Below, piece after piece: positions 1-64,000 of a DNA stretch of 64,000 nucleotides. Origin of the DNA: Bacteroidales bacterium. GTDB taxonomy: Bacteria; Bacteroidota; Bacteroidia; Bacteroidales; ML635J-15. A program made the translations under genes and the position numbers. The DNA lies in NCBI GenBank assembly GCA_003249955.1, contig QKHS01000015.1, positions 62,001 to 126,000 on the forward strand, written 5' to 3'. The notes beneath the pieces were generated by a model. The model ran no database searches, was not told the DNA's origin, and saw only the letters and a list, made by a program, of their open reading frames with translations. Within the stretch, counting starts at the first letter, position 1; the number at the start of each line of letters is the position of its first letter.

Positions 1-77
1 GTTCCCCGGTCTTCCGTCTTCGGTCTTATTTAACAAAACATAAATAAAATATTCTGCTTCCTTTTCAAAAAAATTTC

Positions 78-85
78 TACATTTG
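78..85 (+). promoter_or_regulatory. -7 promoter box TACATTTG for the OmpH-like gene
   Basis: The octamer fits the Bacteroidota TAnnTTTG box and lies 22 bases before the ATG. No convincing -33 TTTG is seen at the usual distance. Confidence 0.55.
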
Positions 86-107
86 TAAAAACTAAATACA
101 AAAACAT

Positions 108-743
108 ATGGAAAATTCAAAATTCTCAAAAATCTCTCTCGTTATTAGTGGTATTGCATTGGCTACAAGTATTGTTGTATTGATTATTTCGTTTACAGGA
201 AATAAAGGCGGAACAACAAACAGTAACCCGAATCCGGGTGCAATTACAAAAGATTCTTCGGGACTTGTAAATATCGCATATGTAAATCTTGACACTCTTT
301 TACTGGAATATAAATATTCAATTAAATTAAACGAAGATTTTCTGACCGAACAGGCCAAAGCAAAAGGAAATCTGGAAGCCAGAATGAAAGCTTTTGAAAC
401 AAAATACAATGCTTTCCAGGAAAAAGCACGCCTCGGCAGCTTTATTTCTCAGGCAAGTATGGAATCGCAACAAAACGAACTCGTTCAGGAACAAAACAAT
501 ATACAGAAACTGCAGGAAGATCTCAGTCAGCAACTTATGGATCAGCAAACTGCTCTTAACGCTGAATTATATGATACTGTTATGAATTTCGTTAAAGAAT
601 ACAATAAAGACGGCCGCTACATGTTAATTCTGGGGAATGCAGCAGGCAGCAGCATTTTATATGCGGAATCAGGAATGGATATTACCCGCGACGTTTTGGA
701 ACAATTGAACGAAAGATATGCAAAAACACAGGCTGGACAATAG
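108..743 (+). CDS. OmpH/Skp-family periplasmic protein
   Basis: A 211-residue protein with an N-terminal hydrophobic segment (about residues 8-30) that is either a signal anchor or an uncleaved signal peptide. It is followed by a Gly/Asn/Pro linker and the motif IAYVNLDTLL, which opens the OmpH/Skp fold. Residues about 75-155 are a Lys/Glu/Gln-rich coiled coil, and the tail (ILGNAAG...LYAESGMDIT) matches the closing strand of OmpH proteins. Skp-like proteins hold unfolded outer-membrane proteins in the periplasm. Many Bacteroidota carry several paralogs, so this copy may have another client. It is cotranscribed with the next gene, which begins 6 bases after its stop. Confidence 0.8.
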   Translation: MENSKFSKISLVISGIALATSIVVLIISFTGNKGGTTNSNPNPGAITKDSSGLVNIAYVNLDTLLLEYKYSIKLNEDFLTEQAKAKGNLEARMKAFETKYNAFQEKARLGSFISQASMESQQNELVQEQNNIQKLQEDLSQQLMDQQTALNAELYDTVMNFVKEYNKDGRYMLILGNAAGSSILYAESGMDITRDVLEQLNERYAKTQAGQ

Positions 744-749
744 TCTGAT

Positions 750-2000
750 ATGAGCTTTACCGGAAATTACTTCGGACGGTTTAACGCCGGAGAAAAAATA
801 TTTAACAATAATCCCTGTCATGACACAGGGATTATTGTTGTTATACCATGCTATAACGATCATTTTATCTTTAACACCCTAAAATCACTTGATAACGCTA
901 AACCGGCATCTGTAAAAACAGAAGTTATTGTGATTGTAAATTCAGGCGAAAACACCTCCTCCGAAATTGTAAATGCAAACCGTGATATTTTCCGTAAACT
1001 GCTTTCAAATCAAGCCTCAGAAACATATAATAACTTCAAATTGCTTGTTCATAATGTTGAAAACACTCCTAAGAAAAAAGCAGGTGTAGGTCACGCCAGA
1101 AAAACGGGAATGGACGAGGCTATACACCGTTTCAACTCAATAAACAATCCCGGTGGAATAATTGCATCTCTGGATGCCGATTGTCTTGTAAGTGAAAACT
1201 ACTTTCAGGAAATAGAAAATTATTTTATCAATAACCCCGGGTCAGGAGCCTGCACATTGCAGTTCAGGCATAATTTTGATTATACGGTTTATAGTAATGA
1301 GATTATTTCTGCATGTATGCTATACGAGATTTATCTCCGGTATTTCAGATTATCCCTGCAATATTGCGGATTTCCATATCCGTTGCATACAATAGGTTCG
1401 TGCTTTTGTGTAAATGCCGGAACTTATGTAAAAGCAGGCGGAATGTCTCAGCGTCAGGGCGGAGAAGATTTTTACTTTCTGCATAAGCTGGCCCCTATGA
1501 CTAAAGTAGGTAAAATTAATAAAGCTGTTGTATTCCCGTCTCCGCGAATTTCCGACAGAGTTCCTTTCGGTACAGGCCCTGCTGTAAATAAAATTATCAG
1601 CGAAAAAACTTATAATGTCTATAACTTTGAGCTTTTTACAATTCTTAAGAAATACTATTCAGTGTTCGTAATTCTTTACAGCACAGAAAACATATCTTCA
1701 GTTATACCGGAAGAGATAATTGATTTTTATGGTAAAACAGAAATTGAAGTTATAATAAAAGAGTGTAAAGACAATACCGGCAATTTGCAGGCATTCAACA
1801 AACGTATGTTTTCAAAATTTGATGCTTTTTTTGCCGTCAGGTTTTTAAACTCATTTGATACAAACAGTAAGTTCCCTCCTGTCGATATTATAACAGCCGC
1901 AAAACAACTTTTCGAAACAACACTAACAAAATCTGATTACAACAGTATTGAAGAATTGTATAGTTTAATGGTGAAAGCAGATGAATGTGATCCTGCATAG
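750..2000 (+). CDS. Family-2 glycosyltransferase
   Basis: A 416-residue GT-A glycosyltransferase. The nucleotide-sugar fold starts at GIIVVIPCYND (residues about 27-37) and the metal-binding DxD is LDADC, with aspartates 142 and 144. The later GGEDF motif is the usual acceptor-side acidic element of GT2 enzymes. No membrane segment is evident, so it should act at the cytoplasmic face on a lipid or protein acceptor. The gene starts 6 bases after the OmpH-like gene. The first 26 residues have no family counterpart, and their coding DNA contains a perfect 15-bp inverted repeat (804-839). Donor and acceptor cannot be read from sequence. Confidence 0.85.
   Translation: MSFTGNYFGRFNAGEKIFNNNPCHDTGIIVVIPCYNDHFIFNTLKSLDNAKPASVKTEVIVIVNSGENTSSEIVNANRDIFRKLLSNQASETYNNFKLLVHNVENTPKKKAGVGHARKTGMDEAIHRFNSINNPGGIIASLDADCLVSENYFQEIENYFINNPGSGACTLQFRHNFDYTVYSNEIISACMLYEIYLRYFRLSLQYCGFPYPLHTIGSCFCVNAGTYVKAGGMSQRQGGEDFYFLHKLAPMTKVGKINKAVVFPSPRISDRVPFGTGPAVNKIISEKTYNVYNFELFTILKKYYSVFVILYSTENISSVIPEEIIDFYGKTEIEVIIKECKDNTGNLQAFNKRMFSKFDAFFAVRFLNSFDTNSKFPPVDIITAAKQLFETTLTKSDYNSIEELYSLMVKADECDPA
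804..839 (+). repeat. Perfect 15-bp inverted repeat with 6-base loop inside a coding region
   Basis: AACAATAATCCCTGT (804-818) is the exact reverse complement of ACAGGGATTATTGTT (825-839), with CATGAC between. It lies in codons 19-30 of the glycosyltransferase gene and would form a strong mRNA hairpin. No T-run follows, so it is not a standard terminator. Confidence 0.85.
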
Positions 2001-2128
2001 AATCATGTAAACAGAACATCTGAAATTTGAACCCGGATTCTTTCTGCACTAACAATTATGAACTAAATCCGTTTTCGGTTTTTATATCTCACAAAATTTT
2101 CCGTTCTTTACGGGTTAATTTTTTACAG

Positions 2129-4903
2129 ATGCAAGGTCAGGATAAAATATCATTAAGGGGAGTAAGAGTTCATAATTTAAAAAATATAGATGTAGAAATC
2201 CCGCACGGAAAACTGGTTGTTATTACAGGCCTTTCGGGTTCAGGAAAATCATCACTCGCATTTGACACTCTGTTTGCCGAAGGACAACGCAGGTATGTTG
2301 AAAGTCTTTCATCATATGCACGACAGTTTCTGGGAAGAATGAACAAACCCGAAGTTGATTTTATCGACGGCATCCCTCCTGCCATTGCAATACAACAAAA
2401 AGTAAATACACGAAATCCCCGCTCAACAGTTGGCACATCAACCGAAGTTTACGATTATCTTAAGTTGCTCTTTGCCCGCATCGGAAAAACAATTTCGCCC
2501 GTCTCAGGCACAGAAGTTAAGCGTCACTCTGTAGCAGATGTGGTTGATGAAATTTCAAAATTTAACGAAGGAACAAAAGTACTTATCTGTTTTCCATACA
2601 GTTTTAATAACTCACAAAGTGCCGAAAGCCAGTTGGAGCAGATCTTAAAACAAGGATATACCAGATTGGTATGTAATAATGAGCTTATAAAAATTGAAGA
2701 TTTTGCAAAGGATAAAAACAAGCACAATATTGATGAAATACGTATTGTTCTCGACAGAATTGTTGTAAAACCTGAAGATAATCTGAGTGCAAGAATTGCA
2801 GACTCAGTACAGACTGCCTTTTTTGAAGGGCACGGAGAATGTTGTGTTATGGCAGTTGAAGACGAGAATCAGCAAAACCTGCATTTCTCAAACCGCTTCG
2901 AAGCAGACGGGATGGAATTTGAATTACCGACAGAACATATGTTCAGCTTTAATAATCCAATAGGAGCCTGCCCTCTTTGCGAAGGATTCGGAAAAGTCCT
3001 CGGTATTGACGAAGATCTGGTTGTCCCTGATAAAAGCCTGAGCATTTACGATGATGCTGTTATGTGCTGGAAAGGTGATGTTATGCAGGAATGGAAACAC
3101 GATTTTATCAGAAAATCTGCAAAATATCAGTTTCCCGTACATCGCCCTTACTATGAACTAAGTGCTGAGCAGAAAGATTTTCTTTGGTACGGCAATGATG
3201 AAGTTTCAGGCATTCACAACTTCTTTGACTATCTCGAAACCAAGAAACAAAAAATACAATACCGGGTAATGATTTCACGCTATCGCGGAAAAACAACCTG
3301 TCCCGAATGTAAAGGGAAAAGATTAAAAAAAGAATCCCAATATGTGAAAATTTACGGTAAATCAATAGGCGATCTCATCGACATTCCGATTGACGAATTA
3401 CTTAACTTTTTCAAAGAAACACAATTTTCGGAATTTGAGTTGGGTGTAGCAAGCAGATTACTGGAAGAAATAAAACTAAGGCTTGACTCCATAATAGATG
3501 TAGGCCTCCGTTATCTTACACTTAACCGTCTGTCATCAACCTTATCGGGTGGCGAATCGCAAAGAATAAACCTGGCTACAATTTTTGGTTCAGGACTGGT
3601 CGGATCACTTTACATTCTCGATGAACCAAGCATAGGCCTTCATCCCCGTGATACGCAAAACCTTATCAAAGTGCTAAAAAACCTTCGCGACAGAGGCAAT
3701 ACCGTAGTTGTTGTGGAACATGACGAAGAAATAATCCGCTCGGCAGATTATATTATTGATATTGGCCCGCTGGCAGGTAATTTCGGCGGAGAAGTTGTTT
3801 TTGCAGGAGAACTGGAAGAGATGATAAAGTCTGCCGATACTCTGACTGCAAAATACATAAAAGGAGAACTGAAAAACCCTGTAACACTTAAGCCGGCTGT
3901 TTGGAAGAATTACATTGAAATAGTCGGAGCCAGATATAATAATCTGAAAAATATTGATGTAAAATTTCCGCTGGGAGTCATTACAGCAATAACAGGAGTT
4001 AGCGGATCAGGAAAAACCAGTCTTATAAAAGGCATCTTGTACCCGGCATTAAAAAAGCAGCTCGGGCACTTTTCCGACAAAACCGGAGAACACACGAGAC
4101 TTGCAGGAGATTTTCATCTTACCGGAGACATAGAGTATGTTGATCAGAATCCTATCGGAAAATCATCAAGATCAAATCCTGCAACATATATAAAAGCATT
4201 TGATGAAATAAGAAAACTGTTTGCAGAACAGAAACATGCAAAGGCAAACGGCTACAAACCTTCACATTTTTCGTTTAATGTTCCGGGAGGACGATGCGAA
4301 GTATGTCAGGGAGAAGGCGAGATTACTGTTGAAATGCAGTTCATGGCCGACGTACATCTGGTTTGCGAAGCCTGCAACGGAAAAAGATTTAAAGAAGAAA
4401 TACTGGAAGTAAAGTACAGAGATAAAAGCATTTATGATGTTCTGGAAATGCCGATATCAGAAGCTGTTGAATTTTTCGGTTCAGGATCAGGACGTACAGA
4501 GAAAAAAATTGCTGAATTATTGCAAAACTATCTTGACGTAGGGCTTGGATATGTAAGACTCGGACAGTCTTCAAACACATTAAGCGGCGGAGAAAGCCAG
4601 AGGATAAAACTTGCCAGTTTTCTCAGTCACGAAAAATTATCTCCGGCAATTTTTGTTTTCGATGAACCTACAACAGGTCTGCATTTTCATGACATCAGCA
4701 AATTATTAAAGTCTTTTGACAAAATGAGAGCTAAAGGACATACTCTCATAATAATCGAGCATAATCCTGAAGTTATCCGGTTTGCAGATTGGGTAATAGA
4801 CCTGGGACCTGACGGCGGAAACAAAGGAGGAAATCTTGTTTTTGCAGGAACTCCTCAGGAACTTAAAAACTGTAAAGAATCCGAAACAGGAAAAGTATTA
4901 TAG
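2129..4903 (+). CDS. uvrA: Excinuclease ABC subunit A (UvrA)
   Basis: A 924-residue DNA damage-recognition ATPase of nucleotide excision repair. Two ABC modules are complete. The first Walker A is GLSGSGKSS near residue 34, the second is GVSGSGKTS, and each module carries an LSGGESQR signature followed by a DEP Walker B. Zinc-binding CxxC pairs occur at about 281/284 and 391/394, and again in CEVC/CEAC of the second half. I place the start at the ATG at 2129: the upstream in-frame TTG (2027) would add 34 residues unlike any UvrA N-terminus, and [11 protein letters not shown] is typical. No uvrB or uvrC is in the window, as is common in this phylum. Confidence 0.97.
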
Positions 4904-4972
4904 TTATCGTCAACAACTGACAACCCTAAAGTCCGGGGCATCTAAAGCAAGTATTTCAGTATTCTGTTTTAT

Positions 4973-5530
4973 CTAAAACTGTACACATGCCTTGATAACA
5001 GGATTGGGATACGGGCTTAAACGGGTTTCGTTAAAATTATATAAAAACATCAGTAGCATGTAAGATTTTGAACCCACCGGAGTTTGGAATGCGATGCCGG
5101 CCAAAGGTGTTCCTATCCACTTGATAGTAGTCCCCGGGAAATCGTAATAATTGCTGATATTTATAACTGAATATTCGCCATATAACAAAACCCCTGTACC
5201 TTCATACACAGGCAAAGCCTCTCCTATATTTTTTATCAGTGTAAAACTTGCAAATACATTTCCCCCGTACATACTCCCCTCATATCCGTAATAATCATAA
5301 CGCGCAAAAGTGTAATTAATTCCGGTTCCTGCCGATATGCGGTTTGTAATTCTGTAGCCTATAACAGGATTTAATGCCACATAAGTATATGAGCCAAAAG
5401 CCAAACCTATATCCCCTCCCCAGAATATTCTTTGTTTAACGTCAGGTTCATTTTCAAGATATTGTGCATTGACTGTACTTACTACAGAAAATAACAGCGA
5501 AACCAAAATTATCAATCTGATTTTTTTCAT
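4973..5530 (-). CDS. Small outer-membrane beta-barrel-like protein
   Basis: A 185-residue protein with a signal peptide (cleavage near VNAQ) followed by alternating hydrophobic/aromatic strands and a terminal CVQF. This is the pattern of an eight-strand-type outer-membrane barrel. Its ATG shares one base with the stop of the upstream GH3/serine hydrolase gene (TGATG), so the two are translationally coupled. The in-frame TTG one codon earlier is a less likely start. I recognise no specific family. Coupling suggests it anchors or assists the hydrolase, but that is inference. Confidence 0.7.
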   Translation of the reverse strand: MKKIRLIILVSLLFSVVSTVNAQYLENEPDVKQRIFWGGDIGLAFGSYTYVALNPVIGYRITNRISAGTGINYTFARYDYYGYEGSMYGGNVFASFTLIKNIGEALPVYEGTGVLLYGEYSVINISNYYDFPGTTIKWIGTPLAGIAFQTPVGSKSYMLLMFLYNFNETRLSPYPNPVIKACVQF

Positions 5531-8529
5531 CAATCCGGATTATTAAGTGACTTTATACTTTTATCATTACTTAAAATTGCACGATAAAACACTTCCTCAA
5601 TATTGGTCCTTACATTCATTTTAATAATTTTCCAGTTTTCAGCATTCGGACATACTCTGTTGGAGTTAAATACGTAAATCATATCATAATAAGGATCTGC
5701 CCAAACCATTGTTCCCGTATAACCGCTATGTCCGTATGCAAGATTTGATGCGCTGCCGCTACCCAATCCTTTGGTAGTGTCTCCGGGCTGAGGCTTGTCC
5801 CATGCAATTCCACGGCGGTTTACAACAGAATCAAACTGATATTTTGTAAACAGTTCTATCGTCTCAGGCTCAATATATTTCACGCCGCCATATTCTCCTT
5901 TATCCAGATACATCTGCATCATTTTGGCAACATCATTTGCAGAAGCAAACAATCCGGCATGCCCTGATATTCCGCCAAGCATTGCAGACCCCTGATCGTG
6001 CACATAACCATGTAATTGCTGCTTACGAAAGACCAAATCATTTTCCGAAGGCGTTATAACTGATTTGTCAAATTTCTTAAGAGGCTGATAACACATAGTC
6101 CACGCCCCTAAAGATGCATAAAAAGTGCTATCCAGATATTCAGTATATTTCATGTTGGTTGCCTGTTCTATAAATAAAGGGAACAGGTAAAATCCCAGAT
6201 CCGAATACACATACTTCCCGTAAGGGTTTTTGTCAGACTTCCTGATAGCTTCAAAAATGCTGTCCCTGTATGTTTTCGAAATATACATTCCTTCTGCAAC
6301 CTGAACCGGGTAATCTTCAGAATATGTGTTGCTGTAATATTCTGATCTGTCTGCTTCTGTTTTAATTGTTCCCTTGTAAAACGGTATCCATGATTTAAAT
6401 CCTGCGCGATGAGTAAGAATGTCAAAGAAAGTAAAATCTTCCTTGTCTGAATTCTGTAACTCCTTTACATATTTCGATAATTTATCATCAAGACTATATT
6501 TCTTTTCATCATAAAGTTTCATCAGGGAAGGTGTCACCCCCATTACTTTGGTAACCGATGCCAGATCGTAAAGATCCAGATCCCTTACAGCAGTTTCTTT
6601 TGAATTTGTATGATACCCGAATGATTTCTGATAAAAAACAATTCCCTTCCTTGCTCCTACTATCTGAGCCCCCGGAAAAGCCCCTGCATTAACGGCATCG
6701 TCCATTATTGAATCTACCTTATACAACAGTCGGGAATCAACTCCGGCTTCTTCCGGGACACGTGTATATTTCAACCTTATCTTTTCGGTGCTGTACCCGC
6801 AGCCAACCGGGAAGTCCTGGCCTGCAGTTACCGGCAATCTCCCCAATGCAGGAATACCTCCGAAGATAAGCTGAGCAGAAAAGTCATTTGTAATTTCCCA
6901 ATCATTATAAGAAACAATGACAGCACTGCACTTGCCGGCATTTTTGAAATAAGCAAGACTGTACGGATTTGCAAAAACATCAAGAATCAGATTTGTTTTT
7001 AATGTAAGCTCATCAACAAACTGAACCGTCTCGCCGGTTATTCCGAATTTCTTTGAAGCTGATCTGTTTGTGTTATGAATTCCGGCAATTACCACATCAT
7101 ATTCTGCAAGTAAGTTTAAAAGTCCTTCACGCCCATACTTTACTACCGCAACGGAATAAATAAAATCATCTGTCTTTGCATAATATTTTAGTCTGTTCTG
7201 AAAACTGCTTAAATCCGTATTGCCAAAACTTACTGTAGCTATTTTGAGTGTATCAAGATTTTTGATCGGGATAACAGAGTTTTTATTCGATGCCAATGTT
7301 ATTGCATTTTCAATTAATCGTTGTTGCATCAACTTTGCATCCATACTGTTTAAATCGCCATACAGATTATCTGTGGAAACCGGTTGGAAATTATTTAATC
7401 CGGCCCAATACTTAGCCATTAATACTTTACGGCATCTTGCGTCTATTTCTTCCTGAGTTATTAAACCATCTGAAACCGCCTTTTTAATTTCTCCTATAAC
7501 AAGTCCTATATCATTCGGAAAAAGCAAGATATCATTCCCTGCCAAAAGAGCTTTTACATCAGCCTCGCCAGGTTTAAAATTATTTGCAACACCTCCCATA
7601 TTCATAGCATCAGTAAAAACAAGACCTTTAAAGCCTATATCCTCTTTAAGCAAGCCTTTAACAGCTTTCGGGGATAATGTCGTTGGAGTATTCTTTGATG
7701 AATCTATTGCCGGAACAAACAAATGAGCTACCATAAAACAGCCTATTCCTTTTTTTGTAAGGTATCTGAAAGGGTATAGTTCCAGTGAATCAAGTCTCGC
7801 CATGCTGTGATTTATTTGCGGCAAAGATTTATGAGAGTCAACATTTGTGTCTCCATGTCCCGGAAAGTGTTTCCCTGTCGCAAGGACTCCGTTGTCCTGC
7901 ATTCCCGACATATATTGATATGACTTTAATGCGACATTGTATTTATCTTCTCCGAAAGACCTGTCATTTATAACCGGATTCGAAGCATTATTGTTTACAT
8001 CACAAACCGGAGCAAAATTAACATGAACCCCTACCCTTTTAAGTTGTCTGGCAAACTCGGCACCCATTTCATAAATAAGCTTATCGTTCTGAATTGCTCC
8101 AAGCATCATTTGCCTGGGATATAAAACCACAGAATCCAAACGCATGCTCAAAGACCATTCTGCATCCATAGAAATTAAAAGAGGAACCTTGCTTATACTC
8201 TGATATTTATTTATAAGGTTTACCTGCCTGTATGGCCCGCCCTGCATAAAAATCAACCCACCTATTCCGTATTCGCTTATAAGTTCTGATATATGTTGTT
8301 CGTGACCGGCACCTTTGTCAGAATATGCCTGTACCATCAGCAACTGAGCAATTCTTTCATCCGGACTAAGACTGTTAAAAACAGAATCAACCCAAACAGA
8401 ATCTGCAGAATAAAACGGAGGGTCAATACTGTCTGAACCTGATACAATCTTATAATCTTCAAGTGACATTTTAACATTAAGTACACTCAGCACTAAGGTA
8501 AACAGAACTATTCCCGAAATTCTCCACAT
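5530..8529 (-). CDS. GH3 beta-N-acetylglucosaminidase (NagZ-like) fused to a class-C beta-lactamase-like serine hydrolase
   Basis: A 999-residue exported protein with an N-terminal signal or anchor segment. Residues about 45-390 form a GH3 domain carrying the NagZ hallmark KHFPGHGDT (Lys220-His221 onward) and the DSH loop with His233, the general acid/base of NagZ enzymes. A GH3 C-terminal-like domain follows (about 400-590). Residues about 610-985 are a beta-lactamase/DD-peptidase-type serine hydrolase with SVTK (Ser658, Lys661), a YSD triad and HSG near the end. Such fusions occur in Bacteroidota and suggest extracytoplasmic muropeptide or cell-wall sugar processing. It is coupled to the small barrel protein downstream. 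Confidence 0.9.
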   Translation of the reverse strand: MWRISGIVLFTLVLSVLNVKMSLEDYKIVSGSDSIDPPFYSADSVWVDSVFNSLSPDERIAQLLMVQAYSDKGAGHEQHISELISEYGIGGLIFMQGGPYRQVNLINKYQSISKVPLLISMDAEWSLSMRLDSVVLYPRQMMLGAIQNDKLIYEMGAEFARQLKRVGVHVNFAPVCDVNNNASNPVINDRSFGEDKYNVALKSYQYMSGMQDNGVLATGKHFPGHGDTNVDSHKSLPQINHSMARLDSLELYPFRYLTKKGIGCFMVAHLFVPAIDSSKNTPTTLSPKAVKGLLKEDIGFKGLVFTDAMNMGGVANNFKPGEADVKALLAGNDILLFPNDIGLVIGEIKKAVSDGLITQEEIDARCRKVLMAKYWAGLNNFQPVSTDNLYGDLNSMDAKLMQQRLIENAITLASNKNSVIPIKNLDTLKIATVSFGNTDLSSFQNRLKYYAKTDDFIYSVAVVKYGREGLLNLLAEYDVVIAGIHNTNRSASKKFGITGETVQFVDELTLKTNLILDVFANPYSLAYFKNAGKCSAVIVSYNDWEITNDFSAQLIFGGIPALGRLPVTAGQDFPVGCGYSTEKIRLKYTRVPEEAGVDSRLLYKVDSIMDDAVNAGAFPGAQIVGARKGIVFYQKSFGYHTNSKETAVRDLDLYDLASVTKVMGVTPSLMKLYDEKKYSLDDKLSKYVKELQNSDKEDFTFFDILTHRAGFKSWIPFYKGTIKTEADRSEYYSNTYSEDYPVQVAEGMYISKTYRDSIFEAIRKSDKNPYGKYVYSDLGFYLFPLFIEQATNMKYTEYLDSTFYASLGAWTMCYQPLKKFDKSVITPSENDLVFRKQQLHGYVHDQGSAMLGGISGHAGLFASANDVAKMMQMYLDKGEYGGVKYIEPETIELFTKYQFDSVVNRRGIAWDKPQPGDTTKGLGSGSASNLAYGHSGYTGTMVWADPYYDMIYVFNSNRVCPNAENWKIIKMNVRTNIEEVFYRAILSNDKSIKSLNNPD

Positions 8530-8626
8530 ATCGTTTTTTTTACAAATTTTAAAAAAATAAGCCTTTGTCAGACCGGATATTCAAAAGTTTTTTAACATCA
8601 AAACGTTAATTGCTATTAATAAATTA

Positions 8627-8634
8627 TATTTTTG
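8627..8634 (+). promoter_or_regulatory. -7 promoter box TATTTTTG for the sensor kinase
   Basis: TAnnTTTG-type box 33 bases upstream of the kinase ATG, in the intergenic space shared with the divergent GH3 gene. Confidence 0.5.
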
Positions 8635-8667
8635 CTATTGGAATAAATATCAGTATCACAATCAATT

Positions 8668-11349
8668 ATGAATTACAGCAATAAAAAATCTGATAAAAAA
8701 AGAGTCTCCGAAAGCGAAGCCGAATATTTAAGACAGGAAAACGAGGTTTTACGAAACACGATATCCAGACTCGAGCAACTTTTCAGGAACACTACTATCG
8801 GCATGTACCAAACCACCCCGGATGGACTTGTAATACAGGCAAATGAGCCTCTTATAAAAATGCTTGGCTACGATTCGTTTGAGGATTTAAAACAACATAA
8901 CCTTGAAGACGATGAATTGATTACTTCCCGCGACCGTGTTATATTTAAAGAAAAAATTGAAAAAGACGGCTTTATAATAGGACACGAAACCCAATGGTTA
9001 AGAAAAAACGGCGAAGAAATATTCATAAGAGAAAGTGCAAGAGCAATTAAAGATGAATCCGGGAAAATTATTTTTTACGAAGGGACAGTTGAGGACATTA
9101 CTTCCAGAAAATTAAAAGAAACAGAACTGATAGAAAGCGAAGAGAAGTATCGTAAACTGGTAGAACTAATGCCAAACGGAGTTGTTATTCATAAAGACAA
9201 TATAATTGTTTATGCAAACGAAGCTATTGCGAAAATAATAAAAACAAAAAGCTACAAAAATCTGATAGGGCAAAATATTTTTAAGTACATACATAAAGAT
9301 TATTACAAACTGATTACATTCAGGCTTAAACAAAGTCTTGAAGGAAAGGCTATTGCTGAGTTAACTGAAGAAATATTTTTAACGGAAACCGGGAGTGAAA
9401 TACCTGTTGAAGTATGCACAGTACCTTTTGAAATGAACGGGGACACTCACTTTCTGACAGTTGTAACAGATATTACAGAACGCAGGCTTGCTGAAAAAGA
9501 AATAAAACTATCGGAAATTACATATCGCGGAATGCTGAACAGTGTTTCAGAAGCAATATTTATTCAGGACATCGAAGGCATTTTTATTGATGTTAACAAA
9601 ACTGCAGAATACTTTTACGGCTACGAGCACAACTTTTTCATAGGTCGCTCTCCGTCAGACCTGTCTGCAGACAACCTCAACAACATAAAAAAAATAAAAC
9701 AACAAATAGTCGCTGCATACAATGGAAAACCTCAGATATTCGAATTCTGGGGAAAGAAATCCGACAACACGGTTTTCCCGACAGAAGTAAGTCTGGTTTC
9801 AGGCTTATATTTTGGGAAAAAAGTTGTTCTGGCTGTTGTAAGAGATATTTCAGAACGTATAATCAGCGAACAAAAGCTTATTGAAAGTGAAAGAAAATAC
9901 CGTAACCTGATTGATTTTGCCGTTGGTGGTATTTTACTTGGCAATTACGAAGGATATATCCTGGAAGCAAACTCATACATATGCACTTTGATGGGCAGAA
10001 GCAGGGAGGAAATTATAGGCAAACATATTTCTGACGGATTTTTCACAGAAGAAAGTTTAAAAAAATCGCCGTTGCTGTTCGAAAAACTTAAAAACGGATT
10101 ATCTGTAATAAATGAAAGAGAAATTGTACGACCCGACGGAACTATTGTACCTATTGAGATGCACACCAAAATGATGCCTGATAAGACATACCAGACAATC
10201 TACCATGACATTTCGGAAAGAAAACTAAAAGATAGTCAGATACTTGAAGCCAAAGACCTTGCTGAGAAACTTCATTTAAATAAAGAAGCCCTGTTAAAGG
10301 CTATGCCTGACATACTGTTCACCTTCAATAAAGACGGACAAATAATTGATTTTTATTCTAATTTCAGAAATGTCTATTTCTCTCATCCCGAGCAGTTTAT
10401 GAATAAAAATGTAAATGAAGTATTACCTCCTTTTCTTGCCGAAATTACTCAGAAAAACATTAATAAGGTTCTTTCGGGCAAAGACATGGCAAAATACACA
10501 TACGAGCTTGAAATTAACGAAAGAACACTGCACTTTGATGCCAGAATGGTTTACCTTAATCAGGATACTGTACTGGCAGTTGTACGCGACATAACCGAAA
10601 GAATGATGCTTATTTCCGATCTTAATAAAGCAAAAATAAAAGCAGAAGAAAGCGACCGGCTTAAATCAGCATTCCTTGCCAATATGAGTCACGAAATACG
10701 AACTCCTATGAACGGAATTCTGGGATTTACAGATTTACTAAAAGATGATGTTACAAATGAAGAAAAACACGAGTATCTTGAAATTATAGAAAACAGTTGT
10801 AACCAGTTATTGATGATTTTAAACGATATAATGGAGATATCAAAAATAGAAGCCGGAATTGTTAACAAAAAAATAGAATCAATTGTCATTAACGATTTTA
10901 TTCAGAATATATTTACAGAAATGCAGGGACTGGTTCCAAAAGACAGAAACATTAAACTGATATTGTCAGCAAATATTCCTGCAAAAAAAATAATAGGACT
11001 GTCAGATACAGTGAAACTTAAACAGGTAATCACAAACCTTATAAATAATGCACTTAAATTTACCGAAGAAGGAAGTGTTGAATTAGGATATAATTTATTG
11101 TCCGACTCATTCATTGAATTTTACGTAAGCGATACAGGTCTGGGAATAAGTAAAAATGATATTGATAAAATTTTTAACCGCTTTGTTCAGATTGACAACA
11201 AACTGTCTGTTCAAAACAGTGGCTCAGGTCTGGGGCTGTCAATATGCAAAGCATACAGCGAAATTCTGGGAGGGAATATAAGTGTTGAATCTGAAGAAGG
11301 AAAAGGAAGCCGGTTTATTTTGACAATTCCATTAATAACTTACAGCTAA
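8668..11349 (+). CDS. Multi-PAS sensor histidine kinase
   Basis: An 893-residue kinase without a signal peptide or membrane span, so probably cytoplasmic. After a short coiled coil (20-35) there are about five PAS units (roughly 35-150, 160-275, 283-395, 400-515, 525-645), most ending in the DI(T/S)ER-type PAC signature. The HisKA domain holds the phospho-acceptor His675 in NMSHEIRTP. The ATPase domain has an N box (about 790), DTGLG (Asp822) and GSGLGLS (about 852). It has no receiver domain and no response regulator next to it, so its partner is unknown. The ligands of the PAS domains cannot be read from sequence. Confidence 0.92.
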   Translation: MNYSNKKSDKKRVSESEAEYLRQENEVLRNTISRLEQLFRNTTIGMYQTTPDGLVIQANEPLIKMLGYDSFEDLKQHNLEDDELITSRDRVIFKEKIEKDGFIIGHETQWLRKNGEEIFIRESARAIKDESGKIIFYEGTVEDITSRKLKETELIESEEKYRKLVELMPNGVVIHKDNIIVYANEAIAKIIKTKSYKNLIGQNIFKYIHKDYYKLITFRLKQSLEGKAIAELTEEIFLTETGSEIPVEVCTVPFEMNGDTHFLTVVTDITERRLAEKEIKLSEITYRGMLNSVSEAIFIQDIEGIFIDVNKTAEYFYGYEHNFFIGRSPSDLSADNLNNIKKIKQQIVAAYNGKPQIFEFWGKKSDNTVFPTEVSLVSGLYFGKKVVLAVVRDISERIISEQKLIESERKYRNLIDFAVGGILLGNYEGYILEANSYICTLMGRSREEIIGKHISDGFFTEESLKKSPLLFEKLKNGLSVINEREIVRPDGTIVPIEMHTKMMPDKTYQTIYHDISERKLKDSQILEAKDLAEKLHLNKEALLKAMPDILFTFNKDGQIIDFYSNFRNVYFSHPEQFMNKNVNEVLPPFLAEITQKNINKVLSGKDMAKYTYELEINERTLHFDARMVYLNQDTVLAVVRDITERMMLISDLNKAKIKAEESDRLKSAFLANMSHEIRTPMNGILGFTDLLKDDVTNEEKHEYLEIIENSCNQLLMILNDIMEISKIEAGIVNKKIESIVINDFIQNIFTEMQGLVPKDRNIKLILSANIPAKKIIGLSDTVKLKQVITNLINNALKFTEEGSVELGYNLLSDSFIEFYVSDTGLGISKNDIDKIFNRFVQIDNKLSVQNSGSGLGLSICKAYSEILGGNISVESEEGKGSRFILTIPLITYS

Positions 11350-11369
11350 AAAAGCAAATAAGCAACTGT

Positions 11370-12035
11370 TTAATAATAGCAATTATAAAAAACCGTGTCG
11401 CCCGGGATACAATAAGTCTTCGTACCCCGTATTTGTGATTCTTCATTATGTATGGATATCGAATAAATCAAAACACTGTCTCCCCCTACCACACTACATA
11501 AAAAACTTGTGTCAATATCTGCTCCGTAAAAATAGTGAAAATCTCCTGAACAGCAATTTTCACATTCTTCATTTATTCTTTCTATACGTACCTTAAACTG
11601 ATCACCGTCATTATACGGAGATTGATTTCGGACTTTTACAAAAACATACGATTCTCTGGCAAAAGCCTGATCTTTTTCATAATGACTCATCTGATCCACA
11701 GGATCAAACTCATAACTTGCAGTATGAAAGCCGTCTTTAACAAAACGAAGCCTGAATTTGAAATAAGAATTATTTTCAATTTCAAATGAGTAGTTGCCTG
11801 ATGCATCTGTTGTTGTTTCTGCCATAAGTTTAAATGCAGAACTCAGGCTGGCTGACGAAACCACTGAAGCATCAAGATAAACTTTAACTCCTTCAACAGG
11901 TTGCTCAGAAGACATATCTGTAATTGTACCGCTGAATGTATTTATCTCTTCGTCTTTACACGACAGGAATGACATCAGGATTACAAACCCGCTGATTGTC
12001 AAAAACTTACATGATATTAAACCAATTTTTTTCAA
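11370..12035 (-). CDS. Lipoprotein with carboxypeptidase-regulatory-like domain
   Basis: A 221-residue protein whose N-terminus ends in a lipobox (MSFLSC, modified Cys about residue 26) followed by acidic KDEE. Residues about 32-110 form a CarboxypepD-reg/CNA-B-like beta sandwich (GTITDMSSEQPVEGVKVYL ... GNYSFEI). The C-terminal half contains a CENCC cluster of unknown purpose. The best start is a TTG at 12035, because no in-frame ATG precedes the signal sequence. It is probably attached to the outer membrane. Function unknown. Confidence 0.7.
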   Translation of the reverse strand: MKKIGLISCKFLTISGFVILMSFLSCKDEEINTFSGTITDMSSEQPVEGVKVYLDASVVSSASLSSAFKLMAETTTDASGNYSFEIENNSYFKFRLRFVKDGFHTASYEFDPVDQMSHYEKDQAFARESYVFVKVRNQSPYNDGDQFKVRIERINEECENCCSGDFHYFYGADIDTSFLCSVVGGDSVLIYSISIHNEESQIRGTKTYCIPGDTVFYNCYY

Positions 12036-12085
12036 AATACAGGGATTTTTTAATATGTTTTCAATTTATAATATTTAACTTTAGC

Positions 12086-12093
12086 CAAAATTA
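12086..12093 (-). promoter_or_regulatory. -7 promoter box TAATTTTG for the lipoprotein gene
   Basis: On the minus strand this box gives a leader of about 45 bases before the TTG start at 12035. It overlaps the space where the divergent pepD promoter (TAACTTTA, 12076-12083) should lie, so the two promoters may interfere. Confidence 0.45.
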
Positions 12094-12110
12094 ACAAAAA
12101 TATTAATATC

Positions 12111-13568
12111 ATGAGTATTTTAGGTAATCTTGAGCCAAAAAATGTTTGGCAATATTTCGAACAAATCACGCAGGTTCCGAGACCATCAAAAAATGAAGCC
12201 AAAGTAATAGAATTCTTACTTGACTTTGCCAGAAAAAATAATCTTGAAGGGAAACGTGATGAGATAGGGAACGTATTAATAAAAAAACCTGCAAGTCAGG
12301 GAATGGAAAATGTAAAGTCCGTATTACTTCAGAGCCATATGGATATGGTTTGTGAGGCAAACCGTGACATGAAGATTGATTTCGACAACGATCCTATTAC
12401 CCCGTACATTGACGGAGAATGGGTTAAGGCCAAAGGAACCACACTGGGGGCAGATGACGGTATAGGAATGGCTGCACAAATGGCAATCTTAACTGATAAC
12501 ACCCTGCAACACGGACCTATAGAATGTCTTTTCACTGTTGACGAAGAAACCGGACTTACAGGAGCATTTGAAATTAAACCAGGTTTTTTCAATTCACAGA
12601 TATTACTCAATCTTGATTCAGAAGATGAAGGTGAAATATTTATAGGCTGTGCCGGTGGTATTGATGCTGTTGCAACATTTGACTTTGAAAAAGAAAACGT
12701 TCCGGCAGGCCATACAGCTTATAAATTTGTGGTAAACGGACTTAAAGGTGGACACAGTGGCGACGAAATTGACAAAGGATACGGAAACTCAAACAAAATA
12801 GCTAACAGATTTCTTTTTCTGATAACAAAAAATTTCAATGCCAGACTTTCTGATTTCGATGGAGGAAACAAACGTAATGCTATTCCCCGCGAAGCAGAAT
12901 TTACTTTTACTATCGAAACATCAAAAACTAACGGGTTATTAAAAGACTTCGAAATTTTTAAAACTCAGATTGTAAAAGAAATTGTAATTACCGAGCCAAA
13001 TATTAAACTTACTCTGGAACAGACCGAACTTCCTGCTTTTGTTATTGATGCAAAAACGCAGACGAACCTTAGCTTCGCGGTTTATGCATGCCCTCACGGA
13101 GTACACGCATGGAGCCCTGCAATTCCAGGATTTGTAGAAACTTCAACCAACCTGGCATCTGTTAAATTTAACGGCAACAATATAATTGTTGTTACCAGCC
13201 AGAGAAGTTCACTCGAATCAGGAAAAACAGATATAAACAATATGGTAACTGCCGTTTTCGAACTGGCCGGAGCAAAAGTAGAATCAGGAGAAGGATATCC
13301 TGGATGGGCGCCAAATCCAAATTCCGAGATTCTGACAATTGCAGAGAAATCTTATGAAAGACTTTTCGGCAAAAAACCGGTTGTACGTGCTATTCACGCA
13401 GGACTGGAATGTGGCCTTTTCCTCGAAAAATACCCGGATCTCGATATGGTTTCATTCGGGCCTACTCTTCGCGGAGTACATTCACCTGATGAAAAAATTG
13501 AAATAAAAACAGTAAAAATGTGGTACGGACACCTGCTGGATGTTCTCAAAAACATACCCTCAAACTAA
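12111..13568 (+). CDS. pepD: Aminoacyl-histidine dipeptidase (peptidase D)
   Basis: A 485-residue cytosolic M20/C-type di-zinc peptidase that splits Xaa-His and other dipeptides. Metal-site motifs are present: QSHMDMV (His76, Asp78), GADDG (Asp115, Asp116) and the catalytic DEETGLTG segment. GGHSGDEI, the dimerisation-domain motif, and a late RAIHAGLECG zinc-ligand motif are also typical of PepD. Length matches the family. It is a single gene ending in a strong terminator. Confidence 0.95.
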   Translation: MSILGNLEPKNVWQYFEQITQVPRPSKNEAKVIEFLLDFARKNNLEGKRDEIGNVLIKKPASQGMENVKSVLLQSHMDMVCEANRDMKIDFDNDPITPYIDGEWVKAKGTTLGADDGIGMAAQMAILTDNTLQHGPIECLFTVDEETGLTGAFEIKPGFFNSQILLNLDSEDEGEIFIGCAGGIDAVATFDFEKENVPAGHTAYKFVVNGLKGGHSGDEIDKGYGNSNKIANRFLFLITKNFNARLSDFDGGNKRNAIPREAEFTFTIETSKTNGLLKDFEIFKTQIVKEIVITEPNIKLTLEQTELPAFVIDAKTQTNLSFAVYACPHGVHAWSPAIPGFVETSTNLASVKFNGNNIIVVTSQRSSLESGKTDINNMVTAVFELAGAKVESGEGYPGWAPNPNSEILTIAEKSYERLFGKKPVVRAIHAGLECGLFLEKYPDLDMVSFGPTLRGVHSPDEKIEIKTVKMWYGHLLDVLKNIPSN

Positions 13569-13573
13569 AATTT

Positions 13574-13602
13574 AAAAGCTGTCTCCGGACAGCTTTTTTT
13601 TT
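13574..13602 (+). terminator. Rho-independent terminator of pepD
   Basis: AAAAGCTGTC / TCCG loop / GACAGCTTTT followed by a T-run, beginning 6 bases after the pepD stop. Confidence 0.9.
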
Positions 13603-13758
13603 GATATTTTCAAAGGGTTATACAATTTACATGAGAATCACATAACGTATATGGAAATTAATAATCCTTAATAAAACGAAATACCCGAAAAATTTACAAA
13701 CCTGCTCACAAACAACTTTTTTCAGGAAAAACTTCATAAAGTTTAAAAATATAGTTCC

Positions 13759-13766
13759 TATTTTTG
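13759..13766 (+). promoter_or_regulatory. -7 promoter box TATTTTTG for the porin gene
   Basis: TAnnTTTG box 23 bases before the ATG at 13790. Confidence 0.55.
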
Positions 13767-13789
13767 CCGGCCTAACAAAAAACAGAAAT

Positions 13790-15058
13790 ATGAAGAAAGT
13801 TCTACCTGCATTTTTAACAATTCTTACATTTTTATGCGTATCTGCCGGGCTATTGGCACAAACAACCGAGAATAACAAAGCCTTCGGCGTTAGTTTTCAT
13901 GGTTATGTAAAAAACGATTTCTTTTACGATAGCAGACAAACTGTTGATGCCCGTGAAGGCCATTTATTATTATGGCCTAAAGCTCCGTCACCGGACCCGA
14001 ACGGAGTTGACATAAACGATCACGGCAGCTTCAATTTCCTTGCTATTCAAACCAGGCTATCTGCAAAAATTACCGGCCCTGATGCATTAGGAGCAAAAAC
14101 ATCAGGTTTTTTCGAAGCAGAATTCTTCGGACACTCAGATGCCGATATCAATGGATTCAGACTTCGCCATGCCATAATAAAATTTAACTGGGAAAAAGCG
14201 GAATTATTAACCGGACAATTCTGGCATCCTATGTTTACTCTGGAATGTTACCCGGGCACAGTATCGTTTAACACCGGTCTGGGATTTCAGCCATTCTCAA
14301 GGAATCCGCAAATTAAATATTCATATAAAATCGGGGATATTAAAATATCTGCTACCGCTTTTAGCGAAAGAGATTTTTCTTCAAGAAACATCGCGGGAGT
14401 TGCCAGTAGCTCTTATTTAAGAAACAGCGAAATGCCGGCATTCAACATCAGTGCCAACTACGGCAAAGAAGACAAAGAAAAAGGAACAGCATTTAATGCC
14501 GGTTTCGCAGCAAACTATATCTCAATTCTGCCAAGCCTTACAACATCTGCCGGATTTCAAACAAATCAAAAAGTAAATGCCTTGTCCGGCATCGTTTACG
14601 CAAATGCTAAATTAAGTAAAATAAACTTTAAGATAGCCGGAGTATATGCTGAAAATGGCTGCAACATGACTATTCCCGGAGGATTCGGAGTTCTCGACAC
14701 ACTTAATTTAACAACTGCTGATGTAAGCTATATCCCTACCCGTTCTGCAATAGGATGGATAGATATATCTTCAACCGGTAAAGTATGGCAGTTCGGAGTT
14801 TTTGCCGGGTACAACAAGAATCTGGGTACGGCTAAGGATCTTAAAGGACCTTTTGGCGGACTAGGAACAAATATAGAACACCTTTACAGAGTTTCCCCGA
14901 GAGTAAACTACTTTGCCGGAAAAGTTCAGATAGGTGCCGAAATTGAATACACGGTTGCAGCTTATGGCGATGGAACTTACAATTCAAAAGCAGTTCCTTT
15001 GAACGCTAAAGAAGTTGGCAATCTAAGATTTATTCTGGGAATATACTACCACTTCTAA
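13790..15058 (+). CDS. DcaP-like outer-membrane porin
   Basis: A 422-residue protein with a signal peptide (cleavage near LLAQ) and a single long beta-barrel. The segment FHGYVKNDFFYDSRQ and the following block (GFFEAEFFGHSD ... LRHAIIKFNWEKAELLTGQFWHP) resemble DcaP-type trimeric porins of Gram-negative bacteria. The terminal GIYYHF ends in an aromatic residue, as expected for recognition by the barrel-assembly machinery. DcaP porins pass anionic or aromatic compounds, but substrate cannot be inferred. It is monocistronic, with its own promoter and terminator. Confidence 0.75.
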   Translation: MKKVLPAFLTILTFLCVSAGLLAQTTENNKAFGVSFHGYVKNDFFYDSRQTVDAREGHLLLWPKAPSPDPNGVDINDHGSFNFLAIQTRLSAKITGPDALGAKTSGFFEAEFFGHSDADINGFRLRHAIIKFNWEKAELLTGQFWHPMFTLECYPGTVSFNTGLGFQPFSRNPQIKYSYKIGDIKISATAFSERDFSSRNIAGVASSSYLRNSEMPAFNISANYGKEDKEKGTAFNAGFAANYISILPSLTTSAGFQTNQKVNALSGIVYANAKLSKINFKIAGVYAENGCNMTIPGGFGVLDTLNLTTADVSYIPTRSAIGWIDISSTGKVWQFGVFAGYNKNLGTAKDLKGPFGGLGTNIEHLYRVSPRVNYFAGKVQIGAEIEYTVAAYGDGTYNSKAVPLNAKEVGNLRFILGIYYHF

Positions 15059-15073
15059 AAGACTAAAAACAAT

Positions 15074-15114
15074 AAAAAAAACAGACATTGCTTTTATACG
15101 AGGTCTGTTTTTTT
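15074..15114 (+). terminator. Rho-independent terminator of the porin gene
   Basis: AAAAACAGAC (15077-15086) pairs with GTCTGTTTTT (15103-15112) and a T-run follows. Confidence 0.85.
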
Positions 15115-15127
15115 AATTTAAAATATT

Positions 15128-15135
15128 TACTTTTG
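15128..15135 (+). promoter_or_regulatory. -7 promoter box TACTTTTG for the methyltransferase gene
   Basis: TAnnTTTG box 37 bases before the ATG at 15173, just after the preceding terminator. Confidence 0.5.
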
Positions 15136-15172
15136 CCTTTAAACAATATCGCTTCAAAAAAGTTAATAGACA

Positions 15173-15745
15173 ATGGAAGATAAAAAATTTAACCCGGCAA
15201 ACAAAAAGAAGCTGAATAATCCCCAGAGATTAAAATTTATTCCGATTGAAAGAATTTCGGAGATATTGAATATTACAAGCTCCGGTAATCTTGCCGATTA
15301 TGGTGCCGGAACAGGATTTTTCACTTTCAGGATAGCAGATCTGTATCCGGATTCCAGAGTTTTCGCGCTCGACATCGAAGAGCAAATGATTGAAGAAATG
15401 TACGATGCTGCTGAATGCGACAATGTTTTCCCACTGCAGATTGAAGATAACGAAATGCCTTTTGCCAAGGACGATTTGTCGGCCGTATGGAGCATTGCTG
15501 TTTATCACGAAATGAAAACTCCTCAAAAATGGTTGAAAAACGTTTTAAAAACCCTTAAACCCGGAGCAAAATTACTTATTGTTGACTGGTCAACAGATCA
15601 AAAACCTGAAGTTGAAGCGGGCCCTCCTGTTTCGCATAGGGTAAAAACAGAAACAGTAATTTCCGATTTAACTGCTGCCGGATTTAAAAACATTAAAATC
15701 GAAACAGGATTTTTAAATCATTTTGGCATAAGTGCGGAAAAATAA
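15173..15745 (+). CDS. Class I SAM-dependent methyltransferase
   Basis: A 190-residue Rossmann-fold methyltransferase. Motif I is ADYGAGTGFFTF (about residues 41-52), followed by an acidic motif II (LDIEEQM) and the later motif LKPGAKLLIVDW. This matches the UbiE/Methyltransf_11 group. The substrate is unknown, and no quinone genes are nearby, so a UbiE role is unlikely on context. The N-terminus is Lys/Asn-rich. Confidence 0.85.
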   Translation: MEDKKFNPANKKKLNNPQRLKFIPIERISEILNITSSGNLADYGAGTGFFTFRIADLYPDSRVFALDIEEQMIEEMYDAAECDNVFPLQIEDNEMPFAKDDLSAVWSIAVYHEMKTPQKWLKNVLKTLKPGAKLLIVDWSTDQKPEVEAGPPVSHRVKTETVISDLTAAGFKNIKIETGFLNHFGISAEK

Positions 15746-15866
15746 TGTCACCTTTTAAGACTATGTATTTACTGATTTTTTAATTCTGAATCAGGCATAA
15801 AAGTTCCCTGATAAAAACTTTTCAAAACAAATAACATTTCCTTAACAATAATTCAAAAACTTATTG

Positions 15867-15874
15867 TAATTTTG
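15867..15874 (+). promoter_or_regulatory. -7 promoter box TAATTTTG for fusA
   Basis: TAnnTTTG box giving a leader of about 100 bases. Because it overlaps the upstream in-frame TTG (15872), it excludes that codon as the start and supports the ATG at 15980. Confidence 0.55.
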
Positions 15875-15979
15875 CAGGCTTTTTCAGGTTGGCTATTTCA
15901 TTGGCAAAACAAATTAAAACCCACTGACTACCAACAAGTTACAGAAACAAGATTTATTAAATTATATTTATTTTTTACA

Positions 15980-18052
15980 ATGTCATTAAACAAATTAAGA
16001 AACATCGGTATCGCGGCGCATATTGATGCCGGTAAAACAACATTAACAGAAAGAATTCTTTTTTTCACAGGAACCAACAGAAAAGTAGGCGAAACTCATG
16101 ATGGCGCAGCCACTATGGATTTCATGAAACAGGAACAGGAACGCGGTATAACTATAGCTTCTGCTGCAATAACATGCAGATGGAACGATCATCAGATTAA
16201 TCTGATTGACACACCCGGCCACGTTGATTTCACTGTTGAAGTAGAGCGTTCTTTACGTGTCATTGATGGTATGGTGGCTGTATTTTGTGCAGTAGGCGGT
16301 GTTGAACCCCAAAGCGAAACAGTTTGGAATCAGGCCGACAGGTACAGAGTTCCGCGTATTGCTTTTATTAATAAAATGGACAGAACCGGTGCTGATTTTC
16401 AGGAAGCTGTAAATCAAATGAACAAATACCTTGATGCCAATGCTGTTCCTATTCAGGTTCCGATGGGTGCCGAAGACTCTTTTGCAGGTCCTATTGACAT
16501 CATAAAAATGGTTGCTTACAATTTTGACAATAATGTAAGAAAAGAAATACCTATTCCTGACGAATATGCTGAACAGGCTCTTACTGCCAGAAATTATCTT
16601 GTTGAAAAGCTTGCTGATTTTGATGATACAATCATGGAATACTTCCTTGAGGAAAAAGAAGTTCCTTCGGAAATGATTACAAAAGCTCTCAGAAATGCTA
16701 CTTTAAAATTATTAATAACTCCGGTATTCTGCGGTGCTGCTTACCGTAATATGGGAATTCAGCTTTTGCTGGATGCTGTTGTTGATTATCTTCCGTCTCC
16801 GGTTGATGTTGGAGCTGTTGTAGGTGATGATATGGATATTGAAGGCAAAACCCATACAAGAAATCCATCTTCAAATGATCATTTTTCTGCTTTAGCATTT
16901 AAATTAATTAACGACCCGTATGTTGGTCAGCAAACTTTTATCAGAATCTTTTCGGGGAAACTTGTAAACGGAATGCAGATTTACAATTCTTCAAAACTTA
17001 AATATGAAAGAATCGGCCGTATTTTCAGAATAAAAGCAAAAGAGCGTGAAGAAATTCACGAAGCCGGCGCAGGAGAAATTGTAGCTCTGGTAGGTATGAA
17101 ATATACCAAAACCGGGGATACCCTTTGCGACCCGGACAATCAGCTCCTTCTTGAATCAATTCACATTCCTGTTTCTGTAATAGAATTAAAAATACAACCT
17201 GCAAAACAAAAAGACAAAGAAAAACTTGGCGAAGCTTTAAGCAAATTGGTAAATGAAGATCCTTCATTTTCTGCAAGATATGATGAAGAAACAGAAGAGA
17301 CTATTATATCAGGAATGGGCGAACTTCACCTTGAGATAATGGTGGACAGACTGAAAGAAGAATTTAAAATGGATGTGGAAATCGGAGAACCTTCTGTAGC
17401 ATACCGCGAAACCATTACAGAAATTGTTGAATCCAATTACAAACACTCAAAACAAACAGGTGGTAAAGGTCAGTTCGCACATACTCTTATAAGAATGGAG
17501 CCTAATACAGGTAACGGATACGAATTTGTAGATCTTATAAAAGGCGGAACAATACCTGGAGAATATATTCCTTCTGTTGATAAAGGTGTGCGCAAAATTA
17601 TGGACAGAGGTATTCTCGCAGGATTCCCGGTTGTTGATGTTAAAGTTGTGTTGTTTGACGGAGGATTTCACCCTGTTGACTCTTCTGACATGGCATTCCA
17701 GGTGTGCGCGCAGGAGTGTTTCAAACAAGGTTTCAAAAAAGCCAAACCAATTTTGCTTGAGCCTGTAATGAAAATAGAAGTCAATACTCCTGACGAATAT
17801 ATCGGAGATGTTGTAGGAAACCTTAACCGACGTCGTGGCAAAATCGAATCTATGCGCCGCTATCGTAAAGGCTCACAGAAAATTACCGGTCTCGTTCCAT
17901 TAATGGAAATGTTCGGTTATTCTACCCAGCTAAGAAACATTACTTCAGGCAGGGCTAATTACTCTATGGAATTTTATCAGTACATGGCTTTACCTTCGGG
18001 AGTACAGGAAGACGTATTGAAAAAACTTGCCGAGAAGAAACAAAATAAGTAA
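15980..18052 (+). CDS. fusA: Translation elongation factor G
   Basis: A 690-residue GTPase that drives ribosomal translocation. All G motifs are intact: AHIDAGKTT (G1), RGITI (G2), DTPGH with its catalytic His (G3) and NKMD (G4). Domains II-V follow, including [10 protein letters not shown] and the domain IV loop. It lies outside any ribosomal-protein operon, so it may be a second EF-G paralog. The intact GTPase motifs argue against the GTPase-deficient EF-G2 type described in Bacteroides. The ATG at 15980 ([10 protein letters not shown]) is chosen over the TTG at 15872. The next gene follows 28 bases downstream. Confidence 0.95.
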
Positions 18053-18080
18053 TAATCACTATCTTTACAAAAAAAAACAG

Positions 18081-18911
18081 ATGTACGAAGCAGGAAAACA
18101 CCACAATCTCAGGATAATATCAGTAAAAGATGATATTATCACCTTTGATGCAGGACAATTCGGCGAAATAGAAGTCGTAAATAATGACCTGATAATTAAA
18201 TACAAAGCCGGTGAGACTGCTGATGTTTTCCTGCTTCCAGAATCTGATGGTTCCGTCAAAGGATTTCTGGGAAAAGCTATTGCTAACCTCGGGGAATTCG
18301 CCAGACTAAGAGTGGTTTCAAATACAGAATACGGTTCTTTTTTTGACATCGGAATAGAAAAAGACCTGTTCTGTCCGTTTCAGGAACAAAAGACAGACCT
18401 TGAAGTAAATCACTATTACATTGTTTATGTTTATCTTGACGAAACTACAAACAGACTGGCAGCGTCAACAAAAATCGAAAAATTTATTCTTGACGAAAAA
18501 CCTGAATTGCAGGAAATGCAAAACACAGAAATACTTATTTTAAATAAGACTCAACTGGGATATAACGCAATAGTTGAAAACAAATATCACGGATTACTTT
18601 ACGAGAACGAAGTTTTTACAGAATTAAAGCCTGGTCAAAAGTTAAACGCTGTAATAAAAAAGATTCGCGAGGACAATAAAATTGACCTCAGATTATTTAA
18701 AAATGACCATACAGACATTTCAGGTTTCGAGACAATGATAATTAATTATCTTAAAGCTCACGGCGGACAAATGCACCTGAACGACGAATCAGAACCTGAG
18801 GAAATTTATGAAGCTTTCGGAATCTCGAAAAAAAACTTTAAAAAAGCTCTCGGAGCTCTGTACCGAAAAAAAGTTATTGACTTAAAGAGTACTAATGTGA
18901 AATTATTGTAA
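18081..18911 (+). CDS. S1 RNA-binding protein, CvfB/YitL-like
   Basis: A 276-residue protein built of consecutive S1-like OB domains (about 1-65, 66-140, 145-205) and a C-terminal winged-helix-like region (about 215-276), the architecture of the CvfB family. The segments GEFARLRVVSNTEYGSFFDIG and LYENEVFTELKPGQ are typical S1 strands. CvfB proteins bind RNA and affect virulence-gene or general expression in Gram-positives; the role in Bacteroidota is unknown. The ATG at 18081 is preferred to the TTG at 18027 inside fusA. It is probably cotranscribed with fusA, which ends 28 bases before. Confidence 0.85.
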   Translation: MYEAGKHHNLRIISVKDDIITFDAGQFGEIEVVNNDLIIKYKAGETADVFLLPESDGSVKGFLGKAIANLGEFARLRVVSNTEYGSFFDIGIEKDLFCPFQEQKTDLEVNHYYIVYVYLDETTNRLAASTKIEKFILDEKPELQEMQNTEILILNKTQLGYNAIVENKYHGLLYENEVFTELKPGQKLNAVIKKIREDNKIDLRLFKNDHTDISGFETMIINYLKAHGGQMHLNDESEPEEIYEAFGISKKNFKKALGALYRKKVIDLKSTNVKLL

Positions 18912-18980
18912 TTTAGGTATAAAAACTGTTTTTTTTCTTTTTTTTGCATTTTTTCTAAAAAAACCTACTACTTTTTTAGT

Positions 18981-19006
18981 TTTGAATTAAAAAAAACACT
19001 TATTTT
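18981..19006 (+). promoter_or_regulatory. Promoter of the RRM gene (-33 TTTG, -7 TTATTTTG)
   Basis: TTTG at about 18981 and a near-consensus TTATTTTG ending near 19006 are about 18 bases apart. The predicted start of transcription falls at or just before the inverted repeat 19011-19051, giving a leader of about 75 bases. Confidence 0.45.
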
Positions 19007-19010
19007 GCAG

Positions 19011-19051
19011 TCAGGATTAATATTATCTCTAACCCGTTTTATTAATCCTGA
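19011..19051 (+). promoter_or_regulatory. Leader hairpin of the RRM gene (12-bp stem, 17-base loop)
   Basis: TCAGGATTAATA (19011-19022) is the exact reverse complement of TATTAATCCTGA (19040-19051). Very U-rich RNA follows (about 19053-19086). The arrangement could act as an attenuator, a temperature-sensitive leader or an autoregulatory site for the RRM protein it precedes. Confidence 0.7.
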
Positions 19052-19086
19052 GAATTGTTTTTTATGTTTTTTTTAAATTATTTTTT

Positions 19087-19362
19087 ATGAATTTATTTGT
19101 CGCTAACCTTCACCCATCAACCAGAGGAGAAGATTTACAGGAGTTATTTTCACAATTTGGCAGTGTAGTATCTGCAAAAGTTATCATGGACAAAGAGACC
19201 GGCAACTCAAAACGTTATGGTTTTGTTGAGTTGGCCAACGAAGCAGAGGGAGAAAATGCAATTGCCCAACTTAACGAAAAAGAGTTTCAGGGCAATCAGA
19301 TTGCGGTTAAAATGGCGCAGCCAAAAGCTGCCGGCCACGCACACCAGCAAAGAAGATACTAA
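19087..19362 (+). CDS. RRM-domain RNA-binding protein
   Basis: A 91-residue protein consisting of one RNA recognition motif. RNP2 is LFVANL (residues 3-8) and RNP1 is KRYGFVEL (about 39-46), with the aromatic residues for base stacking present. A short basic Gln/His/Arg tail follows. Such single-RRM proteins are common in Bacteroidota, where members (the Rbp proteins of Bacteroides) bind single-stranded RNA and alter expression of carbohydrate-use genes. It has its own promoter, structured leader and terminator. Confidence 0.95.
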   Translation: MNLFVANLHPSTRGEDLQELFSQFGSVVSAKVIMDKETGNSKRYGFVELANEAEGENAIAQLNEKEFQGNQIAVKMAQPKAAGHAHQQRRY

Positions 19363-19366
19363 AATT

Positions 19367-19389
19367 AAGCGGGTTTTACCCGCTTTTTT
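19367..19389 (+). terminator. Terminator of the RRM gene
   Basis: GCGGGT-TTT-ACCCGC followed by a T-run, 4 bases after the stop. It touches the 3' end of the convergent gene at 19388. Confidence 0.9.
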
Positions 19390-20266
19390 ATTTAAATAAC
19401 ATAAAGGCTCCGAAAAATTCTTCACCAACAACTTCAGCTTTATCCCAGAATTCTTCCGAAGTTTTTGCAAGATTTTCTTTGCCATACAAAAGTCGGAACA
19501 TATAATTCCCTTTACAATAAAGCCTTAATTCCGGAGTTTCATCATTACCTGTGTAATATGCAAAAGCCAATTGATTTTCATTGAGATAATACTCTTTTGT
19601 AACATCCGCTTTTACAACCATTTTTACCAAATCATCCCCGTCATAAAAGCCTGTAACCTCTCCTTTTGTTTCGCTTCTCAATCCTGTTAAAGAATTTATT
19701 CTTTTATACAGCTCTCTGACTGCATCAAGCTCCTTGTTATAATCAGGTATCCCCGATAAATACATACACATCTTCAACTGTACAGCAGATCTGACAATAA
19801 CTTCGGAATAATCAAAATAATTATCAGGTTCTCCCAGAAAATAGTTTTCCCCAAATTTTTCACCTCCCTTCTCTCTTATTAAAATCATTTTTTTATTCTC
19901 AATATGAAAGATTAATTCTGTTTCTTCTGTACTATATACATAATATGTAAGATTCTGAAAAACATCATAGATAAAAAACTCCGAATACTCAATTGCTGAA
20001 AGATCTGTATGAACCGAAATCATACTTAATGACTCTCCGCATCTGTTACTGTATGAATAATGAACAGCTCTTTCGCATCTGTTAATACCAACAGCCGGCC
20101 ATGGATCACTGTCATAGTTACTGCATACAATATCTGTGTAAAGCATGTTAGTGTCTGAAAATTCTGCCAGATATTGAAAACCCCGGCGCGAATCTATCTG
20201 TGAATAGCCATATGTACAGATCACACAATAAAACAAGACAAACATTAATTTATTCATAATTTTCAT
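19388..20266 (-). CDS. Secreted protein of unknown function
   Basis: A 292-residue protein with a signal peptide (cleavage near YGYSQ). The mature part is acidic and aromatic-rich with four or five cysteines, and has no motif that I recognise. It converges on the RRM gene and is separated from the TraB-family gene by 96 bases. A second in-frame ATG three codons in would leave the signal peptide intact. Probably periplasmic or surface exposed. Confidence 0.65.
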   Translation of the reverse strand: MKIMNKLMFVLFYCVICTYGYSQIDSRRGFQYLAEFSDTNMLYTDIVCSNYDSDPWPAVGINRCERAVHYSYSNRCGESLSMISVHTDLSAIEYSEFFIYDVFQNLTYYVYSTEETELIFHIENKKMILIREKGGEKFGENYFLGEPDNYFDYSEVIVRSAVQLKMCMYLSGIPDYNKELDAVRELYKRINSLTGLRSETKGEVTGFYDGDDLVKMVVKADVTKEYYLNENQLAFAYYTGNDETPELRLYCKGNYMFRLLYGKENLAKTSEEFWDKAEVVGEEFFGAFMLFK

Positions 20267-20362
20267 GGTTAAGGCGTTATTTATTCAATATTATAAATAG
20301 AGACAATATAATCCTTCTAAAATACAAATAATTTCCAAAAGACCCGGCTACTTTACGGGCAA

Positions 20363-21229
20363 CTATTCCGAGACTTGCCAGCTAAAAACTACAGGTTCTA
20401 CAGTATATCCCTTCTTCCTTAAAAGTGCTATAACTCCTGTCTCTCCCGGTAAATGAGCCGCACCTACAGCACAAAACAATGTTTGTTTTTTTGCAATTTT
20501 AACAAAATGTTTTGCCATTCCTACATTCCTGTCTATAAGAAATGCTTTGTTAAACTCTGCCGGTAAAGAAGTATCATTCGTCATTTCAAAAATTGATTCC
20601 AGATCAAAACTCATATATGCCTCAAGCATTTCGTCCATTTTCCCGGCATCATCATTGCCTGTTGTGTCTATAATGCCCTCATATAACATATCCGCCTGAT
20701 CTTCAAGACTTATTGCATCAACAGCTCTAATCTGGTCGCTGAATTTTTCAACTCCAAAACATTCTTTCCCGCTATCTCTGGCCATTTTAAGAAAATATAA
20801 ATCCAGAGCCTGTTCCATATCCTGTTCAATGTTCATTTGCATCAACTGACTTGACAAAAAGAACGGTTTCATCTTATTGTAAATAAAAATTCCGGAACCT
20901 GTCATTTCTTTTACAACACTGTCTAAAATATGATACTCCTCTTTCGACAATAATTTATCAAGACTATTATCCTTCATAAGCATAGCATCCATAATATCAT
21001 CATGCTCAATTTCATCCATTAAAATTTCCATAGCAAAAGCATCGCATGAATTAAATGCATTACTTACTGTCTCATCAAATGAAAAAACGCGTTTATCCTG
21101 AATGTGAATTGTTCCGTAAAGATACGACGGAGACTTAAGATTTTTACCACTTACTTTCCACATTAACGATTGTGAAAATGAGATGCTTATAAACAGGACA
21201 AAACTTATTGACAAAAATATTCTTTTCAT
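20363..21229 (-). CDS. TraB/GumN-family protein
   Basis: A 288-residue exported protein. The two family-defining GxxH motifs are present: GTIH (His42) and GAAH (His259), and a signal peptide ends near SFSQ. TraB-family members are thought to be metal-dependent peptidases; the bacterial GumN-type role is unresolved. The ATG at 21229 is preferred over the one at 21259 because the latter lies inside the terminator of the upstream MFS gene and would place ten non-signal residues before the signal peptide. Confidence 0.85.
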   Translation of the reverse strand: MKRIFLSISFVLFISISFSQSLMWKVSGKNLKSPSYLYGTIHIQDKRVFSFDETVSNAFNSCDAFAMEILMDEIEHDDIMDAMLMKDNSLDKLLSKEEYHILDSVVKEMTGSGIFIYNKMKPFFLSSQLMQMNIEQDMEQALDLYFLKMARDSGKECFGVEKFSDQIRAVDAISLEDQADMLYEGIIDTTGNDDAGKMDEMLEAYMSFDLESIFEMTNDTSLPAEFNKAFLIDRNVGMAKHFVKIAKKQTLFCAVGAAHLPGETGVIALLRKKGYTVEPVVFSWQVSE

Positions 21230-21244
21230 GGTCTGTATTAAATT

Positions 21245-21283
21245 AAAAAATGCCCTCAAATTTATAAAAATCTGAGGGCATTC
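21245..21283 (-). terminator. Terminator of the MFS gene
   Basis: On the minus strand AATGCCCTCA pairs with TGAGGGCATT, with a 14-base loop and a T-run. It sits between the MFS gene and the TraB/GumN gene. Confidence 0.85.
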
Positions 21284-21310
21284 AAATAATGTTTTTTATA
21301 ATTACTTACA

Positions 21311-22738
21311 TTAAGCTTTTTCTTCCAGAATTTCTTCGGCTTTAGCTGCTATGTTTGGCAACTCAAGTCCATAACCTTTTTTCTTGTCTTCAAGCTTAAG
21401 CCAGAAAGCAAAAATAAGAGCCAAAAGACCAAACCCTGTAAAAATAAGCATCGGTAAAGTATAATCGTATTGGTTAACAGTTGCACCATTAACAACAGTA
21501 GTACCTGTAATACAATATTTTGTTAATACCCAGCCGATTAAAGCAGGAACACCCATTAATCCCCAATTCTGAACCCAGAAAATCAAAGAATATGCTGTAC
21601 CTAATTGTCTTTCTGGAATAATTTTCGGAACTGATGGCCACATTGCAGAAGGAACAAGTGAAAAACCTATACCTAAAATTACAACTAAAATAATTGCAAC
21701 AATCCACTGATTTAAGAACGGGATAGAGAACATTGCATGAACAAAAATCAAAAGAATTGATCCTAAAATCATAATTGTAGCACCTTTTCCTTTTCTGTCA
21801 TATAAATTACCAAAGAAAGGTGTTAATATTATAGTACCGAATGGTAGTAAAGCCGGGATCGCACCTGCTACAGATTCGTCAATTCCGAATTTGTTAACCA
21901 TGAGATCTGTTGCATATTTCAGGAACGGGAAAACCGAAGAATAGAACAATACACACAATATTGCAACCAACCAAAAACCTTTATTGGTTATAATCTGCCA
22001 GATATCTTTCATTTTAAAAGCTTCTTCTTCTGACTCATCATTGTTGGCAAGTTTTTCTGCTGCAATTTCAGCATCCAGTTTCTTATCCTGGAAAATATAA
22101 ATTATAAATGAAATCATCCCGATACAAGCCATTATTAAACCAATCAAAACCGGACCGGAAACATGTCCCATATATTTTGCAAGCGGTAAACTGGTTCCGA
22201 TAGCAAGACCTGTTCCTATTCTGGCAGTTGCCATTTCAAGACCCATTGCCAATGCCATTTCTTTACCTTTAAACCATTTTACGATAGTTTTTGATACTGT
22301 GATACCTGCGACTTCGACACCAACGCCAAATATCGCAAATCCAAGTCCGGCAATCAACACCTGTGCCTTTACCGATGTTCCGAACACACTCCATACAATA
22401 CCATCCAGACTATGTGTTGAAACTGCATAATACTTAATACCGACACCTACAACCATAATGATAGTTGCCATCAAACCGGTAAATCTAAGCCCCATCTTAT
22501 CAAGAATAATCCCCCCGATAATAAGCATGAACATAAAAACATTAAACCATCCATAAGCACTGGTAAAGAAACCATACTCAGAACTTGTCCATGTTAATTG
22601 CTCTTCAAGAAGACCTTTTAACGGAGCCATCACATCTGAAAGGTAATAACCGCATAACATTGTAAAAGCGACAACGCCCAAGGCAAACCACCTTGCCGTT
22701 TTGGAATCCCTTAAGGATTTCTGAATTTTTTCTACCAT
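21311..22738 (-). CDS. MFS transporter, OFA/NarK-like
   Basis: A 475-residue major facilitator with about 12 membrane segments and a cytoplasmic central loop (about residues 215-240, Glu/Lys-rich). The loop motif YDRKGKG between helices 8 and 9 is the usual MFS motif A-type element. The overall look (VGVGIKYYAVS, FGVGVEVAGI) resembles oxalate/formate antiporter-type and NarK-type carriers for small anions. The substrate is not deducible and no catabolic gene is adjacent. It has its own promoter and terminator. Confidence 0.85.
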   Translation of the reverse strand: MVEKIQKSLRDSKTARWFALGVVAFTMLCGYYLSDVMAPLKGLLEEQLTWTSSEYGFFTSAYGWFNVFMFMLIIGGIILDKMGLRFTGLMATIIMVVGVGIKYYAVSTHSLDGIVWSVFGTSVKAQVLIAGLGFAIFGVGVEVAGITVSKTIVKWFKGKEMALAMGLEMATARIGTGLAIGTSLPLAKYMGHVSGPVLIGLIMACIGMISFIIYIFQDKKLDAEIAAEKLANNDESEEEAFKMKDIWQIITNKGFWLVAILCVLFYSSVFPFLKYATDLMVNKFGIDESVAGAIPALLPFGTIILTPFFGNLYDRKGKGATIMILGSILLIFVHAMFSIPFLNQWIVAIILVVILGIGFSLVPSAMWPSVPKIIPERQLGTAYSLIFWVQNWGLMGVPALIGWVLTKYCITGTTVVNGATVNQYDYTLPMLIFTGFGLLALIFAFWLKLEDKKKGYGLELPNIAAKAEEILEEKA

Positions 22739-22766
22739 AATAGTAATTTTTAAATTTTTGTATCTG

Positions 22767-22774
22767 CAAATGTA
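22767..22774 (-). promoter_or_regulatory. -7 promoter box TACATTTG for the MFS gene
   Basis: Minus-strand TAnnTTTG box 28 bases upstream of the ATG at 22738. Confidence 0.6.
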
Positions 22775-22896
22775 AAATTATTTTCAATTAAATAATAAAT
22801 TATTTTTTTTCGTTCCTTTTATCCTTGAATTGTTAAACATTTTTTTTATTTTTGTTGACAATAATATTATATGTTTAATTAAACTTTTCTTTAACT

Positions 22897-25509
22897 ATGA
22901 AAAAATCTCTACAATTAATGCTTACGTTGTTCCTGTGTCTATTATTCGCCAGTACATACGGACAACCATTTTATAACATCGGAACTTCTGTAACCGGAGG
23001 TACTGCAACTGTTACCACATCTCCTGATACTCAGGCAGAAGAAGCTGCAGTTGTAACTGTAACAATTGCCGACATTGAAGCGGGAAAACAATTCCTTTCA
23101 ATTGAAGTTATTGCTGCTGACTTATCCGTAATTTCAACAACTTTGGTCTCAGAAGGTGCTGAATACACTTTTGAAATGCCGGCTCAGGATGTTGGCGTTA
23201 ACGTAGCACTCGAAGATATTCCTGCTGCTACTTATGCCATTGCAACTTCTGTTACAGGCGGAACCGCTACAGTTACAACAAATCCTGCAACAGAAGCTGA
23301 AGAAGCTGCAGTTGTTACTGTAACAATCGCCGACATTGAGGCAGGTAAACAATTCCTTTCAATTGGAGTTATTGCTGCCGATTTATCCGTTATTTCAACA
23401 ACTTTGGTTTCAGAAGGTGCTGAATACACTTTTGAAATGCCGGCTCAGGCTGTTGGCGTTAACGTAACACTCGAAGATATTCCTGCTGCTACTTATGCTA
23501 TTGCAACTTCGGTTACAGGCGGAACAGCTACAGTTACAACAAATCCTGCAACAGAAGCTGAAGAAGCTGCTGTTGTTACTGTAACAATTGCAGATATAGA
23601 AGCAGGTAAAGAATTCCTTTCAATTGAAGTTATTGCTGCTGACTTATCTGTAATTTCAACAACTTTGGTTTCAGAAGGTGCCGAATACACTTTTGAAATG
23701 CCGGCTCAGGCTGTTAGTGTTAACATAAACTTACAGGATGTAGTAACTGATCCTATCATTATTAATACCCAGCCACAATCTGCAACCATCTGCAGCTATG
23801 ATTATGCAACGATATCAATAGATGCTGAAGCAACAACTGCAGAAACCTTAACTTATCAATGGTATTACAATAATGAAATTATGACTGACTCAGTAAACAG
23901 TTCAATCATTGTAAACCTTGCAGGAGAATATAAATGTTTATTAACTGCCGGACTTGACGAACTTTATTCTGAAGTTGCTGTTTTAACCGTTGCTGAAGTA
24001 AATCCTGAGCTACCGGCTGAAATAGGTGCTTGTACAGGGACAACAGTTGTTTTAAACCCCGGAACATTTTCTTCTTACGAATGGAATGACCTTACTACAG
24101 AAAGCACATTATCTGTAACAATTAACGGTACATATTCCGTAGTTGTTGAAGATGAAAACGGATGTACCGCTTCTGCTGAATCCATAGTATCTTTCTCTGA
24201 CGAAATAAGTATTGATCTTGGCGAAGAAGTTAATGTTTGTTCCGGTAGTTCAGCAAATATCTCAGCTCCGGCATCTGATTCTTATGTATGGGGTGGCGGA
24301 GAAGACACTCAGGAAATTTTAGTATCAGAAGGTGGATGGTATTATGTTACCGTTACACAGGGGACATGCGAAGCCAACGATTCTGTATTGGTTAACATTG
24401 TAGATCTCCCCGAAGTTTTTGATTTGGGTGAAACAATTTATGCATGTGAAGGGACAACTGTAACAATAGAAGGACCTGAAGTTACCGGAGCAAACTATTT
24501 ATGGAGTAATGCAGAAACAACCCAAAATACTGATGTTACTTTAACCGGCACTTATAGCCTGACAGTTTCAAACGAATTCGGTTGTGAAATGTCTGATGAC
24601 ATTCTTGTCCAGTTTAACAATTATGCTGTTATTAACCTGCATACAGGAGACACAATATATTCATGTATCGGAAACACAGTAACCTTAGACCCTCAACAAG
24701 GTATTGAATGGTTATGGAGCGACTCTTCAACAGAAAGTACTCTTGATGTTGAAACCAGTGATTGGTATTACGTTACCGTTACTGTAGATGGTGGTTGCGA
24801 AGGTAATGACAGTGTATATGTTTTATTTAATACTCTTCCGGCTATTGACCTTGGTGAAAACCAGGCATTCTGCGACGGATTATCGGCAGTATTAACCGCT
24901 CCTGATGCAGTTGAATACCTGTGGAACACAGGAGAAATCACTCAGTCAATCACTATAGACACAGCATCTGTTTATTCCTGTACTATAACTGACATAAACG
25001 GTTGTATGAACTCAGACGAAATGACTCTTGCCATCTATCCGTTACCTGTTGTTGATCTGGGCGAAGACATTATTGTTGACGAAGATCAGATATTAGTATT
25101 CGGAGCACAACAGGGACACCCTGAGTATTTATGGTCAACAGAAGCTACAACAGAATTTATCATTGTTAACGCTTCTGATCTGGAACTTGGCGAAAACACA
25201 ATAAGTGTTACCGTAACAAGCTCTAATGGATGTTCTGTTACTGACGAAATAACAATTACAGTTATTCCGGGTGCAGGGATTGATACTGACATTGCAAATA
25301 AATTCAGTGTTTATCCTAATCCTTCCAATGGCATAATTGAAATTAAAGGAAATGAAATCATTTCTGTCAACGTTTTAAATTATACCGGAAAGACAATGCT
25401 TACAACAAATCAAAACAGAATTGATTTGAGTGATTTTGCAAAGGGAATTTATATCGTACAGATAAATGCCAAATCCGGAATATTTACTTCAAAAGTTGTT
25501 CTTCAATAA
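22897..25509 (+). CDS. Type IX-secreted surface protein with three tandem InlB-like repeats
   Basis: An 870-residue exported protein with a signal peptide ending near TYGQ. Residues about 29-285 are three nearly identical 87-residue units, each closing with EYTFEMPAQ, which resembles the divergent InlB B-repeat/bacterial repeat domain. An Ig-like block (about 285-370) and several cysteine-containing units with repeated LWS(T/N)-type motifs follow (about 370-790). The last 80 residues (FSVYPNPSNG ... KGIYIVQI ... SKVVLQ) are a type A sorting domain for the type IX secretion system. It is likely an adhesin-like surface protein; no enzyme motif is visible. Confidence 0.88.
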   Translation: MKKSLQLMLTLFLCLLFASTYGQPFYNIGTSVTGGTATVTTSPDTQAEEAAVVTVTIADIEAGKQFLSIEVIAADLSVISTTLVSEGAEYTFEMPAQDVGVNVALEDIPAATYAIATSVTGGTATVTTNPATEAEEAAVVTVTIADIEAGKQFLSIGVIAADLSVISTTLVSEGAEYTFEMPAQAVGVNVTLEDIPAATYAIATSVTGGTATVTTNPATEAEEAAVVTVTIADIEAGKEFLSIEVIAADLSVISTTLVSEGAEYTFEMPAQAVSVNINLQDVVTDPIIINTQPQSATICSYDYATISIDAEATTAETLTYQWYYNNEIMTDSVNSSIIVNLAGEYKCLLTAGLDELYSEVAVLTVAEVNPELPAEIGACTGTTVVLNPGTFSSYEWNDLTTESTLSVTINGTYSVVVEDENGCTASAESIVSFSDEISIDLGEEVNVCSGSSANISAPASDSYVWGGGEDTQEILVSEGGWYYVTVTQGTCEANDSVLVNIVDLPEVFDLGETIYACEGTTVTIEGPEVTGANYLWSNAETTQNTDVTLTGTYSLTVSNEFGCEMSDDILVQFNNYAVINLHTGDTIYSCIGNTVTLDPQQGIEWLWSDSSTESTLDVETSDWYYVTVTVDGGCEGNDSVYVLFNTLPAIDLGENQAFCDGLSAVLTAPDAVEYLWNTGEITQSITIDTASVYSCTITDINGCMNSDEMTLAIYPLPVVDLGEDIIVDEDQILVFGAQQGHPEYLWSTEATTEFIIVNASDLELGENTISVTVTSSNGCSVTDEITITVIPGAGIDTDIANKFSVYPNPSNGIIEIKGNEIISVNVLNYTGKTMLTTNQNRIDLSDFAKGIYIVQINAKSGIFTSKVVLQ
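22984..23745 (+). repeat. Three tandem 261-base coding repeats
   Basis: Units start at 22984, 23245 and 23506, exactly 261 bases (87 codons) apart. The first two are complete and the third diverges at its last few codons. The DNA identity is high, which implies recent duplication or ongoing homogenisation. Confidence 0.92.
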
Positions 25510-25530
25510 TTATTAAACATACAGAATTAA

Positions 25531-25562
25531 AAAAAAGAGGCCATATCCGGCCTCTTTTTTTT
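25531..25562 (+). terminator. Terminator of the surface-protein gene
   Basis: AAAAAAGAGGCC / ATATCC / GGCCTCTTTTTT followed by more T, 21 bases after the stop. Confidence 0.92.
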
Positions 25563-25626
25563 AATATCAACTCAAATTTGTTAATAAATACACTTGTTTT
25601 TTCGTTTATACTTAAAATATATTAAA

Positions 25627-25634
25627 TAATTTTG
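25627..25634 (+). promoter_or_regulatory. -7 promoter box TAATTTTG for the 44-residue lipoprotein
   Basis: TAnnTTTG box 16 bases before the ATG at 25651. Confidence 0.55.
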
Positions 25635-25650
25635 CAAAATTAAATACAGA

Positions 25651-25785
25651 ATGATTATGAAAAAGGTTTTGATTATATTAGCTGTGGCTGCTCTTGTATG
25701 TGTAGGATTCGCATCTTGTAAATCCACTCATGATTGCCCGGCATATGGAAATTCACAAACAAACAGCTTAGAAAAAAGAGTTTAA
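25651..25785 (+). CDS. Small lipoprotein (44 residues)
   Basis: An ORF below the usual length cut-off: MIMKKVLIILAVAAL, then a lipobox GFASC with modified Cys23, then about 21 residues containing HDCPAYG and a Lys/Arg end. The mature peptide keeps one free Cys. Short lipoproteins with a CPAY-type motif are frequent in Bacteroidota and have no assigned function. It has its own -7 box and lies between a terminator and the promoter of the next gene, so it is probably a real monocistronic gene. The start could also be the second ATG (25657). Confidence 0.7.
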   Translation: MIMKKVLIILAVAALVCVGFASCKSTHDCPAYGNSQTNSLEKRV

Positions 25786-25812
25786 AATAAATTCTGGTTA
25801 TTAAGTTTTTAC

Positions 25813-25820
25813 TACCTTTG
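25813..25820 (+). promoter_or_regulatory. -7 promoter box TACCTTTG, close to leaderless start
   Basis: The box ends only 8 bases before the ATG at 25829, so transcription should start within a few bases of the start codon. Confidence 0.5.
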
Positions 25821-25828
25821 TTGCAATT

Positions 25829-26656
25829 ATGTTTTTAGCAAAAAAAATATTATTGCTACATTTGTTTTTGGGGCTATTCTCATTGGGGTTATTCGCTCAG
25901 GGAGAACTGGAAACCTCACGGGAACCTGACAATTACAATCTCAATTCTTTCGGCATAAAATTAAATTCAAACGGAGGCGGATTATACTATAGTTTTTCAT
26001 CACGAATAAACTACAGGTTAAGACGTTTTTTTGAATCCGAATATAATTACATGAAAAGTCCCAAAGAAATAAAAGTCATTAACCCTTATTTTGACCAGTT
26101 CTCCGTACGTAAATTTGTTTTTGGGAAAACATTTATGGTTCACAACCTAAAGCTTGGTTACGGGTACAATAAAATGATTTTTGAGAAAAGAGACAAAAAC
26201 AGTATTTCCATACACCTTACAGGCTCTGCCGGTTTTTCATTAGCCATAAGTAAGCCGATTTATTATGAAATAGTTGACAGTGTAAAAACTATAAATAGTT
26301 ATATTACTACATATACGTCATATTATCGTATTGACATTAACATCCAGAACAACCCTACAGATATTCTGGGCAAAGCACCTTTTGTCCTTGGGTTAAATGA
26401 AATAAAATTACACCCTGGCATTTATTTTAAGTTTGGCATGAGTTTCGACTTCAGCAAAGATGTTATGAAAACTCAGGTTCTGGAAACCGGAGTTATGTTT
26501 GATTATTACTTCAGACCTGTAGAAATAATGGCAGGACACGATAATTCAAACTTTTTATACCTTTATATTGGATATCATTTCGGAACAAAATACGATGCAA
26601 GAATAAACCGTGACTACCGCAAAGATCAGAAAAAAGAAGCCCGAAAATTTAATTAA
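25829..26656 (+). CDS. Outer-membrane protein of unknown function
   Basis: A 275-residue protein with a signal peptide (cleavage near LFAQ). The rest is strand-rich and basic (GGGLYYSFSSRINYRLRRF, YLYIGYHFG), consistent with an outer-membrane barrel, and it ends in a charged Lys/Arg tail. I recognise no family. The promoter geometry suggests a leaderless or nearly leaderless mRNA. Confidence 0.7.
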   Translation: MFLAKKILLLHLFLGLFSLGLFAQGELETSREPDNYNLNSFGIKLNSNGGGLYYSFSSRINYRLRRFFESEYNYMKSPKEIKVINPYFDQFSVRKFVFGKTFMVHNLKLGYGYNKMIFEKRDKNSISIHLTGSAGFSLAISKPIYYEIVDSVKTINSYITTYTSYYRIDINIQNNPTDILGKAPFVLGLNEIKLHPGIYFKFGMSFDFSKDVMKTQVLETGVMFDYYFRPVEIMAGHDNSNFLYLYIGYHFGTKYDARINRDYRKDQKKEARKFN

Positions 26657-26774
26657 ACATAATATGTTGAAAACATTGATAATTATTTTTGGTTAATTAA
26701 ATAATTGTGCTTAAATTAGAGGTTTGAAATTTTTTAATATTTTTTTAGCATTGTTTTAACGTAAAATTGTGAAT

Positions 26775-29702
26775 ATGAAGAAATTAACACTAGGTTTGAT
26801 TGGATCGCTGGTTATCATTTCGGGGATAATTTTTATTAATGTTTCTTTAAGTTCTGAAAAGAAATATGTTCCCCGCAGCGAAAATGAGATGATAGTTGAA
26901 AAAACTATCCACGGGGCAGCAGAATGGCAGGCAAACAGAAGGAACAATTTGCTTACCGGTTCGGTTGACATTCGCGACATTGATAAAGCACTAAATCAGA
27001 TATCATTACTTAAAAAGAGTAAAAGCAGTTCAGAATACAACTGGACAGAATTAGGTCCTACAAATATCGGAGGACGTTGCCGTTCAATTCTTTTTAACAA
27101 AACTAACCCTGATGTCATTTATGCAGGCGGAGTTTCAGGCGGATTATGGAAATCTACAACCGCAGGTAATTCATGGACTCAGGTAAAATATGCCGGCGAT
27201 ACTGAATCTAATGATATTCCTAACTTAAACGTTGGAGCAATATGCCAGGATGCAGCAGGCACAATATATTTCGGTACAGGAGAAGGATTTTATCAGGGTT
27301 ATGGAACCGGATCAAGAGGATTTGAAGGTGCCGGAATGTGGAAATCAACTGACGGAAACACTTTTACCAGAATTGAATCTACATGGTCAACATCTGAAAG
27401 CAAAAATACTTTCGTTTATGTTAATAAATTGGTTGCTCACCCAACAATTGCAGGTAAAATATTTGCTGCAACAAATCAGGGTATCCAAATGACTACAGAC
27501 GGTGGTACTACATGGGAAAATCCTGTTCTTAATGTTGCAAACTTCCCGATTAAAGAATTTGCAGGTGACGTAAAAATAAGCTCTGACGGAAACTTCCTTA
27601 TTGCAGATGTTGGAATAGCCGCATACGTTTCTTATGAAGGTGGTGCCAGCGGAACATGGACAAAGGTTACAGGCACCGGAGAAGGCAAGCTACCTACAAA
27701 CTCTTCAAGAACTGAATTTGCAATTGCTCCTACAAATTCAAATATTGTTTATGCTCAATGTACAAAATCTGACGGTAGCTTATTAAATGTATATCGTTCT
27801 GATGATAAAGGCCAGACATGGTATATTATTGGTCCCGGAGGATCAACAAACTTTAATACTCTCGGAAATCAGGGAACATATGATAATGTTATCGCAGTTT
27901 TTCCTAATGATGAAGACAGAATTATTCTTGGCGGACAATACGCTTTATGGACATGGGGAAAAAATGAAGGTTGGAACTTAAAAACATACTGGAGCATTGA
28001 TGTAAACGATTTACAATATGTTCATGCAGACCAGCATGCATTGGTTTTCCACCCGACAAATCCTGACATTATATTCTGCGGATCTGACGGAGGTATCCAC
28101 AGATCAACAGACGGTGGTGACACATGGCAGCTCAAAAATAAATATTTCAACGTAACTCAGTTTTATGCTATATCTCACGGCATCGTTGATAATGAAATAT
28201 TAGGAGGAACCCAGGATAACGGATCAATTCTGCTAAACCCTGCAAACACTACAAGCACAGGAACTTCTCATGAATATTATGAAGTTACCGGTGGTGACGG
28301 TGGATATGCTGAAATATCTCAAATAAATCCTAACATTGTTTTTACTACTATTTATTACGGACAATTGTACAGAAGTGATGAAAAAGGAGCTGAAGGATCT
28401 ATAGAAAGCCCTTATAGCTCAAGAGTTACTGCAACTGTCTCAGGTATAGGAGATGAAACAGCAGGACATCCTTTTGTTACTCCGATTGCACTTTGGGAAA
28501 GTTTTTACGATATTAATTCTATTGATACCGTAATTAAAATAGCTCCCCGTGATTATACCGCAGGAGAAGTTGTAGATATTGAAAGTAACGTTCCTGATAA
28601 ATATTTCAGTGTAACTCTTGATCAGGCTGTTGCTGAAGATGATACAATCAGAGTTTTAGACACTTACCAATCTTTGTTTTCTGTAGGTTTTAACGGAAGT
28701 GTTTGGGTTACCCGTGATGCTCTCAGTATGAGAAAATCTGCAAACTGGGTACCGGTTGCTTCAATACCCGGAGAAGTAGTTAATAATATGGAATGGTCAA
28801 ATGATGGTGACATCCTATATGTTGCTACAGATGCCGGTTTAAATTCAAATGTTTACAGAGTTAAAGGTTTTGTAGAAAACAGAACTGCAACCCAGATGGA
28901 CAATACTAATGAAGCATACGGACTTGAAGTTGCTAAAATTGCATCTTTCAGCAATCGTACTATCACAGGAATGGGTGTTGATCCTGAAGTTCAGGGTAAT
29001 TTAGTTATTACTTTAGGTAACTATGGCTCTTCTAACTTTATTTATTACTCTACAAGTGCAAATGTTGCTCCGGCTATAAGTTCAGGTCAGGGTAGCTTTA
29101 CTGCAAAACAAGGTAACTTACCTGCAATGCCGGCTTATGATGCTGTTGTTTTGTGGAGCGATTCCAGAAAAGTTGTTGTAGGTACAGAATTCGGAGTTTA
29201 TTCAACCGATGACATTACTGCAGAAAATCCTGTATGGAATGACCAGAATCAAAACGGATTTGATTACGTGCCAACTTATAGCCTTCGTCAGCAGACACAT
29301 CGTAATGGATGGATTGAAGAGTTAAATACAGATTCAGGTGTAAGAAATCATGGATATATTTATGCCGGAACACACGGTAGAGGCGTATTTGTTTGCAAAT
29401 CTTTTGCTGGTCCTACAAACATACAGGAGAATGTTGCCGCTGCTGTAACTACCTCAATCAGCGTGTTCCCTAATCCTGCAAACGATGAGACTAATTTCAA
29501 TATCAGCATTTCAAAGAGTTCACCTGTTCAGGTATCAATATTTGACATACAAGGAAAACTTGTTGATGTTGTTAATTACTCTAACCTTAGCTCAGGCAGA
29601 CACTCTGAAAAATATAACTGCTCAGCTCTTAAAGCAGGCGTTTATATAGTAAGAATGAAAGCCGGAACAAATGTTCAAACGACCAAACTTATTGTTAAAT
29701 AA
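26775..29702 (+). CDS. Type IX-secreted beta-propeller protein (BNR/sortilin-like repeats)
   Basis: A 975-residue exported protein. Recurrent motifs W(K)ST(D/T)G(G)xTW, for example GLWKSTTAGNSWTQ, MTTDGGTTWEN and HRSTDGGDTWQL, are BNR/Asp-box blades. They form one or two sialidase/VPS10-type propellers over residues about 80-880. The last 80 residues (SVFPNPANDETNF ... AGVYIVRMKAG ... KLIVK) are a type A sorting domain of the type IX system. Although often called glycosyl hydrolases, such proteins show no catalytic triad that I can identify. The ATG at 26775 is preferred to the GTG at 26769. Confidence 0.88.
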   Translation: MKKLTLGLIGSLVIISGIIFINVSLSSEKKYVPRSENEMIVEKTIHGAAEWQANRRNNLLTGSVDIRDIDKALNQISLLKKSKSSSEYNWTELGPTNIGGRCRSILFNKTNPDVIYAGGVSGGLWKSTTAGNSWTQVKYAGDTESNDIPNLNVGAICQDAAGTIYFGTGEGFYQGYGTGSRGFEGAGMWKSTDGNTFTRIESTWSTSESKNTFVYVNKLVAHPTIAGKIFAATNQGIQMTTDGGTTWENPVLNVANFPIKEFAGDVKISSDGNFLIADVGIAAYVSYEGGASGTWTKVTGTGEGKLPTNSSRTEFAIAPTNSNIVYAQCTKSDGSLLNVYRSDDKGQTWYIIGPGGSTNFNTLGNQGTYDNVIAVFPNDEDRIILGGQYALWTWGKNEGWNLKTYWSIDVNDLQYVHADQHALVFHPTNPDIIFCGSDGGIHRSTDGGDTWQLKNKYFNVTQFYAISHGIVDNEILGGTQDNGSILLNPANTTSTGTSHEYYEVTGGDGGYAEISQINPNIVFTTIYYGQLYRSDEKGAEGSIESPYSSRVTATVSGIGDETAGHPFVTPIALWESFYDINSIDTVIKIAPRDYTAGEVVDIESNVPDKYFSVTLDQAVAEDDTIRVLDTYQSLFSVGFNGSVWVTRDALSMRKSANWVPVASIPGEVVNNMEWSNDGDILYVATDAGLNSNVYRVKGFVENRTATQMDNTNEAYGLEVAKIASFSNRTITGMGVDPEVQGNLVITLGNYGSSNFIYYSTSANVAPAISSGQGSFTAKQGNLPAMPAYDAVVLWSDSRKVVVGTEFGVYSTDDITAENPVWNDQNQNGFDYVPTYSLRQQTHRNGWIEELNTDSGVRNHGYIYAGTHGRGVFVCKSFAGPTNIQENVAAAVTTSISVFPNPANDETNFNISISKSSPVQVSIFDIQGKLVDVVNYSNLSSGRHSEKYNCSALKAGVYIVRMKAGTNVQTTKLIVK

Positions 29703-29715
29703 CATTTATTAAACT

Positions 29716-29750
29716 GAAAAAAAGCCTCAGTAATTTGAGGCTTTTTTTTT
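29716..29750 (+). terminator. Terminator before gapA
   Basis: AAAAAAAGCCTCA / GTAATT / TGAGGCTTTTTTTT, 14 bases after the propeller gene. Its last T is the first base of the gapA -7 box. Confidence 0.92.
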
Positions 29751-29757
29751 AATTTTG
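29750..29757 (+). promoter_or_regulatory. -7 promoter box TAATTTTG for gapA
   Basis: TAnnTTTG box 23 bases before the ATG. It abuts the preceding terminator, so the -33 region lies within the terminator stem. Confidence 0.6.
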
Positions 29758-29780
29758 CATCAAATTTAAATTATATAGTC

Positions 29781-30788
29781 ATGACAAAAATTAAAGTTGC
29801 GATTAATGGATTCGGAAGAATCGGACGTAATGTTTTTAAGATTGCTTTCGACAAGAATGATATCGAAATTATCGGTATTAATGATTTAACGAACACTAAA
29901 ACACTGGCTCATTTATTAAAATACGATTCCACCCAGGGAAAATTTGACCGAAATATTAGCTTTAATGATACATCAATTATTGTTGAAGGAAAAGAAATCA
30001 AAGTAAGTGCAGAAAGAAACCCTGCTCAGATTCCATGGAGTGAAAAACCGGATGTTGTAATTGAATCAACAGGTATATTTACATCAAAAGAAAGCCCTAA
30101 AGGTGGTTATGGTGATCACATTAAAAACGGAGCTAAAAAAGTTATTCTTTGCGTACCGGCTAAAGACGCAATAGATGCTATGATTGTTCTTGGAGTAAAT
30201 GATGAAATAATAACCCCGGAACTACAATGCGTTTCAAATGCTTCATGTACAACAAACTGTATGGCTCCTGTAGTAAAAATACTTAATGACAATTTTGGTA
30301 TTGAGCATGGGTTAATGACAACTATCCATTCTTACACTAATGATCAGGTTATTCTTGATGGCCCTCACAATGACTTAAGAAGAGCCCGTTCATGCGCTGT
30401 CTCTCAGATACCTACAACAACAGGTGCAGCAAAAGCTGTAGGTAAAGTATTACCTGAACTTAGCGGGAAACTTGACGGCATGGCTATGAGAGTTCCTACT
30501 CCTACCGGGTCATCTGTTGATTTGATTGTAAATTTAAAAACCGATGTTACTATTGAACAGGTTCATAAAGTAATAAGAGAAGCTGCAGAAGGACCTTTAA
30601 AAGGCATATTGGAATACTCTGAAGAACCTATTGTATCAATAGACATAGTTCACAACCCTCATTCCGGAATTTTTGATGCAGGATGCACTATGCTAAAAGG
30701 AAGAATGCTTAAAACATTAACATGGTATGACAACGAATGGGGATATTCAAACAGAGTTGTTGACCTTATTCCAAGATTATTAAAATAA
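29781..30788 (+). CDS. gapA: Type I glyceraldehyde-3-phosphate dehydrogenase
   Basis: A 335-residue glycolytic enzyme that oxidises glyceraldehyde 3-phosphate to 1,3-bisphosphoglycerate. The Rossmann motif INGFGRIGRNV (about 7-17) and acidic residue in GINDLTN point to NAD preference. The catalytic site SNASCTTNC has Cys156, and the NEWGYSNRVVDL ending is typical. Monocistronic, with promoter and bidirectional-type terminator. Confidence 0.97.
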   Translation: MTKIKVAINGFGRIGRNVFKIAFDKNDIEIIGINDLTNTKTLAHLLKYDSTQGKFDRNISFNDTSIIVEGKEIKVSAERNPAQIPWSEKPDVVIESTGIFTSKESPKGGYGDHIKNGAKKVILCVPAKDAIDAMIVLGVNDEIITPELQCVSNASCTTNCMAPVVKILNDNFGIEHGLMTTIHSYTNDQVILDGPHNDLRRARSCAVSQIPTTTGAAKAVGKVLPELSGKLDGMAMRVPTPTGSSVDLIVNLKTDVTIEQVHKVIREAAEGPLKGILEYSEEPIVSIDIVHNPHSGIFDAGCTMLKGRMLKTLTWYDNEWGYSNRVVDLIPRLLK

Positions 30789-30804
30789 TAATATAACATA
30801 AAAT

Positions 30805-30838
30805 AAAAAATGCGTGCCGGACTGACACGCATTTTTTA
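30805..30838 (+). terminator. Shared terminator of gapA and the convergent permease gene
   Basis: AAAAAATGCGTG / CCGGACTGA / CACGCATTTTTT is symmetrical with A-run and T-run, so it can terminate from both sides. Confidence 0.88.
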
Positions 30839-30840
30839 TT

Positions 30841-32082
30841 TTATTCATATCTTAAAGCCACAATCGGGTCAAGTTTTGAAGCTTTTACTGCCGGTAGATA
30901 ACCGGAAGCAATACCTACGATGAAGCACAAAAATACTCCCAGTAAAACCCATAACCACGGAACGATAAAATCACCACCTGTGAAAATTGTAATAAGGTTT
31001 CCGGCAATTATACCCAAAATAATACCTAAAACACCTCCCAACTGGCCTATAAATACAGACTCAAAAAGAAACTGTTGTTTAATGGTTCCTGATTTTGCCC
31101 CCAAAGCTTTTCTTATACCGATTTCACGTGTTCTTTCCGAAACAGAAACCAGCATAATATTCATCAAACCTATAGAGGCTCCGAGTAAAGTAATCAACCC
31201 TATAATAGTTGCACCTATTGTTACTACAGAAATATTATCAAGAAGCATATTCGCCAGGCTATCGCTTTTTCGTAATGCAAAGTTGTTCTGATCATAAACA
31301 GTCAGCTTTCTGATATTTCTGAATATCCCTTCTGCCTCTCCTACTGCTAATTCGAGCATCAGCGGATCATCAGGCATAACACTAATTACATAGCTATTAT
31401 CTGATGATGAAAAATTCTGCCTGGCATTATTCAATGGTATAAGACATATTTTGTCTCCGCTTCCGCCAAAACTTGTTCCTTTCTCTTCAAGCACTCCTAC
31501 AACCCGGTAACGTACATTTCCCACAGATATAAATTTTTCCAGAGGGCTTTCTTCAGAAGTGAACAGTAATTTTGCCAGCTCACTGCCAATAATTATTATG
31601 TTCTCACCAGATAAAACTTCATTTGCTGTAAAATTCCTTCCCAGATTTATATTTTTCCCGGAAGTTATTAAATATTCTTCATCTACACCATAAACTGCAA
31701 TATTAGGATCTGTCTTTTCTTCCAGATATTTTATTGTAGCTGTTCCCGAACATGTTACCGATAGACTTATTCTGGCCGGAAATTCAAATTCATCTTTAAA
31801 CCTTATTGCTTCTTCATAAGTAATCTTGCGATTCTCAACATTACGGTGATTTCCACCATGTTGCTCCGACCTCTGCTGACGAATTGTAAATGTGTTCGCA
31901 CCCATACTCTGAAATTCACTGCTGATAGTGTTCTTAATAGAATCTACCGCTGTAAGAATTCCGACCAGAGCCATAATTCCAATAGCAATAATAAGCACAG
32001 TAAGAATTGTGCGAAGCAGGTTTGACCTTATCGCATTTACTGATATCTTAATATTATCTAATAATAATCCGCTTATTCGCAT
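30841..32082 (-). CDS. MacB-like ABC transporter permease
   Basis: A 413-residue membrane protein with the MacB/FtsX architecture. It has one membrane helix (about 20-42), a large periplasmic domain (about 50-280) and three C-terminal helices (FtsX domain, about 285-405). RTREIGIRKALGAK, the coupling-helix motif, is present. MacB-type mechanotransmission systems act on periplasmic substrates such as lipoproteins, toxins or peptides. No ATPase or membrane-fusion gene is adjacent, so the partner ATPase is encoded elsewhere. Confidence 0.9.
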   Translation of the reverse strand: MRISGLLLDNIKISVNAIRSNLLRTILTVLIIAIGIMALVGILTAVDSIKNTISSEFQSMGANTFTIRQQRSEQHGGNHRNVENRKITYEEAIRFKDEFEFPARISLSVTCSGTATIKYLEEKTDPNIAVYGVDEEYLITSGKNINLGRNFTANEVLSGENIIIIGSELAKLLFTSEESPLEKFISVGNVRYRVVGVLEEKGTSFGGSGDKICLIPLNNARQNFSSSDNSYVISVMPDDPLMLELAVGEAEGIFRNIRKLTVYDQNNFALRKSDSLANMLLDNISVVTIGATIIGLITLLGASIGLMNIMLVSVSERTREIGIRKALGAKSGTIKQQFLFESVFIGQLGGVLGIILGIIAGNLITIFTGGDFIVPWLWVLLGVFLCFIVGIASGYLPAVKASKLDPIVALRYE

Positions 32083-32312
32083 CCTACAAATTTAATTGAA
32101 TATCTGATATGTTTTATATTGAATTTGATTTTAACAAAACTTTAATACGATATTTTACATCAGATTAATGAATACAATACCCGTAATATTATTTTCAGAT
32201 ATAAGAATAATAATCAATTAAAATTATTTACCCGAACCATTTTCATTTCATGTAATACAAGACCAATCAAAGCCTCTTTCTCAAAATATAATTTTATACA
32301 ATAAGCCTGTTA

Positions 32313-32340
32313 TTACATAATACATTGACGATTTATGTAA
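32313..32340. promoter_or_regulatory. Candidate operator dyad upstream of the TonB receptor
   Basis: TTACATAA and TTATGTAA are exact reverse complements around a 12-base spacer. The dyad ends 20 bases before the -7 box, where it would overlap the -33 region. Confidence 0.4.
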
Positions 32341-32360
32341 AAACATAAGTATTTTATTGT

Positions 32361-32368
32361 TATTTTTG
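32361..32368 (+). promoter_or_regulatory. -7 promoter box TATTTTTG for the TonB receptor
   Basis: TAnnTTTG box giving a leader of about 65 bases before the ATG at 32438. Confidence 0.5.
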
Positions 32369-32437
32369 GTTATTACTAAACAAAATCAACTGTTTATTGT
32401 TTTCAAATAAAGATTAAACAAAATAAATATTGACAAT

Positions 32438-34831
32438 ATGAAATACTCGATATCATTTTATATAATTTTTATCCTGATTGCAATTTCCGGCTATGCTCAG
32501 GTAGGCAGGGTTACAGGTAGAATTTACAACGAGATAAACAATGAAGCTCTGCCGTTTTCCAATATTTATATTGAAGGGACAGACTACGGAGCAACTTCTG
32601 ATTTCGACGGGAATTTTATTATCAGCGGACTTAATCCTGGAATTTACAGACTTACAGTATCATCTCTCGGTTTTGAGACCAGAATGTCTGAAGAGATACA
32701 GGTGACTCCCGGAAAAACTGCAACCGTAAATATCCCGATGCGTGAATCTGCCGTAACACTTTCTGAAGTAACTGTAAAAGCCCAAATGTTCAAAAAGAAT
32801 GATGAGTCTCCGGTATCACTTCGAAACATAGGCCTTTCGGAAATTGAAAACTCTCCCGGCGCAAACAGGGATATTTCTAAAGTAATTCAGAATTTGCCCG
32901 GAGTTGCTGCTATCCCCGGACAAAACCGCAATGATGTGATTGTTCGCGGAGGAGCATCAAACGAAAGCAAGTTTTATCTTGATGATGTTGAAATCCCCAA
33001 TATCAACCACTTTGCGACTCAGGGAGCAAGCGGAGGCACAAACGGAATATTAAACGCCGACTTTATCCGTGAAGTCGATTTCTACTCAGGAGCTTTTCCT
33101 GCAAACCGCGGTAACGCTCTAAGCGGAGTTTTTAATTTCAAACAAATTGACGGGAATAAAGAAGAAACCCGTTTCCGCGGAAGTCTGGGAGCCTCGGATG
33201 TATCCTTAACTCTGGACGGCCCGTTATCAGATAATACTACTTATATTGTTTCTGCACGCAGGTCTTACCTCAATTTTCTTTTTAAACTTATAGGGCTTCC
33301 TTTTTTACCAACGTTTAATGATATGCAATTTAAAGTCAAACACAAAATAAACGACCGCAGCGAAATCACATTTGTAGGACTGGGAGCTTACGACATTAAT
33401 GTTTTGGATCGTGACATAAAAAATCCGACAGAGTTTCAGTCCTATATTTTAGGTTATTTATCGGAAAGTGAACAATGGACTTACACTTTGGGAACTGTAT
33501 ATAAACTATTCCGTGACAATGGCTACACAACTCTTGTCGGTAGCAGGAACATGCTAAACAACCGATACTACAAATACAAAAATAACATAACGGAAGATGC
33601 AAACCTGCTAAACAATTACAGTTCCTTCGAAGCAGAAAACAAATTCAGAATCGAAGATTTCTTCAAAACCGACAACAACTTCAGAATAAATTACGGGGCA
33701 AACTTTGAATATGCAAGATATTTCAATGATACTTATCTTAATGTATATACCCCGTACGGACAACAGGAAGTAACATATGAATCCAATCTTGATATGTTTA
33801 AATACGGAGCTTTCGGACAAATTTCAAAATCCGTAATAGGCAACAGGCTAAGCCTTTCTTTCGGACTCAGAATGGATGGAAACGAATACTCAGCTTCAAT
33901 GTCAAATCCACTGGAACAACTTTCGCCAAGATTCTCAGCATCATTTGATATAACCGAAAAATTAAGCGTTAATATGAACACCGGAAGATACTTTTTGCTG
34001 CCATCATATACCAGCCTTGGATACAGAAACAATGAAAATATTCTTGTAAATAAACAAAATGATATCAGATACATTGAGTCTGACCATTTTATCGGAGGAC
34101 TCGCATACAGGCCTTCCGCATCTTCAATAATAAGCATTGAGGGATTTTATAAGATGTACGACAAATACCCTTTTTCGGTTAAAGATTCTCTGGTTTTAGC
34201 TTTTAAGCCTGTTGATTTCGGAGTTTTAGGCGACGAGGAAATTATAAGTACCGGTAAGGGACATGCTTACGGTTTTGAAATCCTTAGTCAGAACAGACTT
34301 AAGAGCGATTTAAATATTACTGTGTCATATACTTATGCTGTAAGCGAATTTAAAAACACTTCAGGTAATTATATCCCTACATCATGGGATAACAGACATA
34401 TTCTTACCATTACGGCCACAAAAAAGTTTAAAAACAACTGGTTTATAGGATTTAAATGGAGATATGCCGGAGGTTTACCATACACCCCTTACGATTTGGA
34501 AACATCTTCAAATATTGTAGCATGGGATTTAAGAGGCACTCCATATTTCGATTATTCACAACTAAACCAATTAAGATTTAAACCTTTTCACCAGTTAGAT
34601 TTAAGAATTGACAAAACTTTCAACTTTAAAAACAGTTCTCTTAAATTTTACATCGACATTCAGAATGCATATAATTTTAAATCTCAGACTCAGGATATTT
34701 ACACAAATCTTGATGCTGAAGGAAACGTATTATACGATACAGAGAATCCTGAAAATTACAAATTACGCAAAATTATCTCTGACGGAAGCGGAACAATTGT
34801 TCCAACATTAGGAATAATAATCGATTTTTAA
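32438..34831 (+). CDS. TonB-dependent receptor with N-terminal carboxypeptidase-regulatory domain
   Basis: A 797-residue outer-membrane receptor. It has a signal peptide (ISGYAQ), a CarboxypepD-reg-like domain (about 25-108, GRVTGRIYNE ... GFETRMSEEI), a plug (about 120-230 with IVRGGASNESKFYLDD) and a 22-strand-type barrel to the end. It has no SusD partner, so it is not a classical SusCD pair. The RGG...YLDDVEIPNINHFATQG plug segment is shared with a group of Bacteroidota receptors of unknown ligand. The secreted gene 26 bases downstream is probably cotranscribed. Confidence 0.9.
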   Translation: MKYSISFYIIFILIAISGYAQVGRVTGRIYNEINNEALPFSNIYIEGTDYGATSDFDGNFIISGLNPGIYRLTVSSLGFETRMSEEIQVTPGKTATVNIPMRESAVTLSEVTVKAQMFKKNDESPVSLRNIGLSEIENSPGANRDISKVIQNLPGVAAIPGQNRNDVIVRGGASNESKFYLDDVEIPNINHFATQGASGGTNGILNADFIREVDFYSGAFPANRGNALSGVFNFKQIDGNKEETRFRGSLGASDVSLTLDGPLSDNTTYIVSARRSYLNFLFKLIGLPFLPTFNDMQFKVKHKINDRSEITFVGLGAYDINVLDRDIKNPTEFQSYILGYLSESEQWTYTLGTVYKLFRDNGYTTLVGSRNMLNNRYYKYKNNITEDANLLNNYSSFEAENKFRIEDFFKTDNNFRINYGANFEYARYFNDTYLNVYTPYGQQEVTYESNLDMFKYGAFGQISKSVIGNRLSLSFGLRMDGNEYSASMSNPLEQLSPRFSASFDITEKLSVNMNTGRYFLLPSYTSLGYRNNENILVNKQNDIRYIESDHFIGGLAYRPSASSIISIEGFYKMYDKYPFSVKDSLVLAFKPVDFGVLGDEEIISTGKGHAYGFEILSQNRLKSDLNITVSYTYAVSEFKNTSGNYIPTSWDNRHILTITATKKFKNNWFIGFKWRYAGGLPYTPYDLETSSNIVAWDLRGTPYFDYSQLNQLRFKPFHQLDLRIDKTFNFKNSSLKFYIDIQNAYNFKSQTQDIYTNLDAEGNVLYDTENPENYKLRKIISDGSGTIVPTLGIIIDF

Positions 34832-34856
34832 GCTAATTTATGAACATTACATAAAA

Positions 34857-35609
34857 ATGAAACACATGAAAACAATAATTATAACATCTCTGGTTATCCT
34901 TACAATGACAGCAAGCTCATTTGCAGGTACAAAGACAGAACAAGCAAGAAAAAAGAAACCCGGAAAAGAGATTATAGAAACCAATATTAACGGTAATGGT
35001 TATACAATAGAACTTGACTTTACCGCAGGGAAAGGCCATAATAATCCAAGTTTTGCAATATGGACAGAGACAATGGACGAAAAGTTTATACAGGAAATTT
35101 TTGTTACCAGATCTGTTTCTACAGGAATATACAGATATGGAGACGCATCCTCCGGAAAATGGGAAGCAGGAGAAAAAATGTATAAGGCGACATTACCATA
35201 CTTTTTTCATAAAAGAACTTTAAACGCAGAAATACCGACTCCGGACAAGCCAATAATTGATGCTTACACAGGAGCTACTCCTAAAAAAGATTTTCTCCTT
35301 AAATCAAAGACCGACCCGAAAACCGATGGAAAATTCAGAATTCTTATGGAAATAAATCAGGCATGGGACTCCAACGATTACTGGCACAATGCAAAATATC
35401 CTGATGAACCCGAATATCATAACTCCTGCCAGCCATCACTGGTTTATGCCGTAACAATTGACCCCGAAAACCTGATGGACGAATATACGATGAATCCAAT
35501 CGGCCACGGGCATTATTCAGGTAAAGACGGGAAACTTTATACCGACTTAAGCACTTTTACAACTGCACTAAAGATCGCAGAAAGGATTAAAATAGTTGTA
35601 AAAAAATAG
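34857..35609 (+). CDS. Secreted partner protein of the TonB receptor (possibly DUF2271-like)
   Basis: A 250-residue protein with a signal peptide (cleavage near SFAG). The mature part contains PSFAIWTETMDEKFIQE and, in the middle, PIIDAYTGATPKKDF, then a His/Tyr/Trp-rich stretch (WDSNDYWHNAK). The pattern resembles periplasmic proteins of the DUF2271 type found with TonB receptors and flavin-linked membrane reductases, but I hold this weakly. It lies 25 bases after the receptor gene, so a joint role in uptake is likely. Confidence 0.65.
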   Translation: MKHMKTIIITSLVILTMTASSFAGTKTEQARKKKPGKEIIETNINGNGYTIELDFTAGKGHNNPSFAIWTETMDEKFIQEIFVTRSVSTGIYRYGDASSGKWEAGEKMYKATLPYFFHKRTLNAEIPTPDKPIIDAYTGATPKKDFLLKSKTDPKTDGKFRILMEINQAWDSNDYWHNAKYPDEPEYHNSCQPSLVYAVTIDPENLMDEYTMNPIGHGHYSGKDGKLYTDLSTFTTALKIAERIKIVVKK

Positions 35610-35839
35610 TCACTTGCTTTTTATTATTTCTTTGTTTTTCAATGGGAAGTTACTATATAATATTTCTTCAATTAACCCCACTGTTAATTCATTATTATAT
35701 TGTTAAAAATATTTATTAAAACAAAACCTACTAAAAAAATTTTATATACTTTTAGCATTTATATAAACAACGCTGTTAATTAAACAACAAACGACATGTT
35801 CATATTCTGATTAACATGTTGTTTCTAAAAAGGCTAACA

Positions 35840-37294
35840 ATGATTATTTACTACGGAACCAGAGAAAAAAAGCTAAAACTTAAACAGGACAAACAATTAT
35901 TCTGTCCTAAATGTGGTAAAAGCGCAATATCATTTCATATTTTTCAGGAGTACTTTTACTTATACTGGATTCCTATGTTTCCGATCGGGAGAAGAAAAGT
36001 TGCAGCCTGTAGCAATTGTGGCGAAGCTTATCAGGATAAAGGAATTCCGGATTATTTTAAAGATGAATTATCTGCTGTAAATAAAAAAGCTTACATCCCG
36101 CCACAACTATTTTCAGGAACTCTGGTAATAGCTGCAGTAATTATTTTCTTTGTATTCTTTCATGATAACAGGACTAAATACAAGTATCCTAACGGAGAAA
36201 AACAGGCAATAGGAGAATATAAAAATGGCTATATGGATGGAGAATGGACATTTTGGTTCGAAAACGGACAAACAAATGCCATTCAACATTATAACATGGG
36301 ACTGGAAAACGGACATTGGGTATGGTGGCTGGAAGACGGAAGCCTTGAAAAAGAAGGCAATTACAAAAACGGCATGATGCATGGGAAATGGACTTCCTAC
36401 TACCCGTCAGGGAAAAAAATGGGGACTGAGAACTATGTTAACCACAGATTAAATGGCTTATGTTTATATTACTATGAAAACGGGAATAAATATCTGGAAG
36501 GGAATTATATTCGCGACAAAGAAGATGGGAAGTGGACATATTGGTATGAAAACGGCAAAATTTACGAAGAGGGTAGTTTTTATAACGGGAACAGAACCGG
36601 GATATGGAACACTTATTACTACAACGGGAATAAACAGGTCAAGGCTTCTTACAATGATTCCGTTTTTAAAATTATCAGTTATTGGGATACTACCGGTAAT
36701 GAAATAATTAAAAATGGGAATGGCAAACTGACTACATATTATAATAATGGGAATACCGAATCAATGGGAATTATTGAGGATGGGACACCTGTTGGAGACT
36801 GGACTTATTGGAAGCCTGACGGAAGGATATCTCAAAAAGGGAAATTTATCAATAATAAATATTATATAAAAGAATGCTGGAATTCTGCCGGAGATCAGAT
36901 AGTTAAAAACGGAAACGGTTATTACACTTCAGACACCATTGATAATATTGTATATTCGGAAGGAAGGTATCTTAACGGCGTTCCTGAAGGTGAATGGATA
37001 ACCAGAAATGAATCAGGAATTATCATAAACACTTGTAACTACACCAATGGCACTGCAGACGGACTTATAGAACAGTTTTTTGATAATGGCAATATAAGGG
37101 TTAAAGGAAATTACTCTAACGGGAAAGAAGTTGGTGTTTGGATCTGGTACTATGAAACAGGGGAAGAAGAGTCTAAGATTGAATTTGTTGACGGGAAAAA
37201 AGAAGGGGAACAAATATTTAAGAATACATCCGGACTTGTAATTAAACGGGAATCATACAAAAACGGGGAATTTAAAAGTGAAGAGACCAATTAA
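35840..37294 (+). CDS. Zinc-ribbon membrane protein with MORN/YwqK-type repeats
   Basis: A 484-residue protein. The N-terminus has a zinc ribbon (CPKCG near residue 23 and CSNCG near 61), followed by one membrane helix (about 93-110). The rest is a ladder of about 14 repeats of the form Y.NG...G.W..Y..NG, the MORN_2 units found in YwqK-type proteins. With the ribbon in the cytoplasm, the repeats should lie in the periplasm. The ATG at 35840 (MIIYYGTREKK) fits the usual start of this ribbon better than the ATG at 35816. Function unknown; YwqK-type repeats are often, without strong proof, labelled antitoxin. Confidence 0.8.
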   Translation: MIIYYGTREKKLKLKQDKQLFCPKCGKSAISFHIFQEYFYLYWIPMFPIGRRKVAACSNCGEAYQDKGIPDYFKDELSAVNKKAYIPPQLFSGTLVIAAVIIFFVFFHDNRTKYKYPNGEKQAIGEYKNGYMDGEWTFWFENGQTNAIQHYNMGLENGHWVWWLEDGSLEKEGNYKNGMMHGKWTSYYPSGKKMGTENYVNHRLNGLCLYYYENGNKYLEGNYIRDKEDGKWTYWYENGKIYEEGSFYNGNRTGIWNTYYYNGNKQVKASYNDSVFKIISYWDTTGNEIIKNGNGKLTTYYNNGNTESMGIIEDGTPVGDWTYWKPDGRISQKGKFINNKYYIKECWNSAGDQIVKNGNGYYTSDTIDNIVYSEGRYLNGVPEGEWITRNESGIIINTCNYTNGTADGLIEQFFDNGNIRVKGNYSNGKEVGVWIWYYETGEEESKIEFVDGKKEGEQIFKNTSGLVIKRESYKNGEFKSEETN

Positions 37295-37398
37295 TCTGTC
37301 TGTGTAAATTTAAATTCCAAATATTACGCTGTTATCCAACAATTCTCTTAAACCGGTTACATTTTTAAATTTTATGTACGCGGATCAAATTGTACTTA

Positions 37399-37406
37399 TA
37401 TATTTG
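37399..37406 (+). promoter_or_regulatory. -7 promoter box TATATTTG
   Basis: TAnnTTTG box 29 bases before the ATG of the 116-residue membrane protein. Confidence 0.5.
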
Positions 37407-37435
37407 CAGAATAAATACTTAAACATTTCTGTTTT

Positions 37436-37786
37436 ATGAAAAAGTCAACAAAAATAATTATCGGAATTCTGACAATCTGGCCAATTTTATATCTTTTATT
37501 TTTCATGGTTTTCTTCTTTTCCTCCTTCTTCTTTTTACAAGGTCATGAAGACGGTATTTTTTTGGCATCAAACTTTATGATTCTGTTCGGACTTCATTTT
37601 TTCACAATCATAATGTCAATGGGATTATTAGTTTTTTATGTAATAAATATTTTCAGAAATGATCGGGTAAAAAGTAACCAGAAGACATTATGGGCTGTCA
37701 TTTTATTTATGGGCAATATGATTGCAATGCCGGTGTATTTTTATCTTTTTATCTGGAAAGAGCCAAAACAGGAAAGTATTGAATAA
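37436..37786 (+). CDS. Small integral membrane protein
   Basis: A 116-residue protein with three predicted membrane helices (about 6-32, 40-66, 78-102) and a Lys/Glu-rich tail (IWKEPKQESIE). The aromatic-rich first helix contains a run of Phe. No family recognised. It has its own promoter and precedes the convergent tRNA gene. Confidence 0.7.
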   Translation: MKKSTKIIIGILTIWPILYLLFFMVFFFSSFFFLQGHEDGIFLASNFMILFGLHFFTIIMSMGLLVFYVINIFRNDRVKSNQKTLWAVILFMGNMIAMPVYFYLFIWKEPKQESIE

Positions 37787-37806
37787 AAACATATGTTTTT
37801 TACAAG

Positions 37807-37878
37807 AGCCACCCACGGGATTTGAACCCGCGACCTGCTGTTTACGAAACAGCTGCTCTACCGCTGAGCTAAGGTGGC
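37807..37878 (-). tRNA. tRNA-Thr (anticodon CGU)
   Basis: On the minus strand the acceptor stem GCCACCT pairs with GGGTGGC (one G-T pair). The anticodon arm is GCTGT-TTCGTAA-ACAGC with anticodon CGU, and the T arm is GCGGG-TTCAAAT-CCCGT. CCA is not encoded. It reads ACG threonine codons. Confidence 0.95.
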
Positions 37879-37925
37879 GAAGTTGCGAAAATAAATAATT
37901 AATTCTTACCCCGTACAGTTTTTTT

Positions 37926-38966
37926 TTACAAAATTACCATTGTTGCCCCAAAACCATATTCTCTGAAAGAAGCATCTTCATATGGTAATTTATACTGAAC
38001 TGACAATGATTCCCGCAAAGCCGCTTTAAGCGTTCCGTTACCTATACCGTGAATTAAAATTACTTTGCCCGCCTTTCTTAAAATAGCATCAGTCATAGTT
38101 TTATGAAAAACTTCCAGTTGTTTCTGAATAATGTCTGCATTTGACATTCCGATAACACTATCAACCAACTGATTAATATGCAGATCTACTTCTATTGTCA
38201 TAGCTTCTTTTCTTGGCTTGAATCTTTTTGAAGAATCTTCTTCCTCACACATATCTTTCTCTGCCAGAGTTCTTTCAAAATCTTCATCAGATTTTACAGA
38301 CTGGCCAAGCCCCTGTTTTTCTTTCAGTAACTCAAACATATAAGCCTTCTCATCAAAGAAATCGTTATCTATAAACACATGCTCCTGAAAGAATTTCAAC
38401 GGAACTATCTTAATTTTTCTCTCCACCTGTTCGTGTAAAGTCTGATATGGGTGATTATAAAACAACATCTGGATTATAAGCTCTTTAGAAGTATTTATCT
38501 GTTCACGGCTTAAGTCTCCCGTACAAACTTTGATATTGGGTTCCAGAATGTCGGCATCAATTTTTTCGTAACCGTTTTCTCCGCGCAATACAATATGATA
38601 AAAAATATAAAAATCCGAATCATTAATTATATATGACTCAAATCCGTCAAAATCGCCATCCTGTTTACGCAAGAAAGCAAACAAAACTTCAGTAATATTA
38701 TCATTTTTCAACTCTGGGTTGTCTTTTTGCCTTTGAGCAGATTTTTCAGTATTTCCCGAAGACTTAACTGTTTTATCAGGAGTAACCTGTTTTACAGTTT
38801 CTACAGCAACAGCCCTTTCAACCACGACAAGTTCATTCACAGGAAAAGGATATTCAAAATCGTCCTTATCTTTTACCATTACCATATTTTTCGAGATTAT
38901 CTTAACAACGACACCGCCGCCTACATCATTCAAAAATCTGACTTTATCTCCGGTATTTATTTCCAT
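37926..38966 (-). CDS. DUF2027 / Smr-domain protein
   Basis: A 346-residue cytosolic protein. The N-terminus (about 1-50) is a small beta-barrel with VRFLNDVGGGVV, the DUF2027 start. A middle domain (about 90-215) continues the DUF2027 family region. The C-terminal Smr domain has VDLH (His263) and HGIGNGTLK (His306). Smr domains from MutS2 and related proteins bind branched or damaged nucleic acid, and some nick it or cleave mRNA in stalled ribosomes. The exact role of this Bacteroidota family is unknown. Confidence 0.9.
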   Translation of the reverse strand: MEINTGDKVRFLNDVGGGVVVKIISKNMVMVKDKDDFEYPFPVNELVVVERAVAVETVKQVTPDKTVKSSGNTEKSAQRQKDNPELKNDNITEVLFAFLRKQDGDFDGFESYIINDSDFYIFYHIVLRGENGYEKIDADILEPNIKVCTGDLSREQINTSKELIIQMLFYNHPYQTLHEQVERKIKIVPLKFFQEHVFIDNDFFDEKAYMFELLKEKQGLGQSVKSDEDFERTLAEKDMCEEEDSSKRFKPRKEAMTIEVDLHINQLVDSVIGMSNADIIQKQLEVFHKTMTDAILRKAGKVILIHGIGNGTLKAALRESLSVQYKLPYEDASFREYGFGATMVIL

Positions 38967-39080
38967 TTTATTATTGTTTTTTAATTACAAATTGTCCTGA
39001 AAAGCAGTAACACATACAGTATTCCGGGTTAAACACCAACACTCTTCTGCCAACTCTGTGCATCGCTCCGAACTTTTTTT

Positions 39081-39088
39081 TACTTTTG
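39081..39088 (+). promoter_or_regulatory. -7 promoter box TACTTTTG for queA
   Basis: TAnnTTTG box 16 bases before the ATG, implying a leader of about a dozen bases. Confidence 0.55.
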
Positions 39089-39104
39089 TGCAAAATTAAC
39101 AAAA

Positions 39105-40361
39105 ATGCACGAAGACAGGCATATAAACATTAACGATTACGATTATTCTTTGCCCGACGAAAGAATAGCAAAATATCCTTTGGAAAAACGCGATGATTCA
39201 AAGCTACTGATAATGAAGGATAAAGCCATCTCTCAGGATATTTTTAAAAACATAGGCAACTATCTTCCTACCGACAGCCTTATTGTCTTTAACAACACCA
39301 GAGTAATTAAGGCCAGGCTTCATTTTAACAAAGACACAGGATCAAAAATTGAAATATTTTGTCTTGAACCCGTGAACCCGGTTGACTATGCAATGTCATT
39401 GTCTTCAAATAACAGTTGTAGCTGGAAATGCCTTGTCGGAAATAATAAAAAATGGAAAAACGGAAAACTTACAAAAATAATTCAGGTTAAAAATCAGGAT
39501 ATATACCTGAGCGTAAGTAAAACTGCTGTTTCGGGCAATGCTTTTGAAATTTTATTTGAATGGGATAATAAGGATGTAATTTTTTCTGAGATACTTGAGG
39601 CATTCGGGAATATTCCGATTCCTCCGTATTTAAACAGAGAATCCGAAAATATTGACAACAGCAGATATCAGACAATTTACAGTAAATATCAGGGATCGGT
39701 AGCTGCTCCTACTGCAGGCCTGCATTTTACCGAAGAAGTTTTTGAATCATTGAATAAAAAAGGCATATCCGGGGAATCTGTAACTCTTCATGTCGGTGCC
39801 GGAACTTTTCAACCTGTAAAAGCAGAAACGATATCCGAACATGAAATGCATACCGAACACTTTATTATTACAAAACAAAATATTGAACAATTTATTAAAT
39901 ACAGCGGAAACATAACAGTTGTAGGTACGACTACGGTAAGAACGCTGGAAAGTTTCTGGCAGGTTGCCTTACAAATAAGCAACAATCCCGAAAAGTCTGA
40001 CAATAATTTTGTAGTAACACAATGGGAAGCTTATGCTGAAATAAAAGAAGCAAAAACCGGTCTGCTAAAAAATGCTTTGGACTGGATGATAAAAAACAAT
40101 TTCGATCATATTAATTGTGCAACACAAATAATAATAATCCCCGGGTACGAATTTAAATTAACTGACAGGCTGATTACAAATTTTCATCAGCCGAAATCTA
40201 CCTTGTTGTTGCTCCTGGCTGCTTTCATCGGGAACGAATGGAAAAATGTTTACAGGTATGCTCTTGAAAACGGATTCCGTTTTTTAAGCTATGGAGACAG
40301 TTCTGTTTTTTTCAAAGAAGTCTCTTCCGCTAAATTAATAAATATCTGCAAAAGTCTCTGA
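39105..40361 (+). CDS. queA: SAM:tRNA ribosyltransferase-isomerase
   Basis: A 418-residue enzyme that transfers and isomerises the ribosyl group of S-adenosylmethionine onto 7-aminomethyl-7-deazaguanine in tRNA, giving epoxyqueuosine. Family motifs are YDYSLPDERIAKYP at the start, VFNNTRVIKAR, SVAAPTAGLHFT, HVGAGTFQPV and TNFHQPKSTLLLL. It is longer than the about 350-residue enterobacterial enzyme, mostly through insertions in the central part, as in other Bacteroidota. No other queuosine gene is near. Confidence 0.95.
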   Translation: MHEDRHININDYDYSLPDERIAKYPLEKRDDSKLLIMKDKAISQDIFKNIGNYLPTDSLIVFNNTRVIKARLHFNKDTGSKIEIFCLEPVNPVDYAMSLSSNNSCSWKCLVGNNKKWKNGKLTKIIQVKNQDIYLSVSKTAVSGNAFEILFEWDNKDVIFSEILEAFGNIPIPPYLNRESENIDNSRYQTIYSKYQGSVAAPTAGLHFTEEVFESLNKKGISGESVTLHVGAGTFQPVKAETISEHEMHTEHFIITKQNIEQFIKYSGNITVVGTTTVRTLESFWQVALQISNNPEKSDNNFVVTQWEAYAEIKEAKTGLLKNALDWMIKNNFDHINCATQIIIIPGYEFKLTDRLITNFHQPKSTLLLLLAAFIGNEWKNVYRYALENGFRFLSYGDSSVFFKEVSSAKLINICKSL

Positions 40362-40368
40362 TTTTTTT

Positions 40369-40376
40369 TATATTTG
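40369..40376 (+). promoter_or_regulatory. -7 promoter box TATATTTG
   Basis: TAnnTTTG box directly after queA, 16 bases before the ATG of the HdeD-like gene, so the latter can be transcribed on its own. Confidence 0.5.
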
Positions 40377-40391
40377 TAAAAAATATAAAAT

Positions 40392-41015
40392 ATGAAAAAG
40401 TCCATCATTCCGGCGAATGTTATTTTTTATTTGGGTCTTGTTTCCTTTGCGGTAGGTATAACTGCTGTTACAGTTCCCGAATTCACAATTCAAACTATTA
40501 TCATCATCATAGGGATTATTTTTGCACTTGGCGGAGCAATTACAATGATTTTAAGACTACGGAAAAAATCGAATAAAAAATTCTTTAATGTATTACAACT
40601 CATTCTAAGCGGAATAAACGTTGTTTTTGGAGCAATTCTGGCCATAATACCGGATGTTTTTCTGGAAATTTTTATTATCATTTTAGGTGCCGCACTAATT
40701 ATGGGAGGAATAACCCAGCTTATTATCACACTTAGCTTCACTCCCATTTCAAACACCGGAAAAATGTTCATAGGCTTATCTCTGGCTATGATTATTTCCG
40801 GTACAATTTTCATTTTTAACCCTTTTGAAACGGCAACAGCAATCACAAAATTCTTCGGAATTATTGCAAGTGTTTATGGTCTTACCAATATAATGCTATC
40901 ATTCTGGCTTAAAAACGAAATTGCTAAAGTAAACAAGCCTGTAGTTACAAAAATTATCGATTACCCTGCAGACAGCAACGAAGACTCCTCAGATTCTTCC
41001 GGTGACGGAGAATAA
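40392..41015 (+). CDS. HdeD/DUF308-like membrane protein
   Basis: A 207-residue protein with about six membrane helices in paired repeats (LGLVSFAVGITAV, IIIIGIIFALGGAI, LGAALIMGGITQLI), the HdeD/DUF308 pattern. The cytoplasmic or periplasmic tail is strikingly acidic and Ser-rich (SNEDSSDSSGDGE). HdeD of E. coli is linked to acid stress, but most relatives have no proven role. Confidence 0.8.
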   Translation: MKKSIIPANVIFYLGLVSFAVGITAVTVPEFTIQTIIIIIGIIFALGGAITMILRLRKKSNKKFFNVLQLILSGINVVFGAILAIIPDVFLEIFIIILGAALIMGGITQLIITLSFTPISNTGKMFIGLSLAMIISGTIFIFNPFETATAITKFFGIIASVYGLTNIMLSFWLKNEIAKVNKPVVTKIIDYPADSNEDSSDSSGDGE

Positions 41016-41118
41016 ATATTTTTACACTTACACATCGACACCAACTGCAAAGCACTGCACTATATATTAAACAGACTGTAACATCAGCCCGTATTTGTCA
41101 AATTAATTATTCAACAAA

Positions 41119-41126
41119 TAATTTTG
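41119..41126 (+). promoter_or_regulatory. -7 promoter box TAATTTTG for slyD
   Basis: TAnnTTTG box giving a leader of about 60 bases. Confidence 0.5.
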
Positions 41127-41190
41127 CCAGTTTAAATTAAAGAACTATTATTACAATTTATTTTAAATTATAAATTAAAGAAATTACAAA

Positions 41191-41643
41191 ATGAAAGTTG
41201 CAAACGGAAAACTTGTCACCATCACCTACGACTTATACGTTGACGGATTTGACGGTGAGTTAATTGAGTCTATACAAGAAAATGAACCTGCATTATTTTT
41301 ATGCGGCGAAGGTGAAATGCTGGAAACATTCGAAGAAAAACTCGTAGGTATGCAGGCAGGCGACACCTTTAAGTTCACATTAACAAAAGATGAAGCATAC
41401 GGAGACGAAGATGAAGAAGCTTATGCAGAATTCCCTCTGGATGTTTTTAAAGATGACGAAGGCGGACTTCCTGAAGTTGGAGACTACGTTCCCATGGAAG
41501 ATGAAGACGGAACTGTTTTTGACGGTATCGCAATTGAAATTAACGATGACCATATTGTAATTGATTTTAACCATCCGCTGGCTGGTGAAGATCTTTACTT
41601 TACCGGAAAAATTGTTAAAGTTGAAGATGCTCCGAAAAAATAA
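41191..41643 (+). CDS. slyD: SlyD-type FKBP peptidyl-prolyl isomerase
   Basis: A 150-residue cytosolic protein with a split FKBP domain. Residues 1-65 and 128-146 form the isomerase core (VTITYDLYVDG, GEGEMLETFEEKLVGMQAGD) and about 70-125 form the inserted IF chaperone flap (AYGDEDEEAYAEFP ... NHPLAGEDLYF). It lacks the His/Cys-rich nickel-binding tail of E. coli SlyD, so a role in hydrogenase maturation is not indicated. Confidence 0.92.
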   Translation: MKVANGKLVTITYDLYVDGFDGELIESIQENEPALFLCGEGEMLETFEEKLVGMQAGDTFKFTLTKDEAYGDEDEEAYAEFPLDVFKDDEGGLPEVGDYVPMEDEDGTVFDGIAIEINDDHIVIDFNHPLAGEDLYFTGKIVKVEDAPKK

Positions 41644-41767
41644 ATGCAGCATTTTTGCAAAAACAGATAACAACATTTATAATCTGAAAACTTCTGATAA
41701 CAATATCGGATAGTTTTCAGATTTTTGAGTATAATTTATTTTTACTTTTATTGAGATTTAATTAAGA

Positions 41768-42514
41768 ATGGACGAACAGGAAAGCATGTTGGAAAAAATG
41801 AGGCAGATTGCACTTAATAATCCAGAAAACATCAGGATTATTGAAACAAGTGTTGATGCTGAAATTCAGATTGAGTTTTTCGAAACCCTGCAAAAAGCCG
41901 GCGAAGAAAAAGAATTTCCTGAACCAAAAGTTCTGCTTGAAGGGTTACACGATAAAAACCTGACCATTTCACAAAAAAAAGAAATACTTGCCAGACTGAC
42001 TGCTTACGGAGAAGTAGAGACATACCGCATGATAGAAGAATACCTCAAAAATCCTGAACCGGAATTAAAAACATGGGCATATCTTTCTTATCAGCAGGCA
42101 AGAATGTTTCTGGAATCCAACCTCCTGGAAGAATCAAAAATTTATATAGCTTCCGGGTTGGGTGGTAAAGACCACAGATTGAGATATATTTTCGCATTTT
42201 CTTCTAAGGAAAGCTCTTTTACAGATGCTCAAAAAAACATTATCAAAGGAGAAGTTGATTATTTCCTGAAAAAAAATGACGGATATTCCGAAGAATTATT
42301 GTTCGATAAAAACTATGTAATCTGCACAACAGTAATTGCACTTTACGTTAACCTTGTCGAATTGATTCAGGAAATAGTTACAGAAATAAATCAATACGGA
42401 GGATTTCTCAAAGAAAATGTATTTATCACAAATGAGAAAAAAATATACTCTCAGGATTTGGATCTTATTTTCAACGAAAAAGATAATATTGATTACATTC
42501 CCGACGAAGATTGA
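41768..42514 (+). CDS. Helical-repeat protein of unknown function
   Basis: A 248-residue acidic cytosolic protein, mostly helical, with a HEAT/ARM-like feel over residues about 40-125 (LTISQKKEILARLTAYGE ... PELKTWAYLSYQQARM). No catalytic motif is visible. A weak -7 box TACTTTTA lies at 41743-41750. Its TGA shares one base with the ATG of ung (TGATG), so the two are translationally coupled, which may hint at a link to DNA repair or simply operon packing. Confidence 0.7.
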   Translation: MDEQESMLEKMRQIALNNPENIRIIETSVDAEIQIEFFETLQKAGEEKEFPEPKVLLEGLHDKNLTISQKKEILARLTAYGEVETYRMIEEYLKNPEPELKTWAYLSYQQARMFLESNLLEESKIYIASGLGGKDHRLRYIFAFSSKESSFTDAQKNIIKGEVDYFLKKNDGYSEELLFDKNYVICTTVIALYVNLVELIQEIVTEINQYGGFLKENVFITNEKKIYSQDLDLIFNEKDNIDYIPDED

Positions 42515-43185
42515 TGTCAGAAAAAAAAGTTAACATAGAAGATTCATGGTATAACCAGCTTAAAAATGAGTTTGACAAAGACTATTTTTTAAAGTTGAAA
42601 GATTTCCTTGTTGAAGAAAAAAAGACACATACTGTTTACCCTCCCGGATCACAGATTTTTTCAGCATTTAACTTTACTCCTTTCGATAAAGTTAAAGTTG
42701 TTATACTGGGACAAGATCCTTATCACGGCCCGGGACAGGCACACGGATTATGTTTTTCCGTTCCGCAAGGTGTAAAACCTCCGCCTTCCCTGGTAAATAT
42801 TTACAAAGAGCTGAAAACTGACGTAGGCTTTAACATCCCTTCTCACGGAAATCTGGAAGCATGGGCAAAACAAGGAGTATTACTGCTTAATGCAACACTT
42901 ACAGTTCGGGCAAACACAGCAGGATCACACCAGAATAAAGGATGGGAAATTTTTACCGACAAAGTAATCTCCACAATAAGCCAAAACCGCGAAAATGTTG
43001 TTTTTGTACTCTGGGGACGATATGCTCAGGCAAAAGAAGTTCTGGTTGACAAATCAAAACACTATATTTTAAAAGCTGCTCACCCGTCACCTTTAAGCGC
43101 ATTTAACGGATTCTTCGGCTGCAAACATTTCTCTAAAATAAATGATTTCCTTACACAAAAAGGAATAGAGCCTGTTAACTGGTAA
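42514..43185 (+). CDS. ung: Uracil-DNA glycosylase, family 1
   Basis: A 223-residue base-excision enzyme that removes uracil from DNA. The water-activating motif GQDPYHGPGQAHG carries Asp68, and the minor-groove intercalation loop HPSPLSA is present near the C-terminus. Length matches the family. The ATG at 42514 overlaps the preceding stop by one base; the TTG one codon earlier is not needed. Confidence 0.97.
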   Translation: MSEKKVNIEDSWYNQLKNEFDKDYFLKLKDFLVEEKKTHTVYPPGSQIFSAFNFTPFDKVKVVILGQDPYHGPGQAHGLCFSVPQGVKPPPSLVNIYKELKTDVGFNIPSHGNLEAWAKQGVLLLNATLTVRANTAGSHQNKGWEIFTDKVISTISQNRENVVFVLWGRYAQAKEVLVDKSKHYILKAAHPSPLSAFNGFFGCKHFSKINDFLTQKGIEPVNW

Positions 43186-43231
43186 TCTCATTCTTTTTTC
43201 AGACTTTTAAATTTCATAATTTGTTTTTTCT

Positions 43232-43239
43232 TATTTTTG
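43232..43239 (+). promoter_or_regulatory. -7 promoter box TATTTTTG
   Basis: TAnnTTTG box 21 bases before the ATG at 43260. It excludes the longer in-frame TTG start at 43221. Confidence 0.55.
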
Positions 43240-43259
43240 TAAACACAAATAATATTTTT

Positions 43260-43706
43260 ATGATTCCGTACCATTTAACAGAATTTATTGAGAAATCAAT
43301 TGAGGAAATTGAAATAGATCCTTTCAAAGCCAGAGGTCAGAAAGACGGACAGTGGACATTAAAATATAAAAACTCAACAGTCTGGATTGATGTGTTTAAT
43401 TATCCCGAAAAACCGGAAAAATACTATTTTCAGGTTATGAGTCCATTGTGTAAAATGGTTGACCGCAAAGCCGAAGAGTTCTCAATTGATCTGCTTGAGA
43501 TAAACTACCTTATGTACGGAAGCTGGATGTGCAAAAAAGACGGATGGATTTACGTTTTAAGCCTTCGCGAAGCTGACAATCTGCAAAAAGCCGAAATTGA
43601 TGCAACAATAGACAGAGTTGCTATTTACAGTTCAGATTATTGGGGAAAACTTTCGTTTAAATATAAAGGCTGCTGGGACGAGACACCTGAACCAAAAACA
43701 AAATAA
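43260..43706 (+). CDS. Conserved-looking cytosolic protein of unknown function
   Basis: A 148-residue protein without signal peptide or membrane span. It has a compact mix of strands and helices with several Trp and Cys residues (WTLKYKNSTVWIDVFNYPEKP ... CKKDGWIYVLSL ... AIYSSDYWGKLSFKYKGCW). I do not recognise the family. It is a single gene with its own promoter. Confidence 0.65.
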   Translation: MIPYHLTEFIEKSIEEIEIDPFKARGQKDGQWTLKYKNSTVWIDVFNYPEKPEKYYFQVMSPLCKMVDRKAEEFSIDLLEINYLMYGSWMCKKDGWIYVLSLREADNLQKAEIDATIDRVAIYSSDYWGKLSFKYKGCWDETPEPKTK

Positions 43707-43760
43707 AAGAAATTTTAACATTTTATTAAGCATCCTGCACAATTTTTGAAACAAAATCAT

Positions 43761-43768
43761 TATCTTTG
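43761..43768 (+). promoter_or_regulatory. -7 promoter box TATCTTTG for the ECF sigma gene
   Basis: TAnnTTTG box giving a leader of about 85 bases. That leader contains GAAAGGAGACC (about 43801-43811), which resembles a strong ribosome-binding site but lies about 50 bases before the ATG. Confidence 0.55.
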
Positions 43769-43857
43769 CGTATTAAATGTTGTAATTAAAAACTAAAAAA
43801 CGAAAGGAGACCTTATATCGATAACACATCTACCCTTTAACTTTAAATAATATAGTT

Positions 43858-44454
43858 ATGAATTTGACAAGTTATTCCGATTATTCCGATCAGGAACTTA
43901 TCGAAAGATTCATTAAGGGTGAGAAAGAGTGTATCGAGGTTTTAATACAACGACACAAGAAAAAGGTTTACTCCTATATCCTTATAACAGTCAAAAATAC
44001 TCATGTCGCTGATGATTTGTTTCAGGACACGTTTATTAAAGTTATTAACTCTTTAAAATCGGGAACATATACCGATAAAGGAAAGTTTATAAGTTGGGTT
44101 ATCCGTATAGCCCACAATATTACAATTGATTATTTCAGGCGTGAAAAAAATCTTAACACCTGTTCCAATGATGACAGCGAAATAGATTTATTCAACTCCG
44201 AAAAATTCTCTGACGAAAATATTGAAGACAGGATTGTAGGAGATCAGATTATGAATGATGTTAAAAGCCTTATTGATTTTCTGCCAGCCGAACAAAAAGA
44301 GATAATATTAATGCGTCATTACGGAGGAATGAGTTTTAAAGACATTGCCGAACAAACAGATGTCAGCATCAACACAGCTCTTGGCAGAATGAGATACGCC
44401 CTTATCAATCTGCGACGCATAGTTGATGAAAAAAATATTATTTTAACAAAATAA
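43858..44454 (+). CDS. ECF-type RNA polymerase sigma factor
   Basis: A 198-residue sigma-70 family protein. Region 2 covers about residues 12-90 (LIERFIKGEKECIEVLIQRHKKKV ... DDLFQDTFIKVI ... FISWVIRIAHNITIDYFRR) and region 4 covers about 130-190 (LPAEQKEIILMRHYGGMSFKDIA with helix-turn-helix). No anti-sigma factor follows, and a strong terminator closes the unit, so control must lie elsewhere or act on transcription. Confidence 0.93.
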   Translation: MNLTSYSDYSDQELIERFIKGEKECIEVLIQRHKKKVYSYILITVKNTHVADDLFQDTFIKVINSLKSGTYTDKGKFISWVIRIAHNITIDYFRREKNLNTCSNDDSEIDLFNSEKFSDENIEDRIVGDQIMNDVKSLIDFLPAEQKEIILMRHYGGMSFKDIAEQTDVSINTALGRMRYALINLRRIVDEKNIILTK

Positions 44455-44470
44455 CCTGTCAGATTTTGAG

Positions 44471-44521
44471 AAATACTCAGGATGGCATAATTTACACTAT
44501 GCTATCCTGAGTATTTTTTTT
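44471..44521 (+). terminator. Strong terminator after the sigma gene
   Basis: AAATACTCAGGAT..GCATA pairs with TATGC.ATCCTGAGTATTT around an 8-base loop, followed by a T-run. Confidence 0.92.
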
Positions 44522-44539
44522 ACGGCATAATTTTTATTA

Positions 44540-44547
44540 TAACTTTG
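44540..44547 (+). promoter_or_regulatory. -7 promoter box TAACTTTG
   Basis: TAnnTTTG box 17 bases before the ATG at 44565. Confidence 0.55.
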
Positions 44548-44564
44548 CATAAAAGAATAAAAAA

Positions 44565-44990
44565 ATGAAAAAGTTTTTAATCGCGGCTTCTGCCATTCTT
44601 ATTTTATCATCAGCATTAGGCACAAGCCTTAAAGCCCAGGCTACTCCTGAAGAGTTGATGGAAGGATTCTTTGCAATTTTTAACGAAGATGTAAATCAGG
44701 CTATCGACTATTTATTTGCCACCAATAACATGATAGATCCTTCACAGCAAGGAATAAAATCCATAAAGGAAAGACTGGAATTATCGCGAAAGCTTCTGGG
44801 GAACTATTACGGAAGCGAAATCGTAGATATTTATTATGCCGGAGATTCATATGTAAAATACATATACTCGCTCAAATATGAAAGACAACCGGTAAAATTC
44901 ATAGTTGTACTATACAAGCCAAAAGATAAATGGAAAGTGCAAAACATTAATTTTCAGGACGATATTGATACGGAATTCAGATTGCGATAA
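44565..44990 (+). CDS. Small secreted protein, possibly NTF2/DUF3887-like
   Basis: A 141-residue protein with a signal peptide (cleavage near LKAQ). The mature part (ATPEELMEGFFAIFNEDVNQAIDYLF ... KYIYSLKYERQPVKFIVVLYKPKDKWKVQNINF) has the helix-then-sheet order of small NTF2-like periplasmic proteins. No catalytic residue can be assigned. Monocistronic. Confidence 0.65.
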   Translation: MKKFLIAASAILILSSALGTSLKAQATPEELMEGFFAIFNEDVNQAIDYLFATNNMIDPSQQGIKSIKERLELSRKLLGNYYGSEIVDIYYAGDSYVKYIYSLKYERQPVKFIVVLYKPKDKWKVQNINFQDDIDTEFRLR

Positions 44991-45298
44991 GTTTTTACAG
45001 CATAAAGTTCTGTAATATTAAAAATAAAACAATCTAAAATATTACGATTAAAGCATAATGTTGAAAAAACAGTAAAGGCTAATCTGTTTCTTTCGGCTAA
45101 AGCATTACATAAAACATCACAGGTTTTCACACTATTTATAATTCAACTTACATCCAGACCGAATTCTTTTATAATTTTTCCTGTATAGTACCATCACTTT
45201 CAATATCGTTCATATGAACATCCTGCTGATTTTTTGTTATCGCTGAATAAAAAACAACTTTTCTTTGATTTTTATTTTCAAAACTCAAAATTTTAAAT

Positions 45299-45306
45299 TA
45301 CATTTG
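45299..45306 (+). promoter_or_regulatory. -7 promoter box TACATTTG for the Fur-family gene
   Basis: TAnnTTTG box 33 bases before the ATG at 45340. Its last two bases are shared with the operator 45305-45319. Confidence 0.6.
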
Positions 45307-45319
45307 CATCAATGTTGCA
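45305..45319. promoter_or_regulatory. Candidate Zur/Fur operator TGCATCAATGTTGCA
   Basis: A 15-base dyad of the form TGCAnCAnTGnTGCA: six of seven arm positions are complementary around the central A. It overlaps the -7 box, so a bound repressor would block transcription. A further TTGCAT half-site occurs at 45332-45337. Confidence 0.6.
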
Positions 45320-45339
45320 TTTGAAAAACTGTTGCATTT

Positions 45340-45753
45340 ATGAAACCATACGAAATATTAGCCAAACATAATTTAAAACGGACCAGTTGTCGCGAAGGAA
45401 TAATTGCGGTTATTATGGCAGCACAACATGCTATCTCCGAAAATGAAATACGTGAACAGTTGGAAGGCAACTACGACAGAACTACTTTTTATCGTTCATT
45501 TAAGACACTCGAAGAGCATAAAATTATTCATAAAATAGTTGTTGATAATCAGGTAATTAAATATGCCCTTGACAATTCTGTCACTTTAAAAAATGAACAT
45601 GCTCATTTTTATTGTTTTAAATGTAATTCCGTTCAGTGTCTGGAATCTGTTCATATTGAAAAGCCATTATTACCAGATGGTTATGTGTGTACAGAAACCG
45701 AAATGGTAATTAAAGGAATTTGTAATTTCTGTAAAGAATCCGGGAGCAAATAA
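45340..45753 (+). CDS. Fur-family repressor, Zur-like
   Basis: A 137-residue metal-dependent repressor. The winged helix spans about residues 1-75 (LKRTSCREGIIAVIM ... YDRTTFYRSFKTLEEH), followed by the metal and dimer domain with NEHAHFYC. Two CxxC pairs, CFKC and CNFC, form the structural zinc site. The TxYRSF recognition helix is typical. Placement at the head of a receptor locus with metal-rich proteins suggests zinc sensing, although iron cannot be excluded. The next gene starts 2 bases after its stop. Confidence 0.85.
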   Translation: MKPYEILAKHNLKRTSCREGIIAVIMAAQHAISENEIREQLEGNYDRTTFYRSFKTLEEHKIIHKIVVDNQVIKYALDNSVTLKNEHAHFYCFKCNSVQCLESVHIEKPLLPDGYVCTETEMVIKGICNFCKESGSK

Positions 45754-45755
45754 AA

Positions 45756-46115
45756 TTGATAAACCCAAATAAACATACCGCCATTATTTTATTGTGGATT
45801 TTTGCATTCCCGATATTTTCCCAGTCAATTCATATTGTCCGGCACCACTCGCATGATGATGGTTCCTGTCTCTCCATGAAGACACACTTTGAAAACTTCA
45901 GGTTAATAAACAAACATATAGATTCGTCCTTATCAGAAACAAAAAGACATTGTCCTGTTTGTGAATATAAATTCCCGGTAAATAATCTGCATAAAATTTC
46001 GATATTCAAACACAATATCTTTATAAAATATAATAATTACATCAATATCGTAATTACTCAGGTTAAACTATGTATTCTTTCCAAAAAGTCGCCACGGGCT
46101 CCTCCCTGTTGTTAA
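45756..46115 (+). CDS. Small secreted His/Cys-rich protein
   Basis: A 119-residue protein starting at TTG (45756), 2 bases after the repressor stop. A signal peptide (AIILLWIFAFPIFSQ) is followed by IVRHHSHDDGSC, KRHCPVCEYKF and a terminal RAPPCC. About ten His and five Cys residues suggest metal binding. Short exported proteins with an HCPVC-type motif and an RAPP ending accompany metal transport genes in many Gram-negatives. The TTG start is supported by the signal peptide and coupling; no in-frame ATG precedes it. Confidence 0.7.
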   Translation: MINPNKHTAIILLWIFAFPIFSQSIHIVRHHSHDDGSCLSMKTHFENFRLINKHIDSSLSETKRHCPVCEYKFPVNNLHKISIFKHNIFIKYNNYINIVITQVKLCILSKKSPRAPPCC

Positions 46116-46285
46116 TCAGTCCTCCCTTTTACACATCAGCATTTTAAGAATACTCTGTTTATCATGTTATTTATTTAGCTTTAAAATGCATGTATCTATA
46201 GCTTAGGCAGAAATACCAAATGTGTAAATTCCAGATCAGAGCAGTATTACTAATTCAATTTTAATTCATTTAGAACAATTATAAT

Positions 46286-48691
46286 ATGAACAGATTAATC
46301 ATGCTTTTTATTTGCATGAATTTAATTAGCCTGTCAGAATATAGTCAAAGCCTTTTTACTTTAACCGGAAAGATCTCGGATGAACACAAACAAGCATTAT
46401 CCGGGGCATCGATATCTGTAACTCCGTCTGAAAAAGGAACAATTACAAACTCAGAAGGATATTACACTATTGATGGAATTCAAAAAGGGAAATACATTCT
46501 TGAAATATCCTTTATAGGTTACCTCCCGGTTATTGACACAATTGAAATAAGTAAAAACACAGTTTATGATATTCAGATGACAGCCTCGGCACTTGTTTTA
46601 CAGGAAATTATAGTTGCGGATAATTATGCAGATCAGAAAAAGAAAGCAGAATCGCTTAATATTGAAATCGTAAATGATGATTATCTTAAACAAAATATTG
46701 GCGGCAGTTTAATGGAGTCATTAGAACGCTTACCGGGAGTTACAACTATAGACATAGGCTCCGGGCAATCAAAACCTGTAATACGGGGACTTGGGTTTAA
46801 CCGTGTTGTAGTAGTTGAAAACGGGATAAAACACGAGGGACAACAATGGGGTGCCGATCACGGACTTGAAATTGACCAGTATGCAGTTGAAAAAATCGAA
46901 ATAATTAAAGGCCCGGCTTCGATTATGTATGGTTCCGATGCCATTGGTGGCGTTATTGACATACAGCAAAATGAAATCCCGCCTGACAACTCTGTTAGCG
47001 GAGCTGTTGATTTAGTCGGGAAGTCAAACAATAATCTGGCAGGAACTTCAATTTCACTATCAGGAAGGAAGAACCGTATTTTTATGAATTTACGCGCAAC
47101 TTTGCTTGATTACGGCGACTATAAAGTATCGGCCGACAGTGTAGATATTTACTCATACCGTGTAGCTCTATATAAAAATCAATTACGCAACACTGCAGGA
47201 AAAGAACACGATATCCATTTCACATTCGGATTTGTTCAAAAACAATTCAACAGCAAATTTTATATCAGCAACATAACCAGCAAAAGCGGTTTTTTTGCAA
47301 ATGCTCATGGTTTGGAACCGAGAAATGTTGATTATGAGCTGTACGACAAATCAAACAGAGATATTTTATATCCGTATCAGCAGGTTAATCATTTAAAGGT
47401 TATAAATAAAAGTCAATGGACCGGGAATAAATTAAAAATTGAAACCGGTTTTGGTTTTCAACGTAATTTCAGACAAGAATGGAGTCAATATGTTAGCCAT
47501 GGCTATATGCCTGCTGTTATTCCTGAAGATCTTGCTTTTCCGGCAGATCTTGAAAGACAATTCGACAAGTATATTTATACCTCGAACATTAAATCAACAT
47601 TCTTCATAAATGACAAAACAACTTTTGTAACAGGAATTAATGTCGATTATCAGGATAACAGAACAGATGGTCGCGGATTTATTATTCCGGCTTTTACACA
47701 AACGGAAATTGGGGGATTTGCTTTTGCAAAACACCACTTCTCAGAGGAAAGTATTTTGCAGTTTGGTGTACGTTACGATTATGGCTATCTGCATACCGAA
47801 GATTATTATGACTGGTTTCAAAGCCCCGGTGAAACTAATACAACATGGTCATATTTGCAAAGGGCTACTGAATTAAAAAAGCATTTTTCAAACAATTCGT
47901 GGTCTATCGGGTATAATTACAATCCTGAAAATCTTTCATTAAAAATCAATGCCGGTAAAAGCTTCAGAATGCCTACGGCTAAGGAATTAGCTGCAAATGG
48001 AGTAAATTATCATCATTTCAGTTACGAAACCGGGAATCCTGATTTATCTCCCGAAATATCGTATCAGCTTGATGCCGGATTAGAATTCAACAGAAAAAAA
48101 ACAGCATTGGGAATTACTCCGTTTATTAATTATTTTGCAAATTATATTTATCTGAACCCTACTTCGGAGCACGACAGGCTTTATGGCAATGGTAATCAGG
48201 TTTATTATTATACTCAATGTAAAGTACTGAGATATGGTGGTGAAATACATGCACATTATCAGATAATTAAACCATTACAATTGGGAATTATTGCCGAGTA
48301 TGTTTATTCACAACAAATGTCAGGGGCAAAAAGAGGTTACACCCTACCGTTTTCGCCTCCTACTACGGCGTTAATCAACATTAAATATACGAGGCTAAAA
48401 CTAAAATTTGTCGAAAATGCTTATTTCTCATCAGACTATCAATTAGCTGCAACACAAACACGGATTGTCCCTCCTGAAGAAATCACGAAAGGATATCAGG
48501 TTGTAAACCTTGCATTAGGAGGAGATGTGAAAATTAAAAATCAATCTGTTAGTTTTTCATTGCAGGTAAAAAATTTATTCAATAACAAATACTTTAATCA
48601 CACCAGCTATTACAGGCTGATAAATGTACCTGAAGCCGGACGGAATTTTATAATAAACATTTCAATCCCGCTTTCTGTGAAACTAAAATAA
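46286..48691 (+). CDS. TonB-dependent receptor, ZnuD-like metal receptor
   Basis: An 801-residue outer-membrane receptor with signal peptide (YSQS), CarboxypepD-reg-like domain (about 24-105), plug (about 118-235) and barrel. The plug has LERLPGVTTIDIG, SKPVIRGLGFNRVVVVENG and GADHGLEIDQYAVEKIEIIKGPASIMYGSDAIGGVI. The DH-containing plug loop resembles that of ZnuD-type zinc receptors, and the ending is an aromatic-alternating barrel strand. Context (Fur-family repressor, His/Cys-rich protein, DUF4625 lipoproteins) supports uptake of zinc or another divalent metal. Confidence 0.88.
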   Translation: MNRLIMLFICMNLISLSEYSQSLFTLTGKISDEHKQALSGASISVTPSEKGTITNSEGYYTIDGIQKGKYILEISFIGYLPVIDTIEISKNTVYDIQMTASALVLQEIIVADNYADQKKKAESLNIEIVNDDYLKQNIGGSLMESLERLPGVTTIDIGSGQSKPVIRGLGFNRVVVVENGIKHEGQQWGADHGLEIDQYAVEKIEIIKGPASIMYGSDAIGGVIDIQQNEIPPDNSVSGAVDLVGKSNNNLAGTSISLSGRKNRIFMNLRATLLDYGDYKVSADSVDIYSYRVALYKNQLRNTAGKEHDIHFTFGFVQKQFNSKFYISNITSKSGFFANAHGLEPRNVDYELYDKSNRDILYPYQQVNHLKVINKSQWTGNKLKIETGFGFQRNFRQEWSQYVSHGYMPAVIPEDLAFPADLERQFDKYIYTSNIKSTFFINDKTTFVTGINVDYQDNRTDGRGFIIPAFTQTEIGGFAFAKHHFSEESILQFGVRYDYGYLHTEDYYDWFQSPGETNTTWSYLQRATELKKHFSNNSWSIGYNYNPENLSLKINAGKSFRMPTAKELAANGVNYHHFSYETGNPDLSPEISYQLDAGLEFNRKKTALGITPFINYFANYIYLNPTSEHDRLYGNGNQVYYYTQCKVLRYGGEIHAHYQIIKPLQLGIIAEYVYSQQMSGAKRGYTLPFSPPTTALINIKYTRLKLKFVENAYFSSDYQLAATQTRIVPPEEITKGYQVVNLALGGDVKIKNQSVSFSLQVKNLFNNKYFNHTSYYRLINVPEAGRNFIINISIPLSVKLK

Positions 48692-48714
48692 TGTAAAATT
48701 TAAATTTTAAAGAC

Positions 48715-49515
48715 ATGAATACAAAAATCAAATTAATTGCTGTTTTAATAATTGCTGCAACAGTATTGTTTAACTCCTGCAAAAAAGAAAACGACACGGC
48801 AAAACCACAAATCACCCTTAACGAAATTGGTTTGAACAATAGTAAAACAGGTTATATAGGCACCGATTTGCATATTGAAGCTGACATTGTTGCTGAAGGA
48901 AAAATAAGCGTTGTAAAAGTAGAAATTCACCCCGAAGGTACCGGCTCATGGGAGTTTGACACAACATATACTGAATTTTCAGGTTTAAAGAACACAAGCT
49001 TTCACAAGCACATCGATATCCCTGTGAATGCTGATGCCGGCGATTATCATTTACATTTAAACGTTGTTGATATGACAGGTAACGAAACTGTTGCAGAATC
49101 AGAGTTGATAATTCAACAGCCAACAGATTCTGTCTTTCCTGAAATTACCATCACAACTTCCCCCCAGACAAATCAGGCTTTTTCAAACGGACAGACAATA
49201 AGCATTTCGGGCTATGCAAGTGACAATATTGCATTAGGGGGAATGTATATCGGACTTATTCGTGTTGATCAGGGACTTACAGACACTGAAGTTAATGATG
49301 AAAATACTATCTCATTACTTCATAATCATGACTTTCCTGATCCTGCATCTGACAGTTTTACTGCAAGTTTAGTTGTTGGAGCAGCAACGGATAATAATAT
49401 TACCCCAAAGGAAATAACATGGACTCCGGGAAATTATTACATTCTGGTAAAATGTAAAGATGCTTTTGGCGGGAACTGGACTTTTTCAGATCATTATCCG
49501 ATAGTAATAAATTAA
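48715..49515 (+). CDS. DUF4625 lipoprotein, two-domain
   Basis: A 266-residue protein with lipobox FNSC (Cys about 22). Two Ig-like DUF4625-type domains can be seen: about 33-140 (PQITLNEIGLNNSKTGYIGTD ... HIEADIVAEGKISVVKVEIHPEG) and about 145-265 (PEITITTSPQTNQAFSNGQ). The second includes LLHNHDFPDP. It starts 24 bases after the receptor. Members of this family regularly sit next to TonB receptors in Bacteroidota. A surface metal-capture role is inferred from context and the exposed His residues. Confidence 0.82.
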   Translation: MNTKIKLIAVLIIAATVLFNSCKKENDTAKPQITLNEIGLNNSKTGYIGTDLHIEADIVAEGKISVVKVEIHPEGTGSWEFDTTYTEFSGLKNTSFHKHIDIPVNADAGDYHLHLNVVDMTGNETVAESELIIQQPTDSVFPEITITTSPQTNQAFSNGQTISISGYASDNIALGGMYIGLIRVDQGLTDTEVNDENTISLLHNHDFPDPASDSFTASLVVGAATDNNITPKEITWTPGNYYILVKCKDAFGGNWTFSDHYPIVIN

Positions 49516-49520
49516 TCAAT

Positions 49521-49572
49521 ATTTGCCCATAATGTCCGTGTCTTGGAAATAATTACGGCATTATGGGCAAAT
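49521..49572 (+). repeat. Long intergenic hairpin between the two DUF4625 genes
   Basis: ATTTGCCCATAATG (49521-49534) is the exact reverse complement of CATTATGGGCAAAT (49559-49572). CCGT/ACGG extend the stem by four pairs after a bulged T. No T-run follows. It begins 6 bases after the first lipoprotein stop. Confidence 0.85.
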
Positions 49573-49643
49573 AATAAAATTTAAGGGGCATAAAGAATAA
49601 TTAAGATAAAAGTGATAATCAAAATAATAGAATTTTTAAGCAA

Positions 49644-50135
49644 ATGAAAACATTAAAAATAATTTTTATAATAATTTCTCTCATTGTTTTTCTTAATTCA
49701 TGCAGAGATACTGAAGAAACCGACAATCAAAAACCCCTTATTAGCACAGACATTCAGGATGCTTTCCCTCTAAATTGTGACACTCTGTATTTTGGAGAAA
49801 CATTTAATTTTAAAATATTGTTTACAGACAATATTGAATTAGGGTCTTTCAGCATTGACATTCACAATAACTTCGATCATCATTCTCACAGCACAGAGAT
49901 TGGCGAATGTAATCCCGCTCCTGTAAAAACACCTGTAAATCCTTTTTTAATTATACAGGATTACGACATTCCGGAAGGATTAAAACAATATGAAACGAAT
50001 CTTGAAATAAGTATTCCGTCAGGTAATGAAAACGGGGTATTTGACGAAGGAGATTATCATTTTTTCATAAGCCTTACCGACAAATCCGGATGGTCAGAAC
50101 AAAAAGGATTAAGTATTAAAATTCTTAAACGATAG
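49644..50135 (+). CDS. DUF4625 lipoprotein, single-domain, His-rich
   Basis: A 163-residue protein with lipobox LNSC (Cys about 20). A single DUF4625-like domain carries IHNNFDHHSHSTEIGEC (about residues 73-89), a dense His cluster suited to binding Zn or a similar ion. It is separated from the first DUF4625 gene by 128 bases including a long hairpin, and it ends 16 bases from the convergent M23 gene. Confidence 0.8.
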   Translation: MKTLKIIFIIISLIVFLNSCRDTEETDNQKPLISTDIQDAFPLNCDTLYFGETFNFKILFTDNIELGSFSIDIHNNFDHHSHSTEIGECNPAPVKTPVNPFLIIQDYDIPEGLKQYETNLEISIPSGNENGVFDEGDYHFFISLTDKSGWSEQKGLSIKILKR

Positions 50136-50151
50136 GTTCTGAAAGGTGACA

Positions 50152-51861
50152 TCAACGCTTAAAGCCAGCCTTATACTCTGAGATATTTCCCATATTATCT
50201 TCAACTATTACTTTTAAAGTATATTTTTCTGCTTCCGGCATTTTATCATCAAAGAAATATGTCAGTATTTTGCTACGCGGATCATATTGCCCGAGAATCC
50301 AGATATCATCTACATACATATTAAAATTTTTAATTCCCGACATATCATCTTCAATTTTGAGGCTTACACTTTTTGCTCCTGAAAGATTGCAGGATTCCCG
50401 TATATTCTGAGGAGTTATTTTTGGCGGAGTTGTGTCTGTCCACAAATAAAACTCTCCGAAATATGATGAATTGGCTGAAATAAAGTTCTGTCCCACTTCA
50501 GACTTTATATAGCTGAAATCTCCGTCAAATTTACGACCGATAAAAAGTTTATCTTTTATCTTCAGGAGTTCATCATCAAGAAAAAACATAACTCTGAAAT
50601 CATTTTTCACAACAACAAAGTCCTCTCCTACCTTATATACATCGGAATACTTCCATTTTGCTGTTTTCTCAACTTTAAGTTCATAATCATAATACAGGCT
50701 AGCCGAATCAAACTCCAGTCTAAAGCCACCATCGGCATATATATAACTGCCGTCAGCTTTAACAACAGCCACGTCCGGTTGGCATACAGTTCCGTATTCT
50801 TTCGTATCTCCGGTTAAACTTATTATTACTTCCGATGAGTTTAAATTATAATCAGTTACAGACATTCTTATCTCTTTGGTTTCTCCTGCCGGAACTGAAA
50901 AGTATCCGTCGTTTACTGTATATGGGAAAACCGGCAAATCATTTCCGGGCTCTACAAATAATTTGTGAACATTCAGTTTATCTTCAAGAAAATACTGGTA
51001 ATCAAACATGCTGTTTTTTGACCTTTGCTTTTCAAAATCAAGTTTTTGTAATGACGAATGATAAATTAGCTCTCCGTTTTTATAGAGTTTAACAGACTCT
51101 GCCCCAAATCTGTTTGACGAGCCGTCCATACGGTCAACATAAGCAAGCCCCACTCCTATAAGTCCGCTGACAGCGGGTAATACTTTATCGCATGAATATA
51201 CTCCGTCTTTATTCTTAGTTAATTTAAAAATCTGTTTTTCTGTTTTCCCTCCTATGAATGAATTTTTACTTAACGGGTATAAAACGAAATGTGTTATTTC
51301 CGGGGCTGTTTTATCTTTAAAAAAGAATATTGTATTAACCGTATTTACAGGCATATCTGTAGCAGTTTCCCGAATTTCGAAATGCAAATGTGGTCCTTCC
51401 GAAAAACCTGTATTTCCGCTGAATGCAATTACATCTCCCCTCTTAAAGACAAACTGCTTAGGATTTAGAATTGTATCAAGAGAAAAAGAACGGTTCTCAT
51501 ATTGACATTTTCTGACAAACTTCTGAATTTCGGGATTAAACAAACTAAGATGTCCATATACGGAAGTGTAACCATCGGGATGATTTACGTACAATGCCTG
51601 ACCATATCCCCATGGAGATACGACAATCCTGTAAACATATCCGTCTTCAACAGATAACACATCCTTACCATCCGAATATGTTTTAAAGTCAATACCGGTA
51701 TGAAAATGCCTGCTGCGTGGTTCTGCAAAATTCCCTGACAATGCAGGCTCTATTCTCAAAGGCAGAATAAAATTATTTTTATATTTCCCTACCTGTCCGT
51801 AAACGCCGGATACCAGTAGTAATCCTATAATCAAACACTTAAAATATCTCACCTCTATCAT
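50152..51861 (-). CDS. M23-family peptidoglycan endopeptidase
   Basis: A 569-residue exported protein. The signal peptide is followed by an M23 (LytM) domain at about residues 35-170 with intact zinc ligands: HTGID (His54, Asp58) and HLH (His158, His160). A large C-terminal region (about 175-569) of beta-sandwich domains follows, without recognised catalytic motifs; this layout is common in Bacteroidota. It should cut peptide cross-links of peptidoglycan or act in periplasmic control. The ATG at 51861 is preferred over the adjacent TTG. A minus-strand -7 box TAGTTTTG lies at 51880-51887. Confidence 0.9.
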   Translation of the reverse strand: MIEVRYFKCLIIGLLLVSGVYGQVGKYKNNFILPLRIEPALSGNFAEPRSRHFHTGIDFKTYSDGKDVLSVEDGYVYRIVVSPWGYGQALYVNHPDGYTSVYGHLSLFNPEIQKFVRKCQYENRSFSLDTILNPKQFVFKRGDVIAFSGNTGFSEGPHLHFEIRETATDMPVNTVNTIFFFKDKTAPEITHFVLYPLSKNSFIGGKTEKQIFKLTKNKDGVYSCDKVLPAVSGLIGVGLAYVDRMDGSSNRFGAESVKLYKNGELIYHSSLQKLDFEKQRSKNSMFDYQYFLEDKLNVHKLFVEPGNDLPVFPYTVNDGYFSVPAGETKEIRMSVTDYNLNSSEVIISLTGDTKEYGTVCQPDVAVVKADGSYIYADGGFRLEFDSASLYYDYELKVEKTAKWKYSDVYKVGEDFVVVKNDFRVMFFLDDELLKIKDKLFIGRKFDGDFSYIKSEVGQNFISANSSYFGEFYLWTDTTPPKITPQNIRESCNLSGAKSVSLKIEDDMSGIKNFNMYVDDIWILGQYDPRSKILTYFFDDKMPEAEKYTLKVIVEDNMGNISEYKAGFKR

Positions 51862-51879
51862 CAATTCAATAATTTTTCA

Positions 51880-51887
51880 CAAAACTA
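51880..51887 (-). promoter_or_regulatory. -7 promoter box TAGTTTTG for the M23 gene
   Basis: Minus-strand TAnnTTTG box 18 bases before the ATG at 51861, back to back with the plus-strand promoter at 51921. Confidence 0.5.
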
Positions 51888-51897
51888 ACATCAATTC

Positions 51898-51928
51898 TTG
51901 CTTTTGAAAAAAAAATCATCTATTTTTG
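51898..51928 (+). promoter_or_regulatory. Promoter of the zapA unit (-33 TTG, -7 TATTTTTG)
   Basis: TTG at 51898-51900 and TATTTTTG at 51921-51928 are 20 bases apart, the usual Bacteroidota spacing. The box rules out the in-frame TTG at 51898 as a start. Confidence 0.6.
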
Positions 51929-51945
51929 TATTAGATAATTTAGCA

Positions 51946-52239
51946 ATGAACGAAGAGTATAACAAGTTGATTTCCAGAATGAATGAAAACATTCATAAGT
52001 TGATTCTGTTATATAAAAAGGAAAAAGAGAAAAACGAAAAATTATCGAACGAGATTGAAACTATTAATAACGAACTAAACATATATAAAGCTAAGTATCA
52101 GGAATTTGAAAAGAAATATGATAATTTAAAGCTGGCAAAATCGCTGGATGGAAACTCAACAGACGAAAGAGAAGCCAGGCTTAAATTAAACAGAATAATA
52201 CGGGAAATTGATAATTGCATTGCTCTTTTGAACAAATAA
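51946..52239 (+). CDS. Small coiled-coil protein upstream of zapA
   Basis: A 97-residue protein starting at ATG 51946. Residues about 8-65 form an uninterrupted Lys/Glu coiled coil (LILLYKKEKEKNEKLSNE ...), and the C-terminal half (EARLKLNRIIREIDNCIALLNK) is also helical. It precedes zapA by 6 bases. A coiled-coil gene in this position is conserved-looking for Bacteroidota, and I infer a role with ZapA in Z-ring organisation; no direct family name is certain. Confidence 0.75.
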   Translation: MNEEYNKLISRMNENIHKLILLYKKEKEKNEKLSNEIETINNELNIYKAKYQEFEKKYDNLKLAKSLDGNSTDEREARLKLNRIIREIDNCIALLNK

Positions 52240-52245
52240 GGTTTA

Positions 52246-52551
52246 ATGGAAGACAACAAGTTAATAATAAATATAAATATTGGAGAAAGGATTTATCCTA
52301 TCAGTATTGATCGCGGGGACAGCAGACGTGAGGAATTAATCCGTAAAGCTTCGCAATCAATAAACGATACTTTGTTACAATATAAAAACAAGGGTTACAG
52401 AAACAAAGATGATCAGGATTATCTTGCTATGACAGTGATTATGTTTGCTGTAAAACTCATGGAAAATGAGAACAAAGAAGACCTTTCGCCAATTATTAAC
52501 GAATTGAAAAAAATAAATTTTGAACTTGAAGAAGTTCTGGAAAGGGAGTAA
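52246..52551 (+). CDS. zapA: Cell-division protein ZapA
   Basis: A 101-residue protein with the ZapA layout: N-terminal strand domain (LIININIGERIYPISIDRGDS, about 5-25) and a long C-terminal helix for dimer and tetramer formation (about 60-101). ZapA binds FtsZ and bundles Z-ring filaments. It follows the coiled-coil gene by 6 bases and is followed by the 6S-like RNA. Confidence 0.9.
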   Translation: MEDNKLIININIGERIYPISIDRGDSRREELIRKASQSINDTLLQYKNKGYRNKDDQDYLAMTVIMFAVKLMENENKEDLSPIINELKKINFELEEVLERE

Positions 52552-52599
52552 ACGTTCTTTAAAATATAATTGGTAATTTAACAATATTGCCCGTATTGG

Positions 52600-52766
52600 T
52601 TCTTTAAAGGTTGAAAAACTCAACACTAACAAATCAGGGACATAGCTCAGGTTATGTACGGCAGGCCTAAATTAATTCTGTTCGCAGAATTTCACTACTC
52701 AGGTAGTCATAGGAAACCGGAAGTTTTCTGGCCGTCCCGCCCATGTTTATACAGGGGTTTTTTCTA
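52600..52766 (+). ncRNA. ssrS: Candidate 6S-type regulatory RNA between zapA and rny
   Basis: The non-coding gap between zapA and rny can fold into a long closed structure. GGGAC (about 52638) pairs with GTCCC (about 52733), and CGGCAG with CTGGCCG, one base bulged. Internal hairpins include ACATA/TATGT (52640-52657) and AATTCTG-TTCG-CAGAATT (52674-52691). The 3' end is a terminator (52742-52766). A long hairpin adjacent to zapA is the classic 6S RNA location, and the Bacteroidales 6S-like RNA is known from comparative work. The 5' end is approximate. Confidence 0.6.
52742..52766 (+). terminator. Terminator of the 6S-like RNA
   Basis: CCC-A-TGT / TTAT / ACA-G-GGG stem followed by a T-run. 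Confidence 0.65.
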
Positions 52767-52816
52767 ACATTAAAGAAATTAATACGGGCTTTTTTAATTT
52801 TAATAACTTAAGTGAT

Positions 52817-54358
52817 ATGGGAACATTAACAATAATTATGATTGCGGCAGGAGCCTTTTTGGGCGGAGGAGTGATTTCGTACTTTGCATGGGATAAAGCT
52901 CTGGTGAAAAAGAAAAATACAATAATAAGCGAAGCTATAAGCGAAGCTGAAGTAACCAGAAAAGAAAAAGAATTACAGGCAAAAGAAAAATATCTTCAAT
53001 TAAAATCTGAACACGATAGGAATTTTAACGAAAAAAATCAAAAAATAGCGGCTGCTGAGACAAAATTACAACAACGCGAAGCTACCATTACTTCGAGAAT
53101 TGAAGAAACTCAAAGAATGAAAAAAGAACTTGAAGTAATTCGTGAGAACCTTGACAAACAATTGGAACGTGTCGAGAAAAAAAGTGAAGAACTGGAAAAA
53201 GCACACAGAGAACAGGTAGAAAAACTGGAATCTCTTTCGGGACTTTCGGCCGAAGAAGCAAAAAAGGAATTAATGGAATCTTTGCAGGAAAATGCAAAAT
53301 CAGAAGCAATAGGTTTGATTAATGAAATAATTGATGAAGCCAAGATGACTGCAAATAAAGAAGCTAAAAAGATTGTACTGGAAACAATCCAGCGTGTTGC
53401 TACAGAGACAGCCATTGAAAATGCAGTTACTGTTTTTCATATCGAAAGTGATGAACTTAAAGGTCGTATTATCGGTCGTGAAGGCCGTAATATCAGAGCT
53501 CTGGAAGCTGCTACCGGCGTTGAGATAGTAGTTGACGATACTCCTGAAGCTATTTTACTTTCTGCATTTGACCCGGTTCGCCGCGAAATAGCAAGATTAT
53601 CTCTCCATCAGTTGGTAACAGACGGAAGAATCCACCCTGCACGTATCGAAGAGGTGGTTAACAAAACAAAAAAACAAATCGAAGAAGAAATTATCGAAAT
53701 AGGTAAACGTACCACAATTGACCTGGGGGTTCATGGGTTACATCCTGAATTGATAAGAATGATAGGTAAAATGAAATACCGTTCATCTTACGGGCAAAAC
53801 CTGTTGCAACACTCACGCGAAGTAGCAAACCTTTGCGCTATTATGGCATCTGAATTAGGCCTGAATCCTAAAATCGCAAAACGTGCCGGGTTACTCCACG
53901 ATATTGGTAAAGTTGCAGACGAGGAACCGGAATTGCCACACGCAGTTTATGGTATGAAACTCGCTGAGAAATTCAAGGAAAAACCTGAAATATGTAATGC
54001 TATCGGTGCTCACCACGACGAAGTAGAAATGAGCAGTTTAATATCTCCTATTGTTCAGGTTTGTGATGCTATTTCCGGTGCAAGACCTGGTGCAAGACGC
54101 GAAATTGTAGAATCTTACATCAAACGTTTGAAAGACCTCGAAGCATTGGCAATGTCATATCCCGGCGTTCTGAAAACATATGCAATTCAGGCAGGCCGTG
54201 AGTTAAGAGTAATTGTAGGAAGCGAAAAAATAAGCGACTCAGATTCTGAAAAACTAAGTTTTGAAATTGCCAGACGTGTACAGGATGAAATGACATATCC
54301 GGGACAGGTAAAAATTACGGTAATCCGTGAAACACGTTCGGTGAATTATGCTAAATAA
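52817..54358 (+). CDS. rny: Ribonuclease Y
   Basis: A 513-residue membrane-anchored endoribonuclease starting mRNA decay. It has an N-terminal membrane helix (about 3-25), a long Glu/Lys coiled coil (about 35-170), a KH domain (about 205-270 with [21 protein letters not shown]) and an HD domain with LLHDIGK (His361, Asp362). Length matches the family. Its last base overlaps the first base of the epimerase gene (TAATG), coupling the two. Confidence 0.97.
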
Positions 54359-55347
54359 TGGATAGAGCGATTCTTACAAATAAAAAAGTTCTTGTTACCG
54401 GTGGTGCCGGATTTATCGGCTCTAACATTATTGAAAAGCTTATTGCTCAGAATAATTATGTAGTTTGCCTTGACAATCTGGCAACCGGAAAAATAAAAAA
54501 CTTAAAGCCGTTTCTGAATCTCCCTGATTTTAAATTTATTAACGGGGATATACGCGATTTAGAAACCTGTAAGGCAGCATGTGAGGGCATAGACATTGTT
54601 CTTCATCAGGCTGCTTTGGGATCTGTCCCCAGATCAATCAACGACCCGATTACTACAAATCAGGTAAATATTGACGGATTTGTAAACATGCTAACCGCAG
54701 CAAGAGACAATAAAGTTAAAAGATTTGTTTATGCTGCAAGTTCATCTACATACGGAGATTCTACTGAACTGCCAAAATATGAAGATAAAATCGGGAAACC
54801 ACTTTCTCCATATGCAATTACAAAATATGTAAATGAGCTTTATGCTAAAGTTTTCGGGGACCTTTACGGGATGGAGACTATAGGGCTGAGATATTTTAAC
54901 GTTTTTGGCAAAAATCAGGACCCTGACGGGGCTTACGCGGCAGTATTTCCCAAATTCATCAAAATGATGATAAAGCACGAAGCTCCTCTTATTCATGGTG
55001 ACGGGACACAATCACGGGATTTTACCTATATTGCAAATGTTATACAGGCAAACGAACTGGCAGCTACAACCACCAATCCGTCTGCAATAAATACTGTTTT
55101 CAATGTCGCTTTTGGAGAAAGCAACAGCTTGAACGATCTAACAAAAGAGCTTACTGAAGCTTTAAGCACATTTGATCCTGAAATAGCTAAAATAAAACCT
55201 GTTTATGGTCCTGTTCGCACAGGAGACATAAAAGACTCTCTTGCGTCTGTTGATAAAGCAAAAAAAATACTTGGTTACAATCCGCTGTACAACGTTCATC
55301 AGGGAATTAAACTTGCTGTCCGTTGGTATTATGAGAATCTGAAGTAA
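54358..55347 (+). CDS. UDP-N-acetylhexosamine 4-epimerase, WbpP/TviC type
   Basis: A 329-residue short-chain epimerase that makes UDP-GalNAc from UDP-GlcNAc for surface polysaccharide. Motifs: NAD-binding TGGAGFIGSN, LHQAALGSVPRS, catalytic SSSTYG and YAITK (Tyr-x3-Lys), LRYFNVFGKNQDPDGAYAAVFPKF. The latter stretches are diagnostic of the WbpP/TviC branch rather than plain GalE. It opens directly on the rny stop. Its 3' end overlaps the convergent ligase gene by 41 bases. Confidence 0.92.
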   Translation: MDRAILTNKKVLVTGGAGFIGSNIIEKLIAQNNYVVCLDNLATGKIKNLKPFLNLPDFKFINGDIRDLETCKAACEGIDIVLHQAALGSVPRSINDPITTNQVNIDGFVNMLTAARDNKVKRFVYAASSSTYGDSTELPKYEDKIGKPLSPYAITKYVNELYAKVFGDLYGMETIGLRYFNVFGKNQDPDGAYAAVFPKFIKMMIKHEAPLIHGDGTQSRDFTYIANVIQANELAATTTNPSAINTVFNVAFGESNSLNDLTKELTEALSTFDPEIAKIKPVYGPVRTGDIKDSLASVDKAKKILGYNPLYNVHQGIKLAVRWYYENLK

Positions 55348-56545
55348 AATTTGCCGAATTTTGTTTCAGCATATACATTCCGAATACTGCAAAATATGCC
55401 CTGATATCAATAAAAGAACTTGATTTCATTGAATTCAGTATCAGATAAAACAGAACAAACATACTTACATATTTGATTCCCTTGCCGTTTTTCCGGAACA
55501 CCTGAATCAGGAACAACACAAAAATTATAAAGCCTACAAAGCCTAATTCGACCAAAATTTCAAGAAAAATATTATGAGGATAGCTCCTGTGATCGTATCC
55601 TTTTTCCAGCAAGCCAAAGCTTCCTATTCCATGACCAAAGAAGAAATCATTCAGATTCGAGAATATTAACTGAACGGATAAATCAAACTGGTTTACCCTG
55701 ATGTTTACAGAATTTCCCATATTCCCGCCCGACTTTGCAGGAACCAGTAGGTTCAGCCTCATTAATGCCCGTTTGACCAGATATATTATCTCGTTGTCAA
55801 AAACCATAAAAACGACTGATGCAACTACAAAGAAGCCGAAAAAAGCAAGAAACACTTTATACATGTCCTTTTTTATTACTCCTCTGAAAATAAATTTAAT
55901 AAGCTGCCATGCATAAAAAACGATTAATATCAAAATAACGAAAATAAGCGGCCCCCTCGCCCCCAGAACAAACATCAAGCTTATTGAGAATAAAATAAAG
56001 AATATGTTAACATATAAATTTTTAAATATTCTGTGATTTGAACATGCCAGTATCAAAGTATTGATTCCCAGCAATGTTGCACAAACAAGATATAATCCGC
56101 CTATAGAATCGTACAATTCCGATTTTACACCCGGGACATAATATCTTATAAATAAGAATATGAAAAATACTGATAATCCGGACACTGCAACGGTAATTAT
56201 TCTCGTGAACCTGTCTATTCTGAAATTTTTACTGAGCATAGGAAACAAAAATGCAATAAGGTTTGGTGCAAAATTCATGGTTTTAACATATGCATAATGC
56301 TCTGAAGGAGTGTAAATAAGGCTTACGGCCATCCACAAATAGAATAATATCAGAAAGACAAATGCGTATAAATTTACCCTTTCATGAACAAGTGAAATTT
56401 TTTCGTTACGATATTTTATCACCAGGCTAAACAAAAGAAATACTGCTGTTATTATGGTAAAATCAACAGGGAAATTTATCTGATAAAAATCAAATACACT
56501 TTTAAGCGGTCCGGACAGATAAAATAGTGCAAAAATCAGTTCCAT
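55307..56545 (-). CDS. O-antigen ligase/polymerase-like membrane protein
   Basis: A 412-residue protein with about 10-12 membrane helices and a large periplasmic loop (about 255-325). The loop contains HGIGSFG and YDHRSYPHNIFLEILVELG, the RxxxHN...E-type signature of the Wzy/WaaL (Wzy_C) superfamily. It joins or polymerises undecaprenyl-linked glycans at the periplasmic face. It is the second gene of a minus-strand pair, 2 bases after the deacetylase gene, and overlaps the tail of the epimerase gene. Confidence 0.85.
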   Translation of the reverse strand: MELIFALFYLSGPLKSVFDFYQINFPVDFTIITAVFLLFSLVIKYRNEKISLVHERVNLYAFVFLILFYLWMAVSLIYTPSEHYAYVKTMNFAPNLIAFLFPMLSKNFRIDRFTRIITVAVSGLSVFFIFLFIRYYVPGVKSELYDSIGGLYLVCATLLGINTLILACSNHRIFKNLYVNIFFILFSISLMFVLGARGPLIFVILILIVFYAWQLIKFIFRGVIKKDMYKVFLAFFGFFVVASVVFMVFDNEIIYLVKRALMRLNLLVPAKSGGNMGNSVNIRVNQFDLSVQLIFSNLNDFFFGHGIGSFGLLEKGYDHRSYPHNIFLEILVELGFVGFIIFVLFLIQVFRKNGKGIKYVSMFVLFYLILNSMKSSSFIDIRAYFAVFGMYMLKQNSANFTSDSHNTNGQQV

Positions 56546-56547
56546 GA

Positions 56548-57885
56548 TTAAATGCTTTCTGTTATTTTTTTATAAACTTCATTCCAGCCTTGCCATTCGT
56601 TTACAGACAAATTGCTGTTATGCCACAATAATACAAAATCTCCGTTATATTTTTTTGTTATTTCAGCCATTTCCAAAGCCATAGAAACCGAATTTTCTTT
56701 AGTTCCGGCACATCTGCGTAAAGCTGTATCCATAACAATAAGAGGCCTCTCACGTAAATTCAGTTTCTCGCGGGTAACGACATTAAATACCGGATATGAA
56801 AAACAAATTCCGCTTCTGAAGCCGATATTTTCATAAAACCCTATGCTGCTGTCCGTTTTAAGACTACAATCATCCCAATCCTGCCAGCTTTGCGGATTTT
56901 TAAACCTCAGATAATGCTGACGGCCTTCTTCAATATTATCCGAATACTTTTCCATCCGTTTTTTTTCTGACTCAAGTTGTTTTTTGTTACAGTAAGAAGA
57001 ATATGAAGGATGAATTCCTACAATATGATTCCTTGTTTTTATTCTTTCAATAGCTTTGAGAGCAGGTTCAGATCTGATATCAAAGCGCACATCTTCTTCT
57101 CCCGGCAGTCCTGGAATAAAATAGAACCTTGATTTTACGCCTTTACGATCCGAAATATCCATCAGATAATCAAAAGTATCATACACGTCTGGCTGTCCTT
57201 TAAATCTTATCCTGTAACAATCTTTCAATGTGCCGAAAAAAGTTTTTACACTTCTTCGCTTTATAATGTCTCCGGCCAAAGCTTTTACAATACCGGAAAT
57301 TTTATTGTATCTGGCAATGTCATCCACATCATGGGTTAAGAAAACCTGATATTTCCTTTGCACTCCGTTACAGGATATCCCCGATTTATTTAACAACAAT
57401 ACCAGAAAATCAATATATTCGTTAACTACCGGCCTTAAATGTATTGCATTTTTAACAGAAAGATTTTCCGTTTCAATAAATCTTCCGTGTGTATCCTCTT
57501 TACTTACGGCAATTTCTTCCCATCTGGTAAGCATAAAAAACGCTCCGGCAAACAAATCATTGTCAAGTTGTAAGAATTCATCTTCTGATTTTAATCCTTT
57601 TTCGCCAAATAATACCGGCAGCTTAAATACATCAAGAGCGGGATAATCAGCAAATACTACAGATTCCGGGATAAGATCCGCATCTTTGTAATACGGATAG
57701 TCTTCCTTTAAATCAGAAAAAAAAGAATCTGCAATAATAAGTCTTGAGTTTGCTTCGACAATTCTATATGACTTTACATTATCAGCAATCAACTGATATT
57801 CGAGCCCCAGAACCTCTGAAAGAATGAAATCAAGAATATATTTCTTTTCTTTCACAAAGGAATTATGGATAAAAACTGAAATCAT
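56548..57885 (-). CDS. Polysaccharide deacetylase-family protein
   Basis: A 445-residue protein without clear signal peptide. The C-terminal half (about 190-445) is a NodB-type deacetylase fold with LTHDVDDI (first motif, Asp pair about 194-196) and HPSYSSY (second His motif). The N-terminal half (about 1-185) is the extra domain found in Bacteroidota relatives, with WEEIA. It probably removes N-acetyl groups from a surface glycan or its precursor. The start is set at the ATG 57885 because the -7 box TATTTTTG (57916-57923) overlaps the longer in-frame start at 57918. Confidence 0.85.
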   Translation of the reverse strand: MISVFIHNSFVKEKKYILDFILSEVLGLEYQLIADNVKSYRIVEANSRLIIADSFFSDLKEDYPYYKDADLIPESVVFADYPALDVFKLPVLFGEKGLKSEDEFLQLDNDLFAGAFFMLTRWEEIAVSKEDTHGRFIETENLSVKNAIHLRPVVNEYIDFLVLLLNKSGISCNGVQRKYQVFLTHDVDDIARYNKISGIVKALAGDIIKRRSVKTFFGTLKDCYRIRFKGQPDVYDTFDYLMDISDRKGVKSRFYFIPGLPGEEDVRFDIRSEPALKAIERIKTRNHIVGIHPSYSSYCNKKQLESEKKRMEKYSDNIEEGRQHYLRFKNPQSWQDWDDCSLKTDSSIGFYENIGFRSGICFSYPVFNVVTREKLNLRERPLIVMDTALRRCAGTKENSVSMALEMAEITKKYNGDFVLLWHNSNLSVNEWQGWNEVYKKITESI

Positions 57886-57915
57886 ATAACTAATTGCTGA
57901 CAAATAATTAAAGTA

Positions 57916-57923
57916 CAAAAATA
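57916..57923 (-). promoter_or_regulatory. -7 promoter box TATTTTTG for the deacetylase-ligase pair
   Basis: Minus-strand TAnnTTTG box 30 bases upstream of the chosen ATG at 57885. Confidence 0.55.
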
Positions 57924-57986
57924 AAAAACAAAGCGGGCTTTTTCACCTCATTACAAATAATAATTAACATGATTTTGAAAATTAAC

Positions 57987-57994
57987 TAATTTTG
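57987..57994 (+). promoter_or_regulatory. -7 promoter box TAATTTTG for the cobalamin-enzyme operon
   Basis: TAnnTTTG box giving a leader of about 105 bases before the ATG at 58107. I see no cobalamin riboswitch features in that leader. Confidence 0.5.
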
Positions 57995-58106
57995 TACAAA
58001 AATAATGAGTAAAAATTAAAGTTTATTATTCTGCAAAAGTCGTTTATCTGTTAATTAAAAAAGCCTGAATAAAAGACTTTAATAAGTACATGTAAGAATT
58101 AACAAT

Positions 58107-59786
58107 ATGTCAGAACTTACTAAAAATATTAAACCTGTTTTTATCGGTGGAGCAATAGGAAACTGTGTTCATGTTGCCGGGGTATATGATTTTTTGCGCA
58201 TTGCAGAAAGCATGGGATTTTCGACGGTATTTCTCGGAGCTGCCGTTGAACCGGATTTATTTATTAAGAAAATCATTGAGACAAATGCCGGAGTAGTATG
58301 TGTAAGTTATCGTTTAACACCTGATGCTTTAAATTCTGTTCTCGATAAATTTTTTGCAGGCATTGCAAAAAACAATCTCAGCGGGCTGACTTTTTATTTC
58401 GGAGGAACTCCCAAAGCTATTGAAGTTGCAAAAAAATACCCGTTATTCAGTGAGTTCTTTGCAGGAGAAGAGAATATTAACAACACGATAAATCTACTAT
58501 CACAGTTTAGAGGCGAATCAAAAAAGATAGAAGGCAATTCTGCTTTTGAAGCCGGACCTGAACGTAAATCCATTTCGGATACAACCAGCGAAATTGCATA
58601 TCTGCCATTAATCAGACATCATTTTGGTTTACCATCGCTTCCTGATACAATAAAAGGAATAGAAGAAATTGCCGGATCGGGTCTGGTAGATGTAATCTCC
58701 ATAGCCACGGATCAGAATGCTCAGGAGTTTTTCTTCGATCCTGACAAGATGGATCACAATATGGACGGGACAGGTGGCGTACCTGTGAGAACCGAAGCTG
58801 ATATGGAAGCTTTGTTCAACGCATCCCAAAGAGGAAACTTCCCGAGATTAAGAGTTTATTCCGGCACAAAAAATTTGCTGCAATGGGCCGAGATGAGTGT
58901 AAGAACAATTGACAATGCCTGGGGAACAATTCCTTTATTCTGGTATTCTCAGCTTGACGGACGCTCAAAAAGACCTTTGAACGAGGCAATTGACGAGAAT
59001 AAAAAAGTAATGAAATGGTATGCGGACAGGGATATTCCTGTTGAAATAAACGACTCTCACCATTGGAGTTTAAGAGAATCGTCGGATGTAACAGCAGTTG
59101 TGGATTTTTATCTGTCTGCTTTAAATGCAAAAAAGCTTGGAGTAAAAAGATATATTGCCCAGATGATGTTTAACACGCCCAGATTAACAACTCCGAAAAT
59201 GGATCTGGCAAAAATGCTGGCGAAAGACCAGCTTATATCTGAGCTTAAAGATGAAAATTTTACTTACCTGAAACAGGTTCGTGCCGGATTAACACATTTC
59301 TCACTGGACATGAATGTTGCAAAAGGACAACTGGCGGCATCCACAATGCTTTCTCTTGCTCTTAAACCGGAGATTATTCATGTTGTTAGTTTTACAGAAG
59401 CTAACCATGCTGCAACCCCCAAAGATGTTATCGAAAGTTGCAGCATTGTAAAAGGAGTTCTTAAAAATACATGGAAAGGAATGCCGGATATGTGTCTTGA
59501 TCCTGATGTAATTAAAAGAAAAGATTATCTGGTTGCAGAGGCAAAAAAAATGATAGAAATTCTGACAAACACATATTCTGCAATATCTGATGATCCTCTT
59601 ACCGATTCTGTTTGTCTGGGGAAAATGGTTTATGACGGGTATCTTGATGCTCCTCAGTTACGTGGGAACCCGGCGGCATTGGGAAAAGTAAAAACCATGC
59701 CTGTAAACGGCGGATACGATATTGTTGATGATTCCGGTAAAGTTATCAGCCATGCAGAATACTTCAGCAAATACCTGAAAAAATAA
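58107..59786 (+). CDS. Cobalamin-binding-domain enzyme with unassigned catalytic domain
   Basis: A 559-residue cytosolic protein. Residues 1-130 are a B12-binding Rossmann domain whose spacing follows the DxHxxG-x41-SxL-x26-28-GG signature: HVAG (His22, Gly25), Ser67-Tyr-Arg-Leu70 and GG at 99-100. The Asp that normally pairs with the His is Cys20. Residues about 165-559 are a large alpha/beta domain with FWYSQLDGRS, DSHHWSLRES and FNTPRLTTPKMD, which I cannot assign; a B12-dependent mutase or aminomutase TIM barrel is the best guess. It leads an apparent operon with an opine-type dehydrogenase and an ATP-grasp ligase. Confidence 0.75.
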   Translation: MSELTKNIKPVFIGGAIGNCVHVAGVYDFLRIAESMGFSTVFLGAAVEPDLFIKKIIETNAGVVCVSYRLTPDALNSVLDKFFAGIAKNNLSGLTFYFGGTPKAIEVAKKYPLFSEFFAGEENINNTINLLSQFRGESKKIEGNSAFEAGPERKSISDTTSEIAYLPLIRHHFGLPSLPDTIKGIEEIAGSGLVDVISIATDQNAQEFFFDPDKMDHNMDGTGGVPVRTEADMEALFNASQRGNFPRLRVYSGTKNLLQWAEMSVRTIDNAWGTIPLFWYSQLDGRSKRPLNEAIDENKKVMKWYADRDIPVEINDSHHWSLRESSDVTAVVDFYLSALNAKKLGVKRYIAQMMFNTPRLTTPKMDLAKMLAKDQLISELKDENFTYLKQVRAGLTHFSLDMNVAKGQLAASTMLSLALKPEIIHVVSFTEANHAATPKDVIESCSIVKGVLKNTWKGMPDMCLDPDVIKRKDYLVAEAKKMIEILTNTYSAISDDPLTDSVCLGKMVYDGYLDAPQLRGNPAALGKVKTMPVNGGYDIVDDSGKVISHAEYFSKYLKK

Positions 59787-59833
59787 TTTCAGAAAGTTGT
59801 AACAGTAACAATTAATGTATTTACAAATCGAAA

Positions 59834-60928
59834 ATGAACAAAAAAATAACAATAATCGGTGGTGGAAATAACGGATTAACAATGGCTGCTCATCTTGCCA
59901 TGACAGGGCATGATGTGTGCCTGTGGAACCGTACAGCAAAGACTATTGAAAAAATATTACAAAGTTCTGAAATCAGCATTTCAGGAAAATTAAACGGCAT
60001 CGCGAAACTTTCAAAAGCTACAACTGACATAGAAGAAGCTGTAAAAGATGCCGGATATATCTTCGTTACTCAACCGGCACATACACACTGCGAATTAGCA
60101 ACCAAAATGGCTCCTTATATAAGCCCGGATTCAATCGTAGTTTTAAATCCGGGACGTACGTTCGGGGCACTTGAATTTTACAATACTCTTAAAAAATGTA
60201 ACTGTAAAAATATGCCGCTGGTTGCCGAAACCCAGACTATTATTTATACCTGCCGTAAATCCGGCGAAGATTCTGTAATGCTTCTCGCAATGAAAACCGG
60301 GACTTTATTATCCTGCATTAATCATCCCGACAATGAAACCGTGATAAAAATGCTACCTGAAATTTTACAGCAATTCTTCCACCCTGCCCATTCGATTATA
60401 GAAACTTCTATAGGGAATGTTGGGATGATTCTGCACTGTGCTCCGGTTTTATTAAATGCCGGCTGGATAGAAAACAAGAAAACTGAATTTCTATATTATT
60501 ATGATGGCATTACTCCGAGTATTGCAAATTTTCTTGAAAAATTAGACAAAGAAAGAGTTCTTGTTGCTTCTAAATTCGGCGTAAATGTTCCTTCTGCACA
60601 GCAATGGCTACAGGAAAGCTATCTGGTAGAGGGCGATGATCTGTATCAGTCATTGCAACAGGTTATATCATACAAAACTATTGATGCTCCAAATTCTCTG
60701 CATCACAGATATATTTACGAAGACGTGTGTACTGGCCTCGTTCCTCTGGAAGCTGTAGGAAAAGCTCTGGGAGTGAACATGAAAATAACCACACTGTTGA
60801 TTGATCTTGCAAACGAAATTATGAATGAAGACTTCCGGAAAACAGGACGGAATGCCGAAAATCTGGGCCTGACTGACGAAATTATTGACAAGCTCATTAA
60901 AAACCCTGTAGGATTCAGGTTTGTGTAA
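59834..60928 (+). CDS. Opine dehydrogenase-family protein
   Basis: A 364-residue NAD(P)-dependent enzyme. The N-terminal Rossmann fold shows IIGGGNNGLTMAAHLA (about 7-22), and the C-terminal helical domain carries SLHHRYIYEDVCTGLVP (about 293-309), the octopine/opine dehydrogenase hallmark with its catalytic His. The family reductively joins the amino group of an amino acid to a 2-oxo acid, giving a secondary amine dicarboxylate. It lies 47 bases after the B12-domain gene, so its amino substrate may be that enzyme's product. Substrates are not known. Confidence 0.85.
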   Translation: MNKKITIIGGGNNGLTMAAHLAMTGHDVCLWNRTAKTIEKILQSSEISISGKLNGIAKLSKATTDIEEAVKDAGYIFVTQPAHTHCELATKMAPYISPDSIVVLNPGRTFGALEFYNTLKKCNCKNMPLVAETQTIIYTCRKSGEDSVMLLAMKTGTLLSCINHPDNETVIKMLPEILQQFFHPAHSIIETSIGNVGMILHCAPVLLNAGWIENKKTEFLYYYDGITPSIANFLEKLDKERVLVASKFGVNVPSAQQWLQESYLVEGDDLYQSLQQVISYKTIDAPNSLHHRYIYEDVCTGLVPLEAVGKALGVNMKITTLLIDLANEIMNEDFRKTGRNAENLGLTDEIIDKLIKNPVGFRFV

Positions 60929-61006
60929 AGTTTAACCCCTTAAATATTCAGTAAACGTCAGTTTCAAAATCTCCTAATCTTTTATTTTGAATTTATCCAT
61001 TTTTCT

Positions 61007-61014
61007 TACCTTTG
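61007..61014 (+). promoter_or_regulatory. -7 promoter box TACCTTTG for the ATP-grasp gene
   Basis: TAnnTTTG box with TTTG about 17 bases upstream (60986-60989). It may give an internal promoter for the ligase and flippase genes. Confidence 0.5.
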
Positions 61015-61033
61015 TGCCTCTAAAACAGGTAAA

Positions 61034-62227
61034 GTGAAACTAGCAAAGCTATTGGAAAAAGATTATAACATCCCTGTGATTCTGGGTGGTGGTCCTAACG
61101 GATTAGGCCTTGCCCGCAGTCTGGGTGCAGAAGGAATTAATTCTGTATTGACAGATGTTAAGAAAAATTTCAGCTTCAGTTCAAAATATGTTGCCGGGCT
61201 TGAGTGTCCGCATCCCTCACACGAAGATGAGTTTATCGGGTTTCTTACAGATCTGGGCAAAAAGATGAAGAAAAAAGCTGTACTTTTTGTTACCAACGAT
61301 CACTGGATGATACCGGTAAGTAAAAATCAGTCCATTTTATCGGAATATTATCTTTTCACAATGTCGGAATGGAGCGTAATAGAATCCTGCACAGACAAAA
61401 GGAAGATGTACGGAATTGCTGAAAAATCAGGAATAAACTGTCCAAAAACTTTCTACCTCGACGACATTGCAGACATTAAAAATATATACGAAGAAATTCC
61501 TTATCCGTGTATCCTTAAACCGGTTATAACACTTGACTTTGCGGATAAATTAAAGTCAAAAGCCAGAGTATTTAATTTGCATAACCGGGAAGAACTTGAG
61601 AATCTTGTATCCCGGATAATAAATGCAGATTTAAGAAACCGGGAAATTGTAGTTCAGGAATATATCCCCGGCGGAATAGAAACTCTTTACACCATAACAA
61701 CATACTCAGACAAAAATGCTGATATTGTTGCATGGTCAACAGGACACAAACTGAGGCAACGCCCGCCGGATGCCGGCACCATCATTTCGGGTAGGGTTAT
61801 ACCGGAACCAAGACTTCTGGAACCGGCAACAAAACTGATAAAAAACTCGGGCTTTTTTGGAATTGCAAACACCGAGTTCAAATATGACAAACGTGACGAC
61901 ACGTACAAACTGATTGAAATAAACCCAAGGCCCGGGAAATGGAATTACTCGGTAATGGCCAGCGGAATAAATATGCCATACATGATTCTTAACGAATTGC
62001 TCGGTAAAAAACAAAATACTGTCGTCAGCAGTCCGAAAGAATTAATCTGGTTATGTTTTGTAGAGGATTTCTACAATTCTGTTCTTGGAGGCTTTAAAAG
62101 AAAAGGGTATCCTGAATTTCAGCTAAGCCCCGGAAAATACTGCAAGTCAATCAGAGGTAAGAAAGTCGATGCTATTTTCAATTTTAAAGACATTAAACCT
62201 GGTCTGAGTTATTTGCTTAATCCATAA
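61034..62227 (+). CDS. ATP-grasp carboxylate-amine ligase
   Basis: A 397-residue enzyme starting at GTG. The N-terminal pre-grasp domain has VILGGGPNGLGLARSL, similar to PurK/CarB-type starts. The ATP-grasp core (about 115-300) includes CTDKRKMYGIAEKSGI, YPCILKPV, VQEYIPGG and the magnesium-site sequence KLIEINPRPGKWN. Such ligases join a carboxylate to an amine with ATP hydrolysis; D-aspartate ligase and glycan amino-acyl ligases are relatives. Followed 6 bases later by the flippase, which ties it to glycan export. Substrates unknown. Confidence 0.85.
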   Translation: MKLAKLLEKDYNIPVILGGGPNGLGLARSLGAEGINSVLTDVKKNFSFSSKYVAGLECPHPSHEDEFIGFLTDLGKKMKKKAVLFVTNDHWMIPVSKNQSILSEYYLFTMSEWSVIESCTDKRKMYGIAEKSGINCPKTFYLDDIADIKNIYEEIPYPCILKPVITLDFADKLKSKARVFNLHNREELENLVSRIINADLRNREIVVQEYIPGGIETLYTITTYSDKNADIVAWSTGHKLRQRPPDAGTIISGRVIPEPRLLEPATKLIKNSGFFGIANTEFKYDKRDDTYKLIEINPRPGKWNYSVMASGINMPYMILNELLGKKQNTVVSSPKELIWLCFVEDFYNSVLGGFKRKGYPEFQLSPGKYCKSIRGKKVDAIFNFKDIKPGLSYLLNP

Positions 62228-62233
62228 TCTGAC

Positions 62234-63685
62234 ATGAGCGACAATATTAAACATAAAACTCTTTTTGCTCTTAAATGGGTAACTATTTTACAGGCAGTAA
62301 CAACTTTGGGACAGTTACTCATAAGATTTATTCTTGCAAATATCCTGTTCCCTGATGAAATCGGCCTTATTGCAATAGTGACGGTTATTACCGAATTGCT
62401 TGTAATGGCTGCCGATATGGGATTTAACGCCTCGGTAATACAACGAAAAACACTTGAAAGTACTCATATAAGCACTGCATTCTTTTTGAATATGGCGTTT
62501 GCGGCAGTGTTAACCACCCTGGTATTTTTCACGTCAGGGCCGGTAAGTGCTTTCTACGCTGATGTAAGACTGGAAGAGTTGCTGAAAATAATTTCGGTAA
62601 TAATTCTTATAAGGGCATCGGTATCTGTACAAATAGGCCTGCTTGACAGAGAACTAAATTTCAAAAAAATTGTAATAATTTCGTTAGTCGCTCTGGTAAT
62701 TAGTTCTGTAGTAAAAATAATACTTGCAAAAAACGGGTATGGAGCAAAAAGTATTGCTCTGGGAGATATTCTAAATCAAATTATTATTGCCGGATTCCTT
62801 TGGGTAACAACAAGCTGGAAACCAAAAATCAAAGAAATATCGATGAAATCTTTCCGCGAGCTGTTTTCGTTTGGCGGAAATGTAATGCTGGTTAACACTA
62901 TAAATCATTTAAGCAGCAAGGCCGACCTGATGTTTATCGGAAAACTTGTAAGCACGTTCGCTACCGGTCTGTTTTCTGTAGCAGCACTGGTTTCGGATAT
63001 GCTTGTGTCGATAATAAACAGCATTGTGCAGAGAGTGCTTTTCCCAAGTTTTTCAAGATTGCAGGATGATCCTGAAAGAATTCAGGTTGGTTATCTTCAG
63101 GCAACAAAATTTATCAGTTTAATCGGGATTCCGATTTGTGTAGGAATATTTTTCCTTGCAAACGAAATCGTTACTTTATTCTTACAGGAATCATATAAGC
63201 CGGCAATTATTTTAATTCAGATACTTTCATTCAGGGCAGTATTCAACTCAATGGGAGGTGTATTGTGGGGACAGGTTTTAAAAGCAAAAGGCAGATCAAG
63301 ACTTGTGTTGTTGCTTACAGTTGTTAAACTTGTTGCACTGTTTGTCTTTATAATGATAGGAGCTCAATTCGGCTTGATTGGAATTGCAATTTCCACAGTA
63401 GCATACGGAGGAGTTTTCCGGTTTGTATATCAGCATGTGATAAACAAAGTTATAGATATAAGCATGTTGAAATACATACAATGTTTAATGCCGGCATTGG
63501 TATCTGCCCTGATTATGGCCGGAGCCTTAGCTGCTCTCAGATACGGATTAAAATTCACAAATATACAAGGATACACAACAGTCGGTTTGGTTGTTGTTAC
63601 AGGAATTATAAGCTATTCGGCAGCATTTATAACTTTATTCAGCAAAGACTTCAAAGTAATGAAGTCTCTGATTTTTAAAAAATAA
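62234..63685 (+). CDS. Wzx-type lipid-linked oligosaccharide flippase
   Basis: A 483-residue membrane protein of the MATE/MVF superfamily, polysaccharide synthesis branch (PST/Wzx), with about 14 helices. Motifs include LRFILANILFPDEIGLIAIV-like starts and FSFGGNVMLVNTINHLSSKADLMFIGK in the middle. It should move an undecaprenyl-linked oligosaccharide across the inner membrane for the ligase/polymerase nearby. It starts 6 bases after the ATP-grasp gene. Confidence 0.9.
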   Translation: MSDNIKHKTLFALKWVTILQAVTTLGQLLIRFILANILFPDEIGLIAIVTVITELLVMAADMGFNASVIQRKTLESTHISTAFFLNMAFAAVLTTLVFFTSGPVSAFYADVRLEELLKIISVIILIRASVSVQIGLLDRELNFKKIVIISLVALVISSVVKIILAKNGYGAKSIALGDILNQIIIAGFLWVTTSWKPKIKEISMKSFRELFSFGGNVMLVNTINHLSSKADLMFIGKLVSTFATGLFSVAALVSDMLVSIINSIVQRVLFPSFSRLQDDPERIQVGYLQATKFISLIGIPICVGIFFLANEIVTLFLQESYKPAIILIQILSFRAVFNSMGGVLWGQVLKAKGRSRLVLLLTVVKLVALFVFIMIGAQFGLIGIAISTVAYGGVFRFVYQHVINKVIDISMLKYIQCLMPALVSALIMAGALAALRYGLKFTNIQGYTTVGLVVVTGIISYSAAFITLFSKDFKVMKSLIFKK

Positions 63686-63721
63686 ATTTACAAGCTCAAC
63701 TTTGAGAATTAATTTATAAAA

Positions 63722-64000
63722 ATGAAACTATTATTTCAAATAATTATTATCACCGGACTCTGCACTTTGTTTTTGTCCGGGAATGCCCAGAATAATATTT
63801 CAACGGATACAATAAAGTCTGATTTAAAGTTTTTGAGCAATCCCGCTCTTAACGGAAGGCTTCCCGGGACACAAGGATTTGATATTGCTACGGAATACTG
63901 CAGAAATATTTTCAATAATTATAATCTGAAATCATTTGAAGGACTTGATAATTACACTCAATATCTTCCTCTCGAAAAAAACAGGATTATCGGGCCTTGC
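63722..64000 (+). CDS. M28-type peptidase, 5' part (runs off the window)
   Basis: The first 93 codons of an open frame that continues past 64000. A signal peptide (cleavage near GNAQ) is followed by IKSDLKFLSNPALNGRLPGTQGFDIATEY, which matches the N-terminal part of exported M28 zinc aminopeptidases (LASDxLxGRxPGTxG pattern). The catalytic zinc residues lie outside the window, so the family call rests on this motif only. It begins 36 bases after the flippase gene. Confidence 0.7.
   Translation, partial: MKLLFQIIIITGLCTLFLSGNAQNNISTDTIKSDLKFLSNPALNGRLPGTQGFDIATEYCRNIFNNYNLKSFEGLDNYTQYLPLEKNRIIGPC

Follow-up and report, generated by a model that had tools for sequence, protein, structure and literature searches.

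Three consecutive genes in a window of 64,000 nucleotides from a Bacteroidales bacterium encode a B12 protein, an opine dehydrogenase (OpDH) and an ATP-grasp ligase, and the first two recur as a linked pair in other genomes. On balance, we favour the view that this pair constitutes one pathway, serving compatible-solute synthesis in most of the family and a glycan cluster in the window. The product is probably a salt-stress molecule of a new kind, which some bacteria also build into surface sugars. This proposal assigns a function that can be tested to a B12-dependent family lacking one since 2009. If it is true, the pair would represent a B12-radical route to an osmolyte and extend c-di-AMP biology by a new branch, and surface glycans would also be decorated by means of an osmolyte pathway.

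Gene order and linkage of the pair

The B12 protein (58107-59786, 559 aa, ATG start; ORF and Pfam) is followed on the plus strand by the CENDH-type OpDH (59834-60928, 364 aa, ATG; Octopine_DH PF02317, E 1e-43), the ATP-grasp ligase (61034-62227, 397 aa, GTG; ATPgrasp_Ter PF15632, 4e-10) and a Wzx/MOP-type flippase (62234-63685, 483 aa, ATG; Polysacc_synt_3, 8e-72), the intergenic gaps being 47, 105 and 6 nt, respectively. The reading frames of the trio are intact by ORF check, i.e. the ORFs and Pfam bear out the initial annotation, which had described these families on a single strand with the flippase behind them.

The initial annotation had also made its proposal dependent on co-occurrence elsewhere, and such co-occurrence was found: B12 and OpDH genes lie together on the same strand (within 1.4 kb) in 89 of 91 loci, the window itself being among the 91 and the two exceptions lying at contig ends. 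OpDH directly adjoins the B12 gene on the same strand in 88/91 loci; in L092 it lies 1.4 kb away with an AsnB-like gene in between. Four loci (L015, L016, L017, L018) duplicate others; without them the linkage holds for 85 of 87 distinct loci. Where both ORFs are complete, the two genes share the strand in 78/78 loci with a median gap of -1 nt, OpDH is located upstream of the B12 gene in 73 of these 78 operons, and a Mantel test yields r 0.81, with 0/1000 permutations as high. Full B12 matches occur in 5 of 395 sampled genomes of the same phylum and OpDH at E<=1e-20 only in these five, the two samples being taken as identical from their handles and the first three (B12) or five (OpDH) candidates per genome being scored, so that a missed gene is possible; G182 (E 2e-4, 141 aa, two stops) and G333 (E 6e-4, 99 aa) were left out of the B12-positive set. 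The association of the pair exceeds chance.

In one species-level genome collection at least 565 stretches encode relatives (by two patterns, which may count a single gene double); the 80 loci taken are the best 80 of these, which biases the sample towards close relatives. By name, the retained loci belong to many bacterial phyla and to one archaeon, whose contig (L104) bears the pair and encodes a TFB-like protein (by eye). Judged from their names, many hosts appear to be anaerobes. A further diverged match is present in L107 (G635).

The two enzymes and a variable third partner

Based on its Octopine_DH domain and the residues His, Arg and Asp, the OpDH is a putative CENDH-type opine dehydrogenase (2.4e-114 against the CENDH structure 1bg6). 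H201, R292, E296 and D297 are invariant in 27/27 aligned sequences, and the catalytic residues of the 1bg6-type enzyme are presumably His, Arg and Asp.

The B12 protein, a putative AdoCbl-type mutase, is composed of an N-terminal B12 domain (residues ~10-135), a linker and a GlmE-like barrel (residues ~165-559). The B12-binding model PF02310 covers residues 13-102 of the window protein (E 9e-5, below gathering), the motif in the window's group is CxHxxG, a variant of DxHxxG, and H22 and G25 are present in 48/48 aligned sequences. On the catalytic half of the window protein the sole Pfam match is a chance-level DUF (E 0.23); the best Foldseek matches of the protein are GlmE structures (6h9e_B, 1.6e-16; 1cb7_B, 5.8e-16), and the GlmE fold is indicated by a TM of 0.63 by target length. 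In 6 of 20 genomes (G787, G789, G791, G796, G801, G802; G803 probable) the GlmE model PF06368 matches the OpDH-linked gene, assigned by coordinate matching, with E 1.4e-6 to 1.5e-4, five of the six matches being below the cut-off and one reaching 26.7 vs 26.6 bits; a search of the window's own genome gave no PF06368 match at E<=0.001 and none at the gathering score. An hhalign comparison of the B12 family with GlmE gave E 4.8e-5, and the 48-row alignment E 0.047 only. Catalytic-domain alignments were used because whole-length MAFFT with GlmE misplaced the N-terminal half. By fold and profile, the catalytic half is a distant homologue of GlmE. R66, R100 and R149, which by number and role we take to be the substrate arginines of GlmE, correspond to H172, Q206 and Y251, invariant in 48/48 sequences. 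As all three are replaced, glutamate mutase proper was rejected and free glutamate is an unlikely substrate.

An ATP-dependent amide-former recurs near the pair, being AsnB-like in 39 of 91 loci and an ATP-grasp in 14, with some third genes Ddl-like; in 38/91 loci, some of them on short contigs, a third gene is not visible. The glutaminase cysteine is missing from 25 of 37 distinct AsnB-like enzymes. A plain beta-lactam synthetase was rejected, since 16 Cys-less rows are far closer to AsnB (3e-73 vs 1e-26). The idea that AsnB is obligatory was also dropped: among the 15 genomes that lack it next to the pair, a close homologue is encoded elsewhere in one, weaker AsnB-like matches are seen in five, and nine give no match at E<=0.001. 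In the clade L051/L062/L078/L095 a Ddl-like ATP-grasp is kept, yet unlinked, in G789 and G800. The tree covers 85/87 distinct loci, as the B12 genes of L042 and L083 escaped ORF calling; truncated contigs also fall under the tree's label for loci lacking a third gene, so that the number of exchanges is overestimated.

What is observed is that the genes are linked and occur in the same genomes, that the B12 protein is homologous to GlmE by fold and profile, that OpDH residues are conserved, and where the riboswitch lies. From this, we infer substrates, chemistry, step order, product, osmolyte role and glycan linkage as follows. OpDH would couple an amino acid reductively with a 2-oxo acid, most likely pyruvate, yielding an N-(1-carboxyalkyl) amino acid (opine), and the B12 protein, acting as radical mutase, would rearrange the carbon skeleton of the opine or of an amino-acid precursor to a metabolically inert isomer. 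In an optional ATP-dependent step the AsnB-like enzyme (often without glutaminase cysteine) or the ATP-grasp may cap a carboxylate as amide, which would turn an iminodiacid with a net charge of -1 into a neutral zwitterion. The amino-acid/opine pathway of the initial annotation is supported.

Alternatively, the mutase may act first, i.e. the B12 enzyme would isomerise an ordinary amino acid in a reaction like that of glutamate mutase, and the branched amino acid so formed would be condensed with a 2-oxo acid by OpDH. This order would suit glutamate mutase as nearest fold and profile match, the invariant acid D284, which three MAFFT modes place opposite GlmE E171, and a nearby MaoC protein in L022 that matches mesaconyl-CoA hydratase. 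However, the D284–E171 pairing is absent from the hhalign alignment with GlmE, the replaced arginines speak against free glutamate, and the prevailing position of OpDH in front of the B12 gene is a weak hint in the same direction; we regard a mutase-first order as possible, if rather doubtful.

More specifically, the B12 protein might be the first radical 'opine mutase', converting N-(1-carboxyethyl) into N-(2-carboxyethyl) amino acids, with Cys-less AsnB-like enzymes or ATP-grasps forming an amide or lactam, and the product being a new class of c-di-AMP-controlled compatible solute that also serves as a glycan acyl group; this is a speculative version that we hold to be fairly unlikely in its entirety. 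In the glutamate mutase reaction the 3-methylaspartate side is isosteric with N-(1-carboxyethyl) amino acids, and N-(2-carboxyethyl) amino acids are the substrate type of beta-lactam synthetase. Against the favoured pathway, we know of no close precedent for a PLP-independent 1,2-shift of a secondary amine.

Riboswitches, glycan clusters and the product

The c-di-AMP riboswitch (RF00379, Rfam) has 13 matches in 41 sources, all directly upstream of the operon; no cobalamin or T-box element was found in these sources (Rfam, gathering threshold). By the riboswitch model R1, 18 of 89 loci, in several lineages other than the window's, carry it in front of the operon, leaving 71/89 loci without match; all 18 of 18 R1 matches in 1.40 Mb lie there, 12 of them being the model's own rows. 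In G792, G796, G798, G800 and G802 the operon's RF00379 is the sole match of the genome. Promoter-like sites at the riboswitches, analysed in L058, occur at chance frequency (1 found, 1.4 expected). According to the accessible part of one report, c-di-AMP acts in osmotic balance (PMC5919688). Genes for MscS, OtsA/B (trehalose) or ClC (chloride channel) lie near the operon in a few loci, counted without control in few lineages, with 4/5 MscS loci near-syntenic. The riboswitch in 18/89 loci and these neighbours together point to osmolytes, so that the product in riboswitch-bearing relatives is probably a compatible solute, which we extend to most of the family. The window has no RF00379 upstream of its operon, and its osmotic link is therefore by family only.

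The surroundings of the trio in the window are those of a glycan cluster. Besides the flippase, they include a VimE-like protein (DUF7033; 56548-57918, minus strand, divergent from the operon; 162 bits with the VimE model, cut-off 440), a Wzy/O-antigen-ligase-like membrane protein (55307-56545, minus strand, Pfam), an NAD-dependent sugar epimerase family protein (54358-55347, plus strand, Pfam), glycosyltransferases, DegT and PIG-L. A VimE-like gene also lies beside the pair in L017 and L018, as do Wzy-like and epimerase genes in L018. In a deeply diverged lineage of the pair (L019-L023) glycan genes and an ATP-grasp accompany the pair in 5/5 loci, the context of L021 being assigned by homology to L020; the ATP-grasps of L020 and L021, near-copies of each other, are 39% identical to that of the window. 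Thus, the pair appears to be used in surface-polysaccharide clusters in two separate lineages, the window's included, and in the window the ATP-grasp probably couples the acid to a repeat-unit amine. The glycan reading of the initial annotation fits the window, and glycan genes also adjoin the pair in L019-L023, but it is not supported in general, as most inspected loci are unlike glycan clusters by eye, 18/89 carry the riboswitch and a few have osmotic neighbours. As the core family looks osmotic, the trio might make an osmolyte in the window host too and merely sit beside polysaccharide genes; this is unlikely given the flippase start 6 nt behind the ATP-grasp, the neighbours retained in L018 and the glycan context of the diverged lineage.

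Other c-di-AMP riboswitches of the same genomes precede, in favour of osmotic control, TrkA/KdpA genes and a glycosyltransferase with sucrose-phosphate phosphatase and ClC, and, against it, cell-wall hydrolase and peptide-ABC genes; in Fervidicola the other one lies in front of a ligase that shares 69% identity with an ATP-grasp of the pathway. The hydrolase targets (two by Pfam, two by eye), the Ddl-like or AsnB-like third genes and, in L035, L050, L058, L060 and L097, an opposite-strand gene behind the operon that by eye resembles a D-Ala-D-Ala carboxypeptidase would agree with a cell-wall pathway, in which c-di-AMP switches wall hydrolases along with the synthesis of an unusual peptidoglycan amino acid or amide. 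Nevertheless, mur genes were not noticed in passing at the loci, the pair is present on an archaeal contig and in glycan clusters, and K+ and sucrose-type genes are among the other targets, rendering a cell-wall role quite improbable. That the opine or a metallophore is secreted, or that opines form as an NADH sink in fermentation, to which the metallophore and invertebrate anaerobic enzymes of the wider OpDH families and the anaerobe-like names of many hosts might point, is very improbable, since no transporter family recurs across lineages in gene clustering (an MFS-like gene lies behind the pair in L046, L082 and L085), a radical mutase or amide ligase would be needless for a sink, and c-di-AMP control argues against it.

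Comparison with known systems

N-(1-D-carboxylethyl)-L-norvaline dehydrogenase (1bg6) resembles the window OpDH over its full length with His/Arg/Asp kept, and to our knowledge has no B12 partner. Glutamate mutase (GlmE/GlmS) shares with the B12 protein the best-matching fold, a colinear barrel, the same kind of B12 domain and E330 of GlmE, kept as E431; it differs in that here the B12 domain is fused at the N-terminus, the window's group has CxHxxG instead of DxHxxG, and the three substrate arginines are replaced. The osmolyte pathways to NAGGN and N-epsilon-acetyl-beta-lysine likewise reach an inert neutral solute, by AsnB-type amidation or by mutase and capping, as far as we know with neither OpDH nor B12 mutase.

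In 2009 the pair was predicted as a novel B12-dependent family, with no function assigned in the accessible part of the report (PMC2667541). That set comprises 11 bacteria (Clostridia, Lactobacillales, Chloroflexi, Thermotogae), in which the family always adjoins pfam02317; several of them also have genes for D-Ala:D-Ala ligase and asparagine synthase close by. The window family is very probably the same one, as far as this text describes it: both have a B12-domain homologue at the N-terminus and an adjacent Octopine_DH (pfam02317). The initial annotation, which knew of no described pathway, was right for the pathway, but the neighbourhood of B12 protein, OpDH and D-Ala ligase or asparagine synthase had been predicted (PMC2667541); among the publications listed in our literature search, no other one bears on the pair. 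Relative to the accessible text, riboswitch control, GlmE homology, matching occurrence, the Cys-less AsnB and the glycan-cluster forms are added here.

For the glycan form, the O-antigen of Providencia alcalifaciens O35 carries alanopine (PMC10609480). Unlike in the window pair, no B12 enzyme is mentioned in the accessible part of that report, but in the O35 antigen an opine acylates an amino sugar of the surface glycan, the kind of decoration that the trio may provide in the window.

The B12-opine dehydrogenase pair

The B12 protein (58107-59786), the opine dehydrogenase (OpDH, 59834-60928), an ATP-grasp ligase (61034-62227) and a flippase (62234-63685) are encoded consecutively on the forward strand by intact genes, placed correctly in the initial annotation, which had read them as a possible amino-acid/opine pathway for a surface glycan. 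Searches of Pfam, NCBIfam and PDB identify the third protein as an ATP-grasp ligase and the N-terminus of the first as B12-binding, its catalytic half being without a family match. The OpDH is an Octopine_DH protein, its closest PDB relative being CENDH (1bg6, 5e-67). A single copy of the B12 gene was found in the host genome.

Homologues of the B12 protein were taken from sampled genomes and from a genome collection with at least 565 stretches encoding relatives, of which the best 80 loci were retained; the 91 loci compared count the window as one and include four second copies of other loci. The co-occurrence elsewhere that the initial annotation had proposed to look for was borne out: 89 of 91 loci have OpDH together with the B12 gene on one strand, and 14 of 91 show an ATP-grasp gene. 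The two loci with no OpDH in view (L031 and L045) both lie at contig ends, and in one locus (L092) an AsnB-like gene sits between the two genes. In the 78 loci with complete ORFs of both genes, the two are separated by a median of -1 nt and OpDH leads in 73; the B12 and OpDH distance matrices correlate with r 0.81, a value reached in 0 of 1000 permutations. Among 395 same-phylum genomes, with two marginal B12 matches excluded and part of each genome's candidates scored, a full B12 match occurs in five and OpDH at E<=1e-20 in the same five only, a coincidence with a chance of ~1e-11 by our own arithmetic. The B12 and OpDH genes form one unit.

One pair (L104) lies on a contig named archaeal, which encodes a TFB-like protein (by eye), and a further diverged B12-protein match (L107, genome G635) shows 30% identity in a partial alignment (E 1.7e-38).

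Identity of the B12 protein

The AlphaFold model of the B12 protein (pLDDT 89) has its best structural match in glutamate mutase E (GlmE; 6h9e_B, 1.6e-16), followed by ornithine and lysine aminomutases and methylmalonyl-CoA mutase. Profile-profile comparison with GlmE gave E 4.8e-5, the catalytic part alone 2.6e-5 (local) and 4e-7 (global), and a less diverse alignment E 0.047. By hand comparison of coordinates, 6 of 20 genomes have a match to the GlmE Pfam model in the gene linked to OpDH, mostly under the cut-off, with a seventh probable; according to this model, true GlmE genes are separately present in three of the 20. The GlmE arginines, whose numbering we take to be R66, R100 and R149, correspond to H172, Q206 and Y251, each invariant (48/48), and GlmE E330 corresponds to E431, likewise invariant (48/48). 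H22 of the B12 motif (residues 20-25, 58164-58181) is invariant, and the motif reads CxHxxG in the window's group (Cys in 48/48), whereas the four aligned members of a diverged glycan group carry Asp (DxHxxG). The B12 protein very probably functions as an AdoCbl radical mutase acting on a substrate other than that of glutamate mutase.

Third genes and glycan surroundings

Thirty-nine of the 91 loci show an AsnB-like gene. The N-terminal glutaminase cysteine is absent from 25 of 37 distinct AsnB-like proteins, the SGG[LI]DSS motif is kept in 38 of the 39 listed, and for 16 Cys-less entries the nearest relative is asparagine synthetase B. The third-gene types group on the tree, yet they have been swapped several times; of 15 genomes lacking an AsnB beside the pair, one encodes a close homologue at another site.

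The window locus is a surface-polysaccharide cluster. Epimerase-family, Wzy-like and VimE-like genes lie to the left of the operon, the VimE match scoring far under the model cut-off, and the flippase is followed by genes for an M28 peptidase, two glycosyltransferases, a hexapeptide-repeat protein, a PIG-L deacetylase and a DegT aminotransferase. The order epimerase, Wzy-like, VimE-like, B12, OpDH recurs in a same-genus genome (L018). The sole Rfam match in the window at gathering threshold is a tRNA (37807-37878, reverse strand).

The pair stands beside glycan genes with an ATP-grasp both in the window's clade and in a deeply separate lineage, whose B12 proteins (L019, L020, L022, L023) are 29-31% identical to the window's and whose ATP-grasps (L020, L021) are 39% identical. 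Depending on where the tree is rooted, glycan use may have arisen twice. By the diverged pair of L022 (15045-17240), two genes that cluster together, one of them of the HpcH/CitE family, flank a gene for a MaoC protein matching mesaconyl-CoA hydratase (3e-13); in the methylaspartate cycle, enzymes of such types work downstream of glutamate mutase. Amino sugars carrying opine acyl groups are described in PMC10609480.

c-di-AMP riboswitches and a putative product

At Rfam's gathering threshold, 41 sources picked mainly from Bacillota contain 13 c-di-AMP riboswitches (RF00379), all 13 directly upstream of the OpDH gene. A model made from 12 of these sites gave 18 matches at E<=0.5 in 1.40 Mb (89 loci), every one upstream of the operon. 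Six lie outside the model's own rows, i.e. L060 (matched by Rfam as well), L102, L061, L057 (~500 nt upstream), L093 and L042 (truncated at a contig edge, E 0.0027, ahead of AsnB-OpDH-B12); L057, L093 and L042 are named Armatimonadetes, and L061 groups with L093 on the tree. Across 12 whole genomes, 9 of 20 RF00379 matches were placed at the pair by comparing coordinates by hand; this is the genome's sole match in G792, G796, G798, G800 and G802, and no match lies at the pair in G788, G793 or G797. In Thermoanaerobacter wiegelii the order is promoter-like site, aptamer, terminator-like hairpin (one found against 0.3 expected) and OpDH start. In Thermoanaerobacter and relatives a YheO-like PAS_6/HTH_22 regulator gene (L058, 7961-8611) lies directly upstream of riboswitch and operon.

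The genes behind the 11 sites away from the pair were inspected, some with Pfam and others by eye. In Fervidicola (G789) the riboswitch precedes an ATP-grasp gene whose product is 69% identical to the pair-adjacent one of Anaerosalibacter; in G788 the targets are a glycosyltransferase with sucrose-phosphate phosphatase and a ClC channel and, separately, TrkA and KdpA. Wall hydrolases stand behind four sites in G791 and G787, two assigned by Pfam and two by eye. Reading by eye also put a peptide ABC transporter behind one G787 site and sensor and response-regulator-like genes behind one G797 site; the remaining two sites are in G805. Formimonas loci L168 and L169 carry c-di-AMP riboswitches before sucrose-phosphate-phosphatase/ClC and TrkA-KdpA genes. 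In loci without a riboswitch match, MscS (five loci), OtsA/OtsB (three) and ClC (two) occur near the operon; these are uncontrolled counts from few lineages. c-di-AMP has a role in the balance of osmolytes and potassium (PMC5919688).

The B12 family was predicted in 2009 as always adjoining pfam02317; genes for D-Ala:D-Ala ligase and asparagine synthase were close by in several organisms (PMC2667541). No later study of the pair was found in the open-licence literature searched, and within that scope the link to a riboswitch, the assignment to GlmE, the shared occurrence of the two genes and their forms in glycan clusters are new.

The catalytic residues of OpDH are conserved, and we propose that it forms an opine. 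The mutase would rearrange this opine or its precursor, and amidation would take away one negative charge. NAGGN and acetyl-beta-lysine are compatible solutes, and by analogy with them the predicted end product would be a compatible solute as well.
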